From positions 34,654,501-34,718,500 of the forward strand of contig NC_092672.1 in NCBI RefSeq assembly GCF_964355755.1: a DNA stretch of 64,000 nt, in the 5' to 3' direction. The notes under the pieces are model-generated. The model did not search any database. It was not told the origin of the DNA and worked only from the letters and a program-made list of their open reading frames with translations. Below, piece after piece: positions 1 through 64,000 of the stretch. The number at the start of each line of letters is the position of its first letter. The first letter of the stretch is position 1. Origin of the DNA: Antedon mediterranea (Eukaryota > Echinodermata > Crinoidea > Comatulida > Antedonidae). A program made the translations under genes and the position numbers.

Positions 1-216
1 TGCTCGTTTGTACCTAATGCTATACACTTATATAACTCCAGAGTACAAAGGTAAAATGTAACCGATAATTTTTATCTAATTTTAACAATTTTTAGCCTCT
101 TAACTTTTTGTGTGTGTTTTTGTAAATTGTATTTTATATTTTTGTATTTTGCCAGTTTTCAAATCACATTTCTGTTTTTTAAATGGACAATAAAGTATAT
201 ATGACTATGACTATGA
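1..216 (+). mobile_element. Possible LINE 3' end with (ATGACT)n tail
   Basis: A T-rich tract, ggacaataaagtatatatga and three atgact repeats look like the polyadenylated tail of a non-LTR element truncated by the window edge. Nothing coding is visible. Confidence 0.3.
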
Positions 217-350
217 CTACACTATCAAACTTTATGTGAAAAAAAATGTGATGCGCCCATTATATGGACATCATGATGTCATTTCACTACCATATTTTGG
301 CACATCTCACTTTTTTTGTCAAACTAGTTTGATAGTGTAGACAGAGCTTA
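217..350. mobile_element. TA-MITE, 5'-truncated copy
   Basis: Family description: about 140 bp, nearly palindromic, inverted ends AAGCTCTGTCTACACTATC, flanking TA. The inner part alternates tttgtgacaaaaaa, gatgtgcccatatatggac, gatgtcatatcactacc and the mirrored half. It has no coding capacity. TA target sites point to the Tc1/mariner superfamily (inference). This copy lacks the first 8 bases and is complete on the right. Confidence 0.85.
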
Positions 351-576
351 AGGAAAACAATCAATACAAGTGAGATCGAAATGTTCAAGACTTGTATTTA
401 TATAATGGCGACTTATATGCAGCTGAGGGAAGTCATTCTGTGTACGCTAAAAACCGTGACCGTGTACAGAATGACTTTAAGACATAATGGCGTAAAAATG
501 AAAGGTCTCTAAGAATAATATAACAGTGTGAATCAATTGATAAAGAGAAATAAAAGAGATGCAGAAAAGTACAGAA

Positions 577-690
577 TCAAAACTTTATGTGACAAAAGAA
601 TGTGATGTGCCCATATATAGACATAATGATGTCATATCACTACCGTATTTGGGCATATCACTACCATATCTGGGTACAAGATTTAAATTT
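577..690. mobile_element. TA-MITE fragment
   Basis: Retains actttatgtgacaaaagaat through to tatctgggtac but lacks both outer ends. Confidence 0.75.
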
Positions 691-1049
691 ACGGAGAGAC
701 AAACTGACTGTTGGAAACGTTGGCAATGGATGTTGATCATGAACAAAATGACCGACAAACTTGAACTTGCTTTCATTTTGATAGATGAAGCGTCAAAGGG
801 TGCTTCTCTTCGACAATGAACTTCGGCGAATTAATCAAAATGTGTAAGACATAATCATAATGTGTTAAGAAGCCGTTAAAAGCATGTATTTAATGTGATG
901 TCATTATTAAACACAACAACACGTTTGTAATGTATAAAATGGTATGGTGTGGATTAGTTTAATGAAAGTTAAATGCACATTACTAAACACATTCATACAA
1001 GAGTTTAATACAAACACTTCATAAGTTTATTTTTGTGAGGGAAACTGTG

Positions 1050-1445
1050 AAGTCGATTTGGGTCTCTAGATAGGAACCTAATGACAGGGATATCGTGTAT
1101 TAAAGGTACTTGATACAGTTAGATAGGTATCTGGTAGACTGGCAACAGTCTTCCCACAGAGAGTCTATTGACAGCCACAGAACCGGGTGCTATCTGGGTG
1201 AATCGACTGATATTGGTTAGCCGATGCAGAATGATAAGGACTGAAAATAGACAAGGTTATACCCCACTCTCTCCGAAAGATGCACTTGGTTCTTTTTAAG
1301 TTCACACGAGCACGGGACAGACAATATTGTTCCTATAAATACCCCATACCTATGTCCGGTCCAAGGAGTTGCTTATGTGCGGATAGGATATTATGACCGT
1401 GGTTTGAGTGGATAGAGAATCTATTTCACTCGCAACAAACAATTA
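1050..1445 (-). mobile_element. Diverged SINE-related element
   Basis: The part tctccgaaagatgcacttgg then ttctttttaagttcacacga aligns with tctcgaaagatgtactaggt and tctttaaagtgcacacgag of the other SINEs. The flanks differ, so this is an older relative sharing the central domain. Confidence 0.55.
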
Positions 1446-1599
1446 TAAATTCTACTCTGACTAATGGTATAGGTCTAGATATTACACTTTAAAAGACACT
1501 AAGCTGCATGCACACTTGTTTAGGTGATTTTTAATATTATTAAGAAAACGGATTCGTCTTCCGTGTGAATTGATGAAGTGTGAATGCAGCTTTAGCTAT

Positions 1600-1815
1600 C
1601 ATACACATCTCGAGGGTACCACCACGTGACCATTGTAGAGACATGTGAACGCACATCTGTCTGTACAATCCGCCTGAATTAGAAGTCAAGTCAAGCTATC
1701 GTGTCGTGCACGCACATCGTGAGCGTACCACCACGTGCACCATTGGTAATGTGAACGCACCAGCGTCTGTCTCTACAATCCCCCTGAATTAGATGTCAAA
1801 CTAAAGCTATTTGAT
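1600..1815. repeat. Tandem duplication of about 110 bp
   Basis: Two copies sharing gtaccaccacgtg, gtgaacgcac and tacaatccgcctgaattaga. Confidence 0.85.
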
Positions 1816-2304
1816 TTATAGATACTGAATGTAATTGCAATCAGAGAAACGTTTGTCGTGGGTGATCGTCCGTACTACAAATAATGCTACAATCATTATA
1901 CTGGTTTATAATATCAATTTAATTGACAACAGGGATGACAGCTCGGATGACAGCTAAAGTCATATACTATATATTTTTGATTGGTTTTCGAATCCACAGC
2001 AGCGCAAAATACTTATTATTATTGTGAACTATTATTGTACAATAGACTGAATTTAATTGTTGAATGTAACATTATATATGGTATGTGCACGGAAGGTGAG
2101 AGGGGAAAAGTTAAAATGCAAGGAGACGCTACCTAATGACTGCCCTATCAGATAAGTGGTAACGCCATTTTGTATACCATAAATTGAACGATAAATATCG
2201 ATCATTGTTTGAAGAACTGAACTAAAAACAACAGCTCATTAGCTATAAAAAACACCAAAAATACAAAACCGTTGTTTAACAAGGCCAACAGCCATTAAGT
2301 CGCG

Positions 2305-3085
2305 TGCTACAATGCATAGTGATACCGGACCGACAGACAAACAGACCGACAGACAGACAGACCGACAGACAGACGGATCGACCGACATAGTAAACTATAC
2401 TGACCGAAATTACTGAACATGTTTAAAAATGTTGAAATGTTTAAAAACATTTATATTTGTTTAATTTACACGTGCGTAGCCTGTCACTTTTGACGTGCTC
2501 GTATAACGTAATTTCGAGTTGAAAAGTAAGTCAAGAAAACAGAAATCGGGCAAAAAGAGTGCGCAATAACATTTAACGCGCAGTGCGCGCGCAAAAATCT
2601 GCGCACTCATGGCAATTTTGTAAACGCTTAAAATTGCCTGAAACGTACTCTTAATTCATCGAAAATAAATTTTGAAAATTTTAAGCGCGCTTACGCATGC
2701 GTTACATGCGCTACGCACGTAATTGTATTGCCATATGATGATTTATGCCCTGAAATTTATGAGTACCAAATTTTATTTAATTGTGATTCATGGTTGTTAA
2801 GATATGATTACAAACGTGATTTCGTTAAATCGTGCGTAGACCGCGTATTTTTTTATTGCGCACCGTGAAAACATAACCACTTCGATTCCTGGCCATAAGG
2901 AATATTCTGTGAAAAATTGACTTAGCTAGATTAAACTGATATCAAGATAAGGTCATAAAGCGATAAAACGCATAGTGATACCGGACCGACAGACAGACAG
3001 ACAGACCGACAGACAGACCGACAGACAGACAGACAGACCGACCGACCGACATAGTGAACTATAGAGTCGCTTCCACGCGACTAAA
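2305..3085. repeat. Two copies of a dispersed element with (CAGA)n/(CCGA)n microsatellite
   Basis: The words cgcatagtgataccggaccg (2943-3000 region) and tgcatagtgataccggaccg (2310-2335) each lead into cagacagaccgacagac runs (2322-2395 and 2980-3050). These end at catagt(a/g)aact. The second copy continues into tagagtcgcttccacgcgac, which looks like an element end. The region between is unlike known coding sequence. Confidence 0.7.
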
Positions 3086-5688
3086 AACAGCGGTATTACG
3101 TCATTATAACGTCACACTTGAGCCAAAATCGGTCACTATATAGCACTTATCCTATCCTAAGGTTTCCCGTAATTACGGTAGTTGATAATTGTACCACTGG
3201 GAAAAACGCTGTCTGGTTTCAGGTAGATATTGAAATACATTTTCAGAATAAATTTTCCATAACAATGCTTGTGTTGTTTGTTTAGTTTCTGGAAATAGGC
3301 AATAATGTATTACGTTAATTGGTTTTAATTTTTATTGGTTAAATTATTCCAATAAGTAGGGTGCCACACTTAAGTCAGATTTTAAGGTATATATTTAGAT
3401 ACAATGACCAAACAACATTTTAGAATATTTGATGTAAACAAAATCACAGTGTTATTCATTCATTCGTTTCCTTTACTTCGGATAGTACAGTAGGCCTACA
3501 TCCATACAAATCATACAAAACAAAAAGAGAACAAAATTGCACAAAGCAACTTCCTATACAAAACCAACCTACAATATCAGCATTTAATATAAGTATTTTA
3601 GTATTAAAAATAATAAAGTTTTTTTTCTTTTTAATGGGTGTGTCCCACATGTATTCTCTTAATATACATATTTTCATAAATAATAAATAAAATATGATTA
3701 TTTTTATACCAGTATCTAACCATTCTTACTATTTATTCATTGTATTCATTTTTTCAGTTGGGCCTATAACTTCTAATTCTTGCAAACATTCTTAATAAAT
3801 GATGTTTTATTACCTTCAATTGCATTTATACTTCATACTTTATACTAAAAAAAATCTTTCTATACACGTTATTATATACTAAAGCTGTAGTAATAAATAA
3901 CGTGCTCAGAGACGAAGAACCGATTTTGTCTTCAGATTATTACGTTTTTGTCCAGAAATGAAATTCTGAATTTCAAAGTATTAAGATTAATTTGTTCTTG
4001 AAGCAACCGAAATATTTACCTTTACCTGTTTCTAATTTTCTAGGACGAATAATTTAAAACAAGAGGATTTATTGATTAACTCATAAGCTAGTCACACCCA
4101 CATAATAACTACGGTAGCACAAGAGGATCAAAGACGAAACGCCGATAATTCTTATTTTTTATATAGCTTTTGACATTGAGTTACCCCATTTCGGTGTTTT
4201 ATCATCATCCTCCAACAATTAATATTTGCCTTTTCCGAGTGTTTACGTTATAACAGCTTCGTATAATATAACCGCACGTAATTTGTAAAAATTTATTTTT
4301 AGCCGGGAGGAAAATTAAATCCAAGAGATTCAGAATGTAAACGTTACCACTAATCTTCGACAACCCACACATTTATTAATAGACCATCTACGAGAATACG
4401 ATGAATTGAAACAAAAAGGTTTTATGTTAAAACTCTTACGATGATTGTATGGTTACATAAATATAAATTTCCGAAAATATTAACTAGATCGCTTATTGTC
4501 GGAGCTTTATTTTGCCAAAAAAGCTCTACAAAATTACACTCAATGGATAGAATACATTAAACAATATAAAAGCTGGGACGCACTTACCTTAGAATAGCTT
4601 TTATATTATAATATAATATGTATATTATCTCGGTAAAACTGTGGGAAACATTTTGTTAAGAGAACGTTTTCCCGTGAAATGAACACAGGCAAAATATGTT
4701 TTAACACTATACGGTCAACCCATGGGTCATCCTTATTAAGGAGACATCCTTAATAAGAGGACACTTTACCGGGTCTGTCCTGAAGGTGTCCATCTGTCCT
4801 GAAGGTGCCTTCACCCGCACCCCTCCTCCCCCTTAAACAACAGCGACTACTGTATGAAGGCCATACCTGCACGTACGTATTATCTACTTTAAAACGAATG
4901 AGAAAATGTTTGAAATGTCACAGAGTGCATGACTTTTCTGCTAAGTTCAAAAACCTAACATTCACAGCACAAAGTATTACGATTATTACAAAGTGCAAAA
5001 GTACACCTTTGTTAAAAAATAAAAACAACTCGTAAAAGCAACCCGCGTCCTAGCGGCTCATAGTATTAAAATTCGGCATTGAAGGTACGAATGAGTCGTT
5101 TTCGATTCATTCATCAACACATGCCGGTAAAAGAAGTAAACAGACGCGCGCGCGGTGATGGATGCCTATATTCGATTTAAGTATAAGAAAGCCTTATGTT
5201 GAATTAACATTACATTAAGGCCCACTAATTGATTGAAATGACGTCGGCTATGTGTAAAATGTGTATAATTAATGGTTTTGAACGGAAGCCAATTGATACC
5301 GTCTAATCCCCCACAAATCAACATTAATTGTTCAAACACTCACAATAGTTATAATGTATGTATGGAAAATGTATACGTTTATAATTTGCAAGCACATTAC
5401 TGTACCTTTAACATGTTAAAGCCCTACAGGATGAATGTACTATTTGACGGTCATCATTGTCTTACTTATGTCCAGCCTATCTGTAGAGTCCGTTATACAT
5501 ATATAATTCTACCGTTACATGGCAAAAACACCTTTCCTAACTTGATGGTTAGGCCTATTATTAATAGTATTAACAGATCTAAAGATACAACATTGACGCA
5601 TGCGTATAAATATTATCAGGATTTTAACGCGCGCGTCGGCTGTTGCGTCTCCCTCATGGTGTGTAAAATTATTTCAATATCAGACATC
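3086..5688. other. Intergenic, no gene recognised
   Basis: AT-rich sequence with a taatccttattaaggagaca-type dispersed repeat near 4725-4770 (related words at 33640-33680 and flanking the 4-kb array). Longer open frames at 4805-5035 and 5272-5709 lack recognisable domains. Confidence 0.4.
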
Positions 5689-5842
5689 TGCGCATGCTTA
5701 AAACCGTAATGACGTAGCACATCGACACTTCTGACCAATCAGGTCACTGTATTGGGGCGAGCAGACAATTTCGGCTCAACACGTCACCAAACTATCGTAC
5801 CGTGGACAATTATTTTTAACCATACAAAGAAAGCCGAAAAGG
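5689..5842 (+). promoter_or_regulatory. Promoter-like island with candidate noncoding first exon
   Basis: The segment is unusually ordered for its surroundings. It has an NRF1-like TGCGCATGC (5689-5697), a CRE-like TGACGTAG (5710-5717), a CCAAT box (5735-5739) and an inverted ATTGG (5751-5755). About 85 bp of non-repetitive sequence follow and end at a strong donor, AAAAGG|GTAAGT (exon end 5842). CpG-rich words (gcgcgcg, gcatgcg) lie just upstream. No following coding exon on the plus strand was recognised before 10.2 kb, so the transcript may be noncoding or continue through introns not identified here. Confidence 0.4.
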
Positions 5843-6244
5843 GTAAGTAAGGTCATGTTCAGTTTTTATAAGCAGACATTGGGCGGCTTTGACATAGTTT
5901 ACTTCTTGGAATTTGGATATCTAAAAGTCACAACTTGTGTAGACAAAGTTAATTATAGGCCTAGAATATTCGCTAGCTAGGCCTTCTTTTCCATTTTCGT
6001 TGAACCAGTCACACAACGTACTTAGCCAGTCCTTGTAGTCTTACTTATGCCCTATCTGCATTTTTTAGTTGGGCCTAGCTGCGAGGTCATGTCAAATTTG
6101 ACTAAATTGTAACAAATGCATATGGCCTGTATAAAGGAACAACTTTGAATCAATTGAAGGTTTCCCATTGATGAATTTCAATATATATATGTTTATATAT
6201 ATTTGGTGAAACCATGACATCTTGTAAACTCAAACTCACGCATG

Positions 6245-6442
6245 CAGTGGCATAAGGCAGATGCCTGAGGCCCCTGGTTTAGAAACCCTAAGTGGCCCTC
6301 CAACGCTGGAGGCCTCGGAAGTTTGGAGCTTTTTCGACATATTTAAATGCCTGTTTTTCCTTTTGGCACTGCTCAGGGAGCCCCGACAAGCTCCGAGGCC
6401 CCTGGGTTTAGCTAGTGAACACTCATAGTCATTTCACCACTG
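6245..6442. mobile_element. hAT-like MITE
   Basis: CAGTGGCATAAG at the left and the complement of CAGTGGTGAAATGAC at the right. Opposite orientation to the copy at 40153-40356. Confidence 0.65.
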
Positions 6443-7139
6443 CAATGGAGTAGGATGGTGGACACGAATGACATAACACGATTATGTGGAGCAACATGAC
6501 ATTACAATTTTGCACAGATTAAAAATTGTATAAAGTATTGCTTTTATCTGCATTAAAACCAACACAAGGGAATCATCAAAAAACCATTCTCAAATCATAA
6601 TAGAAAAAAAAATCATTATCTTGCAAATAAATTTTTGATGAATGTGACAAAATTAATTTATTACATAGTATGCATCGATTAAAAAAAAATTTTTATAAAC
6701 ATCATTTTACAATTTTTTTAATGAGAGCACTCATGACAATTTAAGAACACATTAATTTTGTTGAACCTTTGGAATAAGTAAATTTTTATGGTTATACTGT
6801 GATGAGTTAACTTAAATAACTCGATAATCTAATTTCACAATTTGTAATCATTTTTTTTAAATCGATGTATGAATGATTCACCTGACTTTTTTAATCATGA
6901 CTTTAAGTTAATTTAAAGTAGTTTCATCTTCTTGCAATAAGCATAGTCAAAGCATTTGAAAAGAAAAAAGCTTAGTAATTTATCAATCAAACAACAAATG
7001 GTCTATAAGAGATCATTAATGTACAAAGAGTCACACATCAGTAATAAATAAATACAAAACAGTCAAATGTTAACTGTTTTACTTGAAACAATTGAAGATT
7101 GCCGCTTGCTTTCAGTTACACGTAAACTTCACATTGGTC

Positions 7140-7530
7140 TGGCTGAGTTCACATGAGATTGTCATCTAGTGGCTTGGTATTTTCAAATTCAACCGAGTGT
7201 ATATATCTTAAGATGCTAATTAACCTTTATTCTTAGTCTTTGTATGCTATAATAATATTCGAAAATAAAAAACTGAATTATTTTTGAAAACATATTGCTG
7301 AAATTTGTGGAAAACAGATGAAAATTTACATAATTTTTTTTTATCAAGTTTATACCACGCATGGCAAATTTTATAAACAGAGTGTATCTTGAGATACTAC
7401 GTTACCTATATTCTTAATCTGCGTGTATATACTAATGATATTTGAAAATAATAAACTGAATACTTTTAAAAATACATTTTTGAAACTTGTGACATCACTA
7501 ACAGACAAAATATACATAAATCATGTATTT
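7140..7530. repeat. Diverged direct repeat of about 180 bp
   Basis: Two copies sharing gtgtatatatcttaagatgc / gtgtatcttgagatac, aacctttattcttagtct and aataaaaaactgaat. Confidence 0.6.
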
Positions 7531-7589
7531 AAAATTAAGTATTATTTTGTATAAACTTTCAGCAACCACATTTTAAAAATCCTAAATTT

Positions 7590-7890
7590 ACCACTAAATT
7601 GATAAATGATGTCATATGCAGATCGAAGGAGGCCTAGCCTGCTTGGTCACCCTAAACCCTTCAAATTGTAAGGCAAAACGTAGGAAATTAAGCTAAAATC
7701 AGTACCCTCATTTGAAGTCTTGAACACCCCCCCCCCCACCCCTCCTCATAATTAAATAATCCTGAATCAGCCACTGAATTGATTGATGGCATTTGCAGAT
7801 CAAATGGGGCCTAGCTGGCTTCATTTTAAGTCTTGAACCTTTCCTTATAATTAAATTATCCTGAATCCGCCACTGAATTGAAGATGGTCT
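7590..7890. repeat. Three diverged copies of about 115 bp
   Basis: Each copy has tcctgaatc(ag/cg)ccactgaattga, a gcagatc(ga)a(ag)gg word and cctagc. The middle copy carries a C13 run (about 7726-7738). Confidence 0.7.
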
Positions 7891-9439
7891 TTTGCAAATA
7901 CATTCATGATTATTTCTGTATTTTGTTAAAAGCATTTAAAAATATGCACCTGCATTAATCAATAATATTTACTCATTTGATTACCTGTGCAATTTAACTA
8001 TCCGGAAATTTGTACTGAAGATGACAATTTTTTTTTATCAAACTAATATTCGCATAAGCAAATGCTTCATTAACATGGCAATTTTAGTACTGGAATTGAA
8101 AGTAGCTGAATTGTCACTTGACAAAAAAATCTGACGAACCCAGACATTATCCTAAATCCATAATAAAGGAATGGATAACAGTTGTTTATTAAAAAAACGC
8201 GAGTGATTATTAGCCCAGAATATTAATCTGATCAAAACATTACTTACGCAATCATTTCCATGACTCCGAGACTGATGGTCTGTCATAAATTGATTGATGT
8301 ATTTCTTTACTTTTGTTCTGTATTTATGTTTCAAATATATGTTGTTTTTGGACTGTTGTTATTTTATATCATTGTTTCACTATAGTGTTATTTAAAAACT
8401 ACCTTTGCTTAATTCTTTAGCGCATAATGCATATGAATTTTAAGTCCAGCATTTTCTCTGATTAACATTAATTTATTGATCCATTTTGTATGTACATTAC
8501 TTTTCAAGTATTTTATTGTTCAATTTTATACCAATTGTGTATCATACTGTACATATTTTAATGGAAATTGCTCAATACAAATGAATAAATTATTATTATT
8601 ATTCCATTACAGTGGGTTGCTTGTTAATGTGCTTTAATCTATATTCTTAAAATACAGTTTAAATTTAAGTAAGTTAATAAATACAATATTTATCTAGATA
8701 TCAATACCAATCAGGGAATTAATGGTACATATTACAGAAAGTTCCATTTCAAAATATGCATAAATGCTACCATCCAACGTTTTTTTATAGATTTTATTTT
8801 AAAATTGTATAGAAATGTTGTGTGTTTTCACTTATTTGTTTATCTAATAGAACGAGAATAAATAAATAATTAATAAATTATAATAAAAAAAATATTTATA
8901 ATAAACGTCTGAGAGGACCGAATTTGGTACCTCTATTTACACATTATCTTAAGCTTTTTTATCCAGTTTTTAAGTACTGTTAGGAACTCTGTTCTTGGTA
9001 GGGTGCCATAAGCTTAATAATATCAATAATACCAATGCACAGCATTTTAACTATCAAATACTAAACAAAGAGTCATTTAATGTTATTAAAATAATTTATT
9101 TAGCGCACAGTTTGATTTTAAACGCTAGTATTTACAGTTATTTTTTATGTCACTCTTGTTTAATGTTGTTGATGCTGTACATGCCAATTCGTATCACATA
9201 ACATGAACTTTATGAGAGTTTAAAGATGATTTATCAACTGACATTACAAATGATGTGTTTAATCTTTGGGGATATTTACTATCAATTTTAAGAGGTCATA
9301 AGAGATAATCATTTGATACATAGTTTTATATGATAGAACAGAATACAACTTTCAGATGACGAATATAAACTGAACACATCCAAGTATTTTATCCCAAATA
9401 GAATAAAAATGGTGTAAGAATAAATTAAACACTATTGTA

Positions 9440-9840
9440 CAGTTGATAGTAGGCTATGCCTCGGTCTTACTTGAAATCATTTCTAAAACATTTAAAACAA
9501 ATAAAATCTATAACAAGCCTGCGTATCATTCATGCATATTTTGAAATGGAACAGTACCTATGCCTAGGTCTTAAAATGTTAAGAGCAATCAGAGGCAAAT
9601 GATAAAGGTATGAGAACTAATATTAGTATTATTACATAAATACATTTCTTGTTGTTGACTACGCTAAATGTAAAAATAAAAGTACAGAAAATAAAACACT
9701 GTTGTACTGTAGATAGTTGACTATGCCTAGGTCTTAAAATGTTAAGAGCAATCAGAGGCAAATGATAAAGAAATCAGAACTAATATTAGTATTATTACAT
9801 TAAACATATTTCTTGTTCTGGACTACGTTAAATGAGTATT
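9440..9840. repeat. About 162-bp tandem repeat downstream of MKS1
   Basis: Two good copies and a diverged third, marked by ctatgcctaggtcttaaaat, gagcaatcagaggcaaatg and aactaatattagtattatta. Confidence 0.85.
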
Positions 9841-10222
9841 TTATTATGTATATTGAATTTCAAATACAAAAATCTGCTATTATGTTTGAGTACCGGTAAC
9901 CAGCAGACACAGCCTTTTGTTGATATAAGATGCAGTAAAGTAAAATATTATGGTTAACAAAATATCACAGAATAATGAAAAGTGATATATTACTGGATAT
10001 ATTAGGTAATTCTTTGTACAACCTTCAGTATTGTGTAGTAATCATTACTAAAAGATTATATCTATTTTTAGATTTAGAATACTTATAATTAAATTAGCTG
10101 AATCTATATTAAAACTTGTGAAAATTATATTTATACTTTTGCAGCCGTAAATTATTTTCACCTTTAAAATAATTGATTATTGTAAGTATTTTATTTTTAC
10201 AGTTCGTTTGTTTTTGTGATTG

Positions 10223-10550
10223 TTTATTTTCACAACAAACTTAAGTAAGTCATCAGAAATACGCTTTTAGGCTTGATCCTCACAAGGCCTTTCTGCCAGT
10301 TGCAGTCTATAACTCCAAAGAGCACTACTCATAGGCCTCTTAGACGAACAACTTCTTTTCGTTGCAACTTCATGCATGAGTGATTTTTCTAGTGCCCTCA
10401 ATTTGTATTTTCATTCATATCCGACCGACTGACCCTGCTTTTTGGGAAACAACCATTTTTTTGGTATTGTCACAGCAGCAACATCTGTACCACTATTTCA
10501 AATGTGCCATGTATGCCTTAATGCAAATCCTAGCACCACATACTACTTAT
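10223..10550 (-). other. MKS1: MKS1 3' UTR with candidate poly(A) signal
   Basis: The reverse strand downstream of the stop shows an AATAAA at 10223-10228 and a second about 35 bp further on. This would give a 3' UTR of roughly 330-370 nt. The signal is assigned by sequence and distance only. Confidence 0.45.
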
Positions 10551-10615
10551 TCATTCAATAGTGTTTAGCGTCTGCCTAGCTGCTTGCATTCGTTTTCGTG
10601 CCTTCTGAAACATTT
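10551..10615 (-). CDS. MKS1: MKS1 terminal coding exon 14
   Basis: Residues 533-553 plus stop. It reads MFQKARKRMQAARQTLNTIE then TGA, matching the human AFRRARRRMQEAR C-terminus. Acceptor TTTCTAG. Confidence 0.92.
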
Positions 10616-13600
10616 CTAGAAAATGTAAAAAATTATATTTTTAAAGTGATTGTATCAACAAAAGATTATAGACAGAGAATGTTGGCATGAATAAATAATG
10701 ACTACGCCAGCGGACTAATAGAGATATAAATAAACACTAAATATGGACTCTTCTTTATGTTGTTAGTTTTCATTTATGCGCGTCACCAATAACCATTTTT
10801 TGTCCGTAAACTACAGTAGTTCAAGTATACGTATGAAATGCCATGTGTGCCATAATGTTTATCTTTATATCAATATTAAGTCAAATCTAGAACCTAAAAA
10901 TGGTCTGCATAATACCAAACTACAGTGCCATTATTCAATCCTTGAATAACTCAAATAAATTAATTAAATTGTACGTACCTAACACATTCTGGACAGAGCT
11001 CTGCATAGAAACACCCCTGGGAAACAAAATACATTATGTAACAGATATTTTAATTTTTTATTATTTATATCAAAATGAAAGTATATCATTTTAGTTGATA
11101 GTAAATACAAAATATAAAAGTCAGGGACACACAGAAACTAAGATGAAATCGTGAAACAAACACCATAATAATTCTTAGGGTAAATAATACAAATGAAATT
11201 ATTTGAGGTTTTAATGCAAAATCTGTTTTATTCTGGATGATGGCAGAAAAGGATGTGTTTACAGTAGCTTTGTAGGCTTTCTCCTACAGTGAGCTGATAA
11301 TTGCTGAAAAGATAATAATGATTTCTTTCTGAAAAGATGATGATTTCTTTCTGAAAAGATAGATGATAATGATTTCTTTCTGAAAAGATGATAATGATTT
11401 CTTTTATTTTCTGGGGGTTTCCACAGCTCATGTTCCCTGTAGTAAAAGATATTTTGTAATATGAGCATTTTTTAAAGTTATAATGTTACAAATTATGATT
11501 AATTTGGTTTTTTAAAATTGCCAAAATTTGCATGTTTATAACTATAAAGTTCTGTGAAAAATCTTGTATTTTGTAGCAGCATTTACAACTAAAGAGCATA
11601 CCGATAATTTACAGTATATTGTTTACAATGTTTTGATGATGAAGATACCATACATAGATTAATCATAGTCAATCTACCTCATTTATGACGTCACAAATGT
11701 AATAACTTGCAATGAAGGGGAAGCTATCCATAATATATGGTTCAAGGTGCCATATTGACATCTAAAATGTGTAATCATTTACCCGTAGGCCAATTAAGAC
11801 TTGCATTAAAACACATTTACAAACTATGTTTGTTGTCAATTGTCCACGATATTCTTTACTAAACTCTATTAGTTTATATATATTAACGAAAAAAAAAAAA
11901 TATAATATTTGACATTGACAACATTTTATTGACCTGATAAAATAGTTAAAAACTAAATAAGTGTAGAAACCTCTATTCAGGGACACTCCTACTCAGGCTT
12001 TTAAGTTGAGTTATACACACAATTCTAAGTAAAAACAGTTTAGATTGGGAAAATTCATACCTTTTGCTTAAACAATTTTGAATCAATAAACATGTTTAGT
12101 TGTATTTTGGTAGATATTTTCAGGATTTTTGTTTTGTTCTTGCATTCATTGGTTTAATGGTGTGAGGTAATTTCCCGATTGATCGTAATCACAACGGTAC
12201 TGGGTTTGGTCTACTAGCGTTCCTGCTCCCAACCAGTACATCCATTCATAGAAGCTTTAATGAAGTAAGCCTACCTGGTGGTAACCATAGAACAGTTCCG
12301 AGATAACGACTATACTTCGGCTTTAGTCGATAGAAGATTGAAAAAAATTGTTAGAGATAGAGTATACAATGTTTGATTATGTGTAGATGTGTGTTCTGTT
12401 CTTTTATTCAAATGATGTTATTTATTTAATAGGCTACATTTTTTATATCAATTAATTAAATTATCGTAGATTGTATATTATGCGAAAAATATTATTAAAT
12501 ACATTTTTGATATAAATTATTATTATTATAATATTAATACAAATATATTTGCTAGTATAAATTAAAAATATAGATATAAGGAAGAAAAGCAAAAAGATTA
12601 TGGAGCGGCTGTACCAGAATATACAACACTAGGTATTGTAAAGTTAATATACAGACATTTTAGGCGATCTTGTCAAAGGTCAAGCGCCTTCAGCCTGCCA
12701 CGTTTCGATATTCAATATTGAACTTGACCTATGTACTATGATTTTTTCCATAATTAATTAATCCTTGGCTTAGTCATCATTCAGATGAATGTAAGACTAA
12801 TTTACATTAATCCTAAGACTTAATTAATGAAAAAATGGTATCGGATCAGAAATCAATAAATTAGCATTTCCATTTCATCTGCCTGTCAATCAAAATGTAG
12901 ATAGTACAGCCAACCCTCGATAAATGAAAAACACAATGTAAAAAAATGTTAAGTTATAAAAATTTAACTAATTCACTTACAATATCTGAATTAATAGATT
13001 TGATAATGTCAATGTCAATGTCGAATGAAATATTAGTACAATCAACTCCCAACGGTTAAAACATCAATATACGTATATTAACCTGACATAACCTATCATG
13101 ATCAATGTTATCTTTTCAATTTATGATGATGGAATATCTTTTATACTTTTCAATGTTATTGTTACAATTTAAGTAGCGCAATTTAATAAAATAATTTTGT
13201 ATTTAATATTAAATTATTATTAAATGTCGTAATTTGTATTTTTGAGAAGACGATTAAAGCAAGGCTACATATTATACAAGAATTATACCAATTTAATTAT
13301 TAATTTGTTTATATTCTAAAAATGTATTTATTAAATAAGCTTTCACAGCAAACGTGCGATATAAGAGGTGGTGGCTTCCACTAATCTTTTCCCTAGTTCA
13401 TATCTATGGAGTTGTAAGTTGCGTACAATATGAAACATTAACTATGTAGGTCTGAACAGGCTCTAAATAAAAGTTTGATTGCGCTCTTTTGCATGATGTG
13501 GGTGAATTTGTTTTGATGAATCAACAGTGACACCAGATAATCGTAATTGTACTCGATGTGAAAGCATGCAATATTTTTCTCATTGCACCGGACTGAAAAC

Positions 13601-16600
13601 GAGAGTGAATTTTTTTTTAACTTCTGTATTTTCAATAATAGTCCGTATAATTCAATTAATAATATTAAACAATTTCTTTTATATAATTACTGTAAATAAT
13701 CAATGGATATATTTTATAATTAATATTTCTTGTAAAAATCACTGCAAAAAAAAAAGAATTGCGCACATGAGTATAGTTGACGACACATACAAAAACTTTA
13801 TCGCCCCTAATGGGTCCCTTTTTGTCAAGTTGCCACTAAATAGAAACAAAAGTCAAATTGATAACCATTTTCTTTCCTGATCATTAGATAACTGATCTGT
13901 TGTTTTATTCACTGCAATGTTGATTTCAAGTTATTTACGTTATATTGCCCAAACAAACATTTGATGTATGCATTTTGTTTTTTTTTACTCCTGCTGAAAA
14001 ATATAACGTTCCTTCAATGTCACATGTTGTAATGTTTTATGCCATTAGTTAGAGTTTAATTAATTTTCTTGCCCTTCAGATGGAACATCAACCCTGGTTA
14101 TTAATCTCCATATCCATAGTAATGAATGGGGCGATTATCACAATACACTTATAATCACCCTGCCTCAGTGGCTGGGTTCACACACGCAGCTAAATCCTTT
14201 AACACTTACATCCATACATTTAAAAAATATATGAAATTACATTTGCTTTTCACTACAGCTAAGTACAAACAATCCCTGATTTTAGATCCAAGATAAAATG
14301 TCACAATTTCGCTCATAAATTACGGTAATCTTTTACACGATGAATATGAATTTGTAGTTATTATCCAAAGCTAATGATAGATGAGGTTGAAAGACAAAAA
14401 AAGTCAAATTAAACTCGACTCAAGTCATGGTGATTATCTATTATTACTGTTGAAAACACAACAAATTTATTAGAGAATGTTCATAAATACAATTTTTTTG
14501 TACAGAGTGTATTCACGTATTGTCTGTAGCGGAGTTGGCATTTATTTCTTTTTTTTAAAAAAAAAAGCTAAATCATTAACTGTAAAATAAGTTTAAGATC
14601 ATATTTTGTTGCTAAATCACACCCCGGGTTATTAGAATAAAAAAAAAATTCCTTACCCAAGTCGATCAAGGAATGTGCCTAATTTTCGTTTAGATGATGC
14701 CCGATCTAAGAAAGCTCTGAAAAGAAAAGTTTTAAATTTTTATTAAAATCAAAATCATTAACAAAAAAGTATTCATCTCCCAATTTTGACAGTACCATAA
14801 ATTTGAAAATGATTAAAAAAAAAGAAAAAATAAGCAAAAAACATTAATCTAGTAGCAATTATTCACTTCTACAAAATACTACTTTTTATTATTTGTTTAC
14901 GAGAGTTAAGGTCTGTCTACACTATCAAACTATTTTGACAAAATAAGTGTGAGTGACCAAATATGGTAGTGATATGACATCATCATGTCCATATATGGGC
15001 ACATCACAATTTTTTTGTCGCATAAAGTTTGATAGTGTAGACGCAGATTCAGATAGAAGTATATCGATACAGAACAACATTACAAAAGTAAATTTTAATG
15101 GAGAAACTTTCTGGCGACTAAAGTAAATATTATTGCATGAAAATTGTCACTTTTATCGCATTAAAAAATGATTAACCTGACGCAAAATGCGTACACCATC
15201 TCTCGACACGTATCATGAGTAACAATTACAATTGGTTGATGAATCACGATAAATGTTTATCAGGCTACGTAAACTAGATTCCTGAGGGAGGGCAGTAGAT
15301 TAGTCTATTAATTATGTTATCCATCAATGGAAAGTACCATTAACATTAAGTCACAACCTTAACATTAGATTGGTTGAAATGGCAAGTGGCTTTTAACATC
15401 AACTAATTCCCAAGTTGATGATACTCTTATGGAAGGGTAATGATTAATATATCTGTTTTAGTAGAGCACACACTTAAATTTAAGTTGTGTTCTTTAACAT
15501 TGGTTTTAGTTGACTCGGTTTTTGATATTAACCTATTCCCATGTTGGTGTCCTTACATGAGGTTGCCTATTATATCTGTTTAGCACACACTTAAAATTAA
15601 GTTGTGTTCTTTAAAATTAGTTTTAGTTGACATTGAAATCGGTTTTTGATATTTACCTATTCCCAAGTTGGTGCCCTTACAGGATGTTGCTTATTATATT
15701 TATTAGTAGAGAATACATTTAAAATTAAGTTGTGATATTAACATTAGATTTTTTAAATTATCCTATTCCCAGGACGAGGTTGGTAGCCTGTTAGTAGAGT
15801 ATATACAAATTTAAATAAAAAGATAAACATAGGATACAACAGTAAATGACCCTTGACCTCAATGAAGAAAAGAATCAACATCACATCAATTTTAGTTCTC
15901 ATAAAAAAAAAGTATGGTACGGAAATCATGACAACAAATCGGACTAAAAACAAAAAGAGACAAAGCCTATGCTGATTATGACTTCACAAATTAAAAATAA
16001 TCGATTCTTAAAGAGTATTTGTCACAAAGTATAACACTAATAAAGTGTCATTTGTAATAAGTTTAGGGACATAAACTAGAGCAAAGTCCTGGTGACACTG
16101 ACGCAAGCACTTATATTTTATTGATGTTCTTAAAATATGCCTTAAATCTAGGTCAAACAAGTTTAATGTGAGTTGTATGAAGATATATGTGGCGTGTCAT
16201 ACTTTAACCTATATGAATAAAACTCTGATCTAATTCACAATTTAATAAAGTATTATATAATAGTGACACTAATTTTATTACATTCTTGTACAAAATAAAT
16301 GTCACTAACTTCAATTAATCATTATACTTTAAAAAAAAATAAAATGTAGTATTGAAATATTAATGAAAAGTGTAATTAAAGTCCAATCCTTTATAACCTG
16401 TACTTTACATACACTTTTAATTTAATGGTTAGCAACACAATACACAATAAATGTCAGTGAATTTAAGTCATAATGGACTGCTAGGACATCTGGTTTCTTT
16501 AAAAAAAAGTAACATCTCAAATATTACACATTTATAACATAATACACTGACTAAAGCTCTGTCTACACTATTAAACTAGTTTGACAAACAAAGTATGATG

Positions 16601-19600
16601 TGAGTCATATCTATATATGGGCACATCACACTTTTTGTTAAACTAGTTCAGATATTAATCACTTGCAAATTAATTGGTTTCAATGGAGTGAAAAAAGTTT
16701 AAAATTTAATAATTCATTTGCAATGATACTATCAAAACTCATGGAGAAAACGTATTAAAATATACTAGTTCAGATATTAATCACTTGCAAATTAATTGGT
16801 TTCAATGGAGTGAAACAAGTTTAAAATTTAATAATTCATTTGCAATGATACTATCAAAACTCGTGGAGAAAACGTATTAAAATATACATATGAATTAAAT
16901 TGTATAAATAAAGTTATCTAGTCTTGCTTGCATACAAAATCAGGGCTACATATTGCAATTTGTTTATGTTACCTTTGATTTTATTTACTTAAAAATTAAT
17001 TGGTTCCATCGTAGTTGAAAAATTAAATTAAACCTTACATAATTGGAATGATATCTATTACAAAACCTGTTTACATTACGTCAATAAAACTAAAAAATAA
17101 ACAAATTAACTAAATTGAGTTTAAGATTGTTGAAATGATGTTTACTAATATTACAGTTACTCAGTTGAAATTCTGCAAATCAAATGTATATTAATAGTAG
17201 TAGCAGACCCTCTGAGCTGCCTTCTGGGTAAAAATAGACAATGTACATAAGATAAATTGCATACTCTGCCTTAAACTCAAACGTTGAACTTTCAATTTCA
17301 AATGTAACTGTCAGAAGTTCATTTAAAATTATAGTATTTCTGAAAAATATATTTGGTTACTAAAAAAAAATCAAGAATGTGTAAAATCTCTGTCACTATC
17401 AAACATTATGTGACAAAATAATGTTATGTGCCCATATATGGACATGATGATATCATATCACTACCATATTTGAGCACAAACATAAACCTATCTAAAGTTA
17501 TAGTTTCATGGTATATGGTAGGTACTTAGTCTCTGATGATACATTTAATTTAATGCAATTTTTCCAAATCAAATCCCAAATCTCATTCAAATAAGTAGCA
17601 GAATTTGACACCTTATGATCATCTGGTATTAGGTAATTAGATATAGTGTAGAATCCTTATACTTCTGGGATTTGTGTATCGTCATCTCACAGACAGAAGT
17701 ATAGTCTCAGTAGAAAAAGATCAAAAGAAATTGGTAATAAGATTATGGGTCATACCAAAAGTACTGGACACTTCACATAGATAAACTATTGAACTATTGT
17801 TAATTTAAATTACAATTTTGGAACTCTATTCTTGAATTAATAAATTAGGTGTGGAATGGTTGGGGGAAGGGGGAGTAGGAGAAGAGTTAGGGTTGGTTTG
17901 TTTGGGTGGGTGAAATTTTGCTTTCTTCTGACTATTAATATTTATATGTTCAACCTCTTGTTACGAAAGTGTTCTTCCATTTTAAAGGAGAGTAATAAAT
18001 ATTATTTAGTTTTTTTTTTTCACTCTCTCGTTTAAAACATCCTGGATCCACCCCTAAAAATAAATCTGAAATAAATGTATAAATTCAGACATTTTTTTTT
18101 TTTAAACACTCGCAATCACACTGTAAGTAAGCCTAATACTTTGCACAAAAACATAAAAACGATCTTGAATTTAAAAGGTAAAAGGCTGTGATATTTCTAT
18201 TAAAAACAAAATTATAATGCAAAATCAAACGGAGACATTATACAGCTAATTATTTTTTCCACTAATGTAAAAAAAGAATTACTAGATAAATCTCCTACTA
18301 AAATATTCCTTAATATTACCATTTCCACTCCGAGGCAACTACCTAGATAAACGTGCTTTATTGCAAAATGAGAAGGTGATTTTTGTAGGACATCATTCTA
18401 TAGATAATGAGTAAGGTATTTTACCGAGACGTTTTATTAGTTTTTGCGTGAAATATTTGATGATGGACATCATTCAATTTTTCAAGTCACGCACACAAAC
18501 TATTCAAGGACAAATACAGTGCAGTTAAAATTAACTAGGTTTTACGCTGAACCTATTGAAAAAATGCGTAAAAGATTTTTAAATGAGAAGAAAAATGATT
18601 AAATAGCGAATTTTAAAAAAATTATTAAAAGAAAGAAAACTATTAAAATTGGGATCCAAATGAAATTATTTCAAGAAAAATTATTATTAGAAGGTGCTCA
18701 CCTCCAATTCCAAGGTACTATGTTCAAATCCTTATAAAGTCAAGTGTTTCCTAATTAAACAACATGTACTACTTACTTTAGTTTATTTTTAGACTCTCTT
18801 TTGATTTGTTTGGCTTAATTGGTGCTGTATTGAATATATTTATTTTGTACAAAGAATTGTCAACAAATTATGAATGTATTTAACCAAATTATTTTAAAAG
18901 AAAATAAAGTTTGTGAAAACAAAATATACATATTAACTATAGGTCATCAGGATGTTGAGAAATAGGGGATGAAAAATATGGGTATAGTTGTGTTACAAAA
19001 AAACCACCATATCTTTCCCCACATTTTTTAAATATCAAAATATTTTTTCTCCATCCCTTTATTATAAAGTTACGTGTTGGACAATGCTAAATTAACATCA
19101 GAGTTTACTGTATGAATGCCTGATACAGGCTAAACAAAATTGACTTGCATTTTAAAATAATTGTATTGATTTCCTGAATTTTAAATAATGACTTGTTGAT
19201 GTACTGTTATTTTCTTGTGTTATTTTTATAGGGTTTTCATTTCTGAATAAAAGTTTATTATGATGTCATAATGCATGCATGTTTTTAAAAAGCTAAGGGT
19301 ACAACCAAACATCTACAGTATGCTATAAGTCATAAAGGTAAAAAAAGCCAAAAGCTGTATATAATGTATATATATGATGATGATGTCATATCACTACCAT
19401 ATTTGGGCACAACACACTTTTTTTTGATTATCAATATAGTTTTACAGTGATATCCAATTTGATGGGTTTTGCCAAAGGCTAGAAATAAATTAAATTTGCA
19501 ATACTAATCAATAGACTTAAAAGGATTCATGTATCTAAACATGATTGACACAAATGACAGGTTAAAAAGGTTGTGAAGGCATTTAAGCCCCGATAATCAT

Positions 19601-22600
19601 CAAGAAAAAATCCTGTGAAAGTATTAGTTGTCAATTTTACATGTGTGTGTTTCATTTTTAAGTAATGTATAGATTGATACATTCTATGTTTTGTAATTTG
19701 CTGAAGAAGGAATGTAAAAAAGTGCCACTGAAAGTATAGAGATTAAAGAAAGACAAAATAACAAATATAGTAGAACTTATTCAGGGGAACTCTCATTCAG
19801 GGGGAACTCTCATTCAGGGGCACTCTTATTCAGGGGAACTCTTATTCAGGGGGAACTCTCATTCAGGGGCACTCTTATTCAGGGGAACTCTTATTCAGTG
19901 GGAACTCTCATTCAGGGGCACTCTCATTCAGGGGCACTCTTATTCAGGGGGAACTCTCATTCAGGGGCACTCTTATTCAGGGGAACTCTTATTCAGTGGG
20001 AACTCTCATTCAGGGGCACTCTCATTCAGGGGCACTCTTATTCAGGGGCACTCTTATTCAGGGGCACTCTTATTCAGGAGAACTCTTATTCAGGGGCACT
20101 CTCATTCAGTGGGAACTCTCATTCAGGGGCACTCTCATTCAGGGGCACTCTTATTCAGGGGCACTCTTATTATTCAGGGGCACTCTTATTCAGGAGAACT
20201 CTTATTCAGGGGGAACTCTCATTCAGGGGCACTCTCATTCAGGGGCACTCTCATTCAGGGGCACTCTCATTCAGGGGCACTCTTATTCAGGGGGAACTCT
20301 CATTCAGGGGCACTCTCATTCAGGGAGAACTCTTATTCAGGGAGAACTCTTATTCAGGGGGAACTCTTATTCAGGGGGCGCTCGTATTCAGGGAGAACTC
20401 TTATTCAGGGAGAACTCTCATTCAGGGGCACTCTTATTCAGGGGGAACTCTCATTCAGGGGAACTCTCATTCAGGGAGAACTCTTATTCAGGGAGAACTC
20501 TTATTCAGGGGGAACTCTTATTCAGGGGGCGCTCGTATTCAGGGAGAACTCTTATTCAGGGAGAACTCTCATTCAGGGGCACTCTTATTCAGGGAGAACT
20601 CTTATTCAGGGGGAACTCTCATTCAGGGAGAACTCTTATTCAGGGAGAACACTTATTCAGGGAGAATCTTATTCAGGGGCACTCCTATTCAGGGAAAACT
20701 CTCATTCAGGGGCACTCTTATTCAGGGAGAACTCTCATTCAGGGGCACTCTTATTCAGGGGGAACTCTTATTCAGGGGGAACTCTCATTCAGGGGAACTC
20801 TCATTCAGGGGCACTCTCATTCAGGGAGAACTCTTATTCAGGGGGAACACTTATTCAGGGAGAATCTTATTCAGGGGCACTCCTATTCAGGGAGAACTCT
20901 CATTCAGGGGCACTCTCATTCAGGGGCACTCTCATTCAGGGGCACTCTTATTCAGGGGGAACTCTCATTCAGGGGCACTCTCATTCAGGGAGAACTCTTA
21001 TTCAGGGAGAACTCTTATTCAGGGGGAACTCTTATTCAGGGAGAACACTTATTCAGGGAGAATCTTATTCAGGGGCACTCCTATTCAGGGAGAACTCTCA
21101 TTCAGGGGCACTCTTATTCAGGGGGAACTTTCATTCAGGGGCACTCTCATTCAGGGAGAACTCTTATTCAGGGGGAACTCTTATTCAGGGGGCGCTCGTA
21201 TTCAGGGGGAACACTTATTCAGGGGAATTCTTATTCAGGGGCACACTTATTCAGGGGGAACTCTTATTCATGGGCACACTTATTCAGGGGGAACTCTTAT
21301 TCAGGGGCGCTCGTATTCAGGGGGAACTCTTATTTAGGGGACACACTTATTCAGGGGGAACTCTTATTCAGGGGGTGCTCGTATTCAGGGGGAACTCTTA
21401 TTTAGGGGACACATTTATTCAGGGGGAACTCTTATATTTAGGGGACACACTTAACACTTATTCAGGGGGAACTCTTATTTAGGGGACACACTTATTCAGG
21501 GGGAACTCTTATTTAGGGAGAACTCTTATTCAGGGGGAACTCTTATTCATGGGCACACTTATTCAGGGGCGCTCGTATTCAGGGGGAACTCTTATTTAGC
21601 GGACACGCTTATTCAGGGGGAACTCTTATTCAGGGGGAACTCTTATTCAGGGAGAACACTTATTCAGGGGGAACACTTATTCAGGGAGAATCTTATTCAG
21701 GGGCACTCCTATTCAGGGAGAACTCTCATTCAGGGGCACTCTCATTCAGGGGCACTCTCATTCAGGGGCACTCTTATTCAGGGGGAACTCTCATTCAGGG
21801 GCACTCTCATTCAGGGAGAACTCTTATTCAGGGAGAACTCTTATTCAGGGGGAACTCTTATTCAGGGGGCGCTCGTATTCAGGGAGAACTCTTATTCAGG
21901 GAGAACTCTCATTCAGGGGCACTCTTATTCAGGGGGAACTCTCATTCAGGGGCACTCTCATTCAGGGAGAACTCTTATTCAGGGAGAACTCTTATTCAGG
22001 GGGAACTCTTATTCAGGGGGTGCTCGTATTCAGGGAGAACTCTTATTCAGGGAGAACTCTCATTCAGGGGCACTCTTATTCAGGGAGAACTCTTATTCAG
22101 GGGGAACTCTCATTCAGGGAGAACTCTTATTCAGGGAGAACACTTATTCAGGGAGAATCTTATTCAGGGGCACTCCTATTCAGGGAAAACTCTCATTCAG
22201 GGGCACTCTTATTCAGGGAGAACTCTCATTCAGGGGCACTCTTATTCAGGGGGAACTCTTATTCAGGGGGAACTCTCATTCAGGGGAACTCTCATTCAGG
22301 GGCACTCTCATTCAGGGAGAACTCTTATTCAGGGGGAACACTTATTCAGGGAGAATCTTATTCAGGGGCACTCCTATTCAGGGAGAACTCTCATTCAGGG
22401 GCACTCTCATTCAGGGGCACTCTCATTCAGGGGCACTCTTATTCAGGGGGAACTCTCATTCAGGGGCACTCTCATTCAGGGAGAACTCTTATTCAGGGAG
22501 AACTCTTATTCAGGGGGAACTCTTATTCAGGGAGAACACTTATTCAGGGAGAATCTTATTCAGGGGCACTCCTATTCAGGGAGAACTCTCATTCAGGGGC

Positions 22601-25600
22601 ACTCTCATTCAGGGGCACTCTTATTCAGGGGGAACTTTCATTCAGGGGCACTCTCATTCAGGGAGAACTCTTATTCAGGGGGAACTCTTATTCAGGGGGC
22701 GCTCGTATTCAGGGGGAACACTTATTCAGGGGAATTCTTATTCAGGGGCACACTTATTCAGGGGGAACTCTTATTCATGGGCACACTTATTCAGGGGGAA
22801 CTCTTATTCAGGGGCGCTCGTATTCAGGGGGAACTCTTATTTAGGGGACACACTTATTCAGGGGGAACTCTTATTCAGGGGGCGCTCGTATTCAGGGGGA
22901 ACTCTTATTTAGGGGACACATTTATTCAGGGGGAACTCTTATATTTAGGGGACACACTTAACACTTATTCAGGGGGAACTCTTATTTAGGGGACACACTT
23001 ATTCAGGGGGAACTCTTATTTAGGGAGAACTCTTATTCAGGGGGAACTCTTATTCATGGGCACACTTATTCAGGGGCGCTCGTATTCAGGGGGAACTCTT
23101 ATTTAGCGGACACGCTTATTCAGGGGGAACTTTTATTCAGGGGGAACTCTTATTCAGGGGGAACTCTTATTCAGGGGGCGCTCGTATTCAGGGGGAACTC
23201 TTATTTAGGGGACACACATATTCAGGGGGAACTCTTATTTAGGGGACACACTTATTCAGGCGGAACTCTTATTTAGGGAGAACTCTTATTTAGGGAGAAC
23301 TCTTATTCAGGGGGAACTCTTATTCATGGGCACACTTATTCAGGGGGAACTCTTTATTCAGGGGGGGCGCTCATATTCAGGGGGAACTCTTATTCAGGGG
23401 ACACACTTATTCAGGGGGAACTCTTATTTAGGGGGCGCTCGTATTTAGGGGGCGCTCGTATTCAGGGGGAACTCTTATTTAGGGGACACACTTATTCAGG
23501 GGGAACTCTTATGGGGACACACTTATTCAGGGGGAACTCTTTAGGGGGAACTCTTATTCAGGGAAAACTCTTATTCAGGGGCACACTTATTCAGGGGGAA
23601 CTCTTATTCAGGGGGCACACTTATTCAGGGGGAACTCTTATTCAGGGGCACACTTATTCAGGGGGCACACTTATTTAGGGGGAACTCTTATTCAGTGGAA
23701 CTCAGTCTTATTTAGGGGGCACACTTTATTCAGGGGCACACATATTCAGGAGGCACCCCTATCAAAGAGACACACCATGAGAAATGTACCATTGGTAAAG
23801 TTTTAACACAGCCAATACCTATTTAGTGGGATACCATTATTATAAGTGGACTTTATTTTTGGTCTCAAAGGTGTCCCCTTAATGGAGGTTCTACTATTCA
23901 ATGTTGAAAACAGGGGTCCTACCTGTACTGTATCTAATTGTAATTGTAATGCAACAGAGTTTCCTTAAGGGAGATAATTATTAATAAAGTTAAACATAAT
24001 CTAATCTAAACAGTTTTTTTTCTTAAGGTGTACAGTACTAATAGGTAACTTTAAACCATAGCATGTTTTTAATTATTTAAACTCATAAATTATATTTATT
24101 ATTCATTACAAATGTGTTTTCCATGATTTGCAGTATTGATTTTAGTAGTGTGAATGCGCTTGAGCTTCCAACATATTCGACCTAGATTTAATGAATCACT
24201 CAGAATTTTAAATTTATTGTAATAAAGAATAACCAAGGCAGAGTATTATTTCATCAGATATCATTTTAAAATGGAGAATGATTTAATGTGTTTTTAATGT
24301 TAAAGGTTAAAGGTCATGTAGAATGGTGGTATTTGATAACTGCATCCAGGCAATGTTTTATAACTTTTTCGTTTAAACATTCACATGAATGTTTAAAAAA
24401 ATGTTGTTAAGCTCTGTCTACACTATCAACTAGGAAGTGATATACCAAATATGGTATTGATATGACATCATAGGCACAACACATTTGTTTTTCACATAAA
24501 GTTTGATGGTGAAGATTTTAATTAAATAATTGAAAAACACATAAATAAATAAGTTTTCAAGGTAATGGAAAAAACAAAAATATGGATGAGATTAAAATTC
24601 AATATTATAATTTCAATATAGTTAAAAAAAAAAAAAAAAAAAAATTGAAAAATAGTTCCACAATCAGCGTTGGTGCAAATTGTTTGTTTGTTGTCTTTAG
24701 GATATTGTAGGTTGGTGGAAGTGATCCTTATATTGTTAATTTTCTGGTATAATTGATTCTCATCTTGTTTTTTTTGTATGATTTGTATATGGATGTACTA
24801 TCCGAAATAAAGAAATGAAAGAATGAAAGTATAAAATGAATGTGTTTTTCTTCTAAAAGAAAATCATGCTTTAGTGAGTTTAACAAAAAAAAATATCAAT
24901 GAGATTGACAAGAAAAAAACAGAAAGGTCCCCTTATGACGATATTGAAATTTAAGAAAAGATCAGCTAGATTTCTTAAAGGTATGCGATAAGGTATAAAA
25001 GTTGTGTTTAACAAGACATATAAATAATGATTATTACACCTAGAGAATTCAATCCAATCTACAGGCTACAACAGCTAGCTGTAGGCTTTCATGTCAATAT
25101 TCTTAAAAGCTTATAATGATTTACTGTAATAAAGAGAAAAAAAAAAGATTTTGTCTAAAAAACATCAAGTTTTTAGCCGTTAAACAAAAAGAAAAAATAA
25201 TTGAAAAGCATAGTCTAACATTTGTATTTTTCTTTATATGTAAAAAGGATGTTGTCAATCACAAGGCATTGTGGAAATTGTTGAGTAGAATAATGGGCTG
25301 CCCTCTTAAGAAACAAGTTGCTTGGTAATTATTGTTTAAGTTCAAACAGGCATACAAAAAATATTAGAATATTTTTTTTTTTTAATTCTTTTTTAAACTT
25401 CATTTCCACAAATTCCTGTGCTCAAAGAATACCAAGTACAAACACACAAATGATCAAATCAAGATACATATCAAACAATGATACATTGCCCAACATATCT
25501 TTAAATAATAATAAACAATTTTAAAAATAAAACCAACAACAATACTGTATAATAAACATTTTGTCACAAAACGTTCTACTACAATACTGCTTTTACAAGA

Positions 25601-28600
25601 TTTCTTTATGGCGTTTAAACTCTTATTGAACTCGAACAATTTTTTTTCTAGTATAGTCTAGAATTGTAGTAGGAAAAACAAAATAGTAGAATTTAATAAG
25701 ATGTTATGAGCATTATTATGACTTTTCAAAGTGGTAACAATTGTAATTACGGAGCAATCTATATGTTGAAACCTATTGGCTTGGTATTAGAACACAAAAG
25801 CTCTTATTTCACTTAGTTCAAACTATATATTTTGTCTTTCATGCAATTTTGATTGAAAAAGAAACAAAATATCTAAATAATTATGTTTTTAATGAAGGTC
25901 ATTTACTCACACCCAGGGTGTTAATTTTTTTTAGAAAAAAACAAGAAAAATTGACCCACTAAATCATAAACTTTAAAAGAAGTTTTGGACCAATACTATA
26001 AAATATATAAATAATTATGTTTTTAATGAGGGTCATTTACTAACACCCAGTGTGTTCATTTCTTGGACAAAACAAGAAAAATTGACCCACTAAATTATCA
26101 ACTTTAAAAGATATTTTTAACAATTGTATATATGGAAGTCAAAATAAGATCACCATCTCTGATGTATGCAATATTTGCTTAGACTGTACTCATTTCTGTG
26201 TCATGTTGACATAAATATTCTACAATTTAACAGTAAATATTACTATTATATGCCACAGACAAATTGAATATTTTGTGTGAGATAATTACACATTTTGCTT
26301 GATGACTATGGATAATATGATTTCCTGAGAAAGGCCACAAGCAATGATAAATGGTGCTCAATATGACAAATGATGGATTGATTGATGGTAACTTTGATCA
26401 TGTGGTAGTTTTCTATTTGATATAATGTCTAGTCTATTCTAACATTTTTAAAACTACTGTCAGTCTTCTTTTAAATTCAATATTTTACACCGAGGTGCCT
26501 CACAAGGTGAAACCACCTAGCTTCAAGGCGCCTCGGAAACAAATACAACTATTATTAAACAACAGAAACATCAATCAAATCTTCTAGAATTAACAAGAAA
26601 TCATTTTATAAAACAATACAGTATTTTCACGAGTCGAAGATCAGATCCAAAAATAAAAATGTTACTTGAAAATTTAATATTGTACATTGAAGAAATATCT
26701 GTATACTATAAGAATAAAAGGATACTGTAGATAGATCAAAAAGTTGTTTTTAATTGGAGGAGACCTGGTTTTGGGCTTCAATGCTAGTGTATAATCATAT
26801 GTATTAGTTTGCTATATTACTAAAATATGGTCTTTGTATGAAAGGAAATTACTGATAACTATCACACAAGTCTCAGTTGGGATTGATAGACCTACACTTG
26901 CAGGTAGTATATAACAGAGTTTATGATTTAAGGGTTTTTCATTAAATGGAACTATGTATTTCAGGGATTTTTAATTTGATGGTCTTAAAATGGAAGGACA
27001 TTATATGGCCTTTATTTGGAGGCAGTTACTTTATTGTGAGAGTTCTTAATATAGGGTCAGTTGTGTATACTGTAGTCGTTATATTGGTGTTTAAATAGTG
27101 GACTGACTATAAGGCCTCTATTTGGAGGCAGTTATTTATTGTGAGAGTTTTAATATACAGTCATTTGTGTAAAGTCATTATATTGGTGTTTAAATAGAGG
27201 ACTATAAGGCCTCTATTTGGAGACAGTTACTTTAATGTCAGAGTTCTTAATAGTTAAGTTGTCTAAAGTCTATTTATTAGTGTTTAAATAGAGACAGACG
27301 TATGGCCTTTATTTGGAGGCAGTAATTTTTGATGAGAGAGTTTATAATATTATACACTAGGGTCATTATTAATTGGTATTTAAATAGAGGTATAAAAATA
27401 ATGGCAAAAATGGTCTCCTTAATGTGAGAGTTTTTATAGGGAAACACATTCAAAGTTCACATGGACCTACATATTCATACACCTGTATCTATCTTTTATA
27501 CATGTCTGCCATAAAAAGGTATGGAAATAATAATAAAATCTAGCTAGATGATTTGTTTTGTTTTTAAATTTTACTAATCCCTTGAGAATAAATAGGAACA
27601 CAGCATTAGAGTAGATTTATATCTGCCTTATAAGGATTTAGTCTTTAATGATATAATAAAACCTTTATATTATTTTAATTGAATTGATTTTTATTCCATT
27701 TATTAAACCAATAAAAGTATGGTTTTGTAAGGAAATAATAATTACTAAAACATATGTCAATCTCGGAGAATATTTGTTTAAATTGATTGCATTCTTGTTC
27801 TTTTTTATTGTATAGTTTTAGAATAGAGGGCGCTAACTTACTTAGTCTAGTCTTTTTGTAGTTTGAAATGTAGAAGATAATATTGAATAGACTTTATTTC
27901 AGAAATATCTTTCATACCAAATAAAAGTTACACTAAAATATGATTTTCTCAGATTTAGCGTACAATTTTTAACAATCTGTTCTGTACAGTGCATCTCAAA
28001 AAGTTTTTAATGTGTACAATACTAAACATTCAAGAACACAAATACAGGGTGTTAATAATATGAAAATAAGTTTTAAACTATAGTTTTTAAAGAATATTAA
28101 GCCCTTTCTACACTATCAAACGAGTTTGACAAAAAGGTGTGATGTGCACCCATATTTGGTAGTGATATGACATTATCATGTCCATATATGGGCACATCAC
28201 ATTTGTTTGTCTCATAAAGGTTGATATAGATAGAGCTTTACTTACTGGCTCTGCTGTACAATGTTAAACTTTATATGAACTGATCCCGATGTAGCCGTTT
28301 CAAATCCAAATCGGCTAAGAACTTTCCCGTCGTGAGTAGTAGGTATCGCTGTGTACGTCGGATCTTCAAGTTCGCATGAACCACCAATAAAAAACCTTCG
28401 CAGCTTACACTGGATTGTTTGGTCAACTGGACGCCATGTATTTAAATAAATATCATGCATTCCTGTATATATATCATGTATGTAAAAAAGTAATCAAGTA
28501 AAACAAAATGTGTTTATTCATATCATATCCAAGACATGCCCTAAAGAAAATTACATCCTCTTCAAATAAACAAAAACTATTATTTCATAGCTAAGGGGAT

Positions 28601-31600
28601 GAACTTATATAAACTTCATCTTTTAAACATTTTTTTAATAAACCATCATGAAAGATGTATTGTACCCCAAAAACATGAACAATGAAGATTAATAAAAAAA
28701 AAGACTTTGATTAGTTTTAATAATGACTTCCTAAAAATATAAACAATTAAATTCAATCAAAAACCCATTGACTTCCTTGACTATTTTTTGCTTTAAATTA
28801 CAGTTTTTTCAGATAAATTTTTTCTTCGATCCAATTTTTGGTCAAAGTGAACAACTATTATGTGACATTAAAATGGCATATTCAACAAAAGCATTAAAAA
28901 AAATTTGTTTTTTCAGGAGGAAAATATATCTTTAATGTTTTATAGCCAACGGGATGATCTAAAAAAAATACTCCTTTTTCAATTTTGTTTTAATAAACCA
29001 AAATTAATAGTTTACACTAGGCAATAAGATCTAAAAAAAAACTACCTTAGAACATACAGTGTGTTATAAATTCAGTCTTTAAGCTTGTATTTCACGTCAT
29101 AGAATTCAGGTAACATAAAGTATCTTAAACACTATGATTGTAACACAACTTTGTAGTGCTATCTATTGATACTTAAGCTTTAATATCTGCAACGTGAACT
29201 TTCTACAATTTATACGATCATTGGGAGACATCTCCATTAATCATGTAAATATACTCGATAGTATCACGACAGAAAATACAATCTTTTGGCAAATTGTTCA
29301 CCTAAAGGCATAGTTATAAATAAATGAGTAGATAGAGAGACTGTCTGATTCAGAAGATGTGTACATTGCAAGGATAAACATATTAATGTTCTCTCTCTGT
29401 TCTCTAACGCTTTTGAGTCTATTTAATATTTTATGAACATAGATTTTAAACACCTGTTTTAGGGGTATAATTGCACAATGTAAAGATTATGAGGTTATTT
29501 CTATATATTGATCATATGTAATGTGTATAGAATACTATAACATAGCGCTTAAAAAGAGGTGGATTGAAACTAATAATAAAACCTCTGACTACACTATCAA
29601 ACCATGGAGGAAATTCCTCCATGATCAAACTAGTTTGACAAAAAGTGTGATGTACCCACAGTATTGTTATGTTGCTCAAAAGATTTTTTTTTGGTAATTG
29701 AGAAATTACTTAACTAGTTAATAAAACCAAAGTGTGTATTAGTTATTTTTTAATTCAGTGGCAGATTCAGGGCCTAACAAGTTTTAAAGTGTTAAACTAA
29801 CCTAATGTCTTATATTTTGCAATTGAATTTGCCTATGTAACTAACTACTCACACACCTCCTTGGCCTAGAGACCATTAGGTTATGGGTTCAATTCTATCT
29901 AATGCCATTTTTGATATCGTAACTACAAGATTTACTCAGCTAAAGGTAAAGGTATTTATTCTGAAATTTGGATTAGGCCTTCTACAGACCCACAGCAGCC
30001 AGCGCCTACCAGATCAGCACACTGGGAGACTATCCCCTATTCTTTTTGAATAGTTCATCAAGTTCTTTAACGATAATCAAATATGATATTCATATAATGT
30101 AGGTCAGTATGGATATTTGTCTTTTGAATGGAACACCACCTGTTAAACAGGTGATGTATAGCTGTAGGCTATACTTACTTTATGGCATATGTACAAAATA
30201 TTTTGATTTTTAATGATGCTTTCATTTCATTAAAAATCATAAATATTTTGTTCAATGGATTGAATTTGAGAACTTTTGGTCCTGTTTTCAGAGAGATCGG
30301 TTCTGGGGATTTTTTCATCTTACCTGGGGTGTCTGGTATTGAGGTATAACCATACCCCTCAGTTCGGTAACGCTTCCATGAGTCTAAAGACAAAACCTCA
30401 ATGAATATCTGTGGCCATCTTGAAAGCGAGTTGATCTTTTCAACGTCACCGTCATTGCGAAAGAAAAGTTCAAATTCAAATGGGAAACCAAAGTATGCTA
30501 CATTGTCCTGTAAATAAAAATATGTAAATTATAATTATATGCAAAAAAAAAACTATTGTTTTAAAGCTCTGTCTACACTATCAAACTTTATTATGTGACA
30601 AAAAAATGTGATGTACCCATATGAACATGATGATGACATATCACTACCATATTTGGGCACAACACACTTTTTTTGCTTATCAATATAGTTTTTACAGTGT
30701 TATCCAATATGATGGGGTTTGCCAAAGGCAATGATGATGTCATATCACTACTGTACCATATTTGGGCATATCACTACCATATTTGGGTATAGATTGACAG
30801 TGTAGACAGGGCCTTACGAAGTAAGAATAAGTTCAAATATAGAATACTTTGAAATAACAAATTAATGCCTACAATTTGTAAAAATATAAACATTACAATA
30901 CATAGCTTTCACACTGTTTGTTCGTCAACTGATAACACTCTTAAAATATTACTCACTGAAATGGTTTATTGGAAATATAATAAAAACCAAATTTAGCATA
31001 GTACTAAACCGACTAAGGAATTGCTAGCGACATATTTTATTGCAATCTTAAGTAATGAGAGAGCATAGTTTTTGTCATCTTTTTCACACCATACATTTAA
31101 AGGTGTTGAACAGGTCTTGTTTGAAGATGAATAAAAATATATTTTTATCACATTTTTTTTTCTGCATATTCTTACAAACCTGGATTGAGAATTGTCAAAA
31201 TAGTTATAATTATTTAATATACATTTTCCTATTCAAGCTTGTCAATTTTTTTAAAGATGTATTGTCCCCCAAAAACATGAAAAATGAAGATGAATTAAAT
31301 CAGATTTTGAATAGGTTATTTTGTAGTGAATCACTTTCATAGGAAAAAAAACAGAAAAAATAATGTTTTCACTTATAAAATAACATAATAAATGGTTAAA
31401 TTCAACCAAAAATCCATTGGCTGGCAGCCAATTTGACCATTTTTTGCTTGAAATTCCAGTTTTTTTCAAGTAAATAAATTTGTTTCTGATCCAATTTTTG
31501 GTCGAAGTCAATAACTATTATTGACATTAAAATGGCATATTAAAAAACAAATGTACAAAATTATTTTTCAGGGGGACAATACATCTTTAATAAATCTATT

Positions 31601-34600
31601 TTCCCCTTTAAATTCTTAATATTTTATTTTATTATTTTTACACTGACCAGTAACATTTCATTTCAAATTCATAAATGATAAATAAAAAAAAAAGTGTTAT
31701 TTATGCTGATTTACATCATATTTTGACAGTCAATTCCCATCTTGCAGTTTTTGACAGCTCAGCTAATTCTTGCAGAATGTAATGTACCAAGGATATTTAG
31801 ATTAAAATATTTGCAATAAATTTGTTAAAAAATGTTATGAATTTTTAAAATAAGAGAATTAAATTATAAGCACTACTAAAGTAAGGGTACATCATGTAAT
31901 TCACAAAAAAGGAAATAAAGTTGTATCAATGTTTTGGATGTTGTCTAAAGCTCTGTCTACACAAATGTGATGTGCCCATATATGGACATAATGATGTCAT
32001 ATCACCACCATATTTGGGCACATCACTACCATATTTGGGTATATCACTACCATAATTGGGCACATCACACGTTTTTTTGTCAAATTAGTTTGATAGTGTA
32101 AACAGAGGTTAAGAACCATCTTCTGGAGTAAAAAAAGAATAAAAAAATAAACACCTTAAGAAAAACATCAGAAATAATAATATTACGTCTAAGTCGTACG
32201 TGGACACGTTTGAGAAACAGAACTTGACATTAAAAAATCAATAAAGGAAGAAACTTGACCATAATCGACACCTTAAGGTTTTTAAAAATAATATAGTGTT
32301 ACTCTTGGCTATCCAATAAAAACAAATCAAATTACTTTCAACCTAGAAATATCATTGATGATGAATGGAAAATACAGCGTATAAGCTATTTAAACATGTC
32401 ATACAAAAACGTAGAAAAACCATTAAAGAAAAACAAAATCATGTCAGGCAAAAAACAGTCTAGAAAACCATGTTATGCAAATTAGAGTTTAGAAAACCAA
32501 AGGTATACAAAAGAGTACAGAAAACCCTGATGTCATACAAAAATGCAGCCCCGAACTATAATGTCATGCAAAATGTAGACCAGAAAACTATGATGTCATG
32601 CAAAATGCAGCAGCCCAGAAAACTATGATGTCATGTAAAATGCAGCCCAGAAAACTATGATGTCATACAAAATGCAGCCCAGAAAACTATAATGTCACAT
32701 GCAAAATGCAGCACAGAAAACTATGATGTCATAAAATGCAGCACAGAAAACTATGATGTCATACAAAATGTAAACCAGAAAACTATGTCATACAAAATGT
32801 AGACCAGAAAACTATGATGTCATACAAAATGCAGCAGCTCAGAAAATTATGATGTCATGCAAAATGTAGACCAGAAAACTATGATATCATACAAAATGCA
32901 GCTCAGAAAACTATGATGTCATACAAAATGCAGCCCAGAAAACTATGATGTCGTGTAAAATTTAGCAAAAACAAAAACACATTTTGTATGACAACACAAC
33001 CTAGATCATGCATTACACACACAACCTAGATTACGTGTATAGTACATAACAAATATAATGACTGCAGTTAGGCTTCAGTAATTGCCATTGTGAAACACAA
33101 ACAACAGACATTGAATTTAATTGCGAAAGACAATGTTGAAGAAAACTAATACATTTACGTTAACTTCAAATTAGCTCAATTGATGTTATTCTCACAGGTT
33201 AATAAAACTCTGTTACATTGAATCAATTACTATTATTGGATTAGAATTTAGAAATATACAGTTGTTAAAGTAGTGAGTTAAAGCAGCAACGAAGAAGAAT
33301 TACCATTGCGAACAAAGAAACATTGAGTTTTAATAGATTCTAATTTAACTTTTGTGTGTTTGATCAAACCTCACCTCACATGAAAAAATTCATTTGATAA
33401 AATATTAGTACGAATATAAGAACACCAGGGAACATTTTCGCTAGTGTAGCATATATACAGTACAATAACAACCTTATTGCTACACATTTGTACAATTGTG
33501 TAGCAAAAAATACAATACAAAACTATGTTTCTCGACTTAAAAATCAGTTTGATTTAGCAATATTGCTAAACAAAATTTTAAAATGAAATTTTTCCCTGAA
33601 TACAGTACAATCAATACGGTCAAACATTCCTTTGGGGGACTCCGCTATTCAAAAGGACACCCTTATTAAGAGGACACCTTCTTGTGGAATGAGTAAGAGG
33701 TCAATTCAATAGCAGTTCTATTGCATTACTATTACAATACACTACATAAAACTCTTAAAGTTGTCTTCCTTTTGTAAGAAGATGTGACACCATCTAGCTT
33801 AAAACGAGATTTAGTTTAGAAAATGTTCGTTTTCGTTTTTATCCTATAATTGGCGCATTATACACGTTATTTGTTACGCACTGAAATAAATAAATAAAAT
33901 ATCCAATAAATGGAAATCTAATTCAAGGAAAGTTTTTACACAAATAACATTCTAAATCTAGGTTCGCTGGCATTTATAAATTATTAATTGGCCCGAAATG
34001 ACTATTAACCATCGTATGACCTCCAAAATGTGTTGACGCCAAATACCCTTGGCGACACGATGCACACTCACTCGTGGCATCATTACCGTAAAGTACAAAC
34101 AAAATTACATAACAAACACTTTATTATCACAAAGCAATAGTGAGTTAATTCTATGTAAAGTTCAAAGTAATTTCAATGAGTGAATAATATGACTTATAAT
34201 GGGAAACATTTTTCTTACGATAAGTTCGTATCATAATATCTTGATACTTAAATGTGTTTTTGTTAGTGGTGTATCCACAAACACTTTATTATCACAAAGC
34301 AATAGTGAGATAATTCTATGTAAAGTTCAAAGTAATTTCAATGACTAACTAATATGCCTTATAATGGGAAACTTCATAATATCTCTATGCTTATAATTAC
34401 GCGTATATTTGTTGGTGGTGTATTCGATTCTCTTTTTTGTAATTTATCAGAGCATTAATAACGATGTCACAGTGTAATATAAATTTCATAATAATCACTT
34501 TTAATGTAGCAACAATTGAGGCATTTACCACGTAATCTGTTATGAATGCGAACAATACATCACCTTCCTCTTTCATCATAATGTTCTCAAGTCATTAACA

Positions 34601-37600
34601 AAGTGCAAATGTTACTTTAGCTTGTATAACACATATTGTATGATCACTCAAAACATAATTTATTTGCACTAGCTTCTTCATACATTCAATTATGTGAATA
34701 AATTACTATTACTATATAAAGCTCTGTCTACACTACCAAACTTTATGCGACAACAAAATGTGATGTGCCCATATATGGACATGATGATGTCATATCACTA
34801 CCATATTTGAGCATATCACTACCATATTTAGGCACATCACGCTAGTGTAGACAGAGCTTTAGGTACTATAAAATAATAATAAAAGTGTGATGCGCCTAAA
34901 TGGTAGTGATATGACATCATTATGTCCATATATGGGCACATAACATTTTTTTGTCACATAAAGTTTGATAGTGTAGACAAAGCTTTAGAAATTATACAAT
35001 CAAATTTAAATTTTCGGGATTTCGCAAAGCAAAGTATGTTTTAAAAGACTCTTTTAATTAATGCTCTAAACTCTTGTGACTTTTTTTTTTTTTACTCAAT
35101 TTTCAGGATTTTGATAAAATATATCTTACCGTCAGCTTTTTAAAGCAGAGAATCTTATTTTTTTCTTCAAATAGATACATTAGCTGTATGTTAGTAGAGT
35201 GGGGGTTTTGATCCTCAAGAGACTAATTCCAACAAGTTTGCACAAAGCCTATACCGCCTGTGTATTAAACTTACTGGCGGCAACATCAATATCTACACAG
35301 ATGCTGCGGAAATTAATGAAGGCCACATATTTCGGGTTGTTTTATTCAAAAGAATGAACTAGATATAAAGATTTTTGGTGCCAATAAAAACGGTTTTCGG
35401 TAGAAAATGAGCAACAAGGGAGCACATAAGACAATTATGAATATAATTTGTCTCTTCTGTTGTTTGTATTGAGTAATGTCGACTAGAGCAAAAGGAGAAA
35501 TACATTTTTCTTGGTCTGTGAGTTCAGTTGAGTTTTGTATAATACTCTTTGCACTGATTTAAGTTATTCTTAGATAATACAAAGGAGATCCATCATACTT
35601 TAATACTGCATATTGTGTTCGTTTTGATATTTTTAGTGTTCAGCTCCTCAAGACCTTTTATAAAAGTGTCATATTAATACATATATCAATAAGTGGCGCC
35701 AGGTTTAATGTGCTAATGTTCCTAGGAATAAAATCTGTTTGGTTTTTAATTCATACACTATTTTGTAGTTTATTGCAGTCAGTTTTCGAGATAATAGAGA
35801 ATTGTTCCAAATATCTGCAAGTAGCCACTTATTTTATAGTCATAAGTGTTGACCCAAGGTTAAGACCGAGTGACCAGTATCAGGTTCATACTGTACAAAC
35901 TTATACAATAGTTAAAAGCTATATCATTATTTACACTGAATGGGAAACTGTAGCATAAAGTCAAATTAATATAATATAATAATGTTGAAAAAGTGAGAGA
36001 TGTTTGAATGGCACCAAAGAGATTTGTTAGGCACCACAGAGAAATGTTGTTGTAGATACACGCGCCATTACTAGCACTATTAAGGTATATTATTTAGAAT
36101 GTGTTTTGAATGGGGTGTTAGGAGGCGGGGATGTTCTGTTAGGAGGAGGGGGAATGTGGTATTTGGGGGTTTTGTGTACTTACTGTATGAGATGGGTGGT
36201 ACTAAATTTAAATTTATACATACCCTCTCTATCACCTTCGTCTTGCATGTCTGTGTAACACCAGAAATTTGTTGGCTTGGATCTGCAGACCAGTCTAAGA
36301 AATAAAGGTTTTAAATTAGATCATATAACATTAATATCATTAATTTGTTATGGTAAATTGTATTTAGTTTACAGCAATTTATATATTTGTGCCAAAAATA
36401 TACACACACATAATAATTTATACTTAATTAACGGTATTTAACCTAAATAAAATCACCTAAAACTAAATTCATCAAAATGTGTTGGCGTTGCTTGCGGAAA
36501 CTAATAATAAAGAAAAATAGTTTACTGCAAGAATAGTTAATTTTCATTTTTTTACATAAAGCTGTCTACCTAAACTAGTTTACAAAAGAAGTGTAATGTG
36601 TCCAAATATGGTAGTGATATACCAAAATATGGTAGTGATATGACATCATCATGTCCATACAGTATATGGGCACATCACAATTTTTTGTCACATAAACTTT
36701 GAAAGTGTAGACAGAGCTTAATATTCAGCAAAAGAAATTCATCTGATTTCAAAAGAATTCTCTAAGAAATATGGTTCCTTTATTAGAGCTGTTTTAACAA
36801 ACAGTACAAACAAAAAGAAATTAAAATCATAGACTATTCAATTCCCTTGAGTGCATTCTGAAAATAAAAATTGTTAAAAATAGAATAATCTTAGAGAACA
36901 GTTACGTAGATATGTTGGAACATCATCAAAACATAAACATTACATTTGAATTTAATTTAGAAGATTAATACATTCGCTTGCAATGTTTACAAATTTACAA
37001 AATGATTTGTCGATGTGATTATGTGGGAAGAATCAATTACTTGTTTGTTTTTCAATTGAATCAATTTGCGTGATAAACAGATTTTATTTATAGAATTCTG
37101 CGAGCAAGTGACCTACGAGAATATTTCATGTATCAAAATAACAACGATGGAAAAAGAAGAAAAGGAAGGCTCATCCATTGCACGGTAGCCAGTGAATGAG
37201 GCGTTCATTCCACAAATGTTACTGCCATGCTATATACAGTAGCCATTGGTGGAAAAAGGAATGCTAACCCAGGCCACAATAGCCATCGTTGGCAAAACCC
37301 ACCCAACGGTAGCCATGGATGGCAAAATGGATACTCACCCACACCATGGTACCAATCGGTGGCAACTCCCACCGCATAGTAGCAATGGGTGGCAAAATGG
37401 ATGTGCTCCCACCGCATGTTAACAATCGGTGGCAACACCCAGCCCACCATAGCCATCTATGGCAAGAGAGATGCTCACTCACCCCATAGCCAGTGGCATG
37501 GTGGCTAAAAGGGATGTTTGGTGATGAAATGAAATTATTGTAGCCAACACTGGCAAAAGAAACAAGAAATATTTGTAAACAGAACAATATAAAACTATAT

Positions 37601-40600
37601 AAAGCAGATGTTCTGAAAAGGCAATTAAATAAATAAACATTCAATTCATACATAAAATATTTACAATTAGATTCTATAAATTCCAACATTGGTACATCTG
37701 TTGAGTGATAGTGATACATAAAAAAATGGATGATTATGTATACTGTAGTTATATAATATGACATAGCAGTGCAGAAATGTTAAATATTTCATGAAATATT
37801 TCTACTGATTTTTTAAAATATATTAAAAAAATAATTTATGCAAACTAATATAAAAAAAAATAAAAATCCAACTTTGTATTTTTGTCTGTATTCATGCTAT
37901 AATAATTTTATGATTTTTTATCAATGAAGATTGAAATTGCGGATATAAAAAGTGACTTTTTCTCATCATACAAAAATAAACATGTTTTGATTTTTTGTCT
38001 TTGTAAAAATTTAATAAACCATGTACTGCAACCTGTGGTATAAGAAAATATTTGAATTGGTAAAAGTTTTTTTTTTCTCATAAAAAAATATTGAAATATT
38101 ATTTTTTCTTAAAAATTAAATAAACAAGTATGAATCCTGTGGAATCCTGTGAAATCCGTGTTCCAAGAAAAATGTTTGAAGTAAAATGTTTGAAGTGGAT
38201 ATTAAGTGATTTTCTCTCATAAAAAAAATATTTTTTCCTTCTGCAAAAAACGATAATGTTCTTCAGTAAAACAATACACATATTGTACAACATTTTTCTT
38301 TTTAATCAGCATTATTATCTCCTCAACGCTTTTTTTTGTGAACAAAAATGAAGTATTAATATAGAAATGTAATAATATCTTCATTTAATAAATTTAAAAG
38401 ACATTTTTTATTATTAGATTGAACGTAAAATTATATGACCTTGTTTTAGAAGATATGATTTTAATTCATCTTTGATTAGGTGACCTTCATTTAAAAACTA
38501 GTATTGCAGATATCATCTTTCCAATATAGCTTATAACTCATTCTCTCTACATTGAAACAAATATTAAACGTTTTAATTAGCGCTGTATATTTTTCCTGCA
38601 TATAATAAGAAAATTATTACTCAAGCTTTTAAGATAAGCTTAGAAAGTCAGGGGTAGTCTTGTAACTAATTAATTCAATTGACAAAAATTGACTATACTA
38701 ATTAACTAATCTCCCTCATGGTCTCATCAAAACAAATTAATTGTATACATGTTACTTCTTCAGATTTGAACTAAAGACCTTGGTTTTGCAAGGAAGGTAA
38801 ACACCAAAGATGCCACAACACAGATCAATATTCCAATAGAAAATGATGGATAAGTATTTGAAACTTTGGATCCATCAAAATAACGCATTCGTAACTTTAT
38901 CATAATATTCAATTTGACGCATCAGGTGCATAATGTTTATCATATTTCATCAATGGTTTATTACCCACGTAATCATTTTAACGACTTTATTACATAACAC
39001 AGTATTTTACATTCCCAGAAGGACTACCTTTTCTATATATAAAATGAAGTTAGATAAACTTCAGCGGACGAATTTATATTGTTGGCTGTTGACAATATGA
39101 ATGTGTTTATTAATGTATTATATCATGTATTATAATTATTTTTATTGACAAACTGGGGATCATTACAGTATCATCATAACAGTATTTATCTAGCACGAAT
39201 TGAATGAAAAACTTTTTTTGTCAAACTAATTTGATAGTGTAGACAGAGGTTTAGACATTAAAGGAAAGTAAACTGAATATTTACAAACAATACAGAACAA
39301 AAAAATATCTGATGATAAATATAATGTGGTTAACGATACCAAACGCAAAATGGCGTCTAAAAAATGAACGCCACTATGTCCAACAACGTTTATATCCGCT
39401 GTTAAAAGCCAATAAATAAATCTCTCAACAGGTATTTACAAAGCGTTCACTTTCAAGGTGACTTGGCGTGTTAAGCGGGGCTAATGATAACGGTTAAGCT
39501 TTCAAGGACGGCACTTAGGACGCTTTATATTCCCTTCTTAACAAAGCGCAGCGCACATTTAACATTTTATCACTATTAGCAAGCTATATGTCTGCCGGGT
39601 ATTATTAGTATTAGGTGACCTAAAAACGTCAACAAATAATTACAATAAAACAATAACTAGATATTTTATACTTGAATCTAGTACAAGGCTTAAACGTTGT
39701 CACCAGTAAATATTCATTAGAACAAAAAATGCTTACAATTACATAATAAATTCTCTAGGGAAACCTTTATGACAGATTATGTAATATGCCAACATATCGT
39801 CACTTCATCGAGGTAGCGAGTTCCCAAGAGAACAGGGATATTAACCATACCCAGCTTGTGAGTCTAGTGTAAGTCTCGGAAAACTTAACATTGCCACCAC
39901 GATATTCATACATCAAAATGCTTGTACGATGCATGTCTCTAGGGTGAACTTTTTGATTTATTAACCATAAAATACCAACATATCGTTACTTCATCATCGA
40001 GGTATCACAGTCCCTTAGGAATGTATAGAGATACTACGTATAAATCCACCCTAATTTGTTAGCATGCATACAAATAATGAAATGTTTATGAGTTGAATAG
40101 GGGGATACTTTCATGAGTTAAAAGATTTACTGTTCTATATGATGAGGTGTTTCAGTGGCGTAACGGCTATGAGCGCTCACTGGCTAAACCCAGGGTCCCG
40201 GAGCTTATGAGGCCCAGAGCAGTGCCCAGAGGAAAAAACATGCATTAGAATATGCTGAAAAGGCTAAAAATGCCTTAAGGCCTCCAACGTTGGAACTTGA
40301 AGGGCCACTTAGGTTTCCTTAACCATGGGGCTTTATGTCTCTGCATTATGTCACTGGGTGCAGTCAAGTCAAATATGGCATTATAGGAGGATCCTAGTTC
40401 CCAGCCTCCTCCTCTCCTTCCCTCTACCCCCTTCCTCTACCAAATTTTGAATGTAAAATAAGATAGCACTTAGCACTTTATTTTACAATTTATAGGCCTT
40501 CTGCCCAAATCCCACTTTTCCCTCCACCAAAATCCGGGATCCATCACTGAACATCTATTGTTTGAGAATTAATTATTATTATTATTTATTCATATGGTGA

Positions 40601-43600
40601 CAAACTGTAATACTTTGCTCAATTATAACATTTTTAAGGACTTATCATTAAGTAATATATAATGCGCATCAGTATTGATAAAAATTAACATCACACATTG
40701 AGAATATCTAAAAACGGCAAACTTACCATTAGCAAATACAACAAGTCCATTTAATGCGATTTACAATTTAGAATGTACATATCAAAATGGCCAGGATATG
40801 TCACTTAATAGCGAAATGGATTAGTTGAGATCTTAGAGAAATTGTTAATATCCGGAAGTCTTAAAATTTAATAAAGGAAATTTAGACTAATTTTAAATAT
40901 GAGATGTTTATTTTGGAATATGATTTAGTACTTGTTTTAATGTATGTTATTATCTTATTGATGCGCCACCATTCTACCCAGTAGCTAAATCATTCGGCAC
41001 ACATATGTTTCTGAGAGTGAGCAGAATGACTGTTTGACTTGATAGCCATTTTTTTCCCCAAAAATTTCCTTGAGCCCCTGATACCCACAACATTGTATTT
41101 GGTTTCAGTAATTTGCCTTTGAATTTAAACAGTTTAATATAGTATTAGTAATCAATAAAAAATCTTCTTTAACTCCCTGCTGAATTGATTTGTTTAAAAT
41201 ATTTGTTACATTTTTATTCATAAATTTTTGAAATACTATAGTGCTGTTATACAGTACTGGTCAGAGGACATTCGACTAGACTTGTATGTTTTGATCGTGT
41301 ATTGAGCGAGTGTCGTTCGAAAAATTTACGAGCAATTTCCGATCGTCGATATCCTCGAGTGATGCATTAGGTCAAACATCACGCATGAACGGATTTTACA
41401 AAGTCAATACAAGAGAATTCATTTCATTATGTACATAAACAAGTAATTTAGCAGTATACTTGCAAATTCAATTGAAATTGAAAATATATATTTATACTGG
41501 GTAACCTCTTGAGTCAATGACTGGTTTCCCAGAGGGCCCAGTTGGTGATCAGTGGCTGTGATGTACTAATACACCGGGGTAACCCCCTACTCGTCTCGAA
41601 AGATGTACTAGGTTCTTTAAAGTGCACACGAGCTAGATGTGTACACTGGACCTACGGTTTATAGTCCATATCCGACAAGACTCGTTCTACCACCAGAACC
41701 ATGGAGTGAGTCAGCCTCGAACCCCTGCCGATGTAATATGGCTAGTTATCATTAAAAAAAAAAGAGAAATCATAAAAAAATAAATTTAAAAAAAAGTGTT
41801 GGTAGAATTAAAAAATAAAAGCATTTAAATCCAGAGAAATCATAAACTATTAGTGATCACTGCTTTGAGTATTCACTTAAATAAACACATTACGTCAAGA
41901 AAAGCCAAAAAAAAAAAAAGGAATCCTAATAAATAAATTTTAAAAAAAGTGTTGGTAGAATTAAAAAATAAAAGCATTTAAATCCAGAGAAATCATAAAC
42001 TATTAGTGATCATGGTTTGAGTATTCACTTAAATAAACACATTGCGTCAAGAAGCAAAGAAAAGAACATAAAAAAAAAAGAAGATTATCTCTAAGAAGTT
42101 TAGTAGTTAGCGGCTAATAGCGAGAGGAATCAAAACAAAGTCTATTTTACTTTTATGACCAAATCAAAATATTTGATTACCACGGAAGTGTTCTTTAGAT
42201 GTCTTATAAAATCCCTTTTAAATCCTCGCGGAAATGGTCGTACATCTAACGAGCACTTGCAAATCACGGTTGCTATAAAATCCAAGATGCTCTCGTATTG
42301 CGGGGTCAATGACTCTAGTTTGTTGAACTGAGATGCTTTGATTTAACAAGGATACTTATGGGACTTTATGAATTTATTTTTTTTGTATTATTATATAGGA
42401 CTGGTTGACTTTGGAAACAGGTGACAATTGCTATGGTAACTGACGGAATTGGTGAAGATGATATAATTTATGACAAAGCTGATAATAATAATGACAATAA
42501 TAATGATGATTATTTATTGTTATTAGGCTTTATATAGAGCCACACCAAGAATAGAGCGCCTAACAATACTTACACTTACTTAAAGGGGGGTTCCGGGTTT
42601 AAAATGAATAGTACAAAATGTAAAATATATTTGTCTGTCTCTTGAACGGTAAAAGTTTCAATTTATATAAGCGCCCAGTGAAGCAGAACGAAGGCTGTGA
42701 AAGGAGGCCAGATTACAAGTGCAGCTACGGCGATATGACACTGTGTTACAGAATAGGAAATTCGTGAAATGGTCAATCTTCCGACGACTCGTTATCATTA
42801 ACCATATCAATCACTTTTGTAAAATTATACTTATCTGATGTAATTTTAGTCGGTCTTCCCATTTATAAAGTCAATGTTCTATGAAAATTCATCAAAACAG
42901 TGAAAAATTAGATATGTTTGCACTTTACGTTTGCCGATTTTCGCACTGACTTAGGGAAAGCCTTCAAAATCAATGAAGCGTAACGTATACATTCCTGCTG
43001 AGAGCGCGAGGAGAGCGAGACGACGATACACGTGCTCTATCTACCCATGCCTGGCATCGTCACGTGATAAGCAGATACAGTATACAATACCAAACTGGTC
43101 GGGTCGAGTATACCCCGTCTATATCACAACATGAACGATATACAGTATTTGATTGAAGGTCGACTCAACCTACCGGAATGGTATAGATAATATAGCTCGA
43201 ATGAGAGAGTTGGAATATTTGTAAACATAAGTATTGCTAATTTTAAGAAGTGTAGCCTAGTAAAAGGCCTGGTAGTATCAATTCGCATAGGGTCTACTAC
43301 ACTAGCTAGCTCAATTTTTAACTGGGCCGGATCGGCTAGGTCTCCTTCCTACTACTGGTCTACTTGCTTGATGCAGTAGTATCCGCTTTTTTGGAGAGTA
43401 AACTAGGCCTATTTTAGGCCTACTTAGACGATCGGGACATCATACGTGCGGACGGCGAACGGCGATATTTACAGCCGATTTTGTAGAATGTTTTAGGTTT
43501 AGATTGTTTAGGAGTTTGGTTGATAGGATGGGTTTAGAATCCACTGAGTTTTGTTATTTATGGGCCAATCGTTTAGTAGTGGGCCAGCTAGGCCCATGAT

Positions 43601-46600
43601 GGGCCCCAATGTTTTAGCGTTTTAATCTCTAGTCAGAATGGCTCTCACCCATGAAAAAAAATGATTTAGGCTAGGCCTAGCCTAGTACGTGAAGCCGATA
43701 GTACGATCTGTACTATTCGAGGTATAAAAATAGTATATAATTTATGACTCCGTAATCTGTACTAAATTTTGTATTTTATTAAATGTCAAATAAATATATG
43801 CTACTACTGTTATTATTACACTTTAGGCCTAGCTTAGAAAACCTACAAATAATGTATTTCACAATGATCGGGTGGTCGTCGTTTGACAGGGGAGATTGAA
43901 AAACACAACGTACATGACGTCGCGAGTTTGGAATCCACTGATGACGTGATTTTGTGAATATCTCATGAATATTAATGAGCTTCCCTAAGCTGCTGAAAAA
44001 CAGACTTTCCATGAATTTACCCTAAAATGTATATGAAATTTTATTTTTTTATTTCTCGTTATTATTTCTTCATTCTGACATGTCTATATTTTTATAATAT
44101 TTTTTATTTAATAAATAAACGATATTTAAAAGCAATTTTAAACCCAGAATCCCCCTTTAAAAGTCTTAAGATAATAATAACAATAATGTAGTAGTCTTAT
44201 ATAGCGCCTAATACAATGTTTTTACACACAAAAATGATCCAAAAAAAAAGAAGAAAAGAAAAGCAAAGGAACCATTTACACCACCGCATTCTCCAGCACT
44301 TTGAAGCTCCTATATGAGAGCTCGCCGGAATATTATTCACAGGAGCTGGAGTGAAATACATGTCCATATCCTATCCTATAACATATGATAACGAATGATG
44401 GAACATATTTGTTTTATAACACAGTGTATCCTTCTTATCTTAAAATGATAGAGACTATCACAGTATAACTCTTTTAATTTCCGGATTTCGGATCCAAAAT
44501 AGTTTTCCCTAAATAGGGGTAGTTCACCGTAGAGTATATATAATATATATTTTGCACCCTTTAAAATTATCCTTTTAATATGGTTATTCCCAGAATAAGA
44601 ATATAAAAATAACTCACTTCCTGGTAAATCCACGAAGTAGTGGATGTATAAATGATCGTAATCAAAATCACAAGCAGAGACAATCTGACCAATTACAAAG
44701 AGACGAAGAACATCATGTGTCACCTACGAAACAAAAACAGTTTTATAGTGAAAATATAAAAAGTCAAGAATAATGTTGCTAAGTAAATATGATTATAAAC
44801 ATACTGTATTGGTCTTAGAAAAATGTGCTCTTTTTTTAATCAAAACAAAACGGCTGAAAACCAGAATGTTTTTATGGTCAAAAGGTATCAAATTCTTGTA
44901 TACATTCCAAAAATGTAGACTGTAAAATAAGTTGGCATATTCAGCATTCACATTTAGGCTAAAGGAAAAAACTATTAGAATTCTGTAAGTATATACCACT
45001 TGAGGGAAATATATAAATATTTAATTGATTGAAATAGTATATAAAATATCTCACTTAAGTGTGTAAATAATATTTTTGGGCCCCCGGTTTCGGACCAGCC
45101 CTGTTTTGAACAAATTAGCTAAGTCTAAGTTCCTACTTGTTCAAAATCACTGCCAACTTGTGAACTAATGATTTCAGCATGGCGGACGTACAGCTCCCGA
45201 ATCATGCGTCGTTCACGGTCCTGCTCTACGTGGTTCATGGTCTTTGAGACGAGTTGAATACTATATTCAAATGTGTCGCGCTTCGCCGAGTCGGTGGTGA
45301 TAGAGTAGGGAGGTCGACTACGATTGAAGTCAGGGTTTATGCTAATTACACCATTGGTATCAACCTAAACAAAAAGAAATAAGTTACAAATATCAACTAT
45401 AATCTATTCTACAATTTTTTTTGTAAAATGTGCTTATTCTGTGATAATTGGTTTTGATATTTGATATCATTTTACATTTAACTTTAATTTAAAGTAATTG
45501 CATGTTCATTTTACAATTAAGTGTCGATTAAAAGTTTAAGAAAAGGTTTTTAATTTGAGACATTTACATCATTTTTGCAAACAGCATTAATGACTTCAGA
45601 AACTTCTTGTGAAAAGTCATTTTGAAAACCATTTTATAATGTCCAACACAACATATATATAATCCAAAGATATTTAGAATCATTTTATCTAGTCCACAGT
45701 ATTAAGCTCTGTCTACACTATCAAACTTTATTTGACAAAAAAATGTGATGTGCCATATATGGACACGATGATGCCATATCACTACCATATTTGAGCACAT
45801 CACACTTTTTTCGCGAAACTAGTTTGATAGTGTAGACAGAACTTTAAGAAAATAGAAAAAATATATTCAAATGGTACGGTCTAAAAACTTTTAATAATTA
45901 CAAAGCTTAACTAAAAAAAAATTGTTGTTTTTGTTTGTTTTTTTTATTCTTTATATTATTTTGAAACCGTGGCCAACATAAAACTAGAGTAAGTAATCCC
46001 ATGGCATTTAGAAATATCTCTTACGGTTTTATAGAATTGAGATAAATAGAAAGAAAATATATAATAGTTACGGTCTATAATTATGAAGCTCTAAATCGCA
46101 ACAAAAATTGAAGTTGTTGAAAGTCGTGAAATGAAATAAGATTAAGAAAAAACAAATTAAAGAAAAATTCAACGCTTTTATTTGATGAAATGGAATGCTT
46201 ATTCCATCCAAGTCAAAGTAGAACTTAGTTATAAAATATCAAGATCAGTTTTGATCTTAGACAGATAAAACAAAATGGATGTAATCTAAGTATATGATCC
46301 ACAGTTGATTTTACCGACAGTTACTTTTACTGCTATTTTTTTTAGACTGAAACTTGATTGAGTAGTAAAGCGCTGTCTACACTATAAAACTAGTTTGACA
46401 AATATGTTAGTGATATGCCCAAATGTGGTAGTGATATATGACATCACTTATTCAACTGCAAGACTTTTTTAACTGTAAGTCTTTTTCAACTGCAAGACTT
46501 ATTCAACTGCAAGAATTTTTTTTATACTAAAAATTGGCATTCTTTTTTACTGTTTTACATTTTTACTTGGTGTGAAGCTTATGTTCTCTCTATCTTAAAT

Positions 46601-49600
46601 TCCAATCTTCATTTCCAAATTCAAAGTGTACATACCTTTATTGTGCACAGCACATATTCATCACTAGAACATGGTTCACTATGACAAAAAAAATATATAT
46701 ATCAAGTTAAATATTGAAATTATTTCATGTATAAAGCTGTCTACACTATCAAAATTTATGCGACAAAAAATGTGTTGTGCCCATATATGGACATGACTAC
46801 CATATTTGGGCATATCAGCACCATATTTGGGCACATTTTCTTTGTCAAACTAGTTTGATAGTGTAGAGCTTTATAGTATATTATTGAGGTAAACAATAAA
46901 TACACTGTCTTTAAAGCTCAGATACAGGCATGCATTTTAAATTTAATATCTGGTTAATTGTACATAAATCAAATATTTGTAACAGAAATCAAGACGAAAA
47001 AAACATGAATTTCCCTTAATATGGTCAAATACGAAATTTGGTAAAATTCTGCCATAAAAACCAGGAAGACTTTTTTTTCAGTAGTTAGGTAGTTTAACCT
47101 AATGTAATAACATGTCTGGTGACTCCCTAGAAGGTGAAAAAAGATGGTGGATAATTTTTGCTATAGCATGACAATAAAAATCTGAAGTTTAATCAAAATA
47201 TCAGAAATGTAATATTCAAGTTATATTACCTATATTTAGTCATCTGATATCATTTTTTACCACACCGTTTATTTTTCATAGCTTTTTAAAATGCCTCTCT
47301 ATTTACAAATTTGTGTACAAAAGAATAGAGATTTTACTGTGTAATTTGAACTATCCCCCCACCGATAAGAAAGTGCTTATTTTCAAACAGCTCGTGTAAC
47401 ACAAATAAATTCCCAAAAATGATGAAACATAGGGGAAACTATAGATCGATTATTATTGGAATGTATGATCAATAGACATTTTTTGCCCGCACCTGGCCTT
47501 TAAGGAAAAGAATTGTTTTTAGACTGAAATATGACCATTTATGACTATTTTAACACCTCATTATTATTGAGAAAATACAATAAACATTTGTCTAGTTTTA
47601 ATGTTTTATTTTTTCCGTTTAGAGAGAATAATTTGAGGTTTTAAATTTATTTGCTAATAATAATTTATCAGAAAGGTTGACTTGTACACAAAATAATTGT
47701 CTTTATCATAATTTAAAAGCTAATTACAATTATAGAGGGCGCCATTATGATGTTTGTGTCTATCAAGCAGCACATTTTAAATAAGAATTTGAATGATACC
47801 ATGAAAAGACAGTCATGTTTAAGCATTAATACAAGATGTCTTTATTATTTGAATGGTCTACTCTGTATACAATCATATCCTCTCAAACTATTTGGACAAC
47901 TTACTCTTCCTCTGCATTGAGGGTTGCCATTATAATCATGGTCTGTGCTGGAGTGTTAATTACATGGGAACTTTTCTTGTGTTCCTCCGACGGTTTTTCA
48001 ACAATTATATTTGTTCTTGTTGGTCCACGATCACTACAAAATATATATAAATGTAATAGTTACAAATTAGCAAAGCAAAATACAGTCTCATCTTGAAGAT
48101 GATTTTTTTTTTCCCATCTTGCCTTATGTTTTCCCACAATGCTTGATTTTTTTTATTGTGTTTAGAAGGTTGCTTCTAAAGAGGCTGTCTACATTATCAA
48201 ACTTTATGTGACAAAAAAATGTAATGTGCCCATAATATGGACATGATATCATATTATTACCATATTTGGGCACATCAGTCTTTTTTGTCAAACTAGTTTG
48301 ATAGTGTAGACAGAGCTTAAGTTTAATATATTTCTTTACAAAGGATTTCACAAGCTCACTTTTATTTATTCACTTGTATCACTGAACTTTAAAAAGGCAT
48401 ACCCATTTTCAGGGAGTCGACGAAGACGTCTTAATTTAACGTTTTTCATTTTTTCTACTAGGAATGAAGGAATCTCATTTGAATTTGTAGTGCTTGGTGC
48501 GACCTAGATAAATAAAAAAAAAAATATTTATCACAACTTTCATTTATGAAAAATGATCAGTTTTTGGTCAAAGTGAATAACTATTATCTGACATAAAAAT
48601 GGTATATTCAACAAAAATGTGAAAAAAAAAACAATTTTTAGGGGACATTATATCTTTAACTAATCTTTTAAAAAACTTATATTATTGTACCTCATTTTGA
48701 AATGAAAATGCATCATGATCGACAAAACTAAATAACCTTCTCTTTTGTCGACGATTGTTCTTTTCGAATTCAGCCAGCTGAACGCGATACTCTTCTTCTT
48801 GTTGTGGTGTTGATCTGCTTTCAGTATAGTAAACCATCTCGTTATGACTGAACACTTTATCCTGCCATTTAAAGGTGTATTCTTCCGTCTCATCTTTGTG
48901 TATTTCACCTGTAATGAATATTGGTTTATGACATGTCACTCTAAAAATAGAAAGTCTACAAACAACAATAATACGAATGAAGCTATTGTCACGGTTAACC
49001 GAGCATACAATCTTTTTTTTCTGATGACTACTAAGCATTTAAAATAATATATTGTGCACTATACGACCACTGGGAGGGGTGCATCATATAGTAGGTGCGT
49101 CATTTACAAATAATTATTCATACTGAGGTGCGACAAAAAAACCTAGATGGTACATCACATTTATTAATGAGCAATGGTGTGTCAATGTCCATCACTTTAC
49201 CAGACACAATATCATAAACAACATGGCCACAGTGCGTGAAAATGGGTGTCATGTCGCCTAAAGGTAAGTCATATTTTTTATGCAGGGGTGCGTCATTGTA
49301 TTCATCATTCAATATTACCCCCCGCAGCGGCAGACTGTTTCTTTTTGCTCTTCTTAGTAGGTTTCATTTCCATCCCTAGCTCATCCTGTTGATCATTAGC
49401 TGATGGTACAAGACCAGCACCAGTAACTCTTTTTAATTTAACTCTGAAACAAACAAAGGATTACATTTTTAGCCTAGGCTATTATAAATAATAAAAAGTA
49501 TTGATTATGAAAAATTGATTTTCTTAGTCAAAGCAAAAATTCTTATATTTTTCATTTGGTATAATTATTTGGTGTTTTGTCATTTTTGCTTTACTTTTGC

Positions 49601-49811
49601 CCTTCTTGGCTCTAATTTTAAAAGCACATATGCGATAAAAGCAGGTTTATCCCCGATAGTCATATCACCATCCTCGCATTCATTAACTAGCTTAGTTAGG
49701 CCTAGACAAATTGATGAATTATATTGAACCATACTTAATTTTTAGATTATTTATTGGATCATTTGAACGATAATACGCTGTTCCAAAGTCCGATTCAACT
49801 TCTTCAACCAT
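10551..49811 (-). CDS. MKS1: Meckel syndrome type 1 protein (B9-domain transition-zone protein), 14 coding exons
   Basis: MKS1 works with B9D1, B9D2 and other MKS-complex proteins at the ciliary transition zone, where it gates entry of membrane proteins. The coding sequence is the reverse strand of join(10551..10615, 10979..11016, 14657..14716, 28246..28462, 30324..30507, 36224..36294, 44618..44723, 45137..45364, 46636..46678, 47905..48033, 48403..48503, 48691..48908, 49319..49443, 49735..49811). It totals 1,662 nt and encodes 553 residues (human about 559). All 13 introns are GT-AG and every junction keeps frame. The B9 domain covers about residues 308-470. Diagnostic stretches recalled from vertebrate MKS1 include SGVTQTC, LSLDSWKRYR, NTWRPV, LRRFFIGGS and LSRFGF. 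The N-terminus (AYYRSNDPINNLK) and C-terminus (ARKRMQAAR) also match. The start has A at -3 and G at +4. The long introns (8.3, 5.7 and 13.5 kb) are filled with repeats. Identity rests on remembered family sequence, not a database search. Confidence 0.95.
10979..11016 (-). CDS. MKS1: MKS1 coding exon 13 (38 nt)
   Basis: Residues 520-533. It encodes GGVSMQSSVQNVLE across its junctions, equal to the family's GFSQQSSIHNVLE. Acceptor TTTCCCAG, donor TTAG|GTACGT. The exon is tiny, but both splice sites and both flanking phases fit. Confidence 0.88.
11017..14656 (-). other. MKS1: MKS1 intron 12
   Basis: AT-rich. It contains a short tandem run of tgatttctttctgaaaagat at 11316-11400 and a faint RT-like stretch at 13440-13560 (see rejected items). 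No nested gene was seen. Confidence 0.7.
14657..14716 (-). CDS. MKS1: MKS1 coding exon 12 (60 nt)
   Basis: Residues 500-520. It reads QAFLDRASSKRKLGTFLDRL, aligning with the human [20 protein letters not shown] segment. Acceptor TTTTCAG, donor CTTGG|GTAAGG. It follows a 13.5-kb intron. Confidence 0.9.
14909..15046. mobile_element. TA-MITE, near full length (MKS1 intron 11)
   Basis: Left end aggtctgtctacactatc next to TA (14907-14908). Right end is diverged (gtgtagacgcagat). It lies 191 bp upstream of the exon 12 acceptor. Confidence 0.88.
15400..15770. repeat. Degenerate 120-130 bp tandem repeat, MKS1 intron 11
   Basis: Three copies marked by acctattcccaagttggtg, ttattatatctg and acacttaaaattaagttgtg. 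Confidence 0.75.
16554..16650. mobile_element. TA-MITE, internally deleted (MKS1 intron 11)
   Basis: Left end intact (aagctctgtctacactatta). The right half is shortened and ends in the adjoining 121-bp tandem duplication. Confidence 0.8.
16643..16886. repeat. Tandem duplication of about 121 bp, MKS1 intron 11
   Basis: Two almost identical copies starting ctagttcagatattaatcac. The left copy abuts the end of a short MITE, whose terminal actagttcag is part of the duplicated unit. Confidence 0.9.
17389..17478. mobile_element. TA-MITE left half (MKS1 intron 11)
   Basis: ctctgtcactatcaaacatt through ccatatttgagcaca; the right end is lost. Confidence 0.75.
19372..19500. mobile_element. TA-MITE remnant with variant core (MKS1 intron 11)
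   Basis: Carries gatgatgatgtcatatcact, then tcaatatagttttacagtga and gggttttgccaaaggc. The same variant core occurs inside the copy at 30564-30814. Confidence 0.65.
19774..23762. repeat. 4-kb minisatellite of 16-17 bp units in MKS1 intron 11
   Basis: About 240 head-to-tail copies of GGGGAACTCTTATTCAG and variants (GGGGCACTCTTATTCAG, GGGAGAACTCTTATTCA, GGGGCGCTCGTATTCAG, GGGGACACACTTATTCA). Variants toward the 3' side change TTCA to TTTA. No unit contains a stop in any forward frame, so the array gives overlapping open frames of over 450 codons that are not genes. A roughly 1.5-kb block is internally duplicated (see findings). Confidence 0.97.
24410..24515. mobile_element. TA-MITE, shortened (MKS1 intron 11)
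   Basis: Left end agctctgtctacactatcaa after TTA. Right half gtcacataaagtttgat-like but the end is diverged. Confidence 0.8.
25865..26115. repeat. Tandem duplication of about 135 bp, MKS1 intron 11
   Basis: Two copies sharing taattatgtttttaatgaag, ggtcatttactcacaccca and gacccactaaatcat. Confidence 0.85.
26930..27450. repeat. About 105-bp degenerate tandem array, MKS1 intron 11
   Basis: Four diverged units containing ggcctctatttggaggcagt, tgagagttcttaata and ggtgtttaaatag. Confidence 0.8.
28100..28238. mobile_element. TA-MITE at the MKS1 exon 11 donor
   Basis: Full length, with flanking TA at 28098-28099 and 28239-28240. On the MKS1 sense strand the intron reads GTAAG, then the TA duplication, then the MITE end AAGCTC. 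The insertion therefore begins at intron position +8. Confidence 0.92.
28246..28462 (-). CDS. MKS1: MKS1 coding exon 11 (B9 domain end)
   Basis: Residues 428-500. It contains NTWRPVDQTIQCKLRRFFIG, GSCELEDPTY and LSRFGFET. Acceptor TATACAG, donor AGCCA|GTAAGT. The last donor base (+6 T) belongs to the TA target site of a MITE inserted at 28100-28238. Confidence 0.96.
29578..29668. mobile_element. TA-MITE fragment with small palindrome (MKS1 intron 10)
   Basis: Starts aacctctgactacactatca, has an inserted perfect palindrome atggaggaaattcctccat, then atcaaactagtttgacaaaa. The right part is lost. Confidence 0.75.
29840..30060 (+). mobile_element. SINE-like element (MKS1 intron 10)
   Basis: A degenerate B box (gggttcaattc at 29885-29895) behind ccttggcctagagaccatta. 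It is followed by a G+C-rich body (ccacagcagccagcgcctac, cacactgggagactatcccc). Confidence 0.55.
30324..30507 (-). CDS. MKS1: MKS1 coding exon 10 (B9 domain)
   Basis: Residues 367-428. It contains VAYFGFPFEFELFF and EVLSLDSWKRYRTEGYG, both strongly conserved. Acceptor TTTACAG, donor CCAG|GTAAGA. A MITE (30564-30814) ends 56 bp upstream of the acceptor. Confidence 0.95.
30564..30814. mobile_element. TA-MITE, long variant (MKS1 intron 9)
   Basis: Both ends are present with flanking TA (30562-30563, 30815-30816). At 251 bp it is longer than usual because it holds a second core with cagtgttatccaatatgatg. It lies 56 bp from the exon 10 acceptor. Confidence 0.88.
31948..32109. mobile_element. TA-MITE (MKS1 intron 9)
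   Basis: Ends aagctctgtctacac and gtttgatagtgtaaacagag with flanking TA. The core atcactaccatatttggg is triplicated. Confidence 0.88.
32393..32975. repeat. About 32-34 bp tandem array, MKS1 intron 9
   Basis: Around 14 units of the type cagcccagaaaactatgatg followed by tcatacaaaatg; the first few are diverged. The inner part (32560-32960) is regular. Confidence 0.9.
34105..34385. repeat. Direct repeat, about 170 bp apart, MKS1 intron 9
   Basis: Two copies of acaaacactttattatcaca and caaagcaatagtgag plus about 100 following bases. Confidence 0.8.
34719..34859. mobile_element. TA-MITE, full length (MKS1 intron 9)
   Basis: Clear TA on both sides (34717-34718 and 34860-34861) and well preserved inverted ends. 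Confidence 0.92.
34880..34985. mobile_element. TA-MITE, left-truncated (MKS1 intron 9)
   Basis: Lies only 20 bp from the previous copy. Right end gtagacaaagctt is followed by TA; the left end is missing. Confidence 0.85.
36224..36294 (-). CDS. MKS1: MKS1 coding exon 9 (71 nt)
   Basis: Residues 343-366. It encodes NWSADPSQQISGVTQTCKTK followed by VIER; SGVTQTC is the family hallmark. Acceptor TTCTTAG, donor AGG|GTATGT. An in-frame earlier GTGATA could be a donor, but the chosen site gives the same spacing as human MKS1. The exon is isolated between introns of 8.3 and 5.7 kb. Confidence 0.92.
36559..36718. mobile_element. TA-MITE (MKS1 intron 8)
   Basis: Ends aagctgtctac and gtagacagagct with flanking TA (36557-36558, 36719-36720). 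It lies about 265 bp upstream of exon 9. Confidence 0.88.
37190..37520. repeat. About 56-bp degenerate minisatellite, MKS1 intron 8
   Basis: Six diverged units built on agccatggatggcaaaatgg and tgctcacccacaccat. Richer in G+C than the surrounding intron. The open frames in it are repeat products. Confidence 0.8.
39211..39252. mobile_element. TA-MITE right-end fragment (MKS1 intron 8)
   Basis: Only ctttttttgtcaaactaatt and gatagtgtagacagagg remain. Confidence 0.75.
40153..40356. mobile_element. hAT-like MITE (MKS1 intron 8)
   Basis: Starts CAGTGGCGTAAC and ends in the complement of CAGTGACATAATG. The interior (ggctaaacccagggtcccgg, cctccaacgttgg) matches the reverse complement of 6245-6442. 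CAGTGGCGTAA-type ends are typical of hAT elements; the 8-bp target duplication is no longer clear. Confidence 0.65.
41478..41752 (-). mobile_element. tRNA-derived SINE, head-truncated copy (MKS1 intron 8)
   Basis: Reverse-complement copy of the SINE at 62621-62936: ctgggtaacctcttgagtca, ccggggtaaccccctactcg, tctcgaaagatgtactaggt, ctcgaacccctgccgatg. The A-box end is missing. Confidence 0.88.
41780..42060. repeat. Tandem duplication of about 148 bp, MKS1 intron 8
   Basis: Two copies sharing aagtgttggtagaattaaaa, aatccagagaaatcataaac and attcacttaaataaacacat. Confidence 0.9.
42480..42579. mobile_element. Fragment with ttatatag(a)gcc tail (MKS1 intron 8)
   Basis: aataatgatgattatttatt, ttaggctttatatagagcc and agagcgcctaac resemble the tail of the element at 44165. 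The TTAA-flanked element sits between them and may have inserted into this repeat. Confidence 0.45.
42584..44156. mobile_element. 1.57-kb non-autonomous element with TTAA target sites (MKS1 intron 8)
   Basis: Left end AGGGGGGTTCCGGGTTTAAA and right-end complement AGGGGGATTCTGGGTTTAAA form inverted repeats of about 22 bp with two mismatches. Each is flanked by TTAA (42580-42583, 44157-44160). TTAA duplication is the mark of piggyBac-type transposition (inference). The interior is richer in G+C, with several taggcct words, and has no transposase frame. Confidence 0.8.
44165..44365 (-). mobile_element. Dispersed SINE-like element, copy 1 (MKS1 intron 8)
   Basis: Shares ttatatagcgcctaatacaa, ctccagcactttgaagctc, tatgagagctcgccgga and cacaggagctggagtg with the reverse complement of 51370-51545. 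Together the two copies define one family in opposite orientations. Confidence 0.75.
44618..44723 (-). CDS. MKS1: MKS1 coding exon 8 (B9 domain start)
   Basis: Residues 308-343. It reads LRLFVIGQIVSACDFDYDHL then YIHYFVDLPG, the first strands of the B9 domain. Acceptor TTCGTAG, donor GGAA|GTGAGT. Confidence 0.95.
45137..45364 (-). CDS. MKS1: MKS1 coding exon 7
   Basis: Residues 232-307, exactly 76 codons (phase 0-0). It contains VDTNGVISINPDF, the basic RERRMIRELYVRH helix and SSQVGSDFE, matching VDSNGVITVKPDF and SSLVGTDFE of the family. It lies just before the B9 domain. Confidence 0.95.
45705..45844. mobile_element. TA-MITE, full length (MKS1 intron 6)
   Basis: Ends agctctgtctacactatcaa and gtgtagacagaactt with flanking TA (45703-45704, 45845-45846). 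Confidence 0.92.
46368..46448. mobile_element. TA-MITE left half (MKS1 intron 6)
   Basis: aagcgctgtctacactataa to gtagtgatatatgacatca. It is followed by three copies of tcaactgcaagactt-type repeats at 46450-46520. Confidence 0.8.
46636..46678 (-). CDS. MKS1: MKS1 coding exon 6 (43 nt)
   Basis: Residues 217-231. It encodes DEPCSSDEYVLCTIK, the counterpart of the vertebrate KYEHVLCTLK. Acceptor GTCATAG, donor AAG|GTATGT. A MITE at 46734-46871 ends 55 bp upstream of the acceptor. Confidence 0.88.
46734..46871. mobile_element. TA-MITE, full length (MKS1 intron 5)
   Basis: TA at 46732-46733 and 46872-46873. It ends 55 bp upstream of the 43-nt exon 6 acceptor. Confidence 0.9.
47905..48033 (-). 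CDS. MKS1: MKS1 coding exon 5
   Basis: Residues 174-217. It contains SSHVINTPAQTMIIMATL, equal to the family's NNHVINTPLQTMHIMADL. Acceptor TTTTGTAG, donor GAAGA|GTAAGT. Confidence 0.93.
48180..48317. mobile_element. TA-MITE, full length (MKS1 intron 4)
   Basis: Left end diverged (gaggctgtctacattatcaa); right end gtagacagagct followed by TA. Confidence 0.88.
48403..48503 (-). CDS. MKS1: MKS1 coding exon 4
   Basis: Residues 141-174. It contains EIPSFLVEKMKNVKLRRLRR, matching the family's VPSFLVERMANVRRRR motif. Acceptor TATCTAG, donor AATGG|GTATGC. A palindromic MITE (48180-48317) sits 85 bp into the following intron. Confidence 0.92.
48691..48908 (-). CDS. MKS1: MKS1 coding exon 3
   Basis: Residues 68-140. 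It contains FKWQDKVFSHNEMVYY and YRVQLAEFEKNNRRQKRRLF, which align with the vertebrate GWQEKLFSQFEVDLYQ and YRQEILKLE segments. Acceptor ATTACAG, donor GAG|GTACAA. Confidence 0.92.
49319..49443 (-). CDS. MKS1: MKS1 coding exon 2 (Lys/Ala-rich linker)
   Basis: Residues 26-68. The acceptor TTTCAG completes the split AAA codon, and the exon ends GCGGGGG|GTAATA. After VKLKRVTGAG it is low complexity and basic (KPTKKSKKKQSAAAGG), unlike the corresponding vertebrate segment. The junctions support it, but the sequence is weakly conserved. Confidence 0.82.
49735..49811 (-). CDS. MKS1: MKS1 coding exon 1
   Basis: Residues 1-26 (two bases of codon 26). It opens with MVEEVESDFGTAYYRSNDP, the conserved N-terminal motif of the family. 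The donor is AA|GTATGG. The start codon lies in a CAAAATGG context. Confidence 0.9.
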
Positions 49812-50379
49812 TTTGTACTTATAAAACTGTAAATTCAATAAAAATATAACATGTTTTAAAAAAATCGGAAGGTTGCGGTAGAAACTGTAAACACTTGTTT
49901 TGGCAGGCCGCCCTCTTTAGTGTCACTTTTGTATTGCACCTAGGTGGCGCTAGACAGAACAAGATAAATAAAAATGTGGGAGTTTTAACTTTTGTTGGTC
50001 TTTACATAGTAAATTACTATTTAAGTTAATACATATAAGTACTGTAAATTTCAGAGTATTTAAAACATTGAAATAAGAAATAAAATGATTTTGATTAGCC
50101 CTAATTAATAAACTAGCTAGGCCTAGCCTAGCAAGCTAATATGGATGGAGGCTAGCTCCTATAGTAGAAGACTACTCTACTCTAGTTAGGCCTAGTAGTA
50201 CAGTCTATAAGTCGTAGAGCACAAATAGCCTAGCCTAGGCTAAATAAACTAAGGTAGGAACTAGGCCCTATCTACCCAGATTTCTACCACTAGACAGAGG
50301 CAGGGCTTAACAATAATAATAAGTATTCAATATTGACTGTTTATTTTTCCTTCAGATTTACCACTACTCAAACAGAAAG
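49812..50379. promoter_or_regulatory. Head-to-head MKS1/ZSWIM7 intergenic promoter
   Basis: 568 bp separate the MKS1 start codon (minus) from the ZSWIM7 start codon (plus), so one region must serve both genes. It holds the X-box candidate at 49872-49885 and a CTCF-like core at 49937-49950. A stretch rich in taggcctag words covers 50110-50280. A strong acceptor-like tract (tttttccttcag) ends at 50355. ZSWIM7 may therefore have a noncoding first exon spliced at 50356, with part of this interval being intron. No TATA box is evident. Confidence 0.7.
49872..49885. promoter_or_regulatory. Candidate RFX X-box
   Basis: GTTGCGGTAGAAAC matches 12 of 14 positions of the X-box consensus RYYNYYATRRNRAC bound by RFX factors. 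It lies 61 bp upstream of the MKS1 start codon, the usual distance for ciliary genes. RFX control of ciliary genes is established knowledge; binding here is inferred. Confidence 0.5.
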
Positions 50380-50452
50380 ATGAGTTTGTTGGATGAGGTT
50401 CACATGCAATTAATTTTACAAGTTAAAACTGCATATGAAAACCAGCAGTCAC
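50380..50452 (+). CDS. ZSWIM7: ZSWIM7 coding exon 1
   Basis: Residues 1-25 (one base of codon 25): MSLLDEVHMQLILQVKTAYE then NQQS. Donor CAC|GTAAGA. An acceptor-like tract 25 bp upstream of the ATG suggests a spliced 5' UTR. Confidence 0.85.
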
Positions 50453-52429
50453 GTAAGAAAATGTCATCTATTAAGTATTATAATGAAGAAAATACATAAT
50501 TCAGACTGGTTGTACTTGGTATGACTTGTCACTAAAATAAAACCTCTGCTGTGGAATGGTAGAAATGCAAAATCTAGAAATGTGTTTATTAATTACTGTG
50601 TAATCATATTCTATTTCAATGGACAGTTTGTTTACTAACAAAATTACTGGAACAAGAGATATTAAACAAAAACATTTTTTTTTACAGTGAGTGATCATTT
50701 ACTTTCTGCGTAAGTATTAAATTATACAATATTTATTAATAATGATTAATTACTAACTTGATGCAATTATTATTATTTATAAAACAAAGACTTTGCTGAT
50801 TTTGTTTTTTCATAATTGTTAATCTTCAATTTGTAAAGATCATTGACATAACATTTAACAATCATTTTTGTCTGATTTCAGTTTGAACTTTGTTCAACAG
50901 CGCCCTCTTTTGCAAGCGTTTGATCTAGTTGACAGAAAAAATGTAACTCGAGTCAGTTGCCCTGCTGGTCGAACAGTCTTTCAGGTAGATATTTTATTTG
51001 TGATGATTCAGAATCAAAGTTGTTTTAATGTTGTCAATTTGTCCAAAATGATTGTCCAGCGACAAAAAAGTTTTAGATACTCATGTTTGTTAACAGAATC
51101 AAAGCTTGCACCTGGACATATAATCTTAGCTCATCGAAAAAATCGAAAGAGCTGCTGGTTCGACTGTGTAGGGAAAAATGCTCTCGCATACCAATGTTTT
51201 ATTTACTATTATTTTCATAGGTTTGTGGGAGTTCTGGTAAACTGTACACCTGTTTCAGTTCTTCAACTTTCTGTTCATGCCCAGCTTATGTATTTTCAGG
51301 TAAGAATATTACAGGATTTAGTCAGAGATAACATAAAGTCTTATTTTGGTAGGATAGACAGATGCCTTTTTCACTCAAGCTCCTGTGAATAGTGTTCCGG
51401 CGAGCTCTCATATGAGAGCTTCAAAGTGCTGGAGAACGGAGTGGTGTAAATGATTCCTCTGCTTTTTAAAAAAATGTTTGGTTATCTTAGGATATTTTAT
51501 GGATCATTGTATTAGGTGCTATATAAGACTATGATTATTATATTTATTCTAACATATAACTTTATTGGCCTCGTGTATTTTGAGTGATCTTAAAACTGCT
51601 AAATATGCAATTTCTCCCAATTGTTTTGGATATACCAAAAACACACTACTGATACTACATACATTGACCACTTGGGTTCTACTACTGATGCTATGGATTT
51701 AGTTAAATAGAGCCCTCTATGTTTCGGATGTATTTTGTAAGTAGTGGAGCTGTAGCTTGGTGGTTAAAGTGCTTGCCTTCTAATACCAGTGTTCAATCCT
51801 GACCTAGTGCCAGACTCTTTCAACTCCACTCCCTAGCATCAAATGAGACTTAGTTTATAAGCACGTTAATTATAGAATAGTTTATTCATCCTGTAATTGG
51901 CGAGTTTGTGCTCACTGTTGGATGCGTATGAAAAAAAAAAGTATAGCTGCCTCATTCAAATAGAATGGAAGCTTGTAAAATACCTTAATAAATTAATTTG
52001 AATTTATTTCTTTCAGTGTTAAAAAGAAAAGACGTCTCATTGGTAAGTACTTTTAAATATCTTAAATGATTTTATAAACATAAATGTTAATACATTTCTG
52101 CCAAATACAAGAATTGTTCTCACTATTTGCTTGATCACGTTGCTTAGTAAACTTACTAAACTAGTTTGACAAAAAAGGTGTGATGTGCCCAAATATGCTA
52201 GTTATATGACATCATCATGTCCATATATGGGCACATCACATTTTGTGGTCACATAAAGGTTGATAGTGTAGACAGAGCTTTACCAGATGTTGCACATTTT
52301 TATTTTAACACACAGTGTAAACATGTGTTGGCTGTTCAGTTAAGCTGCGCAATGGGTGTGTGCAAGGAACTGAATGTGTCGGACGAAGAAATGACTCAAT
52401 TGTTGCTCTCAAACTTGTCAACAAGTTGA
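50380..52429 (+). CDS. ZSWIM7: SWIM-type zinc finger protein 7 (SWS1 homologue), six coding exons
   Basis: ZSWIM7 pairs with SWSAP1 in the metazoan Shu complex, which promotes RAD51 filament formation and homologous recombination. The coding sequence is join(50380..50452, 50688..50709, 50882..50984, 51221..51299, 52017..52042, 52316..52429). It totals 417 nt and encodes 138 residues (human 140). All introns are GT-AG and in frame. LQAFDLVDRKNVTRVSCPAG matches the family's ALDLVDRQSITLISSPSG. The SWIM motif is complete: C84-x-C86, 15 residues, then C102-x-H104 (SLCKHVLAVQLS). Residues 110-138 (CKELNVSDEEMTQLLL) match the family C-terminus. The gene is divergent from MKS1 and convergent with the b561 gene at 53.6 kb. 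The start has A at -3. Identification uses remembered family sequence. Confidence 0.94.
50688..50709 (+). CDS. ZSWIM7: ZSWIM7 microexon 2 (22 nt)
   Basis: Encodes the LSDHLLSA part, matching the family's PDEYLLSL. Acceptor TTTTACAG, donor TGC|GTAAGT. At 22 nt it is recognisable only because it restores both phases. Confidence 0.85.
50882..50984 (+). CDS. ZSWIM7: ZSWIM7 coding exon 3
   Basis: Residues 32-66, from LNFVQQRPLLQAFDLVDRKN to PAGRTVFQ. Acceptor GATTTCAG, donor CAG|GTAGAT. The longer open frame running past 50984 is intron. Confidence 0.93.
51221..51299 (+). CDS. ZSWIM7: ZSWIM7 coding exon 4 (first SWIM cysteines)
   Basis: Residues 67-92: GSSGKLYTCFSSSTFCSCPA then YVFS. It supplies C84-x-C86 of the zinc-binding SWIM motif. 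Acceptor TTTCATAG, donor TCAG|GTAAGA. Confidence 0.93.
51370..51545 (+). mobile_element. Dispersed SINE-like element, copy 2 (ZSWIM7 intron 4)
   Basis: Plus-strand counterpart of 44165-44365: aagctcctgtgaatagtgtt, ccggcgagctctcatatgag, attaggtgctatataagac. The 3' gctatata tail resembles the conserved ends of many invertebrate SINEs. Confidence 0.75.
51743..51941 (+). mobile_element. tRNA-derived SINE in ZSWIM7 intron 4
   Basis: A box TAGCTTGGTGG (51753-51763) and B box GTTCAATCC (51791-51799) at tRNA spacing. A body of about 130 bp follows and ends in an A-tract (51931-51940). The body (tcctgtaattggcgagtttg) differs from the other SINEs. Confidence 0.8.
52017..52042 (+). CDS. ZSWIM7: ZSWIM7 microexon 5 (26 nt)
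   Basis: Encodes VLKRKDVSL, matching the family's VLRKSDSIL between the two halves of the SWIM motif. Acceptor TTTCTTTCAG, donor TTG|GTAAGT. Confidence 0.88.
52146..52280. mobile_element. TA-MITE in ZSWIM7 intron 5
   Basis: Right end gtgtagacagagctt followed by TA (52281-52282). Left end truncated. It occupies most of the 273-bp intron and ends 33 bp before the exon 6 acceptor. Confidence 0.9.
52316..52429 (+). CDS. ZSWIM7: ZSWIM7 terminal coding exon 6
   Basis: Residues 102-138 plus stop, beginning CKHVLAVQLSCAMGVCKELN. It supplies C102 and H104 of the SWIM motif. Acceptor AACACACAG. A MITE ends 33 bp upstream of the exon. Confidence 0.93.
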   Translation, partial: CKHVLAVQLSCAMGVCKELNVSDEEMTQLLLSNLSTS

Positions 52430-53606
52430 GAAACTGGGAATTTGTTTCTGAAACAATGTTTGTTAATTGTGGGATTACACGAACTTTTGCAATCAATGTT
52501 GATATACAGTATATGAAATAATGTATTTTTAACTATGAAAATACTTTAGTATTTTTGAAAATGTATTTGTTGATAAACACAAATTGTCACGCATAAACAT
52601 AACAAGTTAAAAAAGTTGCGAAACATGGAATTTGTGTTGTTGCATATGAACATGCTCTTTCTGAAACAATGTTTGTTGATTAAAGGAGGACACAAACTGT
52701 CGCACATAAATGCTACAAGTTAAGAAAGTTGAGATACAGTACATGGAATTTTTGTTTTTTCTATGAAAAATAGTACAGTATTTGTAAAAACGTGTTTGTT
52801 GATTAAGAGAGAACACAAACTGTCACGCATAAACGCTACAAGTTAAGAAAGTTGAGATACAGTACATGGAATTTTTGTTTTTCCTATGAAAAATAGTATT
52901 TGTAAAAACGTGTTTGTTGATTAAGAGAGAACACAAACTGTCGCGCATAAATGCTTCTACAAGTTAAGAGAGTTGATATACTGTACAGTACATGGGATTT
53001 TTGTTTTTCCTATGAAAACAGTATTTCTGAGAACGTGTTTGTTGATTAAACAAAGACACAAAATGTTAAGATGTGGCTCAACAATCCATTTTTTTAGGAA
53101 ACGCACAAAAAACACATAATTCCAACTTTCTTTGTAAAGTATTAAGTCGATAACTTTATACAAAATTAACAGAACAAAAAGAAATAAACAATTTACCAAT
53201 ACAACAACATTTTTAATTTAGTAAAACAGATTTTAATCTATTGGTTTCAACATATGTTGGAATAGTTTACTTTTAGAAAATTATTTAAATTACAAATATT
53301 CCAAAATAAGCTATGTTATGAATGATTAACATATAAATTTGGAGTATCTTTCTATATTGTAATAAATGCTAATATAAATAGTTTATACAGTCATGTATTT
53401 AAATGACTTTGATTGCCATTTTGGTATGTAGACCTTTCCACAAATCTCTAGATTCTGTTATCTTTTTTACAAGAGCGCCACCATTAGATGTCCGATTACA
53501 GCTTAAGTACATGTATGAGGCGCCATGTGTGCCAACATGTTTTACGAATAATTAAGCCGAATCGACGTCTAGAAACTAGACTATGTAGCATGGTGTTACG
53601 GCGCCT
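52430..53606. other. Convergent ZSWIM7 / CYB561-B 3' interval
   Basis: 1.18 kb between two stop codons on opposite strands. The 118-bp minisatellite fills its left half. Plus-strand AATAAA words at 53183-53188 and 53361-53366 could end ZSWIM7. No AATAAA was seen for CYB561-B within 400 nt of its stop. Confidence 0.4.
52560..53065. repeat. About 118-bp minisatellite downstream of ZSWIM7
   Basis: Four to five diverged units marked by gttgattaagagagaacaca and cgcataaatgctacaagtta. It starts about 130 bp after the ZSWIM7 stop and probably lies in or near its 3' UTR. Confidence 0.8.
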
Positions 53607-53775
53607 TTATTTGGCGTGTAAATCCATTTGAATGGAATCTTCTTCGTGAGATAGTTTTGCTGGCTTGTAGTCCTCCTTCAGTAAAATAAACAGGATACAC
53701 ACACAGAATAACAAGACACAAAAACCAAACATGTTGGCAACAATTAATCCTGCTGGGAATGTATCCGGCTTTACT
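53607..53775 (-). CDS. CYB561-B terminal coding exon 4
   Basis: Residues 188-243 plus TAA. It reads VKPDTFPAGLIVANMFGFCV, then TM6 and a short hydrophilic tail ending in MDLHAK. The acceptor TTTTTAG|AGTA is chosen because the next AG two bases on breaks the frame. Confidence 0.88.
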
Positions 53776-56700
53776 CTAAAAAGAAAAAGAAATTGGTATT
53801 GACATACCTATACAAACTTATCGATTTTACAGACTCATGAGTACACTTGCTCTAACACGCCATGTACGACACGCCATGTACGACACGCCATGTACGACAC
53901 GCCATGTACGACACGGCACGGCGTGTGTACGTCGACACGCCATGTACGTCGACACGCCATGTACGACACGGCACGGCGTGTGTACGTCGACACGCCATGT
54001 ACGTCGACACGCCATGTACGACACGGCACGGCGTGTGTACGTCGACACGCCATGTACGTCGACACGCCATGTACGACACGCCATGTACGACACGGCACGG
54101 CGTGTGTACGACACGCCATGTACGTCGACACGCCATGTACGTCGACACGCCATGTACGACAAATTAATTAATTAAGCCCAATTGCCGTCTAGAACCTAGA
54201 CTGTACCTCATATTACATCATACAGCCTTGTTTGGTACATGTCATTTCCTTCCCAAATTTATCATTACTGCATTGTTTCTCAGTTTGTTGTTGTGAATTC
54301 TTTTGGTTGTGTTTTTGCACAAGTCTGTTCAGTCAATTCTTCTCCTACCTTTTATTCCTTTTTCACCATGTTAAACTTTTCCTTGGTTTTCTCATCCCTC
54401 CCAAAAGTAGGCATATGTTTTATGTGTTTGACTTACATGTCATAAATGACAACCTCTGCAAGACCCATCAACACCGTAGCCATCATCATCATAAACAAGA
54501 ACTTTCCACCAAATACGTGTAGTGTTAGCACCGATGATTTTAACGAATCTGAACCAAACTTGGGAAACAGGAAGAAAAGGAATCCTCCAAGCAACTGAAA
54601 AAAAAGAAAAGGTTTTAAGCGAAAACAAGTTATATTGGTTTGAAGAAAATAATATAACCATAAAAGACATGTATTTGCGAGACATACGTACAATATAATA
54701 TTGACGAACGAATCCATCCATAAGGTCGTATAATATTGGAATAAATTGTTTGTTTAGGGGTTGGTATTTGACAAGTCCTTTTACTTTTTTTCCGATCCCT
54801 GAAACAGTTCTTATTTATTGTTACCATTTAAGTTATTGTAATTGTATGTTTCTTTTATTTCTTGAACTGTTTCTAAATAAATGTTGAATAAATTAAATTC
54901 GTGCGGTCATCTATTCGCTCTCGTCGTTAAGATTGGTTTCCACTAGAACGTAACGCAGGGACGTAAACGCAGCGCAAGCAACAGTTCGAATAATCCATTG
55001 CTTGTTGTGATTAGTCAATTCACTTGCGTTGCGTTGCGTCCTTGTGTTTCGTCTCTAGTGGGAATCAAGCTCAAGGGAATACGATAGGGCCTCCTATGCG
55101 CAGTGATCTGTTGTGTGTCATGTCACAGGAATCCGTTCGGTCTTCTTGCACTGAAATCTTTTCACTACCCGTGTTAAGGTAAAAAACCCAACCTCCACTC
55201 TCTATTATACATTGTGATAACCAGAGTTCAAGTGTAGATTCCTTACACAATTAAACGCATTCTTTTTAATCCATCTACTTACCGGTTATGCGAACACAGA
55301 ATGTATGTATGCTTATTATGATCTACTCTACCATGCTTTAGGCACAATTATTGTCTAATCCCATTTACTTAAATACTTGCATACAAACCAAACAGGACAG
55401 TCACATCAATACTTTAGTAACCCTGCATGACCCAATTATACGTAACGAGAACACAGCAGGTATTCCATCAACTTACTTGTATGACAAAAAGGGCAACTGC
55501 AGCGTTACCAAACGATTTACTTGCCTGACATAGAGCAACTGACCCAATTATACGTAACGAGAACACAGCAGGTATTCCATCAACTTACTTGTATGACAAA
55601 AAGGGCAACTGCAGCGATACCAAAGCATTTACGTGCCTGACATTGGGCAACTGACCCAATCATACGTAACGAGAACACAGCAGGTATTCCATCAACTTAC
55701 TTGTATGACAAAAAGGGCAACTGCAGCGATACCAAAGCATTTACGTGCCTGACATTGGGCAACTGACCCAATCATACGTAACGAGAACACAGCAGGTATT
55801 CCATCAACTTACTTGTATGACAAAAAGGGCAACTGCAGCGTTACCAAACGATTTACTTGCCTGACATAGAGCAACTGACCCAATTATACGTATTGAGAAC
55901 ACAGCAGGTATTCCATCAACTTACTTGTATGACAAAAAGGGCAACTGCAGCGTTACCAAACGATTTACTTGCCTGACATAGAGCAACTGACCCAATTATA
56001 CGTATTGAGAACACAGCAGGTATTCCATCAACTTACTTGTATGACAAAAAGGGCAACTGCAGCGATACCAAAGCATTTACGTGCCTGACATTGGGCAACT
56101 GACCCAATTATACGTAACGAGAACACAGCAGGTATTCCATCAACTTACTTGTATGACAAAAAGGGCAACTGCAGCGATACCAAACCATTTACGTGCCTGA
56201 CATAGCGCAACTGACCCAATTATACGTTACCAGAACACAGCAGTTATTCCATCAACTTACTTGTATGACAAAAAGGGCAACTGCAGCGATACCAAAGCAT
56301 TTACGTGCCTGACATAGGGCAACTGACCCAATTATACGTATTGAGAACACAGCAGTTATTCCATCAACTTACTTGTATTACAAAAAGGGCAACTGCAGCG
56401 ATACCAAACCATTTACGTGCCTGACATAGCGCAACTGACCCAATTATACGTAACCAGAACACAGCAGTTATTCCATCAACATCAACTTACTTGTATGACA
56501 CAAAAGGGGCAACTGCGGCGATACCAACCCATTTACGTGCCTGACAATATAAAGCAACTGACCCAATTATACGTTACCAGAACACAGCAGTTATTCCACC
56601 AACTTACTTGTATGACAAAAAGGGCAACTGCGGCGATACCAATCCAACTGTGCGGGCTGTACATGTTCTGGTAGCCTTGTTCATTATGGTATTTAAACAC

Positions 56701-58874
56701 AGCAACCAGGGCTATAGCAGCTAATATCATGGCCGATGCCTGGATAATGAAATGTATTATCTTCTGTGTAGTTCGGCAAATATTTTTGCCCGTGGCAGCC
56801 AGCACTCTAAATGTTATGGCACCTAGGGAAAAAAATCAAATATATGAATAGATCAATCAATCAATAGATTATTACCTCGATAAATAAATCGATATTAGTC
56901 AATATAGATTATGAAATCAACCAATCAATAGGCCACTGTTTATCAATTAATTTGATAATGTTGTTGATCGAGACTATCAATCTGTTTAATAATATTTGTC
57001 GAGCGTTTTACAGATTTTAAATTACTGAGATTTGTTCTACGATTTTATTCTTTCAGCTCTGTCTACACTATCAAACTAGTTTGACAAAAAATAGTGATAT
57101 GCCCAAATATGGCAGTGATATGACATCATCATGTCCATGGGCACATCAAATTTTTTTTGTCACATAAAGTTTGATAGTTTGACAGAGCTTTAGAGTTATT
57201 GAGATTTGTGGAAGCATAGATTTGTAACGACGAAGCTCTCCCAACAACATTCACGTTTGAAATCTAGAATTTATTTGTATAAATTGGATCCGTTGTAATT
57301 AATTATTTGACAGGTTTAAGTGTAAGAAATACTAAACATAATTGAATTCTCAATCAAATTAACAAAGTCATCAATTTCTTGAAATGGTCGATAAACATTT
57401 ATTCATTTTTTAAAGAGAAAATCAAGGCCGAATTGTTGTCTATGATATTAAATTGCCGAGCAATTATTTATCGTTATAATTTGATTGGATGCGTTTGTAC
57501 CGAGCGCAGCATAAGAGCGTATAGCTCGTTCTAATGTACATAAAGACAATGAGTCTGACATGTTTTTAGTGGTAGATTAATCGTTTTGTAAACACACAAA
57601 TAAAGTAATCTCATTTTGAGGTACCAGTATGGCATGTAATCAAAGTCCGTACTATGTTAAGTCTCATTTTGTAAACAGAATAGCGTAACTGCGTCGAAGG
57701 TGTTTAATGAGAACAAAGTTACTTAACACATACACTTAAGTCTCATTTTGTAAACAGAATAGCGTAACTGCGTCGAAGGTGTTTAATGAGAACAAAGTTA
57801 CTTAACACATACACTTAAGTCTCATTTTGTAAACAGAATAGAAAGCGCTCAACGTAAGGGTTTTAACGAGAACAAAGTTACTTAACACCAGTAAATACAC
57901 TTAGGCCTAAGTCTCATTTTGTAAACAGAATAGCGTAACTGCGTCGAAGGTGTTTAGTGAGAACAAAGTTACTTAACACATACACTTAAGTCTCATTTTG
58001 TAAACAGAATAGAAAGCGCTCAACGTAAGGGTTTTAACGAGAACAAAGTTACTTAACACCAGTAAATACACTTAAGTCTCATTTTGTAAACACTGTATAA
58101 TTGCTGCGAGTTCAGGTTCACCGTCTACACTAAGTAGGGCTATGTTATATTTGGAATTTTAAAAACATGTTCATATTGTGTGTTAAGATATAAAAACGTT
58201 ATTATTTACAGACGACAAATTAAAGTTGAACAAGGTCAAAAAAATCATTCTACTGGTAGAGACACCTTTTTAATATTTAAGGTGTGGTCACGCAGTATGG
58301 TTTTGCATTGTTTACTCGGTACAACCCAGGGAGATGGCTCCGATCCCTTGTAATGACCTTTAATAATTAATTTTTATATTTGGCAATAAAAGAATAAGAA
58401 TAATAGCACAACGGTCCTGTTACATGCGCACATCGAGTTTGATTATTTTTAGTTTATATAATAATAATACTGTACACGTACCGAGCACGTGTTCTAGAAA
58501 AATAAATTGAGCATAGGGCCTATTATGAAGTGGCCAAAGAAAAATAAAAAAATAATTTCCATCCCATACGATTATCCTCTATACTTCATCGATGTAGGAG
58601 ATGTTAATTTTGAATACACCAATAAAACTCAAAATCTATACTAAAAAATCTACTGAAAAACCAAATACTATAAACTGTACTTACCATTTCCAAAAAGAAA
58701 GATAAAACCGAGTGACATAAGTGTCGGATGGTAGTTAAACGTATGTAGGCTACCGTCCCAGCCATATCCAGGGTCTTTAACATGCTTGCCTCCCAGTAGC
58801 CCAACGAGGATCAAAGCCGTCACCCCGGCTACTTCAGCTACGCTCACCAACACCCAAAATCCAGTTGTTGACAT
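53607..58874 (-). CDS. Cytochrome b561 family transmembrane ferric/ascorbate reductase, copy B
   Basis: Cytochrome b561 proteins move electrons across membranes from cytosolic ascorbate to luminal or extracellular acceptors through two b haems. The reverse strand of join(53607..53775, 54437..54594, 56608..56822, 58685..58874) encodes 243 residues with about six hydrophobic segments. Four haem-ligand histidines are present: H49 (FNYHP), H87 (KIIH), H121 (YSPHSW) and H161 (LTLHV). Their spacing fits two ligand pairs, 49/121 and 87/161. Intron phases are 1, 0 and 2, identical to copy A upstream. By hand alignment exon 2 is about half identical to copy A. The protein is closest in style to CYB561/CYBRD1, but which vertebrate paralogue it corresponds to cannot be decided here. 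All three introns contain different tandem arrays. Confidence 0.93.
53853..54161. repeat. CpG-rich 14-17 bp tandem array, CYB561-B intron 3
   Basis: Repeats of acacgccatgtacg alternate with tcgacacgccatgtacg and a palindromic block (ggcacggcgtgtgtac). Together they form a higher-order pattern of about 60 bp repeated three times. It is far richer in G+C and CpG than its surroundings. Open frames on both strands are products of the repeat. Confidence 0.93.
54437..54594 (-). CDS. CYB561-B coding exon 3
   Basis: Residues 136-187 plus two bases. It contains FLFPKFG, LTLHVFGG (H161), TM5 with MMMMATVLMG and VVIYD. Acceptor TTTCAG, donor GACAT|GTAAGT. Confidence 0.93.
54931..55070. mobile_element. 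Inverted-repeat MITE, family 2 (CYB561-B intron 2)
   Basis: Arms ggtttccactagaacgtaac and ttgcgtccttgtgtttcgtc then tctagtgggaatc are complementary over about 45 bp around a short core (gcttgttgtgattagtcaat). It lies between the 112-bp array and exon 3. Confidence 0.8.
55430..56583 (-). repeat. 112-bp tandem array of a duplicated exon/intron junction (CYB561-B intron 2)
   Basis: Ten near-identical units. The donor-complement word acttacttgta recurs at 55471, 55583, 55695, 55807, 55919, 56031, 56143, 56255, 56367 and 56485. The genuine exon 2 donor starts at 56602. Spacing is exactly 112 bp for the first nine units and 118 and 117 bp for the last two steps. Each unit carries the last 13 codons of exon 2 (WIGIAAVALFVIQ or variants), the donor CAA|GTAAGT and about 65 bp of intron. 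Confidence 0.95.
56608..56822 (-). CDS. CYB561-B coding exon 2
   Basis: Residues 64-135. It contains RTTQKIIH (H87) and MYSPHSWIGIAAVALFVIQ (H121). Acceptor TTCCCTAG, donor CAA|GTAAGT. Its last 39 nt and this donor are the source of the 112-bp array in the next intron. Confidence 0.94.
57054..57190. mobile_element. TA-MITE (CYB561-B intron 1)
   Basis: Left end agctctgtctacactatcaa; right end tttgacagagctt followed by TA. A small deletion in the right arm. Confidence 0.88.
57655..58095. repeat. Tandem array, 79-91 bp units, CYB561-B intron 1
   Basis: Six occurrences of the word aagtctcattttgtaaacag, 79-91 bp apart. Two unit types differ internally: gcgtaactgcgtcgaaggtg and aaagcgctcaacgtaagg. 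Confidence 0.9.
58685..58874 (-). CDS. CYB561-B coding exon 1
   Basis: Residues 1-63 plus one base. It holds TM1 (about 6-28) and GWDGSLHTFNYHPTLM with H49, then the start of TM2. Donor AATG|GTAAGT. The start has A at -3. Confidence 0.92.
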
Positions 58875-59763
58875 TCTGATGGCCTGATGATATCTAAAAT
58901 GTCTTTCACGATTTTAAACAGTTATATTTGTTGTCAAACAGCGTTAATAATTCTGATTGGTTAAACACACACTGTTTTCACTTAAATTTAAGGTCAGTTG
59001 ACGTATTTAGTATCAACACGATTGTGGATATTGTGGAGAAGCAGGTTACAAAGTGCGCGTATAATCCCATAGATTGTCCTTAATTTTAATAATGTAAACT
59101 CCGTTTATTTTTCTAACAAAGCAAAATTTAGGTCACGATTGAATCTGAAATTTCCGGGATTTAAAATAACAATGCCATACAAAAAAATATCCGCAATAAC
59201 AAACCATTGTACAGATGTCATGATGAGCTTAGATCTATCACTGTACTGTGTTTTATTTTGCTACATTAACAAACATTAAAACTAACTTAACTAAAAACGA
59301 CTTAAATATTTGAATACAAATAATCGATTAATTTCTAAATACAGTGAACCCTTCCTTTAGGACACCCCTCCCTATATAATGAAACAACCCTATCCAGACG
59401 AAACTTTCCTGTATTCACGGTGGTAAAAAACGAGAACAAAATCATGTTTCAACCGATATTAAGGGCCGTAGTGGTTAAAGCTCTGTCTACAATAAAAATG
59501 CCCAAATATGATAGTGATATGCCCAAATATGGTAGTGATATGACATCATCATGTCTATATATGGGCACATCACATTTTTTTGTCACATCAAGTTTGATAG
59601 TGTAGATAGAGCTTAATATTCGTATTAAAATTGCGTGTTGATAGTTTCTGTAGAACGAAAATCAGTTTATGATAATTTAAACAATCTTACATCCTACGTG
59701 ACATAATTATTATTTTTTCTTAAAAAAAAGTTTCTCTTTCTAAGTTCATTTGCTCAAAATAAT
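58875..59763. promoter_or_regulatory. Interval between CYB561-A and CYB561-B
   Basis: 889 bp holding the 3' UTR of copy A, including the MITE at 59478-59613 and a candidate AATAAA complement near 59250, and presumably the promoter of copy B next to 58875. No core promoter motif could be singled out. Confidence 0.4.
59478..59613. mobile_element. TA-MITE, full length, downstream of CYB561-A
   Basis: TA on both sides (59476-59477, 59614-59615). It lies 150-290 bp past the CYB561-A stop codon, so possibly within its 3' UTR. Confidence 0.9.
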
Positions 59764-59947
59764 CTACGATCTTTGTGATGACGTTATCAGTTCTACAGAA
59801 TCTTCTTTTTGACGTTTTGGTCCAAACGTTGGATTCCATAATATGCTGACGATAGTGGCAGCAAATAGCAGTAAACACAGGCAGAACGTATTGCTTACAA
59901 CAACTGCTTGAGGAAACTTCTCAGGCGGGAATTTTTCTGGATGTACT
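59764..59947 (-). CDS. CYB561-A terminal coding exon 4
   Basis: Residues 189-249 plus TAG, containing TM6 (AVVVSNTFCLCLLLFAATIV) and the polar tail. Acceptor TTTTTACAG|AGTA; only this AG keeps frame. Confidence 0.9.
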
Positions 59948-62900
59948 CTGTAAAAATAAATAGATAACCATCGAAATATCAAATAATCTCGGCGTCGCTG
60001 TTTAATTTTGTTACGTTTATGATTATGTAGTAGGCCTATTTACCAGCTCTTAGTCTGGGTTCCAGACGGAGTTTTGACTTAATATTAGTAAAAAGATAAA
60101 TAATTTGGCACATATGGCGTTTCATACGTGTACGACTTGAGCTTGTAACCCGTATTTTAAGTTAGCACTTTAGTGGATATGTGCGCTTTACACATCTTAT
60201 ATTATATTACATAATAATTATGTAAAACAAAAATTGACATTTCACTATTCCACTTACATGTCATAAATGGACGATTCTGACATCCCCATCAGGGCGCTTC
60301 CAATCATCAGGATAAAAATCAATCGACCAGAAGACACGTGAAGGGATAGAACACGTGATCTGAGAACTTCTGAACCGAATTTAGGAAACACCAAGAAAAG
60401 AAAACCGACGAGTAGCTGAAATGCAAATAATCAATAAATCGAAAATCAATCAATATACCAATCGCGAAGGTCCGCCAAATGTAGCCTAAGCATTCTTTAA
60501 CAAGTAGGTCTAACTCTGAATTATGTGATCATAATTATAATCTGATCAAATTGCGGAACATACAATAGTTATTGAAACACACTTTACCCATCATAAAACC
60601 AGTATTTGGTCACGAAATCAAAATTGCTAGAATTGAGCATGCGGTAGACCTATAAAAAATCAGGGAAGAGTGACTCTTCCCTGGAAAAATAAAACAAAAA
60701 AAGAGCTTCTACCTGTAATCCATACAAGGAAAATGCCGTGATCCCGACCCAACTGTGGGGGTGATACATATCAGCCCAGCCTTGTGTTTCATGGAACTTA
60801 AACGTAGCGACGAGACCAACTGTGGCTATGAGGAAGGCAGAGGTCTGAAATGCACCGTGGATCAACTTGGCTGTGGTTCTTGTGACTTGAAGGCCTGTTG
60901 CTGAGATAACTCTGTAGGCAATTGCACCTATAATTGCCAAATAGATAATCATTGGTTTTGTATCTTATCTATATAATCATGTTAAGCTTGGTTCCTACTA
61001 GGACGCAACGCAACTAGTTGACCAATGACAAGCTGCAATTCGAATAATCCATCGATTGTGATTGGTCAACTCACTTACGTAGCGTTACGTCCTTGTGTTG
61101 CGTCTCTAAAGGTTGGTTACCACTAGAACGTATTTTTTTTAACCAATGACAAGCGAAGTTATAGACAGTTAGCAATCACAATCGAATAAGCCATCGCTTG
61201 TGATTGGTCAATTCACTTGCGTTGCGTTACGTCCTTGTGTTGCGTCGCTAGTGGGAACCACGCTTTATAGGAACCCACATTAGAACATAACGCAAGGACG
61301 TAACGCGACAGTCGAATACTTGTGATTGGTCAAATCCCTAAAGCCTGGTTCCCACTAGAACGTAACGCTAGAACGTAACGCAAGGACGTAAACGCAACGC
61401 AAGCGTTTTAACCAATGACAAGCGAAGTTATGGACAGTTAGCAATCACAAGCGAATAAGCCATCGCTTGTGATTGGTCAATTCACTTGCGTTGCGTTACG
61501 TCCTTGTGTTGCGTCGCTAGTGGGAACCACGCTTTACGTTGCGTTACGTCGTTGTGTTGCGTCTCTAGTGCGTCTCAATGCATATAAATATTGAGTTCAT
61601 ACTCATGAAACAGCCTGCAATAAAATGTTCAGTTGGTAATTTACTAGCGTCTTTATCATTTATTTATATAAATATATATTTTTATCTATTATTCTTTTTT
61701 TATATTCTTTGTAAAGTAAACATTCGTTCAATTCAAGTAATTGACGATATTTTTATTAATGTTATAGTATTAGTATTCACTACGGTTATTCTGTCATTCA
61801 TTATTATATAACATTTCACTTTAAACGAATACGACGACCGATTGTGATTTTGTCCCCGAACGAATCAGGCTTGATGAGCATGTTTTATAGCTTCTATCAC
61901 GTGAGACGAGCAATTGTACTATAATTACCTTATCTGTACCAGCAGCTTGTTCCATTCATTCATAATATGATTGTTTACTATGTGTGCGAGATATACGAAT
62001 GTCATTCATTCATGACATTTAAACAAATTGCGTCATCGTAGTAGACGACAACATATTTGTACTTACAACATACACGCAACTAAAGCTAAATTTATCCAAG
62101 TCTTCTAACGTGATGATTTATCCAAATCTCAATGGGCAAACGAATGAAAACATAATCACGTCATCACAATTACGTATACATCCAAAACAAATGACAATGT
62201 TATGTTATAGCTCATCACCGTAAATTCAATTCAATTCAACTTTTATTTCAGACAATTGTCTATATGGTATAATACATTACACACAAAAAAAAGATGAAGG
62301 AGAGAGGACCAAAACTTTTATCTATTGGTATATAATGCCTCTCTCCATTTGTAGTACATGTTTGAATCCATCAACAAATATTTATATATACAAATTAACA
62401 TTCTGTTTTCGCTTTTTATTATTCTTGTAAGAAATCGGTAAGTCGAAATCCTCAAATATTCATAAAATGATGGAATATTGTTTTCCACTAACAAATTCCT
62501 GCACTAACAAATCTGGGTTGTCACAACAACCGCCGGAAAGCATCATTATAATAACAAACTTTAAGTCGGTTAATATCTTTTTTAAAATGATAATTTCCAA
62601 CATAAAACATTACCTTATTAGTGAGTGAGTGGCCGAGCGGTTAAGACAGTGGAACCGTAATCACGTAGCCATAACATCGGCAGGGGTTCGAGGCTCACTC
62701 ACTCCATGGTTCTGGTGGTAGAACGAGTCTTCTCGGATAAGGACTATAAACCGTAGGTCCAGTGTACACAACTTGCTCGTGTGCACTTTAAAGAACCTAG
62801 TACATCTTTCGAGACGAGTAGGGGGTTACCCCGGTGTACTAGTACATCACAGCCACTGATCACCAACTGGGCCCTCTGGGAGATCAGTCTTTGACTGAAG

Positions 62901-63744
62901 AGGTTACCCAGTATAAAGATAAAACAAACAAACATACCTCTAATACATAGAGATCTATATTGGCGTTTTATATCTGCTTCATCTCTTAGATTCGAAGTTA
63001 AAATATGGCCTAAGTACGTAAAATGATCAACATACTCCAAAAGTTAGGCAATAAGATAATAAGATACAAAGAAAAACACTTTGGTTTCATGTGATTTCAA
63101 TTGCATTTATTTGCCACCTTATTACCATTTATATCGTAATCACAATACGTATACATTTAAAACAACTGACAATATTTTATAGCTCATCACCGTGATATAA
63201 TATTTTCGCGGCCGTAATATTATGTAATAATATTATAACGTCTGCTCACCGTACCTCGGCATATCGCGATTGAAGCAGTAGGCCATACCCAATCCCAATT
63301 TAGGTATCGATCGTGGCCAGTTTTTTTAAACCATGATAAAATAATTAATTTTCACTGTTATTATTTTGTCCATTGGGAAGAGGACGTACATGCTGCGTGT
63401 ATATAATCATATAAAATTATTAGTTAATGATTTATACTTATAGCACCAGAGTCTAGACAATAATTATGCAGTGACCCCAAAAAAACACATGGTAAATAAA
63501 TAGTAGTAGGTCTTAGTAGTAGATATATTAATTTAAAAATGATGTTCTTACCGTTGCCTTGGAGGAATATAAAAGCGATGACCATGAGAAGTGGATGATA
63601 GTTGAATGTCTTCAGACTGCCATCCCAGCTGAACCCAGGCTCCTTGTTGAGTTGTCCTCCAAACAGACCGATGAGAACCACGGCAGTCAAGCCAGAAATC
63701 TCGGCGAGAGCCACAAGAGCGAAGAACACTATTTTATCTGCCAT
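59764..63744 (-). CDS. Cytochrome b561 family transmembrane ferric/ascorbate reductase, copy A
   Basis: The reverse strand of join(59764..59947, 60258..60415, 60713..60927, 63552..63744) encodes 249 residues. Six hydrophobic segments lie at about 5-28, 51-69, 86-106, 124-145, 158-180 and 203-226. The four haem-ligand histidines are H50 (FNYHP), H88 (KLIHG), H122 (YHPHSW) and H162 (LSLHV), with the 50/122 and 88/162 pairing typical of the family. RTTAKLIHG and FIFLQGN strongly resemble vertebrate CYB561. The C-terminal tail is short and polar (KRQKEDSVELITSSQRS). Relative to copy B it has four extra residues in the loop before TM6, where KFPPEKFP looks like a small internal duplication. It lies 889 bp upstream of copy B on the same strand, so the pair looks like a tandem duplication. 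Confidence 0.94.
60258..60415 (-). CDS. CYB561-A coding exon 3
   Basis: Residues 137-188 plus two bases, with FLVFPKFGSEVLRSRVLSLH (H162) and TM5. Acceptor ATTTCAG, donor GACAT|GTAAGT. 158 nt, as in copy B. Confidence 0.94.
60713..60927 (-). CDS. CYB561-A coding exon 2
   Basis: Residues 65-136, with RTTAKLIHG (H88) and MYHPHSWVGI (H122). Acceptor ATTATAG, donor CAG|GTAGAA. The same boundaries and length (215 nt) as copy B exon 2. Confidence 0.94.
60984..61575. mobile_element. Cluster of family 2 inverted-repeat MITEs (CYB561-A intron 1)
   Basis: At least three complete copies (about 60984-61108, 61111-61265, 61341-61540) and partial ones. They share ggttcccactagaacgtaac arms and the core cttgtgattggtcaattcac. 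The copies sit head to tail just upstream of exon 2 and are internally rearranged. Confidence 0.8.
62222..63043 (-). mobile_element. LINE 3' fragment with reverse transcriptase C-terminus, split by a SINE
   Basis: Reverse-strand translation of 62940-63040 gives VDHFTYLGHILTSNLRDEAD then IKRQYRSLCIRG, typical of the segment after the catalytic core in non-LTR retrotransposon RTs. Beyond the SINE it resumes with DINRLKVCYYNDAFRRLL and later MYYKWREALYTN, interrupted by stops. The 3' end has AATAAA and a (GAATT)n tail (62222-62250). A dead 5'-truncated copy in CYB561-A intron 1. The clade was not determined. Confidence 0.75.
62621..62936 (+). mobile_element. tRNA-derived SINE, full length
   Basis: A tRNA-like head with A box TGGCCGAGCGG (62630-62640) and B box GGTTCGAGG (62685-62693) resembles class II tRNAs. 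A body (ggtccagtgtacacaactt, gcactttaaagaacctagta, gagacgagtagggggttacc) and a tail of aaacaaacaaac follow. It interrupts a LINE fragment, with an imperfect 13-14 bp target duplication (acattaccttatta / acatacctctaata). It is not a functional tRNA gene. Confidence 0.88.
63552..63744 (-). CDS. CYB561-A coding exon 1
   Basis: Residues 1-64 plus one base: MADKIVFFALVALAEISGLT at the start, H50 in FNYHPLLM, and IFLQGN at the end. Donor AACG|GTAAGA. The start context is ATAATGG. Confidence 0.94.
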
Positions 63745-63847
63745 TATGCCTACTTTCTTTTATCTTAACTTCTTCTTCTACTACTACGTGTGTTGCCTGG
63801 CAGAAATCGTGGTGTACTGTGTGTTAATTTCTTCTGGACAGATGCGA

Positions 63848-63857
63848 TACTATAAAT
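63848..63857 (-). promoter_or_regulatory. Possible TATA element of CYB561-A
   Basis: On the reverse strand TATTTATAG lies about 105 bp upstream of the CYB561-A start codon. The position fits a short 5' UTR, but TATA-like words are common in this AT-rich DNA. Confidence 0.25.
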
Positions 63858-64000
63858 ACTAATACAGTATAATTCAGTAAACAGAGTATTGGCTAGCGTC
63901 CAACAGATGCGACCCACGTGTGTTAATTTACTACGTTTTGATTGTTGAAGTCTGCATCCGTTTTACGATTATCAATTATGATTCGATGATGATACAAAAA

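Follow-up and report, generated by a model that had tools for sequence, protein, structure and literature searches.

Minisatellite-like tandem duplications of exon-intron boundaries, called mirages, have been described in the amphioxus genes Adh3, BflGb6 and BflGb9 (PMC3087553). According to the available portion of that report, mirage units measure 10 to 160 bp (150–160 bp in the globins and 10–72 bp in Adh3), and many of them include AG/GT signals. At BflGb6 the copy number varies between haplotypes, and interior units are homogenised while units at the edges are not. The same text states that the Adh3 data, together with RT-PCR, suggest that regular splicing is undisturbed, allows nonetheless that the duplicated signals could serve as cryptic sites, and proposes that mirage units may become exons and yield new introns. 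Lancelet PGBD5 has repeats, of 60 and 108 bp, that fall on or overlap its splice sites, and accurate splicing is reportedly kept there; in the accessible part of that paper (PMC3902484) these repeats are likened to mirages and troponin C is cited. In human segmental duplications, internal tandem repeats at exon-intron boundaries are said to alter transcripts (PMC2812944, in the part at hand), and the accessible text of two further reports deals with intron gain by tandem genomic duplication (PMC4974935, PMC3443670).

We describe here a minisatellite in an intron of a predicted CYB561-family gene, CYB561-B, that lies in a 64,000-nucleotide stretch (the window) of the genome of the crinoid Antedon mediterranea. 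Like the amphioxus mirages, as the available text presents them, it consists of tandem units that run across a real exon-intron boundary, many of them with AG/GT; its 112-bp unit is within their size range, and it shares with BflGb6 a homogenised interior and a divergent edge unit. It differs from them in belonging to an echinoderm, in repeating a 3' exon boundary ten times, with nine of the copies forming open, in-frame 48-nt pseudo-exons, and in being known from the sequence of one assembly. A Bindin match in the genome (2.3e-28), Bindin being a marker of echinoderms, would point to that phylum and away from lancelets, which have GFP genes; a GFP-family search gave no match here, but was equally silent in the control genomes, and a COX1 search gave none either. 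The presence of repeats at splice sites is also a likeness to lancelet PGBD5, but PGBD5 and troponin C are other genes of another lineage, and the 108-bp repeat is an imperfect triplication in the portion of the paper available. Minisatellite expansion at an exon-intron boundary is common to this locus and to the human segmental-duplication repeats; however, the recent human paralogues are described, in the part of the source at hand, as showing altered splicing or new introns, whereas the ancestral splice pair of CYB561-B is intact as read from DNA alone. Copying that spans splice-like sites, from which a new intron could start, likewise recalls the reported cases of intron gain by tandem duplication, as far as their accessible text goes, but the CYB561-B copies lie wholly inside an existing intron. 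Among the matches listed, from a literature largely without subscription journals, none concerned such an array in echinoderms or a "mirage" outside lancelets. The CYB561-B array may extend junction-derived minisatellites from lancelets to another deuterostome phylum. Its 11 donors, which match in CAA/GTAAGT (the slash marks the splice site) and lie within 1.2 kb, are a natural test of donor choice by the spliceosome, and the array likewise offers a test of the idea, already in print, that new introns or exons arise from arrays of this sort.

The host gene and its neighbours

The gene model predicts CYB561-B to be an intact gene of four exons and 243 codons on the minus strand, with GT-AG introns. 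Its exons 2 and 3 pass the Pfam cut-off for PF03188 (Cytochrom_B561), and the predicted protein aligns with cytochrome b reductase 1 (5zle) over 187 residues (6.6e-31). Judged by this domain over the Pfam cut-off and by the similarity to a solved member, the predicted host gene is a member of the CYB561 family. A tandem paralogue, A, lies at about 59.8–63.7 kb. The exons are as follows.

58685..58874, minus strand: CYB561-B exon 1, from the ATG; donor GTAAGTACA; from the gene model and similarity to exon 1 of paralogue A
56608..56822, minus strand: CYB561-B exon 2; PF03188 match over the cut-off and gene model; the array derives from its last 39 nt
54437..54594, minus strand: CYB561-B exon 3; PF03188 match and gene model; its acceptor ranks top of 105 AGs scanned
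53607..53775, minus strand: CYB561-B exon 4, ending at the stop codon; tblastn with exon 4 of paralogue A (E 2.4e-7) and gene model

Exon 2 ends exactly after codon 135 in the gene model, so a 48-nt insertion at the exon 2/3 boundary would stay in frame and add 16 residues. These added residues would be predicted to fall in or just before the hydrophobic stretch at that boundary. Other tandem arrays were seen at 57657–58092 and 53855–54161, in introns 1 and 3; together with the array in intron 2, this means that all three introns of CYB561-B carry arrays. The sequence at 62630–62940 resembles a tRNA-derived SINE by eye; ARAGORN reported no tRNA in the window.

Anatomy of the array

Tandem Repeats Finder (TRF) places a minisatellite in intron 2 at 55428–56646, with a period of 112, 10.8 copies and 93% matches. 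On the minus strand of the interval 55380–56840, CAA/GTAAGT occurs 11 times, once as the exon 2 donor at 56608 and ten times in the copies (donors at 56491, 56373, 56261, 56149, 56037, 55925, 55813, 55701, 55589 and 55477), and the spacings between successive donors are 117, 118 and then eight times 112. The repeat unit is made up of 39 nt of exon (13 codons), 49 nt of intron up to GGGTCA, and a joining sequence of about 24 nt (27 at the first junction). The first-pass annotation had described ten tandem copies of the exon 2/intron 2 junction in 112-bp units, each with 13 exon codons and CAA/GTAAGT; TRF and the donor spacing confirm the copies, and the 39-nt exon part and the presence of the donor in 10/10 copies confirm their content. 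The array and its units are listed below, numbered from exon 2 outward.

55428..56646, minus strand: mirage-like minisatellite with a 112-bp period, formed by ten copies of the junction and the final 39 nt of exon 2; from TRF and donor spacing
56491..56540, minus strand: copy 1, adjoining exon 2; 50-nt unit, frameshifted; has the highest-scoring acceptor of the array
56373..56420, minus strand: copy 2; 48-nt unit ARKWFGIAAVALFVIQ
56261..56308, minus strand: copy 3; 48-nt unit ARKCFGIAAVALFVIQ
56149..56196, minus strand: copy 4; 48-nt unit ARKWFGIAAVALFVIQ
56037..56084, minus strand: copy 5; 48-nt unit ARKCFGIAAVALFVIQ
55925..55972, minus strand: copy 6; 48-nt unit ASKSFGNAAVALFVIQ
55813..55860, minus strand: copy 7; 48-nt unit ASKSFGNAAVALFVIQ
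55701..55748, minus strand: copy 8; 48-nt unit ARKCFGIAAVALFVIQ
55589..55636, minus strand: copy 9; 48-nt unit ARKCFGIAAVALFVIQ
55477..55524, minus strand: copy 10; 48-nt unit ASKSFGNAAVALFVIQ; the repeat unit ends after GGGTCA

An AG, which sits in the joining sequence, is found exactly 48 nt before the donor in nine of the ten copies, and each of these nine has an open, in-frame unit of 16 codons (type ARKC in four copies, ASKS in three and ARKW in two). In the copy nearest exon 2 (our copy 1, which is copy 10 of the first-pass annotation) the AG lies at 50 nt, out of frame, and this copy has indels of its own. Both observations agree with what had been claimed, namely nine units of 16 open codons in frame and one unit of 50 nt. 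The eight complete copies (2–9) are 91–98% identical to each other.

Origin of the array

Compared with copies 2–10, the last 39 nt of exon 2 show 2 to 4 differences and the following 45 nt show 1 to 6; this copying of the junction is far beyond chance. The claim that the array is built from the end of exon 2 holds. Moreover, the array derives from the junction and not the reverse, since exon 2 aligns with its relatives right through its end.

The idea that the joining sequence is diverged exon 2 was not supported, as no significant similarity to exon 2 was found just upstream of the repeated part. Against exon 2, its common form had a best score that 385 of 5,000 shuffles and 849 of 6,256 other places in the window also reached; for the form adjoining exon 2 the corresponding counts were 639 of 5,000 and 4,425 of 6,256; the sequences used were of 28 and 31 nt, a cut that takes in four exon-derived bases.

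A search of the 354-Mb genome gave, among the best candidates scored, the array locus and one isolated 30-bp match on contig C4, and an 80-nt junction query gave the array locus only, again among the best candidates scored. With one locus and this short match, an identity as dispersed repeat or transposon is not supported for the array at the sensitivity used. The match on C4 (32425727–32425756) reproduces exactly, over 30 bp, the end of the exon part of the array, the donor and the first bases of the intron; there is weak further similarity just upstream of it, and the 3-kb stretch is without other CYB561 similarity. It is perhaps a filler insertion. A dispersed repeat of about 140 bp is present at 57055–57194 and 59476–59630 of the window and at 1740–1882 and 2165–2334 of the C4 stretch, in which the 30-bp match occupies 1501–1530; the copies of this repeat can be aligned with one another in either orientation, as those of a short inverted-repeat element would be.

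Splice signals and reading frame

Acceptors were scored with an approximate matrix of our own, whose weights were not fitted to this genome. The 105 AGs scanned begin 40 nt into intron 2 and end near 54410, and some of them lie within exon 3. On this approximate scale the highest of the 105 values, 10.0, is that of the real acceptor at 54594, whereas the nine 48-nt AGs score -1.0 to 1.5 and rank 10 to 37, so that the weakness of the acceptors remarked on in the first-pass annotation is borne out. The second rank, with a score of 3.9 by the same matrix, belongs to the AG of the out-of-frame 50-nt copy 1. In six of the nine 48-nt copies the 48-nt AG is outscored by another that lies 20 nt from the donor, out of frame, and has a score of 1.6, and in all nine a further AG lies 14 nt upstream of the 48-nt AG. 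Real acceptors in the two genes of the window (n=6) score 0.6 to 10.0 and others at paralogues (n=7) 4.0 to 10.3, although each of the latter was chosen as the best AG near the exon start, which favours high values. A weak score is nonetheless compatible with use, since real acceptors of the neighbouring gene score 0.6, within the range of the copies, and 1.9, just above it. Finally, exon 2 extended to any of the ten copy donors reaches a stop at codon 25.

Variation among the copies

The copies are related by descent, so the in-frame AG and open frame that they share count once. When the non-exonic part of the unit was shuffled, an AG in frame without a stop arose in 56% of 20,000 trials; the in-frame AG is not beyond chance. 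Among the eight complete 112-bp copies (2–9; copy 1, with its indels, and the incomplete copy 10 were left out), 13 of the 112 columns vary, including 4 of the 39 in the exon-derived part, and the hypergeometric probability of 4 or fewer variable columns in those 39 nt is 0.50. None of the six donor columns varies among copies 2–9, a result that is close to chance expectation and of low power, and all 11 donors are intact. In the 16 codons of copies 2–10 (copy 1 was left out of this count) there are 4 replacement and 1 silent variable positions, against an opportunity of 108:36 (3:1). The codon changes fit neutrality and no constraint is seen, with the low power afforded by 13 variable columns in eight related copies.

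Interpretation and alternatives

In our judgement the array is very probably a mirage of the kind known from lancelet genes, neutral in effect or mildly costly at most. In anatomy it combines the features of one, being a minisatellite-like repeat across a real junction with its splice signal, with a homogenised interior and a divergent edge. As the sequence shows, the final 39 nt of exon 2 and the next 49 nt of intron, donor included, were duplicated in tandem to give the minisatellite; the joints between its units are stretches of about 24 nt in which no similarity to the part of exon 2 preceding the repeated segment can be detected. The pattern of variants suggests that unequal exchange or slippage then amplified and homogenised the array. 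In the real transcript, 56608 is most likely still spliced to 54594; the extra donors would be a by-product of copying, and the in-frame AG would be a chance feature of the joining sequence. The first-pass annotation had allowed that the array may be neutral, and the variation and codon counts favour that part of its reading, whereas neither constraint nor acceptor scores nor frame lent support to its proposals of cassette exons or decoy donors.

A functional reading is not far-fetched, since repeats at human exon-intron boundaries can alter splicing (PMC2812944, in the portion available). If the array were a bank of cassette microexons, its 48-nt units would be spliced in singly or in number and add multiples of 16 residues. 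We think this very unlikely, even though nine of the ten units are open, keep the frame and carry the CAA/GTAAGT donor of exon 2, which itself ends at a codon boundary: the acceptor scores are weak, another AG lies 14 nt upstream in 9/9, the best acceptor of the array belongs to the out-of-frame 50-nt unit, the units are without visible constraint, and more than half of the shuffles yield an in-frame open AG. Unlikely too is a role as decoys, in which the ten extra GTAAGT sites would bind U1 and cut productive splicing, and array length would tune the output of CYB561-B through nonsense-mediated decay or intron retention. In lancelets, arrays with duplicated splice sites reportedly give no aberrant mRNAs (PMC3087553, PMC3902484, as far as the accessible text of each goes), and the donor columns are not visibly better kept than others, a comparison of low power; these points weigh against decoys, while the match of 10/10 copies to exon 2 in CAA/GTAAGT and the stop at codon 25 reached on extension to any copy donor speak for them. 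A decoy role is compatible with a mirage origin, so the odds of the readings do not sum to one.

We regard it as extremely unlikely that copies were gained or collapsed during repeat assembly. The genome draft of one lancelet globin array was aberrantly assembled, according to the available part of PMC3087553, but the patchwork of distinct variants among the CYB561-B copies and the indels peculiar to copy 1 would not come from simple assembly error; the copy number is known from one assembly. A farther-reaching possibility, which we hold to be very improbable, is that of a splice-junction minisatellite outside lancelets with nine in-frame pseudo-exons, at least some of them used at a low level, and with array length deciding how many 16-residue insertions are made at a membrane helix. 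If this were true, the locus would be a length-variable exon bank caught at birth.

Tandem repeats elsewhere in the genome

Arrays with a period of at least 40 numbered 14 in 126,000 sampled letters (of which 9,000 were N) and eight in the window, the CYB561-B array included. Only one of these 22 arrays, that of CYB561-B, has a strong donor in its consensus, and three of the 22 pass a looser exon-like test. Arrays with a period of at least 30 were present in 7 of 20 kinase-exon regions. Minisatellites are ordinary here. A scan that recovered CYB561-B exon 2 as its positive control detected copied exon edges at none of the 20 kinase exons and at none of 10 further loci (nine CYB561 and one Bindin, the Bindin match in the genome being at 2.3e-28). 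The 20 kinase exons were hand-picked from 134 matches, for short open frames, and each exon edge was placed at the end of the profile match plus 60 nt, which misses edges lying farther out. The view that junction arrays are frequent in the genome is not supported, with none at these 30 other exon loci; a minisatellite that includes a junction is probably uncommon, yet would be expected now and then at this genome size. The window also contains, at 19776–23750, a 4-kb array of a 17/33-bp unit that has open frames of more than 400 codons in every plus-strand frame.
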